From a virus, in IMG/VR virus record IMGVR_UViG_3300028025_000664, positions 1 through 24,069 of that record: a stretch of 24,069 nucleotides of DNA; one strand, 5' to 3'. Numbering within the stretch: position 1 is the stretch's first letter; the number at the start of each line of letters is the position of its first letter. The notes beneath the pieces were generated by a model. That model saw only the letters and a list, made by a program, of their open reading frames with translations. It was not told the DNA's origin and did not search any database. This document shows positions 1-24,069 of this stretch, piece by piece. The position numbers and the translations under genes were made by a program.

Positions 1-2
1 GA

Positions 3-686
3 ATCGAAAGAAACGAAAAAATAATGATCGTGATTGATTCCATTGGTAACCTTGCTTCGAAGAAAGAAGTTGAGGACGCACTAGATGGAAAGTCTGTTGC
101 CGATATGTCTCGTGCCAAACAGATGAAATCACTGTTCCGTATGGTGACACCACACTTGACTCTTAAGGACATTCCAATGGTTGTGGTTAATCATACCTAC
201 ATGGAAATTGGTTTGTATCCTAAAGCAATCGTCGGTGGTGGAACTGGCTCGTACTATTCAGCAGATAACATCTTTATCCTTGGTCGTCAACAAGAAAAAG
301 ATGGCACTGAACTAATGGGTTACAACTTCATTATCAACGTAGAGAAGTCTCGTTACGTTCGTGAGAAAGCAAAGATCCCTGTTACTGTTATGTTTGATGG
401 TGGTATCAGTAAGTGGTCTGGTCTACTTGAGATGGCACTTGAATCTGGTCATGTTGTTAAACCTTCCAATGGTTGGTACTCACGTGTCAATATGGAGACA
501 GGTGTTATTGAAGATAAGAAGTGGCGCATCAAAGATACAGACTCCAAAGAGTTTTGGTTGCAGGTACTCACTGACAAGTCTTTCCAAGAATGGGTAGTAA
601 AGAACTATCAAGTATCGTCAGGATCCATTATGCAAAATATGGACGACACTGACATTGAACAAGAATTAGCAAAGATCGATGATTAA
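3..686 (+). CDS. uvsX: UvsX recombinase (RecA-like), 5' end outside window
   Basis: This is the C-terminal part of the T4-type RecA/Rad51 strand-exchange protein, which coats ssDNA and drives recombination-dependent replication and repair. The reading frame is open from the window edge (codons from base 3), so the ATG at 24 is an internal Met and not the start. The Walker A motif lies upstream, outside the window. The Walker B strand with IDSIGNLASKKE, the VVNHTY strand, the GGGTGSYYSAD loop and NVEKSR are all visible and match T4 UvsX closely in order. The C-terminus is acidic (MDDTDIEQELAKIDD), as in UvsX. The last 8 bases overlap the next gene, implying translational coupling in a replication operon. 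Family assignment is secure; only the missing N-terminus is unknown. Confidence 0.95.
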   Translation: MERNEKIMIVIDSIGNLASKKEVEDALDGKSVADMSRAKQMKSLFRMVTPHLTLKDIPMVVVNHTYMEIGLYPKAIVGGGTGSYYSADNIFILGRQQEKDGTELMGYNFIINVEKSRYVREKAKIPVTVMFDGGISKWSGLLEMALESGHVVKPSNGWYSRVNMETGVIEDKKWRIKDTDSKEFWLQVLTDKSFQEWVVKNYQVSSGSIMQNMDDTDIEQELAKIDD

Positions 687-978
687 GTATACATTCGTTG
701 AGAAAGCAGAGGCGACTGGTGAATACACTGTTGCCTTAAAGTTTCTAGAGGGCAAGTACGAGGGTATGGTATTCTCGTACGGAGAAGTCAAATTTATAGA
801 GCATGGTGATGAAGATGCCGTTACTCTAAAGTTTGATTATGAAATTCATAAGAACCCTGGAAATGTTGACACCTTCGACAAACAAGAGGTAGAATATGTT
901 CTGGGAGGCTTTCTTCAAGAACTTATCAAAGAACAACTTGGTAAGAACGAACTCATTTACACTGGTGGAACTGATTAA
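679..978 (+). CDS. Small conserved protein between uvsX and gene 41
   Basis: A 99-residue acidic protein with no recognised domain, signal peptide or membrane segment. It is rich in alternating beta-type residues (YTVALKFLEGKYEGMVFSYGEVKFI) followed by a helical C-terminal half. It overlaps the end of uvsX by 8 bases, and its stop codon shares one base with the gene 41 start (TAATG), so it is almost certainly co-translated with both. It sits where T4 has gene 40, but I see no sequence resemblance to that membrane protein. A role in recombination or replication is suggested only by position. Confidence 0.75.
   Translation: MIKYTFVEKAEATGEYTVALKFLEGKYEGMVFSYGEVKFIEHGDEDAVTLKFDYEIHKNPGNVDTFDKQEVEYVLGGFLQELIKEQLGKNELIYTGGTD
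866..895 (+). promoter_or_regulatory. sigma70-like promoter inside the small gene, ahead of gene 41
   Basis: TTGACA at 866-871, an 18-base spacer, then TAGAAT at 890-895 (6/6 and 5/6 matches to consensus). It lies in coding sequence about 83 bases upstream of the gene 41 start. It could drive gene 41 independently of uvsX; functional use is inferred. Confidence 0.5.
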
Positions 979-2366
979 TGCGAATTGAAAAAACGATTCT
1001 TTCGAATCTTGTACATAATGAACAGTATTGCCGTAAGACCCTGCCCTTTGTAAAGACAGATTACTTCTCAGACCGCAAGGAGAAGATGATTGCTGAAGAG
1101 ATTACAAAGTTTTACGATACCTACAATAAACCAATCACACTGGAAATTCTTGCCATTCAACTTGGCAATCGTCATGACCTTGGTAGTGATTCTAGAGAGA
1201 TTGATACATATATTAATGAACTAACCTCAAAGGAAACGAATGAGGAATGGTTAGTTGCAGAGACTGAAAAGTTTTGCAAACAGCGAGCAGTATACAATGC
1301 TATTCTAGCATCAATCAAAATTATTGAAGGTAAAGATGACAAGCACAACCAAGAAGCTATACCCAGTTTACTTTCTGATGCACTTGGGGTTAGTTTTGAT
1401 CGCCATGTTGGTCATGACTACCTTGAAGATTTCGATGGACGTTTTGACTTTTATCATAGGGTTGAAGAAAAGGTTGCGTTTGATCTGGAACTCTTAAACA
1501 AAGTTACCAAAGGTGGGTTGTCAAAGAAAACCTTAAACGTAGCATTGGCTGGCACTGGTGTTGGTAAGTCTTTGTTTATGTGTCACTTTGCTGCTTCAAC
1601 TATGATGCAGGGTTTGAATGTGTTATACATAACTATGGAGATGGCTGAAGAACGTATCGCTGAACGTATTGACGCCAACTTGTTGAATCTTGGTATGGAT
1701 GAACTAAAGGTTATCGACAGAGATATCTTTACCAATCGTATCACAAAGGTTCAAAAGAAAACACAAGGTAAACTTATTATCAAAGAGTATCCAACTGCCT
1801 CTGCGCATGCTGGTCACTTTCGTTCTTTGCTTGAAGAACTAAAACTCAAGCGTGACTTTCTTCCTGATGTTGTTATTATTGATTACCTTAACATCTGCGC
1901 CAGCCAGCGTATGAAGATGGGCTCAAGTGTGAACTCTTATACATATATCAAGAGCATAGCAGAAGAACTGCGTGGTCTTGCAGTAGAGTATAACGTGCCT
2001 GTGTTGTCAGCGACTCAAACGACTCGATCTGGTTTTGCAAACACTGATGTAGAATTAACTGATACATCTGAATCTTTTGGATTGCCAGCCACCTGTGACT
2101 TTATGTTTGCGTTAATGACCAGTGAAGAATTGGATGGGTTAGGTCAGATTATGATTAAGCAGTTGAAGAATCGGTATGCCGATCCAAACTACTACAAAAG
2201 ATTTGTTGTAGGAATTGACAGATCAAAGATGAGGCTGTATAATGTAGAGGTGAGTGCGCAAGCAAACATCTCAGATGCTGGAACCGATGACGGACCAGCT
2301 TTTGATAAGTCTGACTTCGGCAAACGAATACATAGAGAAGAGAGTTTCGAAGGATTTAAGTTCTAG
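978..2366 (+). CDS. 41: Replicative DNA helicase, T4 gp41 (DnaB-like)
   Basis: Hexameric 5'-3' helicase of the phage replisome, partner of the gp61 primase encoded at 21219. The 462-residue length fits gp41. The N-terminal roughly 150 residues form the helical domain that contacts primase. The RecA-like C-terminal domain follows, with Walker A around residues 191-198 (GTGVGKS), an acidic ITMEMAEERIAERI helix, Walker B in DVVIIDYLNI, and SATQTTRSG as the sensor/H3-type motif. The start codon overlaps the upstream stop by one base. A second promoter lies inside its 3' part (2215-2243) and probably serves the next gene. The assignment is confident from motif order and the T4-like position beside uvsX. 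Confidence 0.95.
   Translation: MRIEKTILSNLVHNEQYCRKTLPFVKTDYFSDRKEKMIAEEITKFYDTYNKPITLEILAIQLGNRHDLGSDSREIDTYINELTSKETNEEWLVAETEKFCKQRAVYNAILASIKIIEGKDDKHNQEAIPSLLSDALGVSFDRHVGHDYLEDFDGRFDFYHRVEEKVAFDLELLNKVTKGGLSKKTLNVALAGTGVGKSLFMCHFAASTMMQGLNVLYITMEMAEERIAERIDANLLNLGMDELKVIDRDIFTNRITKVQKKTQGKLIIKEYPTASAHAGHFRSLLEELKLKRDFLPDVVIIDYLNICASQRMKMGSSVNSYTYIKSIAEELRGLAVEYNVPVLSATQTTRSGFANTDVELTDTSESFGLPATCDFMFALMTSEELDGLGQIMIKQLKNRYADPNYYKRFVVGIDRSKMRLYNVEVSAQANISDAGTDDGPAFDKSDFGKRIHREESFEGFKF
2215..2243 (+). promoter_or_regulatory. Perfect-consensus sigma70 promoter ahead of the modification cluster
   Basis: TTGACA (2215-2220), a 17-base spacer, and TATAAT (2238-2243): a 12/12 match at the optimal spacing. 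It lies inside the 3' end of gene 41, 138 bases (from -10 start) upstream of the dioxygenase gene at 2376, so transcription from here would cover the whole 2376-7294 gene set. The match is seen directly; activity is inferred. Confidence 0.7.
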
Positions 2367-2375
2367 GAGAATGAT

Positions 2376-3674
2376 ATGGTAAAAATTATTGTAGCAAAAG
2401 AAAAGCATGACTGTTCTCATCTGTCTGGGCAGTTTATTGATGAGAGACACTACGACCTTCTTATCGAAGAAGACACCGATGTGTATATGCCATGCAAGTA
2501 TGGTGAAGAACCATACACAGAGGACAAGATTGTTTTGAAGTTTCGTAAGAATTACTTTACAAAAGAACAACAGGAAATGGCATACGTTGGTCTCCGTGAA
2601 GCAGCAGTTGAAACCCAGAATCGTGGACTTGCAGCTGGACCACGTGGTGACAAACTAGGTAATCGTGAATGGGTTACTGAGTATGAGTATGATGTGCTTG
2701 ACTACTTTGTTAAGCCGACAGAGAATCTGTTTGGTGAAGATCCAATCGATCTTATCAAAGAACGCCACAAAGGTAAAGCACCATCGCCATCCAATCGTAA
2801 TAATGTTTGGGGTATTCAGGCAGTTAAGAAAGACAATTTTGTTTTTGCTGATTGGGTTGAGGCTACTCGTAAACTATCCAATGATGAGATGAAGGCAGAA
2901 GCCAATCGTGTAATCACAAAGTATGTTTGCGCAACTACCTATGCCAATGGCGTGTTCTCTGGTATTGCTGGTTGGTTCGATCGTTACCCACGTATCCCTT
3001 ATGGTCGTGCAACTTCATACACTGCTCGTCATCCTGATAAGTTTGCCAAGTCTTTCCCATTCCTTCAGCAATTGGCTAAAGGTTTTAAAGACCTACTTCC
3101 TCAGCGTTATGCAGCACAGATGGAAGCTGCAAACAAGATCGACAAAGGTTTCTTGGTTCCTGAAACCCCATTCACTACTGTTACAGTGAACAAAACATTC
3201 CGCACTGCTGCTCACTACGATGCTGGCGATCTGAATGAAGGTTTGTCTAACCTCTTGACACTTTCCAATGATGGTAAGTATACTGGTGGTTATTTGATTG
3301 CACCTGAGTATCGTGTTGCAGTTAATCCACGTCCAGGTGATTTGCTACTAATTAACAATCACGAAGTTATGCATGGTAATACTCCGATTGTTTGTGAAGA
3401 AGGTTCAGAGCGTATCTCTCTTGTTGTTTACTTCCGTGAGAAGATGCTTGAACTTGGTTCCAAGCAATACGAAGATACTCGTTATGACTTTGTTGAGTCA
3501 CGCAGACTGAACAAAGAACATCCTGAGTGGCGTCATCTATGGAATGGCGTATCGCAGGGTATGTGGCTTTCTGAAGAGTGGTATGAGTATTGCGAAAGCA
3601 AACTGGGTCGTGAGCAAACAGAAAAGTATCACCCAGAATCAATTAAAGCATCATCGCTTGAAAGTTTCTTTTAA
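2376..3674 (+). CDS. TET/JBP-family 2-oxoglutarate/Fe(II) dioxygenase
   Basis: Predicted DNA base dioxygenase that hydroxylates the methyl group of 5-methylcytosine (TET) or thymine (JBP) using Fe(II), O2 and 2-oxoglutarate. The C-terminal half holds the double-stranded beta-helix core. The HxD iron ligands are H280 and D282 in TAAHYDAGDLNEG, the distal ligand is H333 in NHEVMHGNTP, and the 2-oxoglutarate arginine is probably R346 in SERISL. The strand GGYLIAPEYRVAVNPRPGDLLL is typical of the family. The N-terminal about 200 residues, including GPRGDKLGNREWVTEYEY, have no assignable domain. The AGGAG ribosome site at 2365-2369 fixes the start. It is the first gene of an overlapping cluster with a kinase and an amidoligase, which favours DNA hypermodification over protein hydroxylation. 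Substrate (T or 5mC) cannot be decided from sequence. Confidence 0.85.
   Translation: MVKIIVAKEKHDCSHLSGQFIDERHYDLLIEEDTDVYMPCKYGEEPYTEDKIVLKFRKNYFTKEQQEMAYVGLREAAVETQNRGLAAGPRGDKLGNREWVTEYEYDVLDYFVKPTENLFGEDPIDLIKERHKGKAPSPSNRNNVWGIQAVKKDNFVFADWVEATRKLSNDEMKAEANRVITKYVCATTYANGVFSGIAGWFDRYPRIPYGRATSYTARHPDKFAKSFPFLQQLAKGFKDLLPQRYAAQMEAANKIDKGFLVPETPFTTVTVNKTFRTAAHYDAGDLNEGLSNLLTLSNDGKYTGGYLIAPEYRVAVNPRPGDLLLINNHEVMHGNTPIVCEEGSERISLVVYFREKMLELGSKQYEDTRYDFVESRRLNKEHPEWRHLWNGVSQGMWLSEEWYEYCESKLGREQTEKYHPESIKASSLESFF
3255..3284 (+). promoter_or_regulatory. Possible sigma70 promoter inside the dioxygenase gene
   Basis: TTGACA (3255-3260), an 18-base spacer, and TATACT (3279-3284), 6/6 and 5/6 matches. 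It lies about 390 bases before the amidotransferase start, farther than the other internal promoters, so it may be a chance match. Confidence 0.3.
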
Positions 3675-4360
3675 TGTGTTCAGTTATCGGTGCGATAATT
3701 AAAAAACCCGACCATGAAGACTTTCAAAAACTTGAGAAAGTATTTCATGAGTCTCGTATTCGTGGTCTTCATGCCACTGGTATTTCTTACGTAAAAGAAT
3801 ACACAATCCATACTATAAAACTTCCAGTGTCAGCGGATATGTTTCCGTTTTCTTGGAATGACTACGTGAATGAGGATGGCAATCTCTACTTGGTGGGGCA
3901 TTGCCGTTACTCAACATCAGACCTAGAATACAATCAACCCATTAATAATCAAACAACTTCTGTTGTTCATAATGGTGTTATCACACAGGAACTGCCAGAA
4001 AACTGGGAAAAGTTATATGGTTATAAGTGCGAGACTAAGAATGATACTGAACTGATTCTTCATACAATTGATGATGATAAGTCACCTTTGAAAGTTTGGA
4101 AAGATTCATCTCTTGCTGTTTGTGAACTTTGGTTTTGCAAGAAACTTAAATTCTATCGCAATGGGAAACGACCACTTTACTTGACTTCTTTAGACAATGG
4201 ATGTATAATTACTTCTACTAGGGATGTTATTGTTCGTGCTGGTATTACAGACCCAACAGTTGATGTTCCAATGAATACATACATTACCTTTGACGAATAC
4301 CTGACTATGACAACAGAAAAGGCTGACGTTGCAGGAGTTGATTATCAAATCGGAGTTTGA
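3674..4360 (+). CDS. Stand-alone class II glutamine amidotransferase (Ntn hydrolase)
   Basis: Glutaminase-type domain that releases ammonia from glutamine with an N-terminal cysteine nucleophile. C2 directly follows the initiator Met (MCSVIGAI), so Met removal would expose it. The other class II hallmarks are present at the expected spacing: GHCRYST at 75-81, HNG at 99-101 (oxyanion Asn/Gly) and KNDTE at 122-126, matching the order seen in GlmS and PurF. At 228 residues it is only the glutaminase domain, with no sugar-isomerase or phosphoribosyl domain, so it must pass ammonia to a partner. The obvious partner is the amidoligase that starts on the very next base. Its start overlaps the dioxygenase stop by one base and no strong ribosome site is visible, suggesting translational coupling. 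Family is certain; the final acceptor is unknown. Confidence 0.88.
   Translation: MCSVIGAIIKKPDHEDFQKLEKVFHESRIRGLHATGISYVKEYTIHTIKLPVSADMFPFSWNDYVNEDGNLYLVGHCRYSTSDLEYNQPINNQTTSVVHNGVITQELPENWEKLYGYKCETKNDTELILHTIDDDKSPLKVWKDSSLAVCELWFCKKLKFYRNGKRPLYLTSLDNGCIITSTRDVIVRAGITDPTVDVPMNTYITFDEYLTMTTEKADVAGVDYQIGV
4181..4209 (+). promoter_or_regulatory. sigma70 promoter inside the amidotransferase gene
   Basis: TTGACT (4181-4186), a 17-base spacer, and TATAAT (4204-4209): 11/12 to consensus at optimal spacing. It lies 157 bases (from -10 start) upstream of the amidoligase start, in the same relative place as the promoters ahead of 2376 and of thyX. It could boost the distal part of the modification cluster. 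Confidence 0.6.
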
Positions 4361-5332
4361 ATGAAATATAATACTGATGAGTTTAGCTACGGAGTTGAAC
4401 TAGAGTATGGTGATAGTTATCGCTTTTGCGAACTGCCTGATGGTGCTCAGTGGAATGACAAAGACAATACCTGTGTAAGCACTACAGGTATTGCCAACGA
4501 TCCAAATGGCAAGGTGTATGCTTATGGTGGTGAGATCAATACTCGCCCAACCATGACCATTGCTGAGCAGATTGAACACATTGCCAAGATCAATGCTGCC
4601 CTATGTCCTGCTCCTGTGGTAAACTACCGTAGCAACTTACATATTCACATTCGTGTTCCAAACCTTCATAACAATCTCGAAGATTGTAAGAAGCTACTAC
4701 GCTATGTAGAACGCTACCAGCAACAGGCATTTGATATCGTTGAAACTATCCCCACACCAAACAAGAATGTGTTACCACCAGAACAGTACGAGTGGGCACT
4801 GAAACGTATGAAGCGTCGTAAGAAGTCGCATCAGAATAAGTTACCACCTGCTCGAGTTGAGGCTATGTTGGCTTCTGAAACAGTGCATGACTTCTATGTT
4901 AATCATGCGCACAAAAATGCTGAGGGTGAGCCAGCATGGTTCCAATGCCCACGTGCAGGTATCAATCTGCGTCAGATGTGGGAAGAAACAAATACAATCG
5001 AGTTTCGCCACTTTCCAGGAACGCTGTATATGCCTGAGATGGAATCCTGTATTCGTTGGTGTAGAGACTTTCTCGATGCAGCATTAAACAGAGATGATGT
5101 GTCTCCACGTGAGTTCCATGCTGAAAGCGAATGGCAGTTTCCTGACTTTGAACCATACGAGTTTGAAACTGAACAGATCTATCAGTGGACTAACTTCGAT
5201 ACCAATACAAAGAAAGACATTGAAAAGCGTATTGCTGCACTCAGAAAAGAAATAGACATTGATGCTATCGGTAAGATTACGTCTCTTGATGTATTCCCTA
5301 TCATGCGTCGTTTACAATCAGAGGGTTTATGA
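4361..5332 (+). CDS. COOH-NH2 amidoligase (glutamine-synthetase-like fold)
   Basis: Predicted ATP-dependent ligase joining a carboxylate to an amine. Signatures of the amidoligase superfamily appear in order: GVELEY at 11-16 (metal-binding Glu pair), GGEINTRP at 56-63, NLHIHIRV at 92-99 (the paired His of the GLHVH-type motif), INLRQM at 201-206 and NTIEFRHF at 211-218. The last about 100 residues are helical and charged. A CGGAG ribosome site precedes the ATG, which immediately follows the amidotransferase stop. Amidoligases beside glutamine amidotransferases are an association already noted in comparative genomics of this superfamily, with the latter supplying ammonia or trimming glutamyl groups. 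Here the surrounding dioxygenase and kinase suggest the substrate is an amino acid attached to DNA; that is inference. Confidence 0.8.
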   Translation: MKYNTDEFSYGVELEYGDSYRFCELPDGAQWNDKDNTCVSTTGIANDPNGKVYAYGGEINTRPTMTIAEQIEHIAKINAALCPAPVVNYRSNLHIHIRVPNLHNNLEDCKKLLRYVERYQQQAFDIVETIPTPNKNVLPPEQYEWALKRMKRRKKSHQNKLPPARVEAMLASETVHDFYVNHAHKNAEGEPAWFQCPRAGINLRQMWEETNTIEFRHFPGTLYMPEMESCIRWCRDFLDAALNRDDVSPREFHAESEWQFPDFEPYEFETEQIYQWTNFDTNTKKDIEKRIAALRKEIDIDAIGKITSLDVFPIMRRLQSEGL

Positions 5333-5751
5333 AAGTATTGTTCCTTTGTCATGGCAATGTAAACCGCAGTGCTGCTGCGGAGATTATCCTCAGGCAGGAT
5401 TATCCACACATCGAAGTAAAGTCAGCTGGTCTCAAGACTACTGATGGTAGAATCACTGCCAAGAAGATGCGTGATGTTCTTAATGACCATGGTTACAAGA
5501 CAGAAGGTATTCGTTCTACCGCAGTCACTCAAGAGTTGGTTGACTGGGCGGATGAGATTTTCTACATGGACGATGCCAATAAAAAGAGATTTGTCGATAA
5601 ATTCGGGGACTTACCCAAGGCACAGAAGCTGTCCAATCTAATCCCTGGAGTCAAAAAGATTCCTGATCCAGCATTCGCTGACGGAACTAATATGCACCAT
5701 GAAGTTGTTAACCTAATCAAGACTGCTCTGAATACATGGACTACCGCTTAA
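5329..5751 (+). CDS. Low-molecular-weight phosphotyrosine phosphatase-like protein
   Basis: A 140-residue protein of the LMW-PTP / arsenate reductase fold. The phosphate-binding loop is near the N-terminus: C7-x5-R13-S14 in FLCHGNVNRSAAAE. The general-acid loop DP (D113-P114) is in KKIPDPAF near the C-terminus, as in the family. The usual second cysteine of CxGNxCRS is Asn12 here, so a redox or arsenate-reductase role is less likely than phosphate-ester hydrolysis. It overlaps the amidoligase stop by ATGA (4 bases) and the next gene by 16 bases, so it is locked into the cluster. A function on phosphorylated base intermediates is attractive, but host-protein dephosphorylation is equally possible from sequence. 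Confidence 0.85.
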   Translation: MKVLFLCHGNVNRSAAAEIILRQDYPHIEVKSAGLKTTDGRITAKKMRDVLNDHGYKTEGIRSTAVTQELVDWADEIFYMDDANKKRFVDKFGDLPKAQKLSNLIPGVKKIPDPAFADGTNMHHEVVNLIKTALNTWTTA

Positions 5752-6755
5752 GAGAGAATCGTAGAGAAGCATTCATACGCTGGTACGCATGGTCATTGAA
5801 GTATGATGATTGCGATCCAGCTGTATGGGCTACGAATTATCTAAACAAACGCTACGAACACAACGATGAACAACGTCTGTGGCTTTGCTGGCTATATGGC
5901 AACACTTACTATCTTCCAACCTCATGGGTTCTGTTAAACGAATTCCCTGACTTTGAACTAGCAACTGTTGGTCGTATGGAACAGTGGAACACTGCCAACT
6001 ATAAACGTCTTCGTTATCAGACAGATACCAAGTGGAACAAGGGACATCTACCAGAGATGTTTGCTTCCTATCAGAAGTTTATCGGTGACAGAACACAACG
6101 TGAAGTATTGGAGAGTTATTATGGTGACAACGAGAGCAGAAATTTTGACAACCTGTGGGAACGGATTAAAGGCGATCTTCATAAGTTCGGTCGTTACTCC
6201 ACTTGGTTTTATCTTCAGCATCTTAAGCATACCGCTGGTATTCGGATCAATCCTACTTCTCTTATGCTGGATGACTATTCTGGTTCTCGCTCTCATCGTA
6301 ATGGGTTGCTTTATGCCCTCGGCAAAGATGACCTTTGTGATACAAAACTTACTCAGTCGGAATACGCTAGTCTTGAAAGCGAGTCAACCTCAATCCTTAT
6401 GGAAACGAAATCCCGTTTCCCAGATCTAGCAGATCAGGTAGACTTCTTTACGATGGAAACCTGCCTGTGTTCCTTTAAGAAGATCTTCAGAGAACACCAT
6501 GGTCGTTACCTTGGATACTATCTGGATCGTCAGGCAGAGGAGATTATGCAATGCGAAAAGGATGGCTGGTTTGGTATTGAGTGGCAAGTCCTTTGGGATG
6601 CTCGCAACGAAACCATAGACTTACGTTTGGATAGCAAACGTGGAATAGTCAAGGAGAACTTTACTTCCTTCGTTAGAACAGGTAAAATGTCTAATCTGGA
6701 ATGGATGTTTGATGATGAAGAATATGTTAATACAGGACTGGAGATGTTTTTATGA
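5736..6755 (+). CDS. Amino acid:DNA transferase / hmdU-kinase-helical family protein (former aGPT-PPlase group)
   Basis: A 339-residue, mostly helical soluble protein. I match it by pattern to phage proteins first described as alpha-glutamyl/putrescinyl-thymine pyrophosphorylases and later split into amino acid:DNA transferases and the helical domain of 5-hydroxymethyl-dU DNA kinase. Recognisable stretches are WLCWLYGNTYYLPTSWVLLN and NEFPDFEL, the block NYKRLRYQTDTKWNKGHLPEM, and SLMLDDYSGSRSHRNGL. Many invariant-looking Trp, Arg and Asp residues suggest an active enzyme. Its start lies 16 bases inside the phosphatase gene and its stop overlaps the P-loop kinase start by ATGA. If it is a transferase it would displace (pyro)phosphate from an activated base with an amino acid amine; if a helical partner, it would complete the small kinase that follows. 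I cannot separate these by eye. Confidence 0.6.
   Translation: MDYRLRENRREAFIRWYAWSLKYDDCDPAVWATNYLNKRYEHNDEQRLWLCWLYGNTYYLPTSWVLLNEFPDFELATVGRMEQWNTANYKRLRYQTDTKWNKGHLPEMFASYQKFIGDRTQREVLESYYGDNESRNFDNLWERIKGDLHKFGRYSTWFYLQHLKHTAGIRINPTSLMLDDYSGSRSHRNGLLYALGKDDLCDTKLTQSEYASLESESTSILMETKSRFPDLADQVDFFTMETCLCSFKKIFREHHGRYLGYYLDRQAEEIMQCEKDGWFGIEWQVLWDARNETIDLRLDSKRGIVKENFTSFVRTGKMSNLEWMFDDEEYVNTGLEMFL
6660..6688 (+). promoter_or_regulatory. Weak possible promoter ahead of the kinase gene
   Basis: TTTACT (6660-6665), a 17-base spacer, and TAAAAT (6683-6688), 4/6 and 5/6 matches, 64 bases before the kinase start. Similar matches occur by chance in AT-rich coding DNA, so it is listed with low confidence. 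Confidence 0.2.
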
Positions 6756-7294
6756 GAAAATTGATGGCAGTTGGTGGTCAACCAGGAACTGGTAAAACGA
6801 CACTGTTTCGTAAGTTTATGGAAAGTTACCAGTGGGAAACTGTGGAACCAAAGAAGATGCTTCCTGCGCTTTACTGCAAGGAACTGGATCTTTATGTTCT
6901 GGGCAAGTACGAGGATGGTGAAACCTTTGCAGGAACTGATCGTTTAAGTATGGCTGTTCAGCCTGTGGCGCAGAGTTTCGTGGCTGAAACCACTTCCAAT
7001 ATCCTATTCGAAGGCGACCGAATCTTTAACCAGTCTTTCTTGGAATTCGCCATGGGTTTGGAAGCCACCGACCTTCAGGTGGTTTATCTCAAGGTTCCAA
7101 ATGACCTGCTAAAGCAACGCTATGCGGATCGAGGTTCCGACCAATCCGAGACGTTTCTAAAAGGTCGTACGACTAAATATAACAACATCCTCTCAAACTT
7201 TGAGTTGATGCCCTATATTACTGAGTTTGTAAACACTAACTTAGAGGAACAAGGGAAAGTTCTTGCATTTATGGAGAAGCATCTGGTGAGTTGA
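6752..7294 (+). CDS. P-loop kinase, candidate 5-hydroxymethyl-base DNA kinase
   Basis: A 180-residue P-loop NTPase of the small-kinase type. Walker A is at residues 9-16 (GQPGTGKT) right at the N-terminus. A strand ending NILFEGDR (Walker-B-like Asp) is followed by LQVVYLKVP and an arginine-rich lid region (KQRYADRGSDQ). In known thymidine-hypermodifying phages a P-loop kinase phosphorylates 5-hydroxymethyl-dU in DNA before amino acid or polyamine transfer. Its coupling by ATGA overlap to the transferase/helical-domain gene and its place downstream of a TET/JBP enzyme fit that role. A generic nucleotide or polynucleotide kinase is the alternative. The stop codon overlaps the -35 box of the next promoter. 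Confidence 0.7.
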   Translation: MRKLMAVGGQPGTGKTTLFRKFMESYQWETVEPKKMLPALYCKELDLYVLGKYEDGETFAGTDRLSMAVQPVAQSFVAETTSNILFEGDRIFNQSFLEFAMGLEATDLQVVYLKVPNDLLKQRYADRGSDQSETFLKGRTTKYNNILSNFELMPYITEFVNTNLEEQGKVLAFMEKHLVS

Positions 7295-7319
7295 CATGCA
7301 AGGATTTTCTAGGTATAAT
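7291..7319 (+). promoter_or_regulatory. Perfect-consensus sigma70 promoter with a near-leaderless start
   Basis: TTGACA (7291-7296, overlapping the kinase stop codon), a 17-base spacer, and TATAAT (7314-7319), 12/12 to consensus. Only seven bases separate the -10 box from the ATG at 7327, so the expected transcription start falls at or next to the start codon. Confidence 0.75.
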
Positions 7320-7326
7320 TATCATT

Positions 7327-8034
7327 ATGAACTTCCTAGAAAACGCAACTTTCAACTGGATGGAATTGCTCAACTTTTATGAGCAACCATTCAGAGCTAA
7401 ACTCATTCCTGCCAAAGTCTGGAAGGATCTAGACCGCTATCGCAACGATTCAGCTGGTCTTACGAACTACGTCCGAAAGTGGCGAACCAAGATCAACTGG
7501 ATCACCATTCTTCCCAAGAAGAAGTCCTACGAAACCAACGTCTATGTTGGTGGTGAATACGATCCGAACGATCGACAGTGTATCCTTATCATCTATGCCA
7601 GAGACTTCGATAGCTTCCCCTTTACAGACTACAAGTGGGCGAGGTTTAAGTATCGTCTGATGCAAACTCTGATGCATGAGATAATCCACTTTATGCAGTA
7701 CGACCGAAGAGACGATATCTGGAGCAATTACGTTGTTCCTTACAAGAAGGTAGGCATAGCAAAGAAGGATGCCGAACGTAGATACCTCTCTGAGTTTGAC
7801 GAAATACAGGCTTATGCTCACTGCGTTTATCTAGACTACAAGATGAACAAACCCAATGTTCCAATCGAAACCCTCTTGGCTCGTTGCAAGAAATCCAAAG
7901 ACAAAGACTCCCCCACCCTCCACTACGTTCTTAAGACATTTAACTATGACTTCAGGAACAATGGTGCGCCACGCAAAATCATTGACCACATCGGTAAATG
8001 GCACAGAAAGTATTCTAGACTTAATCCTGCCTAA
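7327..8034 (+). CDS. Putative zinc metallopeptidase (HExxH protein)
   Basis: A 235-residue protein with a zincin-type motif, H117-E-I-I-H121 in LMHEIIHFMQYDRR. Downstream glutamates (E156, E159) in SEFDEIQAYAH could supply the third zinc ligand, as in gluzincin-like families. No signal peptide or membrane segment is seen, so it would act in the cytoplasm or virion. The start at 7327 is chosen over a TTG at 7291, because that TTG is the first half of a perfect promoter. The mRNA from that promoter would be leaderless or nearly so. The substrate is unknown. It sits between the modification cluster and the late genes, and its stop overlaps a late promoter. A structural, non-catalytic role is possible. 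Confidence 0.65.
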   Translation: MNFLENATFNWMELLNFYEQPFRAKLIPAKVWKDLDRYRNDSAGLTNYVRKWRTKINWITILPKKKSYETNVYVGGEYDPNDRQCILIIYARDFDSFPFTDYKWARFKYRLMQTLMHEIIHFMQYDRRDDIWSNYVVPYKKVGIAKKDAERRYLSEFDEIQAYAHCVYLDYKMNKPNVPIETLLARCKKSKDKDSPTLHYVLKTFNYDFRNNGAPRKIIDHIGKWHRKYSRLNPA

Positions 8035-8061
8035 ATATGTGATAATTACATATTGATGGGT
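8031..8061 (+). promoter_or_regulatory. T4-like late promoter with downstream GATGGG element
   Basis: GCCTAAATA (late box CTAAATA 8031-8037, overlapping the upstream stop codon) is followed after 17 bases by GATGGGT (8055-8061), four bases before the ATG at 8066. The same arrangement recurs at 10439 and, in part, at 18359. It resembles the single-box late promoters of T4 (TATAAATA) read with the gp55-type sigma factor; the late-promoter assignment is by analogy. Confidence 0.6.
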
Positions 8062-8065
8062 TACT

Positions 8066-9145
8066 ATGTCTGGACAAGTTAAAAACAAACAATTGATACC
8101 GACTGCTTTTGGAATAGCAGACGGGAATGAAGTCACACTCACTTCTTTAAACACCAAAGTAAAGGGTAAGTTAAAGAACATGGGGTTGTCTCCAGCTGTT
8201 GTATCAGCATGCGAGTATCTTTACGATCAGGCACTGAAAGGGAACGACACCTTTCCAACGAATCCTGGAACCCTTAGTAAAGAAGATTACAACATCATTC
8301 TAAAAGACTTCGGTGAAATAACTGGAGCAGCATGGTTGTTACAAACGCATAATAAGAAATATAAAGCAGTTAAGTTTCCTGTGGGTAATGAGAAGCTGAT
8401 TGACTACATGCTAGTAACAAAGCAGGGTCTAGTAGAAAAGTTTTCAGCGAAGGCTGGGCAGGGTGGCAAACCTTCCATTACTTCTTTAATGCCAGTCATC
8501 GAGGAATTGATTACTACATCACAGGCAACCCTTGACATCAAACTAGCAAAACCATCATGGGTCATCTACCATCTTTCAACTGAAGAAAAGAATGGTTTAT
8601 ATTTCGGACCACTTAAAGCAGCGCAGTATTTAAATAGTCCTGGATGGGCAGCATTAACAAAATTGCTGAAGCACAAAGATCTCAAAACAGGTTATACAAC
8701 TGGTCTTCCTACGCAGGCACAGATGGAAACTGCTGTAGTGAATATGGGTACATACGAAAACCTTCGTAAGTACGCCAAAGAATTCTACGATGCCACTGGT
8801 TATTCCAGTACAATTAACGTAGAAGTTTCTAAACGTATTATGGGTAAAGGTTATGATCGTGTTCGTTATGGTTTATTACATTACCCAATTACAGCTGAAA
8901 TGGTTAAATGGTTAAATACCTCATCTAATCATGCTCAAACCCTTTTAAATATGACTGCCAATACTTTAAATATTCAGCAGGTTTATATGGATTTAAAAGG
9001 CACTTCAATTGTTTATAGCGTAAAAGCATTCTCAGACGCTGAGTTTAAATTCGGTTCTCCGAGTAGCGCACCATATCCTACTAATAATAGAATGGGTTTT
9101 ACAATGAATAAATCACCTCAACCTATTAATAGAATTAAAGACTAA
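8066..9145 (+). CDS. Unknown late protein, 359 residues
   Basis: I do not recognise the family. The protein is soluble, with no signal peptide or transmembrane segment. The N-terminal 110 residues are mixed helical. A central part reads KLIDYMLVTKQGLVEKFSAKAGQ, a D-(x)n-hydrophobic-SxK pattern faintly like a PD-(D/E)XK nuclease core but too weak to call. The C-terminal part contains YDRVRYGLLHYPITAEMVKW and an ending rich in Ser, Pro and Asn (SPSSAPYPTNN). From about 8860 to the end the third positions become markedly AT-rich compared with the first half. It has its own late-type promoter and is followed by a 63-base gap with an inverted repeat and a promoter. A virion or late-acting role is inferred from the promoter only. 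Confidence 0.7.
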   Translation: MSGQVKNKQLIPTAFGIADGNEVTLTSLNTKVKGKLKNMGLSPAVVSACEYLYDQALKGNDTFPTNPGTLSKEDYNIILKDFGEITGAAWLLQTHNKKYKAVKFPVGNEKLIDYMLVTKQGLVEKFSAKAGQGGKPSITSLMPVIEELITTSQATLDIKLAKPSWVIYHLSTEEKNGLYFGPLKAAQYLNSPGWAALTKLLKHKDLKTGYTTGLPTQAQMETAVVNMGTYENLRKYAKEFYDATGYSSTINVEVSKRIMGKGYDRVRYGLLHYPITAEMVKWLNTSSNHAQTLLNMTANTLNIQQVYMDLKGTSIVYSVKAFSDAEFKFGSPSSAPYPTNNRMGFTMNKSPQPINRIKD

Positions 9146-9152
9146 TCCCCTC

Positions 9153-9182
9153 AGTTCCGTAGGGTTATCGCTTGACGGAATT
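9153..9182 (+). repeat. Inverted repeat overlapping a -35 box
   Basis: The arms TTCCGT (9155-9160) and ACGGAA (9175-9180) are perfect and extend to 8 bp with a G-T wobble, around a 14-base loop. The right arm overlaps the TTGACG -35 box of the following promoter. It could be an operator or a weak terminator for the preceding gene; no long T-run follows, so terminator function is doubtful. Confidence 0.4.
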
Positions 9183-9200
9183 TGGAAACTATGGTATAAT
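9172..9200 (+). promoter_or_regulatory. sigma70 promoter with near-leaderless start
   Basis: TTGACG (9172-9177), a 17-base spacer, and TATAAT (9195-9200), 11/12 to consensus. The ATG at 9209 lies only eight bases after the -10 box, so the transcript would begin at about the start codon, the same geometry as at 7291-7329. Confidence 0.65.
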
Positions 9201-9208
9201 TAGAGTAT

Positions 9209-10432
9209 ATGCTGAATCTCAAGTCCTACATAAAAGAAGAAAAAAACACTCACATGGAGCACCTCGAAGATCTGATCTTCAACGAGGGTGTTGCTGGTAC
9301 AAAACAAGCAATCAAATTCCTACGTGATCTGCGTGACATGCTTGCAAGCAGCGCAAAGTCAAAAGTTACGTCAACTGTAAAATGGGATGGTGCTCCAGCG
9401 ATCTTTGCTGGTATTGATCCACGTGATGGCAAATTCTTTATTGCCAAGAAGGGTGTGTTCAACAAAGAGCCAAAAATATATAAAACAGTGGCTGAGATTG
9501 ACGCTGATACAGATGGCGATCTGGCAGCAAAGTTTAAAGTAGCATTGCAAGAGTTTAGTAAGTTGGGAATTAAAAAAGGGGTCTATCAGGGTGATCTAAT
9601 GTTTACTCAATCAGACCTGAAGTTAGAAACCATAGAAGGATCCAAGTATATTACCTTCCATCCCAACACTATTGTTTATGCCGTGCCAGCTGAAAGCGAT
9701 CTAGCCAAGCAGATCAAGAAAGCAAAGATTGGTGTCGTGTGGCATACCACTTACACTGGTGCTACCTTTGAATCAATGACTGCTTCGTTTGGTAAAGGCA
9801 TCGTTGAGAAATTCAAAAATGTTTCTAGCATCTGGATGGATGATGCAAACTACAAAGACTATTCAGGTACTGCTACCTTTACAAAAGCAGAAACCACTAA
9901 ACTGGATAGCATTATCAAGAAAGCCGATACGCTGGTGGCTTCGATTCAAACCCCTGTGTTAAATGGTATTAGTCAGAATCCTGACCTAATGTTGTTGGTT
10001 AAAACCTTTGGCAACAGTAAGATACGTGCTGGCGAAAAGATTACCGATACCAGCAAGTACGTGACTGAACTGTTTAATTACATCCATGAGAAACTAGAAC
10101 CAAAGCAGAAAACCGAAAAGGGTAAAGCTGCTGGTGAAGAAAAGCGTAAAAAGATCATGGCATTCTTTGCCAACCATGATAAAAAAGAGATCGTTAAGAT
10201 CTTTGATCTGGCAAATACGTTGGTTGACGCCAAGCATATGATTGTCGATAAGATGAATCAGGCTGGTCATATCTCTACCTTCCTTAAGACTACCAATGGC
10301 TTTAAAGTTACTGGAGTTGAGGGTTTTGTGGCTATTGACCACATGACAGGTGGAGCAGTTAAGATTATTAACCGTATGGAGTTTAGCCAGTCTAACTTCT
10401 CCCCAGAAATTATCAAGGGTTGGCAAAGATAA
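9209..10432 (+). CDS. KxDG nucleotidyltransferase (polynucleotide-ligase-like), possible capsid cargo
   Basis: A 407-residue protein of a family common in marine T4-like phages and usually left unannotated. I see an ordered set of ligase-superfamily motifs: motif I K58-W-D-G61 in TVKWDGAPAIFAG (the lysine that becomes nucleotidylated), the FFIAKKG strand at 77-82, a motif-III-like VYQGDLMF at 125-132, motif IV V370-E-G-F-V and motif V A383-V-K-I-I. A long mostly helical insertion (about 200-360) separates motifs III and IV, which is unusual. The N-terminus MLNLKSYIKEEKN resembles the capsid-targeting peptide of T4 internal proteins with an IxE cleavage site. This suggests the enzyme is packaged in the head. 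Ligase activity on DNA or RNA is inference; a degenerate nucleotidyltransferase is possible. Confidence 0.6.
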   Translation: MLNLKSYIKEEKNTHMEHLEDLIFNEGVAGTKQAIKFLRDLRDMLASSAKSKVTSTVKWDGAPAIFAGIDPRDGKFFIAKKGVFNKEPKIYKTVAEIDADTDGDLAAKFKVALQEFSKLGIKKGVYQGDLMFTQSDLKLETIEGSKYITFHPNTIVYAVPAESDLAKQIKKAKIGVVWHTTYTGATFESMTASFGKGIVEKFKNVSSIWMDDANYKDYSGTATFTKAETTKLDSIIKKADTLVASIQTPVLNGISQNPDLMLLVKTFGNSKIRAGEKITDTSKYVTELFNYIHEKLEPKQKTEKGKAAGEEKRKKIMAFFANHDKKEIVKIFDLANTLVDAKHMIVDKMNQAGHISTFLKTTNGFKVTGVEGFVAIDHMTGGAVKIINRMEFSQSNFSPEIIKGWQR

Positions 10433-10438
10433 AGATGC

Positions 10439-10470
10439 CTAAATAATATTGTATATTTTTATAGATGGGT
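10439..10470 (+). promoter_or_regulatory. T4-like late promoter with downstream GATGGG element
   Basis: GCCTAAATA (box CTAAATA 10439-10445), then 18 bases, then GATGGGT (10464-10470), four bases before the ATG at 10475. Box, downstream element and distance to the start codon match the 8031-8061 unit almost exactly. The gap between the two genes is only 42 bases and this unit fills it. Confidence 0.65.
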
Positions 10471-10474
10471 AATA

Positions 10475-13400
10475 ATGAAGAATTATAGACAATTAGTCAA
10501 GGAACTTCCTTCCAAGAAAGTAGTATTTGCGTTTGGTCGCTTTCAGCCACCAACGACAGGTCACGAACTTTTGGTGAATGCCGTCAAGAAATTGGCTGGC
10601 ACTACAGCTGATCATGTCATCTATGCCTCAAAGACTGAGGATAAGAAATCAAATCCCCTTCCCGTTGCTCGTAAGGTATACTTCCTTAAGCGGATGTTCC
10701 CGAAAACAAACTTCGTTGCCGCAAGTGCAGAAGTTAGAACTCCGATTGAAGCAGCAAAAGAACTCAATAAAAAATACAAAAACATTGTCTTGGTTGCAGG
10801 TAGCGACCGAGTTGCATCATTCCAGAAACTATTGAATGATTACAATGGTAAAGAATATCACTTTGATACAATCGAAGTAGTTTCCGCAGGTGAACGTGAT
10901 CCAGATAGCGATACAGCTTCTGGTATGAGTGGCACCAAGATGCGTGAAGCAGCAGTGGCTGGTGACTTTAATAAGTTTAAAAAAGGTTTGCCACATACCC
11001 TAACCGAACTAGATGGTCGTCGTTTAATGAACGACATCCGCAAAGGTTTGGGACACCCAGTTATCAAAGAATCGTTCGTTGTAAGTACCAACGTCCTTCG
11101 CGAAAGATACATTAACGAAGAGATCTTTCTTATCGGTGACAAGGTTCAGGATGCCAATGGCGTCTATGAGATTATGGATCGTGGCACTAACTACGTTACT
11201 GTTGCTGATTCAAAAGGCGATCTAAGCAAAAAGTGGTTAGATCAGATTACCGAAAGCGAAATCACCGAAGACATTCCTGGTGGTTATGCTCCAAAGGAAG
11301 TTTCCTTCAAGGGTTTCACTACAAAGAATTTACATCACTCCGCTGATGCCACTGATGCGTTTATGCAAACCATCCAACGTCAGGGTGACAAAGATCCAGT
11401 TGCAGTGCTCAACGCACTCAAGGCAACTGATACATACATGCAAATTAACGACCTTCACTTGGCACAGGGTGGTATAGCACCAGACCAAGCTGAAATTAAT
11501 ACATGGATTGCAGCCCATGACAAAGCCAAAGAATCTCTGGATCGTGTTGGTGAATTCCTGCACCATGAAGATTACTGGCACATGCATCAGCATGAGTTAG
11601 AAGGTCTGCTAACAAATTACAAAGAAACAGGTAAAGACGATATGAACGAAGAACTATCCGATAAAACCATCAAAGGTTCTGATAAGATTAAAGTTGCACG
11701 AATCATTGCCAATACCTTTGGTGTGGAAAATGCAGAAGCAACAAGCGATCCTACGCAGTTGGTTAACTCTGGTTTGCGTAAGGTTCGTGGTAAAGCATTC
11801 AATGCTGACTCCCTAAAGATCATTGGCAAGATGCTTGAGTTGGCCAGAGAAGTTGGTATCCAATATGATAACAATCTCGTTCCAACCAAGTTAAAGGAAG
11901 GCACTATTCAGCCAAATGGAACAGACAAGATTGATGTGTTAAGTAATGCACCGACTGATCGCACAAAGACTGTTTACTACAAAGACTTCAAGAAGATGAT
12001 TCAAAAGGAAGAAGTTGTAGACAAGAAAGACAACGAAAGTGATCATGACTACGATGCAAGGATGACTGCTCATCCACATTCTCATGTGGGTCATGCTATG
12101 TCATCACCAGCAGATAGCACTAACCTTCGTCGTCAAAAGGTTAGATATCGTTTGGGTGAAGAAGTAGAACTAGAAGAGTCTGCAGCAGATTTAGATAAAC
12201 ATATCTCTACCTTTGGAAAAGGTGTTAAGTCCTCAGCTGCAAAACAAAGCACATACAAGCGTGATAATAAACCAATCCACAATATGAAGCATGTGGAAAC
12301 TGATTCGGATCATCATGCAGTTTTTAAACATCTACAAAAGATGGGTTACAAAAAGACTTCTGGTTATGATTCAAAACCAAATGAGTTTACTATGCACCAC
12401 AATCGCGATGAGATGACATCAAAGAGCGATCCAGTTCACCACTCGTCTGGCGTTTCTGCCCATGTGGAAAAAGAACATGGTGGCAAGACTAAGGTTCACT
12501 TCACTCATCGTGGTATGAAAGAAGAAGTTCAGCTGGACGAATCATACGAGAAAGCTGAAGCGCATCGTACCAAAGCCATGGATGCTCAGAAGAAAGGTGA
12601 CAACGAGAAGTTTCATCACCACATGAGCAACCACTACGAAGCCCTATCACAGTGGCACAGTAGCAAAGGTCGCCACAATATGGCAGACCTGACATCTCAG
12701 AAAGCAGACAAGCACCATGAGGCATCTACCAATGGTGGCAAGTTAAAGACAGAAGAAGTAACTGAAGAACCAGCGATGAAGCATCGTGTGGCTGTTACTG
12801 TATCTGATCCAAACCATACTGTAGTTTCCAAACGTAAAGAACAGGTTCAAAAGTTTGCCAAGGTAACTGCTGCCAGTGAAGCTGATGCACTTAAGAAAGC
12901 CTCTGCGCACTTCAAGAAAGCTGGATTCAAGATCCATGGTGCCGAGCATCACTCAATGGTCAAGGAAGATCTAAACGAACTGTCAAACGACACATTGGCT
13001 TCTTATAAAAAGAAAGCTGGCGCTGAAGCAAGTGCTGCTGACAAAGCTGGCGATACAAAGAAAGCAGACAAGCGTTTCTCTGGTATCATCAAAGCTACTA
13101 AGAAAGAATTTGTCAACGACTTAAGAAAAGAAGATGTTGATACATCTGAATACACCATTAAGAAGTTTGTTGGTGGTGATGGTAAGACTCATGAGAGAAA
13201 GATTCGCCCAAAGCGTGTTACCTTTGCCGCAAGTAAAACAGGTGGCGAGCCAGCACAGGGCAAACAAAGAGACGAAAGTTATTACACTAAAGTAGTTGAT
13301 GCCCTAAACGAAGCCATGACAGCTATCGATAAAGGCGAGTACGACTACGAAGGTCAGATGGCAAGAACGCAGTTGCAAACAACATTGCGTAATTGTAAAG

Positions 13401-14110
13401 ATTTGATCGACATGATCAAAGACGATGATAACATGCCAGAGTGGGTTCAGTCTAAGATTACCTTAGCACAAGATTACATCACAACTGTTAGAGATTATCT
13501 CCAGTCAAAAGAAGAACTTGGCGAAGAAACAAAAGCTGAGTTAGAAAAAGATACAGACTACGAAGATTACAAAGATCCTTTCTTTGAAGAAAGCGATGAT
13601 TCTGAAGAAATGTCAGATGATGACATGGACGCTATGATCAACAGCACACAAGACCATGAGTTTTTAGATGCGTATGATGAAGACGAATTGCATATCGTTG
13701 ATCTAGATACTGGCGAGCCAGTTGAGGATGATGAGAAAGATATTAAAGAAGAAACACTCATGGAAGTGTTGTCTCGTTTCGAACGTATGCGTGCAAAGAT
13801 GCGTTTTTCCAAGACAAAATCTAAGCGTGAACGTCGTATGGCTATCGCATTGAAGAGTCGTTCTAATACTCAAACTCTAAATAAACGTGCACGTCGTATG
13901 GCTGTTCTTCTAATGAAGAAACGTATTGCCAGAAAACCTTTGAGCCAGTTATCAATCGGCGAAAAGGAAAGACTAGAAACCATTATTCAAAGACGCAAAG
14001 CAGTGATTGGTCGTATCGCCATGAAGCTGACACCACGCATGCGCAAGATCGAACAGAATCGTTTGTCCCACACCAAGGGTGGAACAGGCAGCACTAACAA
14101 TGCATTTTAA
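10475..14110 (+). CDS. Giant multidomain late protein with N-terminal HxGH-type nucleotidyltransferase
   Basis: A 1211-residue fusion. Residues 14-170 form a cytidylyltransferase/NMN-adenylyltransferase-like domain with GRFQPPTTGH at 21-30 and the second signature SGTKMR at 152-157. Residues about 219-260 (IGDKVQDANGVYEIMDRGTNY) look like a small KOW/SH3-type barrel. The rest is a chain of helical, His- and Lys-rich segments separated by short acidic linkers ending in (L/I)xE (VELEES, VQLDES, DLNELS), then a strongly acidic stretch and a basic C-terminal roughly 116 residues (RFERMRAKMRFSKTKSKRER). The N-terminus MKNYRQLVKE resembles the targeting peptide of T4 internal proteins. The linkers look like prohead-protease sites, so the product may be packaged and cut into pieces. 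Equivalent proteins occur in marine T4-like phages; function is unproven. Confidence 0.7.
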   Translation: MKNYRQLVKELPSKKVVFAFGRFQPPTTGHELLVNAVKKLAGTTADHVIYASKTEDKKSNPLPVARKVYFLKRMFPKTNFVAASAEVRTPIEAAKELNKKYKNIVLVAGSDRVASFQKLLNDYNGKEYHFDTIEVVSAGERDPDSDTASGMSGTKMREAAVAGDFNKFKKGLPHTLTELDGRRLMNDIRKGLGHPVIKESFVVSTNVLRERYINEEIFLIGDKVQDANGVYEIMDRGTNYVTVADSKGDLSKKWLDQITESEITEDIPGGYAPKEVSFKGFTTKNLHHSADATDAFMQTIQRQGDKDPVAVLNALKATDTYMQINDLHLAQGGIAPDQAEINTWIAAHDKAKESLDRVGEFLHHEDYWHMHQHELEGLLTNYKETGKDDMNEELSDKTIKGSDKIKVARIIANTFGVENAEATSDPTQLVNSGLRKVRGKAFNADSLKIIGKMLELAREVGIQYDNNLVPTKLKEGTIQPNGTDKIDVLSNAPTDRTKTVYYKDFKKMIQKEEVVDKKDNESDHDYDARMTAHPHSHVGHAMSSPADSTNLRRQKVRYRLGEEVELEESAADLDKHISTFGKGVKSSAAKQSTYKRDNKPIHNMKHVETDSDHHAVFKHLQKMGYKKTSGYDSKPNEFTMHHNRDEMTSKSDPVHHSSGVSAHVEKEHGGKTKVHFTHRGMKEEVQLDESYEKAEAHRTKAMDAQKKGDNEKFHHHMSNHYEALSQWHSSKGRHNMADLTSQKADKHHEASTNGGKLKTEEVTEEPAMKHRVAVTVSDPNHTVVSKRKEQVQKFAKVTAASEADALKKASAHFKKAGFKIHGAEHHSMVKEDLNELSNDTLASYKKKAGAEASAADKAGDTKKADKRFSGIIKATKKEFVNDLRKEDVDTSEYTIKKFVGGDGKTHERKIRPKRVTFAASKTGGEPAQGKQRDESYYTKVVDALNEAMTAIDKGEYDYEGQMARTQLQTTLRNCKDLIDMIKDDDNMPEWVQSKITLAQDYITTVRDYLQSKEELGEETKAELEKDTDYEDYKDPFFEESDDSEEMSDDDMDAMINSTQDHEFLDAYDEDELHIVDLDTGEPVEDDEKDIKEETLMEVLSRFERMRAKMRFSKTKSKRERRMAIALKSRSNTQTLNKRARRMAVLLMKKRIARKPLSQLSIGEKERLETIIQRRKAVIGRIAMKLTPRMRKIEQNRLSHTKGGTGSTNNAF

Positions 14111-14119
14111 GGAAACCGA

Positions 14120-15229
14120 ATGATTTCGTTTAAAGATTATCAAGAACACATTTGCGAGACTGCTGATGCAGGTCTTGCAGCAAAGGCAGCAAAGTCTGGT
14201 ATCTCTATCGGCACACTACGCAAGGTATATCGTCGTGGTGTTGCTGCATGGAACTCTGGTCATCGCCCAGGAACTACGCCACAACAATGGGGCATGGCTC
14301 GTGTAAATTCTTACATTACCAAAGGTAAGGGAACATATCATGGTGCCGATAAAGATCTTCATGAAGGTGATACTAGCGATCTTCCAAGAGTAGCAAAAGA
14401 TAAAGAATCTGGACTATCGAAAAAATATGTTGCTGGACTTTCTACCTCAACAGCAAAAGCACGTGCAGCACACTTTGCTAAAGCTGATAAATTAAGTGAC
14501 AGTGACCCACGTGCATACGAACCAGCACCTGGAGATGCAAATGCCAAAACTAAACTTAGCAAACATACAATAAAGTATCGCAAAATGTTTGGTGAAGAGA
14601 TGGACGAAGAACTGTACGAAGCATGCTGGGATACTCACAAGCAGGTTGGTATGAAGAAAAAAGGCAACCGCATGGTTCCTGACTGTGTGCCAAAGAATGA
14701 AGATCTAAAAGAAAGTGGTGGCGATGTTGTTTATCGTAAAGGCGATAACCATATTGAACAGTACACTGATCACTCATTTGCTGTATATCGCGATGGCAAA
14801 AAACAAACCTTCTACAAAACACTGGCTGCTGCAAAAGCTGCACTCGGTACTGTTGATGAGCAGTTTGACATTATCGAAGAGATGGTAAGTGATATTGCTG
14901 AACAACATAACTTAGATCCAGAGATGGTCTGGGAAAAGTTTGAAGATGTTCCTGATGTCGAACTGTTCGAAGCAGCAGTCGATGCCAAGGGACACAAAAG
15001 TTCTACTGGTGGCTTGACTCAAAAGGGTCGTGATTCTTATAACAGAGAACATGGCAGCAATCTTAAAGCACCAGTTACTACTAAACCTAGCAAACTAAAG
15101 CCAGGAAGCAAAGCTGCAAATCGTCGTAAGTCTTTCTGTGCACGTATGGGCGGCATGGAAGGTGCAATGAAGAAACCAAATGGCGAGCCTACACGTAAAG
15201 CACTCGCATTAAGAAAGTGGAACTGTTAA
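14120..15229 (+). CDS. DUF5824/DUF6321-like protein with capsid-targeting-type N-terminus
   Basis: A 369-residue mosaic. It starts MISFKDYQEHICE, like the short cleaved leader of T4 internal head proteins. Residues about 25-80 carry a DUF5824-type block (GTLRKVYRRGVAAWNSGHRP, then QQWGMARVNSYIT). Residues 100-160 hold LSKKYVAGLSTSTAKARAAH and a KTKLSKHTIKYRKMFGE tail, a module repeated in many aquatic phage proteins. Residues 169-193 contain CWDTHKQVGMKKKGNRMVP and a following Cys. Residues 290-369 are DUF6321-like (GLTQKGRDSYNREHGSN, then a basic RRKSFCARMGG and a final RKWNC). The basic C-terminus with spaced Cys could bind nucleic acid or metal. An AAGGA ribosome site precedes the start. 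Function unknown; packaged head protein is inferred. Confidence 0.65.
   Translation: MISFKDYQEHICETADAGLAAKAAKSGISIGTLRKVYRRGVAAWNSGHRPGTTPQQWGMARVNSYITKGKGTYHGADKDLHEGDTSDLPRVAKDKESGLSKKYVAGLSTSTAKARAAHFAKADKLSDSDPRAYEPAPGDANAKTKLSKHTIKYRKMFGEEMDEELYEACWDTHKQVGMKKKGNRMVPDCVPKNEDLKESGGDVVYRKGDNHIEQYTDHSFAVYRDGKKQTFYKTLAAAKAALGTVDEQFDIIEEMVSDIAEQHNLDPEMVWEKFEDVPDVELFEAAVDAKGHKSSTGGLTQKGRDSYNREHGSNLKAPVTTKPSKLKPGSKAANRRKSFCARMGGMEGAMKKPNGEPTRKALALRKWNC
15014..15043 (+). promoter_or_regulatory. Possible promoter ahead of the Dps gene
   Basis: TTGACT (15014-15019), an 18-base spacer, and TATAAC (15038-15043), 5/6 each, inside the 3' end of the upstream gene and about 190 bases before the Dps start. 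The position resembles the other internal promoters but the match is weaker. Confidence 0.3.
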
Positions 15230-15230
15230 T

Positions 15231-15671
15231 ATGAACGAATTAAACATTGCAATTAAAGTGCTGCTGGCAAATGTCACAGTGCTATATTACAAAACGCATC
15301 AGTTTCACTGGAACGTAGAGGGTATCGAGTTTAGTCAGTACCATGACTTTCTTGGGGATCTTTATGCGGACATCTATGGTTCCGTAGATTCTATTGCAGA
15401 ATTGCTACGTAAGTTAGATGACTATGCTCCAAAGAGTCTAGATGAGTTGTTCAAGTACAAAACCCTGAACGAAGAAACAACTCAGACCAATGATATTCGT
15501 GCCATTATGTTAAAACTCCTTGCAGACAACGAAGAAGTTATCGCAAGCCTAAATAAAGTATTCACCTTGGCAAGTGCTGCCAATAAACAGGGAATAGCTG
15601 ATTTTGTTGCAGGTAGAATCGATGCTCATGATAAGCATAGCTGGTTCTTACGTGCTTCCGCCAAGAAATAA
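15231..15671 (+). CDS. dps: Dps-family ferritin (DNA-binding protein from starved cells)
   Basis: A 146-residue member of the Dps branch of ferritins, which assemble into 12-subunit shells, oxidise Fe(II) with H2O2 and may bind DNA. The inter-subunit ferroxidase residues line up with E. coli Dps at identical spacing: H26 (HWNVEG), H38, D53 and E57 (SVDSIAELLRKLDD). The position equivalent to Asp67 is Gly42, with Asp43 beside it. The protein has no Lys-rich N-terminal tail, so DNA binding by that route is unlikely. It starts two bases after the upstream stop with no clear ribosome site, implying coupling. It lies among genes with capsid-targeting-type N-termini but lacks such a peptide itself. 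It may protect host or packaged DNA from oxidative damage; packaging is speculation. Confidence 0.88.
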   Translation: MNELNIAIKVLLANVTVLYYKTHQFHWNVEGIEFSQYHDFLGDLYADIYGSVDSIAELLRKLDDYAPKSLDELFKYKTLNEETTQTNDIRAIMLKLLADNEEVIASLNKVFTLASAANKQGIADFVAGRIDAHDKHSWFLRASAKK

Positions 15672-15679
15672 GGACTAAC

Positions 15680-17059
15680 ATGGATTTTAAAGAATTCTCA
15701 GAAGGCACTGGTAGTTTAAAACCAGGATGGATGCTTAAGAAGGATCCTGAACTTGCCAAGAAACTTAAAGACCAGCAAGACCGTAAAAAGTTTGTTGCAG
15801 GTGAGCCAACTAAGAAAGAAGTGAAGGAAGATATGGAAGAATCTCATGCTCCAGTTGCACCAGTACCTGATAAGAAATACATCAAGGGCACACCAGAACA
15901 CAAAGCATACAAGGCAACAAAGAAGCCAATTAATGGTATGCCCACTAATAATGTAAAAGAAGCCATGTCGAATGACGATAAGTCTTCTATTGCGCTACGT
16001 GCATTGGTTGCTAAGAAAAATTTAAAACAGGCTGATGGTAAAGTCAAATCTATTGACTTTCTGAAAAAGATGAAAGATAGAGTTGCAGCTGGTAATAACA
16101 TGAAAGAAGAAACTATGCCACAATCATTTAAAGGGTTCCTGACTTCCCTAACAGAATTGACAGACAAACAAAAGAAGCATATTGACAAGAATAAAAATGG
16201 CAAGATTGATGCCCATGACTTCAAGTTACTTCAAAAAGAAGAAGATCAGATCGAAGAAAAGTCTGATCAGGCTAAGCAAAACAAGACCATGAAGAATATG
16301 ATGGATGCTTCTCGTGGCGCCAAGTTTAAATTAAACAATCCAGTTCCAGATGCAGAGCCAGAACACAAAACTGCTCAGGCACACAATAAAGCAATTGGTC
16401 GTGCGTTGCGTAACGAAGCAAAAGCTGAAGATCCACCATTTGACGGACCATACAAGAAAGTTACTGGCGATGGTTCAGTAAAGGATAAGTCTGGTGCTGT
16501 TCACACTCCAATGAGTCGTGCACGTGATCTTGCTCGCAAAGCAATGCAGCAAAAGATGAAGGAAGATTTCAATCTCGAGATTACAGAAGAGCAAGCAGCA
16601 GAACTTTGCGACCTAGCAGTCATTGATGAAAAGATGGATATGTCTAAAGCAGACATGGGCGATGTTATCAAAGACTTTCAAAAATCAGACGCACCACAAT
16701 TCGCTGGTAAGTCTAAAGAGAAACGTCGTGAGATGGCTATCGCTGCAAAGATGAAAAGCGAAGAAACTACTGTGAAGTCATACAGAGATTTTGTCACTGA
16801 AATTAAGATGGCTGATCTGCCAAGCAGAACAGTTAAAGGAACTAGCTACGGTGCGCAGTATCATGATCCCGAAGGTGACGATGATGCAGACACTAAGAAA
16901 TCAAAAGCAGCAAAACCTGCTGACGCACCAAAACGTGGTCGTGGTCGACCATCGGGTTCCAAGTCTGGAGCCAAACAACAGGGATCTGAAAAATCCTCTA
17001 ATTATGGTGGTATAGATCGTACCACTTACGCATTACGTTTACCAAATAACAATAAGTAA
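15680..17059 (+). CDS. Modular late protein with EF-hand loop and AT-hook
   Basis: A 459-residue Lys/Glu-rich, largely disordered or helical protein. Its N-terminus MDFKEFSEGTG resembles an internal-protein leader. Similar peptides recur inside it, SFKGFLTSLTEL (149-160) and VKSYRDFVTEIK (365-376), as though several leader-bearing units had been joined. Residues 169-180 (DKNKNGKIDAHD) form a complete EF-hand-type calcium loop. Residues 418-424 (KRGRGRP) in an Ala/Lys/Ser-rich region form a canonical AT-hook for the DNA minor groove. Residues 332-359 hold the aquatic-phage module SDAPQFAGKSKEKRREMAIA. An AAGGA ribosome site precedes the ATG. A DNA-associated head protein processed by the prohead protease is the best guess. 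Confidence 0.6.
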   Translation: MDFKEFSEGTGSLKPGWMLKKDPELAKKLKDQQDRKKFVAGEPTKKEVKEDMEESHAPVAPVPDKKYIKGTPEHKAYKATKKPINGMPTNNVKEAMSNDDKSSIALRALVAKKNLKQADGKVKSIDFLKKMKDRVAAGNNMKEETMPQSFKGFLTSLTELTDKQKKHIDKNKNGKIDAHDFKLLQKEEDQIEEKSDQAKQNKTMKNMMDASRGAKFKLNNPVPDAEPEHKTAQAHNKAIGRALRNEAKAEDPPFDGPYKKVTGDGSVKDKSGAVHTPMSRARDLARKAMQQKMKEDFNLEITEEQAAELCDLAVIDEKMDMSKADMGDVIKDFQKSDAPQFAGKSKEKRREMAIAAKMKSEETTVKSYRDFVTEIKMADLPSRTVKGTSYGAQYHDPEGDDDADTKKSKAAKPADAPKRGRGRPSGSKSGAKQQGSEKSSNYGGIDRTTYALRLPNNNK

Positions 17060-17070
17060 GGAGTCTCAAA

Positions 17071-18363
17071 ATGAGTCTATGGGGAAATAAAGATAGTAAA
17101 TCAGCAACTGGTACAGTTAGCATTGCCGACACTGGCGTAGTAACTGGATCAAGTACTCTGTTTACTACAGAAGCAAAAGTCGGCAACACTATTCGTGCAA
17201 ACAGTGTTGATTACCAAATCGTATCAATCACATCCAATACAGTTGCAAAAGTGGTAATGGGTGCTAACAATGGTAATGGCTCAGTCACTACCTGTTCTGC
17301 TCAGTCATACACATTGTCTGAGAAGCCATCATTCGTTGCTCAAGAGTCTGCAACATCTTCAACTGATTCTGGTACAACTGCCAGCGTATTCGGTGTTGAT
17401 GCTACAGAAGAATCAGCTGGTGGTGACAATGTTACCAACGTAGCTGTATCTGCTGGTAAAACTCGTTACCTCGAAGTTCCTGCAGTTACATTCTCTGGCG
17501 GTGCAGGTTCTAATGCTGCAGCTACTGCATCTATCGCTGGTGGCGCAGTTTCTGCAATTACTGTAACAAACGTAGGTTCTGCTTATACTTCAGTACCAAC
17601 TGTTGCTGTTGCCAAACCTCGTCGTACAATTCCAACTTCTGGTGTTACTATCGCCACTGAGCAAATCGCTTATGCTACTCATGGCTTAGTTGCTGCTGAC
17701 GAAGTTAAATATTACCATGGTGGTGGTACTGCTATCACTGGTCTTACAAATGCAACATCTTACTTCGTTTCAGCTATCGGTTTAGCTGCAGGCACTTTCC
17801 GTCTTGCAACTACTGCTCTCGCTTCAGCAGGTCGCACTGCTCTTGCTGGTGTTGCTATCTCTGGCACTGGTGGCGAATTTACATGTACTGCAACTACTCT
17901 AGCAGTTGGCGATCATATCGTTATCGGTGGAACTGTTACTGGTACTGGTTCTATTACTGGCCACACTGCTGGTAAGATCTATGAAGTTTCTGCTGTAACT
18001 GGCACTTCACCTGCTGTAACTGGTTTCACTCTTACTCAAGAAGATACTACTGCATTAGTTACTACTGTTGGTAATGGTCTTGGCTTGACATTAACACCAT
18101 ACACAATCGTTATGATTAGTGGTACTGGTAACAATGCTCAGTACTTTGAGATCCAAGCTGCTGCTGATCAAGCAACTGCTGTAGCATCATTGGGTGCTGG
18201 CGCTGATGGTAGTAATGGTACTACCCTGACCCATGCTGGTTGGGTACGTCGTACTGTTGGTACTGGTGGTCGTGCTGGACGTGTTCAGCAAGAAGTATTG
18301 GTAGCCATGGGTTCAATCACTGGCGATCAGGCTGACGATATTCAGTATCCAGACGCAGCATAA
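17071..18363 (+). CDS. Virion structural protein, beta-rich (430 residues)
   Basis: A Gly/Ala/Thr/Ser-rich protein with little charge, typical of beta-sheet surface or tail proteins. The N-terminus MSLWGNKDSKSATGTVSI is shared by structural proteins of marine T4-like phages. Internal segments such as GSAYTSVPTVAVAKP and SGTGGEFTCTATTLAVGD suggest tandem beta-sandwich repeats. Codon use is strikingly biased to GCT, ACT, GGT and GTT compared with its neighbours, as expected for a highly expressed virion protein. A strong AAGGAG ribosome site precedes the ATG. The gene is followed by a late promoter that overlaps its stop codon. I infer a decoration, neck or fibre-associated role but cannot name the homologue. 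Confidence 0.7.
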   Translation: MSLWGNKDSKSATGTVSIADTGVVTGSSTLFTTEAKVGNTIRANSVDYQIVSITSNTVAKVVMGANNGNGSVTTCSAQSYTLSEKPSFVAQESATSSTDSGTTASVFGVDATEESAGGDNVTNVAVSAGKTRYLEVPAVTFSGGAGSNAAATASIAGGAVSAITVTNVGSAYTSVPTVAVAKPRRTIPTSGVTIATEQIAYATHGLVAADEVKYYHGGGTAITGLTNATSYFVSAIGLAAGTFRLATTALASAGRTALAGVAISGTGGEFTCTATTLAVGDHIVIGGTVTGTGSITGHTAGKIYEVSAVTGTSPAVTGFTLTQEDTTALVTTVGNGLGLTLTPYTIVMISGTGNNAQYFEIQAAADQATAVASLGAGADGSNGTTLTHAGWVRRTVGTGGRAGRVQQEVLVAMGSITGDQADDIQYPDAA

Positions 18364-18389
18364 ATACTAATACCTAGAGATGAGATGGG
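18359..18389 (+). promoter_or_regulatory. T4-like late promoter with GATGGG element
   Basis: CATAAATA (18359-18366) matches T4 TATAAATA at 7 of 8 positions and overlaps the upstream stop codon. GATGGG (18384-18389) follows after exactly 17 bases, as at 8031. Unlike the other two units, the start codon is 46 bases farther on, so GATGGG cannot act here as the ribosome site. Confidence 0.6.
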
Positions 18390-18407
18390 GTTGTAACAAA
18401 CTCCATC
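18384..18407 (+). other. Hairpin in the late leader
   Basis: GATGGGGTT (18384-18392) pairs with AACTCCATC (18399-18407) over 9 bp with one G-U pair, loop of six bases. No T-run follows, so it is not a classical terminator. It lies at the 5' end of the predicted late transcript and may stabilise the mRNA. Confidence 0.5.
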
Positions 18408-18435
18408 ACTTTACAAATTAAGAATAGGAGCTAAA

Positions 18436-19035
18436 ATGGCTGACCAAAAAATCTCGGAGTTAACCTCCGCAGCGACTGCAGCAAGTGCAGATCTTTTACA
18501 CATCGTTCAGGGTGGTAGCAATAAGAAATTAACTATTGCTAACTTCTTGGCCAACTTAAATTCCCCAGTAGTATTCAATCAGGGTCAAAATGACGTTGAT
18601 ACTCGTATCGCTGGTGATACCGATGCATACCTAATCATGGCTGATGCGTCTGGCGACAAGGTTGGTATTGGCGTACAAACTCCCTCAGAGAAATTAGAAG
18701 TTGCTGGTAACCTCGCAGTTAGCGGTGGTTTCCTACGTATGTCACAAGCACCACAATCAATCAGTGGTAATGGTGCGTTGGTTGCAAACGTAACTTCTGC
18801 TATCACAAACATTACAACAACTGGATCTGCAACGATCTCTCTTGCTGATGGTGTTCAGGGACAGATTAAACACTTTGTTATGATCACTGATGCTGGTGAT
18901 GCAGTACTTACTCCATTGAATCGTCTTGGCTTTAGCCAGATTACTTTCAATGATGTTGGTGACACAGCTACGCTGATGTACACTAATAACAAATGGGCAG
19001 TGATGTCCTTTTATGGTGCTGTAGTTTCAGGCTAA
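18436..19035 (+). CDS. Tail-fibre-like virion protein (199 residues)
   Basis: The N-terminus (DQKISELTSAATAASADLLH, then IVQGG and KKLTIANFL) is the attachment-type segment found at the start of many phage fibre and fibre-related structural proteins. Residues 66-100 read DASGDKVGIGVQTPSEKLEV, the vGIGt..P..kLeV repeat often present ahead of fibre chaperone or knob domains. The C-terminal about 90 residues are beta-rich (NITTTGSATISLADGVQGQI). No chaperone peptidase domain is present. An AGGAG ribosome site and an upstream late promoter support a late structural gene. A short baseplate or fibre component is likely; receptor specificity cannot be read from sequence. Confidence 0.65.
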   Translation: MADQKISELTSAATAASADLLHIVQGGSNKKLTIANFLANLNSPVVFNQGQNDVDTRIAGDTDAYLIMADASGDKVGIGVQTPSEKLEVAGNLAVSGGFLRMSQAPQSISGNGALVANVTSAITNITTTGSATISLADGVQGQIKHFVMITDAGDAVLTPLNRLGFSQITFNDVGDTATLMYTNNKWAVMSFYGAVVSG

Positions 19036-19052
19036 TTTAACATACTCTTGTA

Positions 19053-19430
19053 ATGATTGAAAAATTGAATAATGATAACTTTTTAAGATTTGCAATGCAC
19101 AATTATGACAACCCACAATGTCATAGTGTTGATGAATTCGAAGAAGACTTAAAGAAGTTTTTGTATCTTAAAAAGTTGTTCTCTCGCTATAGAGTTTCTC
19201 AGGAACTCCGTGAGAGACTAATTCTGAATCACATTATTGTGCTTTACAATCTATTCGGTGAGCATACAACTAGAATGTTGTTTCACAAGATAGATGAACA
19301 GGATTGGAATGCGTTAATTACCTTTCTGGTGTTCCTTGAAAGAATGCCAGAAAGTATAGACGAGTTTAGTATAGTGACTGCTAATATGTCACTGGACGAA
19401 ACGATTATAAAGTCGCTTAGGAAAATTTAA
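19053..19430 (+). CDS. Conserved T4-like protein, 125 residues, unknown function
   Basis: An all-helical, soluble protein with the pattern FAMHNYDNPQCHSVDEFEED and ELRERLILNHIIVLYNLFGE. I recognise this as a protein conserved across marine T4-like phages next to structural genes, but no function is established to my knowledge. No membrane segments or catalytic motifs are visible. No good ribosome site precedes the ATG at 19053, which lies 17 bases after the upstream stop. Its stop codon shares its last base with the next start (TAATG), so the pair is co-translated and the two products may interact. Confidence 0.75.
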   Translation: MIEKLNNDNFLRFAMHNYDNPQCHSVDEFEEDLKKFLYLKKLFSRYRVSQELRERLILNHIIVLYNLFGEHTTRMLFHKIDEQDWNALITFLVFLERMPESIDEFSIVTANMSLDETIIKSLRKI

Positions 19431-20179
19431 TGTCAAGAATTGTAGACAATCTGATTGCGTATAGAATCTTATCGATGTTGGTAACTCCATTCGATAAGAC
19501 ACCTGCGTACAGATTGGGCATCGTCGATGAGAAGGGTAAGATCCTTCGTAAGATGGCTGATCTAAGAACTGACGAAGAACGTACTGCGTATACATACCTA
19601 CATCGTTTAGTTTTTAATCTCAAACGTATTCTCATTAAACTTCCTGGTGGCGATTCCAAACTCAAGAATATCGTTGCTGCATTCTTTCTAATCAAAGAGT
19701 GCTATGAGAAAAATGATAGCACTGCCATGCTTGAAGAAAAGTACATGGCAATTATAGAGAAACTGGAAGAAAAGAATATTACGTTGGTTGAAGAAGAACT
19801 GTTCGTTGAAGAGTTTTTAATGCTTAACGAAGATGGTATCGCCAATGTAACTGGTGCTGGTGTTAGTACTGATATACCAGTGGCAAGATTAAAGAGTGGT
19901 CGTCGTTACGCAGCATTCGTTGTCAATGATGATATCTTTAAGAGATTTAAAAAGGGTAAGAAGAAATTCTCTCAATGGAAAGAATATCTTAACTTAGAAG
20001 ATGAAGGCGAACAGTTAATCTACAAGTACGCCACTAAGAACCCAAAAGGGGTTTTGATTCTAAAGAATGGTCCGAATCAAAAAGCAATTCGTTTCAACCG
20101 TAATGGTGGTGGCAAGTGGCACAAGGTTCAGCGTAGTAATAAAAAGCCTACTACCGAGATGCAAGTAGAGGATGTTTAA
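19430..20179 (+). CDS. Conserved T4-like protein, 249 residues, unknown function
   Basis: The N-terminal half is helical and conserved-looking (VDNLIAYRILSMLVTPFDKT, then AYRLGIVDEKGKILRKM and YLHRLVFNLKRILIKLPGG). The middle is acidic (LVEEELFVEEFLMLNED). The C-terminal part is basic with FKRFKKGKKKFSQWKEYL and ends in a beta-type stretch rich in Asn and Lys. I know this type from marine T4-like phages, where it accompanies the 125-residue protein just upstream; its role is not established to my knowledge. The acidic VEEFLMLNED linker contains LxE-like sites, so proteolytic maturation in the head is conceivable. An AGGAAA ribosome site is present. Confidence 0.72.
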   Translation: MSRIVDNLIAYRILSMLVTPFDKTPAYRLGIVDEKGKILRKMADLRTDEERTAYTYLHRLVFNLKRILIKLPGGDSKLKNIVAAFFLIKECYEKNDSTAMLEEKYMAIIEKLEEKNITLVEEELFVEEFLMLNEDGIANVTGAGVSTDIPVARLKSGRRYAAFVVNDDIFKRFKKGKKKFSQWKEYLNLEDEGEQLIYKYATKNPKGVLILKNGPNQKAIRFNRNGGGKWHKVQRSNKKPTTEMQVEDV

Positions 20180-20773
20180 ATGTGGATTCTTGATTGGCTA
20201 CCGTTTTGGGTTTTCCATCTAGTAGTCCTCGCAGGATTTGCGGGACTTGCAGCGTCGCTGGTTCTTAAATTTGTTCCTTTCATATCAACATACCGACTGC
20301 CTATTCAGGTAGCATCAATCGCAGTATTGGTGTTTGGTGTTTATATGGAAGGTGGTATTGCTACTCAAGAAAAATGGGAAGCCCGAGTGGCTGAAGTTAA
20401 ACTCGAGATGGCCAAGAAAGAAACTGCTTCGGCAGAGGTAACCACAAAGGTTGTTACCAAATATATTAACAAAGTGGAAATCGTTAAGGAGAAGGGCAAT
20501 GAAATTATTAAGCAAGTACCAGTATACATTACAAAAGATGCTGATGCTAAGTGCGATGTGCCTACTGGTTTCGTCGTGCTCCACGACAGTGCCAGTCGCA
20601 ATGAAGTTCCCGACCCCACCAGAAAAGTTGATGGAAGCACCTCCCCAATTAAAATCTCTGGAGTCGCAGAAACAGTCGTCGAAAACTACACCACTTATCA
20701 CCAAGTAGCGGAGCAACTAAGATCCCTGCAAGAGTGGATCAAAGAACAGCAAAAGGTATATGGGAGTAAGTAA
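20180..20773 (+). CDS. Rz-like inner-membrane spanin candidate
   Basis: A 197-residue membrane protein with two hydrophobic segments (about 8-33, FWVFHLVVLAGFAGLAASL; and 41-58, IQVASIAVLVFGVYM) followed by a long coiled-coil periplasmic-type domain (EKWEARVAEVKLEMAKKETA) and a C-terminal helix ending in EQLRSLQEWIKEQQ. Classical Rz has a single N-terminal segment; two segments would require the N-terminus outside for the coiled coil to face the periplasm. The strongest argument for the spanin call is the lipoprotein gene embedded in another frame at 20499-20708, the hallmark layout of Rz/Rz1. Spanin pairs fuse the inner and outer membranes in the last step of lysis. A GAGG ribosome site precedes the ATG. 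Confidence 0.7.
   Translation: MWILDWLPFWVFHLVVLAGFAGLAASLVLKFVPFISTYRLPIQVASIAVLVFGVYMEGGIATQEKWEARVAEVKLEMAKKETASAEVTTKVVTKYINKVEIVKEKGNEIIKQVPVYITKDADAKCDVPTGFVVLHDSASRNEVPDPTRKVDGSTSPIKISGVAETVVENYTTYHQVAEQLRSLQEWIKEQQKVYGSK
20486..20491 (+). promoter_or_regulatory. Strong internal ribosome site for embedded Rz1
   Basis: AAGGAG seven bases before the ATG at 20499, inside the Rz-like gene. This perfect site decides the start at 20499 over the in-frame ATG at 20451. Confidence 0.75.
20499..20708 (+). CDS. Rz1-like outer-membrane lipoprotein spanin, embedded in Rz
   Basis: A 69-residue protein encoded in a different frame entirely within the Rz-like gene. It has a short basic N-terminus, a hydrophobic signal (LQKMLMLSAMCLLVSSC) and a lipobox V-S-S-C with Cys27 as the lipidation site. 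The mature part is proline-rich (VPVAMKFPTPPEKLMEAPPQ), as Rz1 proteins are. A perfect AAGGAG ribosome site sits seven bases upstream of the ATG. Length and composition fit lambda Rz1-type o-spanins, which are sorted to the outer membrane and meet the periplasmic part of Rz. It is easy to miss because it is short and overlaps a longer gene. Confidence 0.8.
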   Translation: MKLLSKYQYTLQKMLMLSAMCLLVSSCSTTVPVAMKFPTPPEKLMEAPPQLKSLESQKQSSKTTPLITK

Positions 20774-21099
20774 TGTTAGATACAGAAAGAGTAGCTAGAT
20801 TGGAAGCACAAGTAGAAGGCATAAAGGATGATGTTGCAGCTGTAAAGCAAGACATCAAAGAACTTCACTCACGCATTACTACTGGCAATCGTGAGATCAT
20901 GGATAAACTCGATGAGAAGATCGATGAACTTGCACAATCTGATAAAGAGCAACATGATGTAATGAGCAAGACCATGAATGCAATCAAAGACAGAGTTGAT
21001 GTTCTGGAACGCTGGCGCTGGATGATTGTTGGTGGTGCAATTGCACTGGGATATGTAACAGGACACATGGGATTCTTTAGTAAGATCTTCGGTACATAA
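20773..21099 (+). CDS. Coiled-coil protein with C-terminal membrane anchor (XhlA-like, possible holin or lysis accessory)
   Basis: A 108-residue protein. The first about 75 residues form a heptad-rich coiled coil (VARLEAQVEGIKDDVAAVKQ and following). One C-terminal transmembrane helix follows, preceded by LERWRWMIVGGAIALGYVTG. This arrangement, including the W/R-rich junction, resembles the XhlA haemolysin/holin-associated family. The start overlaps the Rz-like stop by one base (TAATG), placing it in the lysis cassette. A terminator follows 40 bases downstream and closes the transcription unit. It may be the holin, a holin regulator or a membrane anchor. No endolysin gene is visible next to it. 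Confidence 0.65.
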   Translation: MLDTERVARLEAQVEGIKDDVAAVKQDIKELHSRITTGNREIMDKLDEKIDELAQSDKEQHDVMSKTMNAIKDRVDVLERWRWMIVGGAIALGYVTGHMGFFSKIFGT

Positions 21100-21138
21100 T
21101 CATCCTTAACACCGTAACTTTACCCTAAGTCAACATTG

Positions 21139-21173
21139 GAAGCAAGTTTGTAAAGACCTTGCTTTTTTCTTTT
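21139..21173 (+). terminator. Rho-independent terminator closing the late/lysis block
   Basis: AAGCAAG (21140-21146) pairs with CTTGCTT (21158-21164), extended by a G-U pair, with an 11-base loop. It is followed by a T-rich run (21163-21173, interrupted by one C). This is the clearest intrinsic terminator in the window and separates the late genes from the primase gene. Confidence 0.75.
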
Positions 21174-21187
21174 AGTTGATGTATAAT
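21159..21187 (+). promoter_or_regulatory. Promoter for primase gene, overlapping the terminator
   Basis: TATAAT (21182-21187) is perfect; the -35 at 17 bases is TTGCTT (21159-21164, 3/6), formed by the 3' arm of the terminator. The start codon is 31 bases after the -10 box. The -10 is convincing and the -35 weak. Confidence 0.5.
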
Positions 21188-21218
21188 TGATATGTGACCT
21201 TTACTCTGGAATTTTATT

Positions 21219-22247
21219 ATGTTATTTGTTGATGTTAAATTTGCATCGATGCTTGGTCCTCACCTTCGGAACTTTAAACAAAAGAAGGACTACCTGTGGA
21301 ACTACAGTTGCCCAGTCTGCGGTGATAGTTCCAAACACAAACTTAAAGCACGTGGCTTTATCTATAAGGTAAAGTCTGATCTGTTCGTCAAATGTCACAA
21401 CTGCGGATATGGCACGAACATTGGAAACTTTATCAAGTTTGTAAACTCAAACCTTTATGATGAGTACGTATTGGAACGCTACAAGAGTGGCGCAACACGT
21501 TACAATGACCACAAAGATATCAATGAAGTTGATACTCGCTTTGCCGATACCAAACCAGTATTTTTACTAGAAGATGATTCTCTAAAGGATGTAACACGTT
21601 TGGATAAACTAAAGGAAACACATCCTGCAGTTAAGTATGCAATCAAGCGACAAATCCCTCGTGACATGTGGCACTTACTTTACTTTTGTACTAAGTTTAA
21701 AAAGTGGACAAACAGTATCATCTACAAATTCAGTAAGGAAGATGAAGACCATCCTCGTTTAATCTTTCCATTCTTCAATACAGCAGGTAAGATGTATGCG
21801 TTTTCGGGTAGGGCATTTGGTGCTGAAGAACCCAAGTATTATACAGTAAAACTTGATGAAAATGCTGAAAAAGTATATGGTTTAGACAGAATTGACTACG
21901 GAAAACATGTGTATGTAGTTGAGGGTCAGGTTGACTCACTATTCCTTCCTAATTGCATTGCAGTTGCTGGCGCATCGTTTGATCTTCCAACCATACAAAA
22001 GATTAAAACTAATTGCACGATTGTTATGGATAACGAGCCACGCAACAAAGATATCGTGAAACAACTTGCTAAGTATATTGAAGAAGGGTATAATGTGTGT
22101 ATGTTCCCTGATACTGTTCAGGAAAAAGACATTAACGAAATGGTCCTTGCTGGTCGTACGATTCCGCAAGTTTTAGAAATCATAAATACAAACTCCTTCC
22201 AAGGAATGGAAGCACAGTTGAAGTTTATTAATTGGAGAAAATGTTGA
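21219..22247 (+). CDS. 61: DNA primase, T4 gp61-like
   Basis: Primase subunit that lays RNA primers for lagging-strand synthesis with the gp41 helicase at 978-2366. The N-terminal zinc ribbon has C31-P-V-C34-G-D and C59-H-N-C62-G, the DnaG/gp61-type arrangement. The TOPRIM core follows: VYVVEGQVDSLFLPNCIAVAG carries the catalytic Glu, and TIVMDNEPRNKD the acidic metal-binding motif. The 342-residue length matches gp61. The start at 21219 is preceded by its own promoter and terminator-bounded leader; the ribosome site is weak (CTGGA). The end overlaps the thyX start by a few bases. Confidence is high from zinc and TOPRIM motifs plus the presence of gp41. Confidence 0.9.
   Translation: MLFVDVKFASMLGPHLRNFKQKKDYLWNYSCPVCGDSSKHKLKARGFIYKVKSDLFVKCHNCGYGTNIGNFIKFVNSNLYDEYVLERYKSGATRYNDHKDINEVDTRFADTKPVFLLEDDSLKDVTRLDKLKETHPAVKYAIKRQIPRDMWHLLYFCTKFKKWTNSIIYKFSKEDEDHPRLIFPFFNTAGKMYAFSGRAFGAEEPKYYTVKLDENAEKVYGLDRIDYGKHVYVVEGQVDSLFLPNCIAVAGASFDLPTIQKIKTNCTIVMDNEPRNKDIVKQLAKYIEEGYNVCMFPDTVQEKDINEMVLAGRTIPQVLEIINTNSFQGMEAQLKFINWRKC
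22066..22094 (+). promoter_or_regulatory. Internal promoter ahead of thyX
   Basis: TTGCTA (22066-22071, 4/6), a 17-base spacer, and TATAAT (22089-22094, 6/6), inside the primase gene about 150 bases upstream of the thyX start. Position and spacing resemble the internal promoters at 2215 and 4181. Confidence 0.45.
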
Positions 22248-22930
22248 AAGTAAGATTAGTAAGTTATAGCAAAGCCTCCAGTGAATTAGAAAATGATGGG
22301 TTGACGGACGTTCAAGAGCTAATTGGTTATTGCGCCCGAGTCAGCAACCCAAGCAATCAACTCAACACAGATACAACAGAAAAGTTAATTCGATACTTGA
22401 TCAAGCACCAACACTGGTCTCCACTAGAGATGGTAAGTGCATGCTTAGAAATCGAAACAACACGTGACATCGCAAGACAGATGTTGCGCCATCGCTCTTT
22501 TTCGTTTCAAGAATTCAGTCAACGATACGCAGATCCAACTAAAGATCTATCATTTGTACTTCGAGATGCTCGACTCCAAGATACAAAGAACAGACAAAAT
22601 AGTGTAGAACTTGATATTATCAAAAATGACAAACATCGGTTTCTCGCTTATCAATGGGAACAAATGCAACAACGTGTATTGGCTGAAGCAAAGAACGTAT
22701 ATGAGTGGGCGATTGAACAAGGTATCGCAAAAGAACAAGCAAGAGCAGTGTTACCAGAAGGACTAACAGTGTCTAGGCTTTATATGAATGGTACATTAAG
22801 AAGCTGGGTGCATTTCATTGAATTACGTAGTGCCAATGGAACCCAAAAAGAACATCAACAAATAGCAATTGAATGCGCCCGAGTCATAGCGGAAATATTT
22901 CCCATGGCCAGCGAATTCATATCAGAATAA
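22241..22930 (+). CDS. thyX: Flavin-dependent thymidylate synthase ThyX
   Basis: Makes dTMP from dUMP using methylene-tetrahydrofolate, FAD and NADPH. The diagnostic RHRx7S motif is at residues 83-93 within RHRSFSFQEFSQRY. The C-terminal LPEGLTVSRLYMNGTLRSWV region and the HFIELR helix complete the active site. At 229 residues it is normal for the family. The start is taken as the ATG at 22241, four codons before KVRLVSYS; GGAG is only three bases away, so the TTG at 22244 (six bases from GGAG) is a serious alternative. It overlaps the end of the primase gene and is followed by nrdA, giving a nucleotide-supply pair common in marine T4-like phages. It also supplies the thymine that a JBP-like enzyme could oxidise. 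Confidence 0.93.
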   Translation: MLKVRLVSYSKASSELENDGLTDVQELIGYCARVSNPSNQLNTDTTEKLIRYLIKHQHWSPLEMVSACLEIETTRDIARQMLRHRSFSFQEFSQRYADPTKDLSFVLRDARLQDTKNRQNSVELDIIKNDKHRFLAYQWEQMQQRVLAEAKNVYEWAIEQGIAKEQARAVLPEGLTVSRLYMNGTLRSWVHFIELRSANGTQKEHQQIAIECARVIAEIFPMASEFISE

Positions 22931-22946
22931 CTAGAATGGAAGAAAT

Positions 22947-24069
22947 ATGCAAGACATCGTGCACGGGATTAAAGTTGACTACAGTAAGGATGCGCTGTTT
23001 GACGAATTGGGTAAAATTAGACTTAAAGAAAGTTACATGAAAGATGATGAGCAAAGTCCACAAGAAAGATTCGCATTCGTATCAAGCACTTTCGGAAGTA
23101 ACCCTGAACATGCTCAGCGGTTGTACGATTACGCCAGTAATCATTGGCTCAGTTATAGTACTCCAATTCTTTCTTTTGGTCGTTCTCGTCGTGGGCTACC
23201 CATTTCATGCTTTCTTAACTTTATTGAAGACACAGCGGAGGGATTAGTTGATAATCTATCTGAAACAAATTGGCTTAGTATGTTGGGCGGTGGTGTTGGG
23301 ATTGGCTTTGGTATTCGTTCGGCTGACGATAAAAGTACTGGCGTTATGCCTCACCTCAAAATGTATGACGCATCTAGTTTGGCATACCGTCAGGGTCGCA
23401 CCCGTCGTGGTAGTTATGCTGCTTACTTGTCTATTGATCATCCAGACATCATCAACTTTTTAGAGATGCGTAAACCAACAGGAGACCAAAACTTAAGAAC
23501 CCTAAATTTACATCATGGCATTAACATTCCAGATCGCTTCATGGAGATTATCGAGAAGGCTATGCTCGATCCAGAAGTTGATGACAGCTGGGAATTAAAA
23601 GATCCACACAGTGGGGAGATTCGTGAAGTAGTTTCCGCACGTGAACTGTGGCAAAAGATTATTGAACTGCGTATGCAGACTGGTGAACCTTATCTACACT
23701 TTATTGATACCAGCAATGAAAAGATGCCAAAGTGGTTAAAGGACAGAGGATTAAAGATTCATCAATCCAATCTGTGTTCGGAAATTATTCTACCAACAAA
23801 CGAAAAGCGTACTGCTGTATGTTGTTTGTCTTCGCTAAATTTGGAGTACTATGATGAGTGGAGAGAAGATCCTAATTTTCTTGGTGATGTCGCTGAAATG
23901 CTTGACAATGTTTTGGAGTATTTTATTCTTCATGCTCCTTCCACCATTGAACGTGCAAGGTATTCTGCCGTACGTGAGCGCAGCATTGGCATCGGTGCTT
24001 TGGGTTGGCATGCTTATCTACAACGAAACAACATCCCATGGGAATCAGCCATGGCCACGGGAAGAAACA
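22947..24069 (+). CDS. nrdA: Ribonucleotide reductase class I large subunit, 3' end outside window
   Basis: Reduces ribonucleotides to deoxyribonucleotides with the radical from NrdB. The frame is open from the ATG at 22947 (GGAAG ribosome site) to the window edge, 374 codons. Active-site features are visible: C88 in LPISCFLNF and N275-L-C277-S-E279 (the catalytic NxCxE), with C292/C293 in VCCLSSLNL as the partner of the redox cysteine pair. The first catalytic cysteine lies only 88 residues from the start (about 225 in E. coli), so the N-terminal ATP-cone that mediates dATP inhibition is absent. It follows thyX by 16 bases. The remainder and presumably nrdB lie downstream. Confidence 0.95.
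   Translation, partial: MQDIVHGIKVDYSKDALFDELGKIRLKESYMKDDEQSPQERFAFVSSTFGSNPEHAQRLYDYASNHWLSYSTPILSFGRSRRGLPISCFLNFIEDTAEGLVDNLSETNWLSMLGGGVGIGFGIRSADDKSTGVMPHLKMYDASSLAYRQGRTRRGSYAAYLSIDHPDIINFLEMRKPTGDQNLRTLNLHHGINIPDRFMEIIEKAMLDPEVDDSWELKDPHSGEIREVVSARELWQKIIELRMQTGEPYLHFIDTSNEKMPKWLKDRGLKIHQSNLCSEIILPTNEKRTAVCCLSSLNLEYYDEWREDPNFLGDVAEMLDNVLEYFILHAPSTIERARYSAVRERSIGIGALGWHAYLQRNNIPWESAMATGRN

Follow-up and report, generated by a model that had tools for sequence, protein, structure and literature searches.

Pseudomonas phage PaMx11 carries a thymidine hypermodification cluster (gp46 glycinyltransferase, gp47 lyase, gp48 acetyltransferase and gp49–gp51), and the structures of gp46, a 5-phosphomethyl-dU (5-PmdU) glycinyltransferase, and gp47, a flavin-dependent lyase (PDB 8z2o, 8z79), have been solved. 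According to the title of gkae784, cited in PMC11946847, the flavin lyase belongs to a pathway that makes 5-NmdU. The cluster of phage Simon, matched by about a dozen IMG/VR contigs, consists of an amino acid:DNA transferase (ADDT), an FAD oxidoreductase, a COOH-NH2 amidoligase (AmLig), a low-molecular-weight phosphatase (LMWP), a weakly matched HMUDK_HMUD1, HMUDK_hel, Nmad5 and a thymidylate synthase (TS)-family gene. The gene order of PaMx11 is that of Simon, but with an acetyltransferase where Simon has AmLig-LMWP. Acetylation in PaMx11 was reportedly described by Lee in 2022, in a paper whose abstract is said to speak of combinatorial permutations in viral metagenomes.

Oxygenases related to TET also occur in phage hypermodification clusters. 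Mycobacteriophage Magpie (cluster B) has a ParB-like gene, a TET-like gene (weak match, 5e-6), ADDT and Ploopntkinase3 in a row. In cytosine hypermodification systems, phage TETs act on 5mC, as Burke reportedly found in 2021, and a co-encoded methylase is said to make the 5-methylcytosine; TET/JBP-generated hydroxymethyl pyrimidines were reportedly predicted as starting points by Iyer in 2013. A thymidine hypermodification cluster of TET-like protein, kinase and aGPT-PPlase2 has been named in Rhodococcus phage Tonitrus (PMC11955845). In phage S-B43, whose CmoX/CmoY system involves 5-carboxymethylcytosine, an amide is formed on a DNA base at the expense of ATP, and one ligase cluster includes a glutamine-hydrolysing domain (PMC12783734).

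Already known are phage TETs, thymidine pathways with ADDT and a kinase, the combination of both (Tonitrus, PMC11955845; Magpie) and phage bases that bear an amide (CmoY, PMC12783734). The novelty that a preliminary description claimed for the present locus was overstated, since TET, ADDT and kinase already adjoin in Magpie and Tonitrus has its TET-like/kinase/aGPT-PPlase2 cluster. New, as far as we have checked, are a class II glutamine amidotransferase (GAT2) and AmLig-LMWP in such clusters and the logic by which their enzymes are swapped, part of which may be in Lee 2022.

The six-gene locus and its enzymes

The window, that is, the whole stretch of 24,069 nucleotides analysed, is a fragment of a T4-like phage (UvsX, a DnaB-like helicase and virion-type genes are present). 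Directly behind the helicase gene, positions 2376-7294 hold six intact ORFs with intact catalytic motifs, whose neighbours overlap by 1–16 nt or abut directly:

2215..2243, + strand: possible sigma-70 promoter, TTGACA-17-TATAAT (exact consensus string)
2376..3674, + strand: TET, a TET/JBP 2-oxoglutarate/Fe(II) dioxygenase, 432 aa (PF12851, 9.9e-25; phrog_24024, 1.4e-161)
3674..4360, + strand: GAT2, a lone class II (Ntn) glutamine amidotransferase domain with N-terminal Cys2, 228 aa (PF13522, 1.5e-9)
4361..5332, + strand: AmLig, a COOH-NH2 amidoligase of glutamate-cysteine-ligase/glutamine-synthetase fold, 323 aa (PF12224, 9.1e-5)
5329..5751, + strand: LMWP, a low-molecular-weight phosphatase, 140 aa (PF01451, 4.8e-17)
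5736..6755, + strand: ADDT, an amino acid:DNA transferase, 339 aa (PF18724, 2.3e-22)
6752..7294, + strand: P-loop nucleotide kinase, Walker A GQPGTGKT, 180 aa (PF18751, Ploopntkinase3, 1.8e-10)

All six genes of the preliminary description are thus present and matched to families by Pfam, and the searches it proposed with Tet_JBP, class II GATase (here GATase_6), Amidoligase_2 (marginal) and ADDT each returned a match. The protein it had termed transferase/hmdU-kinase-helical is indeed a transferase, namely ADDT, but not HMUDK_hel. Its 'perfect promoter' exists as an exact string; this string lies inside the coding sequence of the upstream helicase, which is conserved there, and is exact in only 12 of the 131 upstream regions compared, so that it is at most a candidate promoter. 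The locus is confirmed to be more than a chance assembly by dN/dS values of 0.01–0.25 for each of the six genes against near relatives, indicative of purifying selection, and by recurrence of the gene set, with its order kept, in 112 distinct GAT2..ADDT intervals. Hundreds of IMG/VR contigs carry relatives of the six genes (ADDT 265, GAT2 488, AmLig 83), while a DNA-level search among phage records matched no relative. Cultured phages hold hundreds of distant ADDT relatives, including ViI-like phages and mycobacteriophages, two relatives of AmLig and only remote ones of GAT2, mainly PaP3-like.

The TET match to PF12851 is over the cut-off, and the iron and 2OG residues H280, D282, H333 and R346 are invariant in all 149 relatives and align with human TET2. 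Its homologues in Stenotrophomonas phage DLP6, Caulobacter phage Cr30 and phage C48C1 are 51%, 46% and 42% identical, respectively; two of the three are deposited as 'SNF2 DNA repair protein'. In GAT2, the C2, GHCRYS, HNG and NDxE motifs are conserved (A3), with C2, R78, N100-G101 and D124 invariant, as befits a class II amidotransferase. The Amidoligase_2 match of AmLig is marginal (22.9 bits against a cut-off of 22); the best PDB folds for its AlphaFold2 model (pLDDT 94.5) are glutamate-cysteine ligases, glutamine synthetases and YbdK (E 1e-3 to 1e-2, TM ~0.3), a GCS/GS-like fold on the predicted structure. The translation of LMWP retains the CX5R (C7-R13) and DP general-acid motifs of its family.

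Both profile and fold assign ADDT to its family: the top PDB folds for its AlphaFold2 model (pLDDT 89.6) are 8z2n and 8z2m, the PaMx11 5-PmdU glycinyltransferase (probability 1.00, TM 0.52–0.62), followed by weak matches to DNA glycosylases. Profile searches of the PDB with the ADDT and GAT2 alignments matched nothing. By tblastn, the closest enzymes to ADDT are those of ViI-like phages and mycobacteriophages and not the glycine enzyme, so ADDT may take an amino acid. Profile alignment of glycine-type with GAT2-type ADDTs placed the D-DP and ET-LC motifs in register and yielded no ligand contacts. The kinase matches Ploopntkinase3 and none of the HMUDK families, and is predicted to be a dedicated 5-hydroxymethyl-uracil DNA kinase; related kinases lie near ADDT in mycobacteriophages and in Cr30.

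The window shares with PaMx11 an ADDT-family transferase (acting on 5-phosphomethyl-dU in PaMx11), a P-loop kinase and a putative amide-forming cap, all clustered, but has TET, GAT2 and AmLig-LMWP where PaMx11 has a TS-family gene, flavin lyase and acetyltransferase. Simon-type clusters (ADDT-DAO-AmLig-LMWP-HMUDK-HMUDK_hel-TS) resemble it in their adjacent AmLig (41% identical in Simon) and LMWP, with ADDT and a kinase, and differ in having the TS family for TET, a flavin oxidoreductase for GAT2 and another kinase family. Magpie and Tonitrus share the TET-like oxygenase, ADDT or aGPT-PPlase2, and the 5-hmU DNA kinase; the stretch of Magpie read lacks GAT2, AmLig and LMWP and includes the ParB-like gene. 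Cr30 has TET, ADDT and a kinase (40% identical) inside 9 kb but, in the 19 kb read, neither GAT2 nor AmLig; a weak TAGT-like glycosyltransferase is there instead. Cr30 also matches thymidylate synthase strongly (373 bits, against 53–86 bits for the TS-family genes of the clusters), and we read this gene as an ordinary TS.

Exchange of enzymes between related clusters

Loci were gathered with ADDT, GAT2 and AmLig as queries, so the share of AmLig among them is biased upward. TET lies upstream in 71 of the 76 GAT2..ADDT intervals having room for it; among the five exceptions, TET comes further on in two, a TS-family gene replaces it in two, and one contig has neither. Of 59 cassettes whose sequence extends far enough, 57 have the kinase following ADDT. 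The variable slot is that between GAT2 and ADDT, occupied by a GNAT acyltransferase alone in 44 of the 112 intervals, where AmLig was undetected, by AmLig and LMWP as in the window in 42, by a divergent AmLig in 17 and by AmLig and GNAT in 5; in the remaining 4, AmLig stands just after ADDT. An amide-forming enzyme is thus found in all 112 (GNAT alone 44, AmLig 63, both 5), with GNAT undercounted, since L050, for one, among the 17 cassettes with a divergent AmLig, has by eye a GNAT-like ORF as well. Blastp detected no relationship between the GNAT of these sister cassettes and the PaMx11 acetyltransferase. LMWP keeps closely to AmLig, which accompanies it in all 77 loci that have it, making LMWP a probable partner of AmLig.

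Two exclusions emerge from sequence and fold. Among 37 records with AmLig or GAT2, 15 have the TS family (PF00303), 16 have TET (PF12851) and none has both; among the same records plus Simon, 17 have GAT2, 15 a PaMx11-like flavin lyase and none both. Because the records are related, the counts carry no probability. Three combinations of hydroxymethyl and amine source are clear, namely TET with GAT2, TS with GAT2 (L136, L138) and TS with lyase. A fourth, TET with lyase (L158, L159, L161), would depend on an FAD oxidoreductase that is divergent (E 1e-7 to 3e-10) and has weak Pfam matches. The AmLig tree shows at least three changes of hydroxymethyl source and at least one of amine source, the exchange of GAT2 for lyase being a single change there.

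A TS-family dUMP hydroxymethylase, the usual mark of thymidine hypermodification, was not found with the window type, where TET takes its place. The window being a 24 kb fragment, the missing TS or methylase rests on contigs of relatives: PF00303 detected no TS-family gene in the TET+GAT2 contigs, six of which measure 126–174 kb, near genome size though not certified complete. Together with the mutual exclusion, this supports the earlier proposal that TET would stand in for the dUMP hydroxymethylase.

A putative route to an amide-bearing thymine

Our preferred reading, to which we give slightly better than even confidence, is that the phage would hypermodify thymine in its own DNA after replication. 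We infer each chemical step, the order, the base (thymine and not cytosine) and the acyl donor. TET would act on thymine in DNA, oxidising its methyl group to yield 5-hydroxymethyl-uracil; phosphorylation by the P-loop kinase would then give 5-phosphomethyl-dU, and ADDT would displace the phosphate with a nitrogen nucleophile. GAT2 would supply the nitrogen for this step from glutamine, giving 5-aminomethyl-dU. AmLig would then cap this amine by adding an acyl group, probably from an amino acid or other carboxylate, giving an amide-bearing base; in sister phages the GNAT would fill the AmLig slot. LMWP would act with AmLig at some step. A DNA-base hypermodification cassette, as first suggested, is consistent with the finding that canonical thymidine clusters having HMUDK, HMUDK_hel and the TS family contain AmLig-LMWP, and with the ADDT fold match; the suggested sequence of oxidation, phosphorylation and transfer is likewise supported. 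The narrower proposal, that ADDT uses glutamine-derived nitrogen and a GCS-type AmLig adds an aminoacyl amide, replacing glycine transfer and flavin lysis, is more tentative, and we would place it somewhat short of even; we know of no ADDT that uses ammonia.

The preliminary description had assigned amidation to the amidotransferase and amidoligase as a pair: ADDT would attach an amino acid whose carboxylate GAT2 and AmLig would jointly amidate, yielding an amino-acid-amide or peptide base. The two genes do adjoin in the window and pair in phage PaP3, and ADDT relatives transfer amino acids, but we consider this unlikely. GAT2 is kept in cassettes with and without AmLig, including the 44 where GNAT is present and AmLig undetected, a GNAT being an unlikely enzyme for carboxylate amidation, and 12 clusters with TS and flavin lyase have AmLig and no GAT2. 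Each being found without the other, they are not an obligate pair, and GAT2 is better assigned to the ADDT step and AmLig to a separate capping module. ADDT would be the conserved partner in all GAT2 cassettes able to use the nitrogen, whether AmLig or GNAT then forms the amide; as this shared partner, and with the lyase replaced in the 5-aminomethyl-dU pathway, it led us to propose that GAT2 nitrogen gives 5-aminomethyl-dU. GAT2 might instead act later, hydrolysing a glutamine or other amino acid already attached by ADDT as its nucleophile, before AmLig caps the product. Side-chain hydrolysis of glutamine is a reaction of class II domains, and known ADDTs use amino acids; this course, which departs from the preferred one only in the timing of GAT2, seems to us quite improbable.

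Slimmer still is the chance that the base is cytosine, with TET oxidising 5-methylcytosine made by the host or a distant phage gene and the same kinase and transferase acting on 5hmC. The activity ascribed above to phage TETs on 5mC fits this, as does phage Melnitz, where TET and a related kinase adjoin an HhaI-like methylase. The window proposal shares with those cytosine systems a hydroxymethyl handle provided in DNA by a phage TET, but they co-encode a methylase, whereas the TET+GAT2 contigs tested, five of them of 148–174 kb, yielded no C5-methylase (PF00145) in a search that detects the Melnitz methylase. The lack of both TS family and C5-methylase in these contigs, with the Melnitz control positive, makes thymine the likely modified base, and TET swaps with TS-family enzymes in HMUDK/HMUDK_hel clusters. 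The TET residues D285 and R354 differ from N1387 and H1904 of TET2, and 133 of 149 relatives have Arg at the H1904 position, which is suggestive only; a call between thymine and cytosine from these residues was rejected because the TET of P12024L, beside an unspecified DNA methyltransferase, carries the same R, so that this residue is not diagnostic. CmoX/CmoY differ from the proposed route in base (cytosine), carboxy-SAM chemistry and AMP-forming ligases. That the target is not DNA but a metabolite, a protein or part of the cell wall is very improbable: such targets have been proposed for some phage amidoligase/amidotransferase clusters, and PaP3 combines GAT2 and amidoligases with a gene annotated as S6 glutaminyl transferase, with no ADDT in the stretch read, but TET, ADDT and the kinase are DNA-base families, the ADDT model matches a solved 5-PmdU transferase, and clusters of the ADDT/HMUDK/TS kind repeatedly contain AmLig-LMWP.

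Phages answer host restriction with a modular DNA chemistry, and the clusters suggest that its steps swap independently: TET or the TS family would provide the hydroxymethyl group, GAT2 or a flavin lyase the amine, and an amidoligase or acetyltransferase the cap. This logic offers a concrete, testable rule for interpreting many uncultured clusters. It predicts that some TETs modify thymine in phage DNA, that the amination of a DNA base can be fed by glutamine and that an amidoligase acts on DNA; such activities, if real, could serve as DNA-labelling tools. Sporadic extra tailoring genes in the cassettes encode radical SAM enzymes, glycosyltransferases and further 2OG oxygenases.

TET enzymes beside cytosine- and sugar-related genes

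The Methylophilales phage Melnitz-3 likely harbors a cytosine counterpart of the window pathway, in which an HhaI-like C5 methylase, a Tet_JBP oxygenase (TET), a 427-aa protein and a kinase are encoded consecutively (L089:4010-8087). Its kinase is a relative of the P-loop kinase of the window, and the 427-aa protein encoded between TET and kinase has no Pfam match. Sugar-decorated bases are possible products of two other TET neighborhoods:

L004:8938-12385, phage C48C1: TET, then an unknown 344-aa protein and UDP-galactopyranose mutase
L005:3729-7921, S-CBWM1: TET, then a TET-associated glycosyltransferase (TAGT)

The records of DLP6, Cr30 and S-CBWM1 (L002, L003 and L005) label phage TET/JBP enzymes 'SNF2 DNA repair protein'; Ploopntkinase3-type kinases carry the label 'adenylate kinase' or 'terminase small subunit'. 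The TET/JBP family of the window is phrog_24024, catalogued as of unknown function.

Amidoligase relatives and additional tailoring genes

A relative of the COOH-NH2 amidoligase (AmLig) in Vibrio phage 2.275.O adjoins QueF-like, queuosine and GTP cyclohydrolase I genes (L092:5890-11098), hinting at its use in 7-deazaguanine DNA modification. Divergent AmLig genes occur in two or three tandem copies on the long contigs L148, L153 and L155 (80-133 kb), with no TET, thymidylate-synthase family or amino acid:DNA transferase (ADDT) gene detected near these copies.

Additional tailoring genes occur occasionally within the cassette, at three positions; they encode radical SAM proteins, 2OG-Fe(II) oxygenases and, as a weak match, glycosyltransferase group 1:

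TET to class II glutamine amidotransferase (GAT2): L020, L039, L058, L059
GAT2 to AmLig: L074, L087
ADDT to kinase: L023, L029, L043

Other window features

Immediately 3' of the kinase gene, a second exact promoter-like string lies just upstream of an in-frame ATG. The gene that follows encodes an HExxH protein, and most relatives have it conserved downstream of their kinase gene as well; its listed TTG start at 7291 is probably wrong.

7291-7319: TTGACA-17-TATAAT
Within 7291-8034: HExxH-motif protein (HEIIHF)
15231-15671: ferritin-like/Dps-like DNA-binding protein (phrog_3636)

Follow-up and report, generated by a model that had tools for sequence, protein, structure and literature searches.

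The window analyzed here, a stretch of 24,069 nucleotides comprising positions 1 to 24,069 of the IMG/VR virus record IMGVR_UViG_3300028025_000664, carries an operon headed by a gene for a TET/JBP-family 2-oxoglutarate/Fe(II) dioxygenase (positions 2376 to 3674, plus strand, 432 aa from an ATG start; Pfam PF12851), a proposed thymine-in-DNA hydroxylase and hereafter the TET. Five genes follow on the same strand, with overlapping or abutting starts. The first (3674 to 4360) encodes a class II glutamine amidotransferase (GATase) domain that stands alone and has Cys2 as its nucleophile (Pfam GATase_6, 1.5e-9); its start overlaps the stop of the TET gene in the sequence TAATG, and Cys2 is present in 138 of 143 relatives of at least 200 aa. 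Behind it lie genes for an amidoligase-like protein with a proposed role in acylation of a base-bound amine (4361 to 5332; Amidoligase_2, 9.1e-5, 22.9 bits at a cut-off of 22), a low-molecular-weight protein-tyrosine-phosphatase-like protein (5329 to 5751; LMWPc, 4.8e-17), an amino acid:DNA transferase (ADDT; 5736 to 6755; PF18724, 2.3e-22, 80.3 bits at a cut-off of 26.2) and a P-loop kinase (6752 to 7294; PF18751, 1.8e-10, above the cut-off), the last being a proposed 5-hydroxymethyluracil-in-DNA kinase. Relatives of the ADDT occur in 376 of 50,697 phage records, in 328 of these across at least 80% of its length. We take alpha-glutamyl/putrescinyl-thymine pyrophosphorylase to be an earlier name for this type of enzyme. 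The kinase has a Walker A motif, GQPGTGKT, at residue 9, and this motif is present in all 96 relatives of at least 170 aa. PHROG 800, which the kinase matches, is labelled "terminase small subunit", a misleading name.

The slot is closed by an HExxH protein (7291 to 8034, plus strand), found in 52 of 53 related loci with sufficient downstream sequence and with the motif in 70 of 70 copies. It also follows a glycosyltransferase gene in L172-L174. Because it is kept whether an ADDT or a glycosyltransferase occupies the slot, it is probably not part of the modification pathway. The window phage can make ordinary dTMP, because a ThyX-type thymidylate synthase is encoded at 22232 to 22930 (plus strand; PF02511, 3.6e-44); ThyX is present in 8 of 11 related records. 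Positions 9209 to 14110 encode a DUF6267 protein (3.7e-106) and a protein of 1211 aa whose N-terminus is cytidylyltransferase-like, both seemingly unrelated to the operon.

We consider the 2376-3674 product to be a predicted TET/JBP-fold enzyme with a complete 2-oxoglutarate/Fe(II) site because its Pfam match, its invariant residues and its model fold all point the same way. Tet_JBP covers residues 208 to 355 (E 9.9e-25, 87.1 bits at a cut-off of 34.9), and PHROG 24024, of unknown function, covers residues 1 to 425 (E 1.4e-161). A preliminary description made from the window alone had placed the active site at H280xD282, H333 and R346; all of these lie at the positions given and are invariant in 14 of 14 sequences of a first alignment and in 32 of 32 of a wider one, while the HxD motif is present in all 200 TET ORFs of at least 400 aa. 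Since the TET has at least 555 relatives in IMG/VR, a chance ORF can be excluded. An AlphaFold2 model built on the 32-sequence alignment has a mean pLDDT of 87.0 and a pTM of 0.73. In a Foldseek search of the PDB with this model, ranks 1 to 26 were taken by TET2, CcTet, CMD1 and NgTET1, and VIA-align superposed 258 residues on TET2 at 3.9 Å with a Z score of 19.6. The model fold, a TET-type double-stranded beta-helix, falls inside the TET/JBP group, so that the fold assignment of the preliminary description is borne out and the outcome that it had named as speaking against it, a fold outside that group, is absent. No JBP catalytic structure is among the listed PDB matches.

The fold comparison also bears on the substrate class. 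The substrate of the TET might be RNA or a free nucleotide, with the ADDT/kinase operon obtaining 5-hydroxymethyluracil by another, unrecognised route, and the AlkB/FTO-type nucleic-acid demethylases are indeed the next fold group, with Z scores of 12 to 14. However, the TET-group entries come first (Z 17.5 to 19.6, as against 13.7 for ALKBH3, the next match), most of these structures were solved with DNA, and a tailoring candidate stands beside the TET in every distinct locus with enough downstream sequence to be scored (74 of 74; see below). We therefore regard action on RNA or nucleotides as very unlikely. A small-molecule or protein hydroxylase was rejected: the only Pfam match besides Tet_JBP is a weak one to TauD (21.5 bits, below the cut-off of 27), and the fold search prefers TETs. 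Neither the J-DNA-binding domain of JBP1 nor the SNF2 domain of JBP2 is matched in the 432 aa by Pfam. GenBank records KU682439, KF301602, MG450654 and MN698246 name this protein "SNF2 DNA repair protein", a misleading name perhaps carried over from JBP2 records.

The N-terminal half had been described as uncharacterised, which holds in that residues 1 to 200 contain no Pfam domain. However, this half is partly TET core: the structural match to TET2 begins at model residue 1 and spans residues 1 to 376, so that at least 82 of the 258 aligned residues must lie within residues 1 to 200. Conservation across the 32 sequences is uneven, with a mean majority fraction of 0.77 in residues 77 to 100 and of 0.50 in residues 101 to 190, the least conserved stretch. 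An NRGxAAG motif at about residues 82 to 88 has R83, G84 and G88 invariant, and residues 84 to 89 are the sole stretch of the model with a pLDDT under 50. An invariant loop at residues 82 to 89 that is modelled as unstructured is what would be expected of a loop that orders upon DNA binding.

The operon is conserved among relatives. Three overlapping sets were collected from IMG/VR: 308 TET relatives in a first scan (80 kept), at least 555 in an alignment-based scan and at least 583 in a third; scans with the TETs of phages Cr30 and S-CBWM1 as single proteins returned only these phages themselves. The first two scans supplied 130 relatives, of which 53 extend 4.5 kb or more beyond the TET; the amidotransferase, the ADDT and the kinase are all present in 49 of these and all absent in the other 4. 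In a wider set, 203 TET loci reduced to 175 distinct ones (identical TET plus 300 flanking bases counted once), of which 74 have at least 4.5 kb downstream; L028, L029 and L212 stand outside this count, their TET ORF having been lost to the greedy ORF picker. An ADDT is present in 60 of the 74, a glycosyltransferase but no ADDT in 12, and a 335-aa protein, p335, in 2, leaving no locus without a tailoring candidate beside the TET. The 60 ADDT loci divide into 57 with amidotransferase, ADDT and kinase (one of them also with a glycosyltransferase), 2 with ADDT and kinase, and the isolate Cr30, in which the ADDT and a TAGT-like protein (PF20691, 19.7 bits, below the cut-off) are adjacent and the kinase lies further off; Cr30 may carry two tailoring routes. 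The amidotransferase co-occurs with the ADDT (57/60 loci with an ADDT, 0/14 without). The amidoligase occurs in 25 of the 60 ADDT loci, the phosphatase-like protein in 11, and a member of a GNAT cluster, an amidoligase or both in 58 (41 GNAT, 25 amidoligase).

Linkage of this kind could reflect shared descent only, with a TET that does something unrelated and an ADDT/kinase cassette that simply travels with it. Most near relatives do share one genome background, dnaB lying upstream in all 96 loci with 1.5 kb before the TET, and because of this descent, and because closeness to the queries decided which loci were chosen, the locus counts measure conservation and are not independent trials. Three observations argue against co-travel as the whole explanation. 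First, amidotransferase, ADDT and kinase come and go together in the 53-locus set. Second, TET, ADDT and kinase also occur together in different genomic settings and in another gene order: dnaB was found upstream in 27 ADDT loci and not in 11, although the ORF picker can miss it; the order is ADDT-kinase-TET in L121-L123 and L125; and gp2-gp4 of mycobacteriophage Zemanar are a Tet_JBP protein (26.1 bits, below the 34.9 cut-off), an ADDT and a PF18751 kinase. Thus, the TET-ADDT linkage holds where the surroundings differ. Third, the genes that replace the cassette include TET-associated glycosyltransferases. Mere co-travel of the cassette is, in our judgment, highly improbable.

The replacing glycosyltransferases are either of the GT4 type or of the TAGT type (Pfam "TET-Associated Glycosyltransferase", which two cluster representatives match with 4.8e-19 and 2.5e-10), and in the cultured phages DLP6 and S-CBWM1 a TAGT gene lies near or next to the TET. 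We labeled 139 loci with a TET of at least 400 aa by their downstream genes, thinned them at 93% identity within each label to 83, and added the window, DLP6 and C48C1. On the resulting TET tree, built by a quick method without bootstrap and with a long-branch warning, the ADDT label changes 18 times, at least 10 of these changes being forced by starred branches; with merged labels (ADDT, glycosyltransferase, p335) there are 16 changes. These label changes indicate that the downstream chemistry was repeatedly exchanged behind one hydroxylase. We read the arrangement as a single predicted hydroxylase with interchangeable candidate consumers of its hydroxymethyl group.

In 10 of the 14 loci lacking the amidotransferase in a separate tally (L025, L027, L061, L078, L096, L130, L132, L134, L135 and L151), p335, which begins MSLHEFLGEE, replaces the amidotransferase/ADDT/kinase cassette. 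Eight aligned copies have 75 to 95% identity to the first. No Pfam, NCBIfam or PHROG family matches p335, and hhalign detects no relation to the glycosyltransferase clusters; its model has a pLDDT of 53, and profile searching brought up a single PDB match (E 0.054). The protein may be a new tailoring enzyme.

The preliminary description had named a hydroxymethylase elsewhere in the genome as evidence against its reading. The window is a 24-kb record of an incomplete genome, and related records stood in for the remainder of it: 28 larger IMG/VR records with this TET (18 + 10; completeness not stated), 9 of which are 145 to 197 kb long. Thymidylate-synthase-type enzymes (PF00303), which include the dUMP and dCMP hydroxymethylases, were found neither in any of the 28 records nor in the window or Zemanar. 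The same family was matched in the positive controls T4 (in two places, one in pieces), SPO1, Vi01 and P46FS4. Cr30, an isolate with this TET, the ADDT and the kinase, does have a PF00303 protein, but its best 60 PDB matches are all thymidylate synthases (top E 3.1e-88); it looks like an ordinary thymidylate synthase and was set aside as a candidate hydroxymethylase. In P12024L the PF00303 match (12.7 bits) is below the cut-off. A hydroxymethylase elsewhere in the genome was likewise set aside, none of the thymidylate-synthase type having been found in the 28 relative records. The Ackermannviridae phage P46FS4 presents the reciprocal pattern: it has an ADDT, a kinase of the family PF18747 (5-hmdU DNA kinase 2) rather than the PF18751 of the window kinase, and a PF00303 gene, and it is absent from the 13 records with a TET match. 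Thus, the ADDT is accompanied by a hydroxymethylase-type gene in P46FS4 and by a TET here.

Cytosine-5 methyltransferases bear on a different substrate. The TET might oxidize 5-methylcytosine to 5-hydroxymethylcytosine, from which the kinase and ADDT, or a glycosyltransferase, would build a hypermodified cytosine. The phage TETs that have been studied by experiment take 5-methylcytosine as their substrate (PMC12730594, PMC11404850) and work beside a C5-methyltransferase (PMC12730594), phage TET homologues were described in 2024 as typically associated with deoxycytidine (PMC11404850), and cytosine is also glycosylated by TAGT-type enzymes in T-even phages (PMC13390438). By contrast, a cytosine-5 methyltransferase (PF00145) is matched in none of the 28 IMG/VR records with this TET. 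The window lacks one too, in agreement with the preliminary description, as do DLP6, Cr30, C48C1, S-CBWM1, HTVC112P, P12024L and Zemanar, and no cytosine-5 methyltransferase motif turned up among the ORFs of the loci fetched; a methyltransferase may nevertheless be encoded by the host or be too divergent for both searches. A dCMP-modifying PF00303 enzyme is absent from the same 28 records, and the kinase-plus-transferase route has been described for thymine derived from 5hmdU (PMC6449724, PMC9599517).

The single PF00145 match, among the eight records of one search (the window, the six phages from DLP6 to P12024L and Melnitz-3), is in Melnitz-3 (L008). Its positions 4010 to 8090 hold, in a row, an HhaI-type methyltransferase, a distant TET, a 427-aa protein and a PF18751-like kinase (20.7 bits, below the cut-off), without an ADDT. 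This row is perhaps a cytosine version of the pathway. Because Melnitz-3 pairs both with a cytosine-5 methyltransferase, a TET and a kinase together are no proof of thymine, and Melnitz-3 is the strongest counter-case to the thymine reading. On balance we consider cytosine an unlikely substrate of the TET in the window.

We judge it likely that the phage uses the operon at 2376 to 7294 to hypermodify thymine within its own DNA, with the TET in place of a dUMP hydroxymethylase. The substrate and the product are deduced from genes, and thymine in particular from gene context. The preliminary description had called JBP-like thymine hydroxylation plausible, partly on the ground that thymine is abundant. 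The abundance is only mild (T 26.7%, A 32.1%, G 22.0%, C 19.2%); support for thymine hydroxylation is nonetheless stronger than it was because the TET heads an operon with an ADDT and a P-loop kinase, two neighbors absent from that description whose enzyme types turn 5-hydroxymethyluracil in DNA into hypermodified thymine. In the pathway that we propose, the TET would hydroxylate the methyl group of thymine in DNA to yield 5-hydroxymethyluracil, the job done at the nucleotide level by dUMP hydroxymethylase in phages such as ViI and M6. The kinase, to judge by its family, would then phosphorylate the hydroxymethyl group, and the ADDT, again by family, would swap the phosphate for an amine. In the fourth and weakest step, the amidotransferase might provide ammonia from glutamine and the amidoligase or a GNAT enzyme might acylate the amine; we place the amine ahead of these two enzyme types because both acylate amines. 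In sister phages a glycosyltransferase takes the place of the kinase/ADDT cassette and would attach a sugar to that hydroxymethyl group, much as in base J. Phage DNA carrying the product would be shielded from restriction and related defenses.

The proposed pathway resembles the thymidine hypermodification of ViI, M6 and phiW-14, in which 5hmdU incorporated at replication is phosphorylated by a 5hmdU DNA kinase and modified by an alkylamine transferase (PMC6449724); a second report describes a thymidylate-synthase homologue together with an alpha-glutamyl/putrescinyl-thymine pyrophosphorylase in M6-like phages and some pelagiphages (PMC9599517). Common to both are an ADDT, a P-loop kinase and a hydroxymethyl group that here is presumed to be in DNA, as well as acetyltransferases in the cassette and, in L062, L068, L069, L085 and L088, a radical SAM-type protein. 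Unlike those phages, the system described here has a TET/JBP dioxygenase where no thymidylate-synthase-family hydroxymethylase was found, an added glutamine amidotransferase, in part an amidoligase, and a kinase that Pfam places in another family. Enzymes of the TET, ADDT and kinase types also lie side by side in the actinobacteriophages Zemanar (gp2-gp4) and Tonitrus; for the latter, a 2025 annotation names a tet-like protein, aGPT-Pplase2 and a 5-hmU kinase as parts of a system that possibly hypermodifies thymidine (PMC11955845). Unlike the window, Zemanar gp2-gp4 include neither amidotransferase nor amidoligase and the proteins are only distantly related, and tblastn with the window TET gave no match in mycobacteriophages. 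The phage systems of Burke et al. 2021 reportedly likewise couple a TET to tailoring enzymes, among them the TAGT-type glycosyltransferases seen here in sister loci; they differ in having a C5-methyltransferase, which here is absent from the tested relative records, the distant Melnitz-3 excepted. With kinetoplastid JBP1 and JBP2 the window TET shares the fold, a proposed hydroxylation of thymine in DNA and, in sister loci, a glycosyltransferase partner; it differs in having no match to the J-DNA-binding or SNF2 domains and in that the hydroxyl would mostly be replaced via the kinase and ADDT.

In kinetoplastids, TET/JBP enzymes are known to oxidize thymine within DNA on the way to base J, and Iyer et al. 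in 2013 reportedly predicted phage pathways that start from hydroxymethylpyrimidines made by TET/JBP enzymes. The general idea is already in print as annotation; what is new is the operon, its amidotransferase and the repeated swapping of cassettes. A literature search, with key papers of the field outside its reach, returned neither an experimental study of a phage TET acting on thymine nor a mention of the amidotransferase operon. The broader proposition, that a widespread group of T4-like phages uses a TET/JBP thymine hydroxylase on the finished strand and has repeatedly exchanged phosphate-displacement and glycosylation chemistry behind it, seems to us evenly poised. Its phosphate-displacement branch (kinase, ADDT, glutamine amidotransferase and acylation) would probably yield a new base of the acylated aminomethyluracil type, and its glycosylation branch, in a bacterial virus, 5-hydroxymethyluracil that bears a sugar much as base J does. 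If thymine is indeed the substrate, its oxidation is widespread among phages sampled from the environment, and hypermodified thymine has a second route, in which the DNA is modified once replicated and the dTTP pool is not swapped. One hydroxylase combined with several kinds of tailoring genes would also be a natural part set for new DNA bases. The cultured members, among them Caulobacter phage Cr30, Stenotrophomonas phage DLP6 and S-CBWM1, make the thymine question directly testable. DLP6 DNA has been exposed to 18 restriction enzymes, and restriction-inhibitor controls are mentioned; the printed sentence omits the outcome (PMC5349666).

Two further enzymes occur at related loci. A second, small 2OG-Fe(II) oxygenase is encoded directly after the TET in 12 fetched loci (L064, 11365 to 11961; PF13759, 4e-18); the cluster of the L064 protein also has members in L071, L075, L088 and L175. 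The radical SAM enzyme of L085 (13725 to 15155, 476 aa; PF04055, 7e-13), the tested member of its cluster, is encoded between the ADDT and the kinase, a position that would suit a further rearrangement of the attached group.

Follow-up and report, generated by a model that had tools for sequence, protein, structure and literature searches.

The window that we analysed (the whole stretch of 24,069 nucleotides, virus record IMGVR_UViG_3300028025_000664) is DNA of a T4-like phage, and the two genes under study, GAT and AML, sit inside a cassette of six genes (positions 2376–7294) with the Pfam content PF12851, GATase_6, Amidoligase_2, LMWPc, ADDT, and Ploopntkinase3. The gene order is TET/JBP dioxygenase, GAT, AML, low-molecular-weight (LMW) phosphatase, amino acid:DNA transferase (ADDT), and kinase, and a promoter consensus lies on either side:

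2215–2243, + strand: perfect sigma-70 promoter consensus (TTGACA-17-TATAAT, 12/12 match; a consensus match only), ahead of the cassette, within the 3′ end of the gp41 gene
2376–3674, + strand: TET/JBP 2OG-Fe(II) dioxygenase (PF12851, 1e-24; H280xD282, H329 region HEVMHG, ERIS at 345–348)
3674–4360, + strand: GAT, a stand-alone class II glutamine amidotransferase (Ntn glutaminase; PF13522, 1.5e-9; catalytic motifs; PurF/GlmS fold)
4361–5332, + strand: AML, Amidoligase_2 with GS/GCS fold (PF12224, 9e-5; family conservation; fold)
5329–5751, + strand: LMW phosphatase (PF01451, 4.8e-17; CX5RS and PDP motifs intact; co-occurrence with AML)
5736–6755, + strand: ADDT (PF18724, 2.3e-22)
6752–7294, + strand: P-loop kinase (Ploopntkinase3), a predicted 5-hydroxymethylpyrimidine DNA kinase (PF18751, 1.8e-10; Walker A GQPGTGKT)
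7291–7319, + strand: second perfect sigma-70 promoter consensus (12/12 match; a consensus match only), directly behind the kinase gene

Judged by its sequence, the second promoter consensus apparently marks the end of the cassette. The hallmarks of thymidine hypermodification, namely a hydroxymethyl source (TET), the kinase PF18751, and the ADDT PF18724, are all present in one cluster, and the DNA-base modification setting assumed in the first-pass annotation is borne out by these genes. A nucleotide search of phage isolates with the cassette gave no match.

The two open reading frames adjoin with a gap of 0 bp, as had been annotated, the TGA stop codon of GAT being directly followed by ATG. 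GAT (228 aa; GATase_6, 1.5e-9) carries the catalytic motifs Cys2, GHCRY (75–79), HNG (99–101), and NDTE (123–126), whose columns are invariant or near-invariant in an alignment of 23 homologues, and its AlphaFold model (pLDDT 93) matches the glutaminase domains of PurF and GlmS, with PurF as the nearest homologue in both sequence and fold. With the Cys after the Met, the Arg/Asn-Gly/Asp glutamine pocket, and the Ntn fold, GAT belongs to class II (Ntn), and the protein has no room for a synthase domain; motifs, GATase_6 match, and fold thus agree with the earlier description of a glutaminase that has the class II residues and lacks a synthase. Sequence and model support its assignment as a domain of the ammonia-releasing type without a synthase of its own. 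EgtC structures are also found among the fold matches of GAT.

AML (323 aa) matches Amidoligase_2 at 9.1e-5 and 22.9 bits (cut-off 22), and the profile is matched by 24 of 29 AML homologues (best 2e-8). The Glu, His, and Arg motifs noticed at first are invariant across the family (E13/E15, E58, H94/H96, E214/R216). As the sequence profile gave no meaningful match to the PDB, fold comparison was used: the AML model (pLDDT 95) has a GS/GCS fold and aligns to YbdK, GS, and GCS structures with Z 9–11 (YbdK-type 10.7, glutamine synthetases ~9). Foldseek alone was weak (best E 1.5e-3, to glutamine synthetases), and a second structural aligner gave consistent GS/GCS matches; family conservation and model support an ATP-dependent amide-forming fold. 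In bacterial and archaeal genomes, AML was found at one locus, on phage-like DNA in a Parcubacteria metagenome-assembled genome.

The first-pass annotation had read GAT and AML as one obligate split enzyme that converts a carboxylate to a carboxamide. Our survey of ~390 loci gives this poor support, as the two genes are for the most part distributed independently of each other: GAT stands without an amidoligase in 14/52 nonredundant GAT-anchored and 23/51 TET-anchored loci, 20 of 60 AML-anchored loci lack GAT, and AML is found nowhere on two GAT-bearing contigs of 163 and 171 kb. What stood of the proposed pairing is the TET-type lineage, in which AML was found only with GAT (28/0, dereplicated), and inside the AML-containing lineage a GAT–AML partnership may exist. 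The constant partners of GAT are ADDT and the kinase, present in all 52 GAT-anchored loci (AML 38/52, flavoenzyme 0/52), and the GAT–ADDT association is also seen in the TET-anchored tally (p=1e-5). AML goes with the LMW phosphatase or with GNAT: the phosphatase is the constant partner of the AML type in the window (TET-anchored tally 21/0/0/38, p=2e-16), and AML and the GNATC type are mutually exclusive there (p=6e-10). In 93/101 loci, the TET stop and the GAT start share one base, whereas the 0-bp GAT–AML gap occurs in only 16/101 (neither count dereplicated), and tight spacing is therefore more typical of TET–GAT than of GAT–AML. Among 248 sequences, no open reading frame combines GAT and AML domains. 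GAT–ADDT fusions were not found either, and a phosphatase–kinase fusion at one locus (L157) was the only fusion seen; in this and three further TET-less loci (L159, L163, L164), the order is GAT–ADDT–AML, with GAT adjoining ADDT.

GAT and a DAO-type flavoenzyme never occur together. Among the 60 AML-anchored loci, 40 have GAT, 13 have the DAO flavoenzyme, and 7 have neither, and a cross-tabulation of AML loci that was not dereplicated gave both 0, GAT only 87, DAO only 11, and neither 10 (p=1e-9). Genome-wide searches of DAO-type phage contigs, run with positive controls, found no GAT, and a distant GAT hidden in GAT-less phages found no support. Two of the seven loci (L298 and L321) carry a PLP (PALP-type) enzyme and a radical-SAM-like protein, the L298 copy being assigned by likeness to L321, and five (L120, L169, L170, L176, L181) have none of these routes; at L305, a DAO enzyme occurs together with a radical SAM/SPASM protein. 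AML loci without GAT thus usually have another likely route to the amine, and at L248 the DAO enzyme replaces GAT beside TET while AML and the phosphatase are still there. Phage Simon (PQ683277), a cultured relative, is of the type with AML, phosphatase, and flavoenzyme. A DAO enzyme reportedly converts N-glycyl-thymidine to 5-aminomethyl-dU, which a GNAT is said to acetylate. Behind GAT, GNAT acetyltransferases are found either in place of AML or together with it; behind the flavoenzyme they take its place, and ADDT-anchored DAO clusters hold AML (12) or GNAT (6) but in no case the two together. Because AML2 and GNAT occur side by side in 17–18 loci, an AML and a GNAT need not be alternatives. 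On the GAT tree (90 rows), the module behind GAT (AML with phosphatase, AML2 with GNAT, or GNAT alone) switches at least 27 times. In close relatives (L043, L079, L096), a glycosyltransferase-like gene lies downstream of the TET/JBP gene.

These distributions bear directly on the idea of a split glutamine-dependent amidotransferase, in which ADDT would attach an amino acid (glycine or glutamate), AML with ATP would activate its free carboxylate, and ammonia from GAT would give the carboxamide; the GATs of AML-less genomes would then serve another acceptor. The gap of 0 bp in the clade of the window, the complementary folds, the TET-lineage AML that is found only with GAT, and the adjoining GAT-II and amidoligase genes of LUZ24-like phages speak for it, but the many loci with only one of the two genes and the one-to-one occurrence of GAT with ADDT do not fit, and the flavoenzyme of GAT-less AML loci is expected to leave an amine on the base and not a carboxylate. 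We therefore regard such a split enzyme as unlikely.

The relatives also bear on which base would be modified. Near-complete TET-type relatives have no PF00145 or PF00303 match: the C5-cytosine methylase (PF00145) gave no match in 14 records, and PF00303 (ThyA-type) none in TET/GAT-type contigs. A ThyA homologue is present in 8/8 TET-less HMUDK-type AML clusters searched, so that TET and the ThyA homologue are alternatives as the hydroxymethyl source, and the dioxygenase-less homologous cassettes carry 5-hmdU kinase domains (PF18723, PF18747, PF18748). Because the TET-type relatives lack C5-methylase and ThyA-type enzymes and the TET-less AML clusters have a ThyA homologue, thymine is the likely target base on sequence grounds. 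Cytosine ranks lower: phage TETs are reportedly active on 5mC, and TET might oxidise 5-methylcytosine made by a host methylase, with the same chemistry following at cytosine C5. A phage-encoded C5-methylase or dCMP methylase, as expected for a 5mC-dependent TET system, was not found in the relatives, and a host methylase may take its place, but the ThyA homologues and 5-hmdU kinase domains of the dioxygenase-less cassettes also argue against cytosine, to which we give little probability.

We therefore lean, with slightly more belief than doubt, towards GAT and AML as two separate steps of a phage thymidine-hypermodification cassette, in which an amine is installed via GAT and ADDT and then acylated by AML. 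TET/JBP is predicted to convert thymine in phage DNA to 5-hydroxymethyluracil, and the kinase would phosphorylate or pyrophosphorylate the hydroxymethyl group. GAT, the predicted ammonia donor, would hydrolyse glutamine and pass ammonia to ADDT, in which the nitrogen nucleophile is predicted to displace the activated 5-methylene phosphate, giving 5-aminomethyluracil, as PurF does on PRPP. AML, predicted to acylate the base-borne amine, would use ATP and an acyl-phosphate intermediate to couple a carboxylate (an amino acid or another small acid) to it, leaving an amide on the base, and the LMW phosphatase would act in this branch, for example by taking a phosphate off an intermediate that is activated or carries too many phosphates. 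In other loci, GNAT acetyltransferases would act in place of, or after, the AML step, and the glycine and DAO-flavoenzyme route would take the place of the GAT step. The domain identities, folds, motifs, patterns of co-occurrence and exclusion, and the swapping of modules come from our data, whereas the substrates, the order of the reactions, the channelling between GAT and ADDT, and the product are inferred. Some points count against this pathway. To our knowledge, published ADDTs take amino acids rather than ammonia as substrates. Where GAT is missing, AML could be supplied by free ammonia in the cell or by GATases of the host, and the strict pairing in the TET-type lineage, the five AML loci without any of the three amine routes, and the locus with both DAO and radical SAM/SPASM proteins fit less easily. 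More tentatively, GAT and ADDT could form a split DNA aminase that uses glutamine-derived ammonia to make 5-aminomethyluracil directly in DNA, AML could be a GS-fold ligase acting on DNA, where it would use ATP to link that base to an amino acid or another acid through an amide bond, and both could be part of a swappable grid of amine-making and capping modules across T4-like and other phages.

GS/GCS ligases classically couple free glutamate with amines. AML might accordingly make a small-molecule nucleophile (e.g., a gamma-glutamyl amide) for ADDT to attach to the base, with the amide formed off DNA, and the GCS/YbdK fold matches and the alpha-putrescinylthymine in phiW-14 DNA (PMC5977210) fit this; we consider it improbable, as it leaves unexplained both the AML/GNAT alternation behind the GAT and DAO routes and the link of AML to amine-making enzymes. 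An EgtC/EgtA-like pair, in which a gamma-glutamyl group would be attached by a ligase of GCS fold and later removed by a hydrolase of class II GATase fold, is suggested by EgtC and GCS among the respective fold matches, but by sequence and fold rank the nearer relatives of GAT are PurF/GlmS, and a deglutamylase would be senseless in GAT-bearing loci without AML, which makes this reading very improbable. Cell-wall or peptide modification, which could be guessed from LUZ24-like operons, was rejected for the cassette because of its TET, ADDT, and kinase.

Phage thymidine-hypermodification clusters reportedly combine a 5-hmdU DNA kinase, an amino acid:DNA transferase, and tailoring enzymes, and TET/JBP modification cassettes of phages have reportedly been described as well. 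PurF is an enzyme that exchanges pyrophosphate for ammonia. Its glutaminase domain is of the same type as GAT, and the proposed chemistry is formally alike, with ammonia displacing a phosphate leaving group; however, the cassette encodes glutaminase and transferase as separate polypeptides, and its transferase, ADDT, belongs to an unrelated family that acts on DNA. The cassette shares with phage TET/JBP cassettes a TET/JBP gene with variable downstream tailoring, and differs in its use of kinase, ADDT, GAT, and AML and in having relatives without C5-methylase. EgtA/EgtC (ergothioneine) and PuuA/PuuD-type pairs also place amide-ligase and glutaminase folds in one pathway, whereas GAT tracks ADDT and not the ligase. 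In the LUZ24-like operon (UFV-P2, L122; GATase II/Amidoligase_2/COOH-NH2 ligase/ATP-grasp/AIG2), a class II GATase likewise lies near Amidoligase_2, but it is on a much longer protein, ~27% identical to GAT, with further ligases, and TET, ADDT, and kinase are not annotated nearby. In phages M6, ViI, and phiW-14, the accepted scheme runs from 5-hmdU via a kinase to alkylamine transfer (PMC6449724), and phage DNA has been reported to contain 5-aminomethyluracil (PMC11550810). The clusters of M6, ViI, PaMx11, and phiW-14 share ADDT and kinase homologues with modular tailoring behind (PMC6449724), and modules with GNAT, with a DAO flavoenzyme, and with radical SAM/PLP enzymes are also found in relatives of the cassette, which itself differs in that TET, not a ThyA-type dUMP hydroxymethylase, is the predicted source of 5-hmU, in GAT instead of the flavoenzyme, and in AML with LMW phosphatase for tailoring. 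A review (PMC7824862) cites amidoligases and does not report TET in jumbo phages. The pathway class is known, and the GAT and AML–phosphatase modules are, as far as we could check, uncharacterised.

If our model is correct, there would be a second route to an amine on DNA, using glutamine-derived ammonia in contrast to glycine and a flavoenzyme, AML would represent an ATP-dependent ligase that forms amides on a nucleobase, and thymine-oxidising phage TETs would gain a use as the entry point to hypermodification. It would also provide a testable rule, as the module behind GAT or DAO would predict the amine cap, and with it a series of as yet unseen bases in the DNA of T4-like and other phages. 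Such bases would affect restriction, CRISPR, and virome sequencing, and base amination followed by capping would be a chemical disguise for viral DNA.

The window is a 24-kb T4-like phage fragment whose recognisable genes all lie on the + strand. Its six cassette genes are tightly packed, with every neighbouring pair overlapping or abutting:

978-2366, +, gp41 helicase, 5' flank of the cassette
2376-3674, +, TET/JBP dioxygenase, gene 1
3674-4360, +, class II glutamine amidotransferase (GAT), gene 2
4361-5332, +, Amidoligase_2 (AML), gene 3
5329-5751, +, low-molecular-weight (LMW) phosphatase, gene 4
5736-6755, +, amino acid:DNA transferase (ADDT), gene 5
6752-7294, +, P-loop kinase, gene 6
about 7327-8034, +, probable Zn-peptidase gene, 3' flank
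2215-2243 (just 5' of the cassette) and 7291-7319 (just 3'), perfect sigma-70 sites by consensus match only

The listed TTG start (7291) of the 3' ORF overlaps the second sigma-70 site, and the true start is therefore probably an ATG near 7327. A 1211-aa ORF at 10475-14110 starts with a nucleotidyltransferase-like motif, GRFQPPTTGHELL, followed by a long low-complexity part.

Catalytic motifs are present in all five cassette proteins inspected (TET, GAT, AML, LMW phosphatase and kinase). GAT is a whole glutaminase domain with no additional domain; PurF is the top match of its sequence profile, and its AlphaFold model (pLDDT 93) matches PurF and GlmS first and EgtC next. The window AML alone is barely over the Pfam threshold, 24 of 29 AML relatives match, the E/H/R residues are invariant across aligned relatives, and the model (pLDDT 95) has the glutamine synthetase/glutamate-cysteine ligase fold. 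The first-pass annotation was thus correct in describing a lone glutaminase and an amidoligase with E/H/R motifs.

It had also joined the two into one amide synthase, and this coupling is poorly supported. About 390 loci were fetched with AML, TET, GAT and ADDT as separate anchors, and neighbourhoods were counted with profiles built for this analysis, flanking sequence being required; the tallies of GAT-AML spacing and of GAT against DAO among AML loci were not dereplicated. As most contigs are fragments, single absences are weak. Among 59 nonredundant TET-anchored loci, 21 carry GAT-AML-phosphatase-ADDT-kinase (in 8, GAT and AML are separated by a glycosyltransferase-like gene), 7 GAT-AML2-GNAT-ADDT-kinase, with a second amidoligase type and an acetyltransferase, and 23 GAT-GNAT-ADDT-kinase without any amidoligase; GAT is not nearby in 8, including two position-filter false negatives (L154 and L168) in which it lies several kb upstream of TET. 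ADDT and kinase accompany GAT in 52/52 GAT-anchored loci, against 38/52 for AML, and the DAO flavoenzyme in 0/52. Of 60 AML-anchored loci, 40 have GAT, 13 DAO and 7 neither, so that 20 lack GAT. No AML turned up anywhere in two contigs of the GNAT type (163 and 171 kb), and no GAT in flavoenzyme-type phages, the latter search including positive controls. A quick tree of 90 GATs, with many weak forks, shows at least 27 changes of the module behind GAT. In the relative L079 (gp41 96.5%, UvsX 92% and TET 73.6% identical to the window), the cassette is swapped out whole (2244-6765 versus window 2376-8034), and glycosyltransferase-like, SulP-like transporter and HAD-like genes, all read by eye, lie 3' of TET. 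Therefore, the partners of GAT are ADDT and the kinase, and that of AML, which is optional, is the phosphatase.

The gene backgrounds of AML suggest its substrate. The majority of GAT-less AML loci, partly from the non-dereplicated tally, carry ADDT, HMUDK-type (5-hmdU) kinase domains and DAO. The two ADDT-bearing AML loci without GAT or flavoenzyme (L298 and L321) have a radical-SAM-like protein, assigned in L298 by likeness to L321, and a PLP enzyme. In L248 (QZIP01000028.1, a phage-like contig of a Parcubacteria MAG), AML, phosphatase, ADDT, kinase and TET are present; GAT was not found, and DAO stands in its place beside TET. GNATs occur in clusters of these kinds, behind GAT and behind DAO. 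Lee et al. 2022 reportedly describe thymidine pathways in which a flavin lyase yields 5-aminomethyl-dU, radical SAM and PLP enzymes yield 5-aminoethyl-dU, and an acetyl group is added to the amine by a GNAT. The simplest reading is an interchangeable grid in which GAT, DAO or radical SAM/PLP would make an amine, and the cap would come from AML and phosphatase, from AML2 and GNAT, or from GNAT by itself. On this reading, GAT would supply ammonia to ADDT by PurF-like chemistry, and the ammonia transfer from GAT to AML proposed earlier would not be needed; the AML2-GNAT loci indicate that capping can be two-part. Five AML loci (L120, L169, L170, L176 and L181) lie outside every amine route seen here. 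The distant AML of L120 (Vibrio phage 2.275.O, 7890-12150) has an Ntn-hydrolase-like gene and 7-deazaguanine genes next to it and may perform an amide step on a different base.

As to the modified base, neither a C5-methylase nor a thymidylate-synthase-type enzyme was found in near-complete TET-type relatives, so the hydroxymethyl group would have to arise at the DNA level, with thymine or host-made 5mC as the starting base. Thymine, the substrate hydroxylated by JBP enzymes (PMC6449724), is the likelier target. TET-less DAO/HMUDK-type AML clusters have 5-hmdU kinase domains and, in 8/8 searched, a ThyA homologue; an enzyme of this kind provides phiW-14 with 5-hydroxymethyl-dUMP (PMC5977210). 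No hydroxymethyl source was seen in the TET-less GAT loci L157, L159 and L164, possibly because of contig ends.

A single ORF in L157 (3184-4257) fuses the LMW phosphatase to the P-loop kinase, a fusion that puts the phosphatase on the base-phosphate side of the pathway. In L163 (8744-9784), the GAT-ADDT-AML-phosphatase cluster lacks TET but is accompanied by a ThyA homologue and by kinase genes of the HMUD2/HMUDK_hel type, and thereby links GAT-type to HMUDK-type clusters. The glycosyltransferase-like gene between GAT and AML (L020-L022, L025, L031, L032, L038, L144 and L149) suggests an extra sugar step.

Public records annotate phage TET/JBP as 'SNF2 DNA repair protein' in DLP6 (L116), Cr30 (L117) and S-CBWM1 (L121), probably a mistaken transfer. 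In Caulobacter phage Cr30 (9001-15474), TET, ADDT and kinase homologues are present with a gene annotated as inositol-1-phosphate synthase nearby, and GAT was not seen in this region. Cr30 is a cultured phage, and its base is open to measurement.
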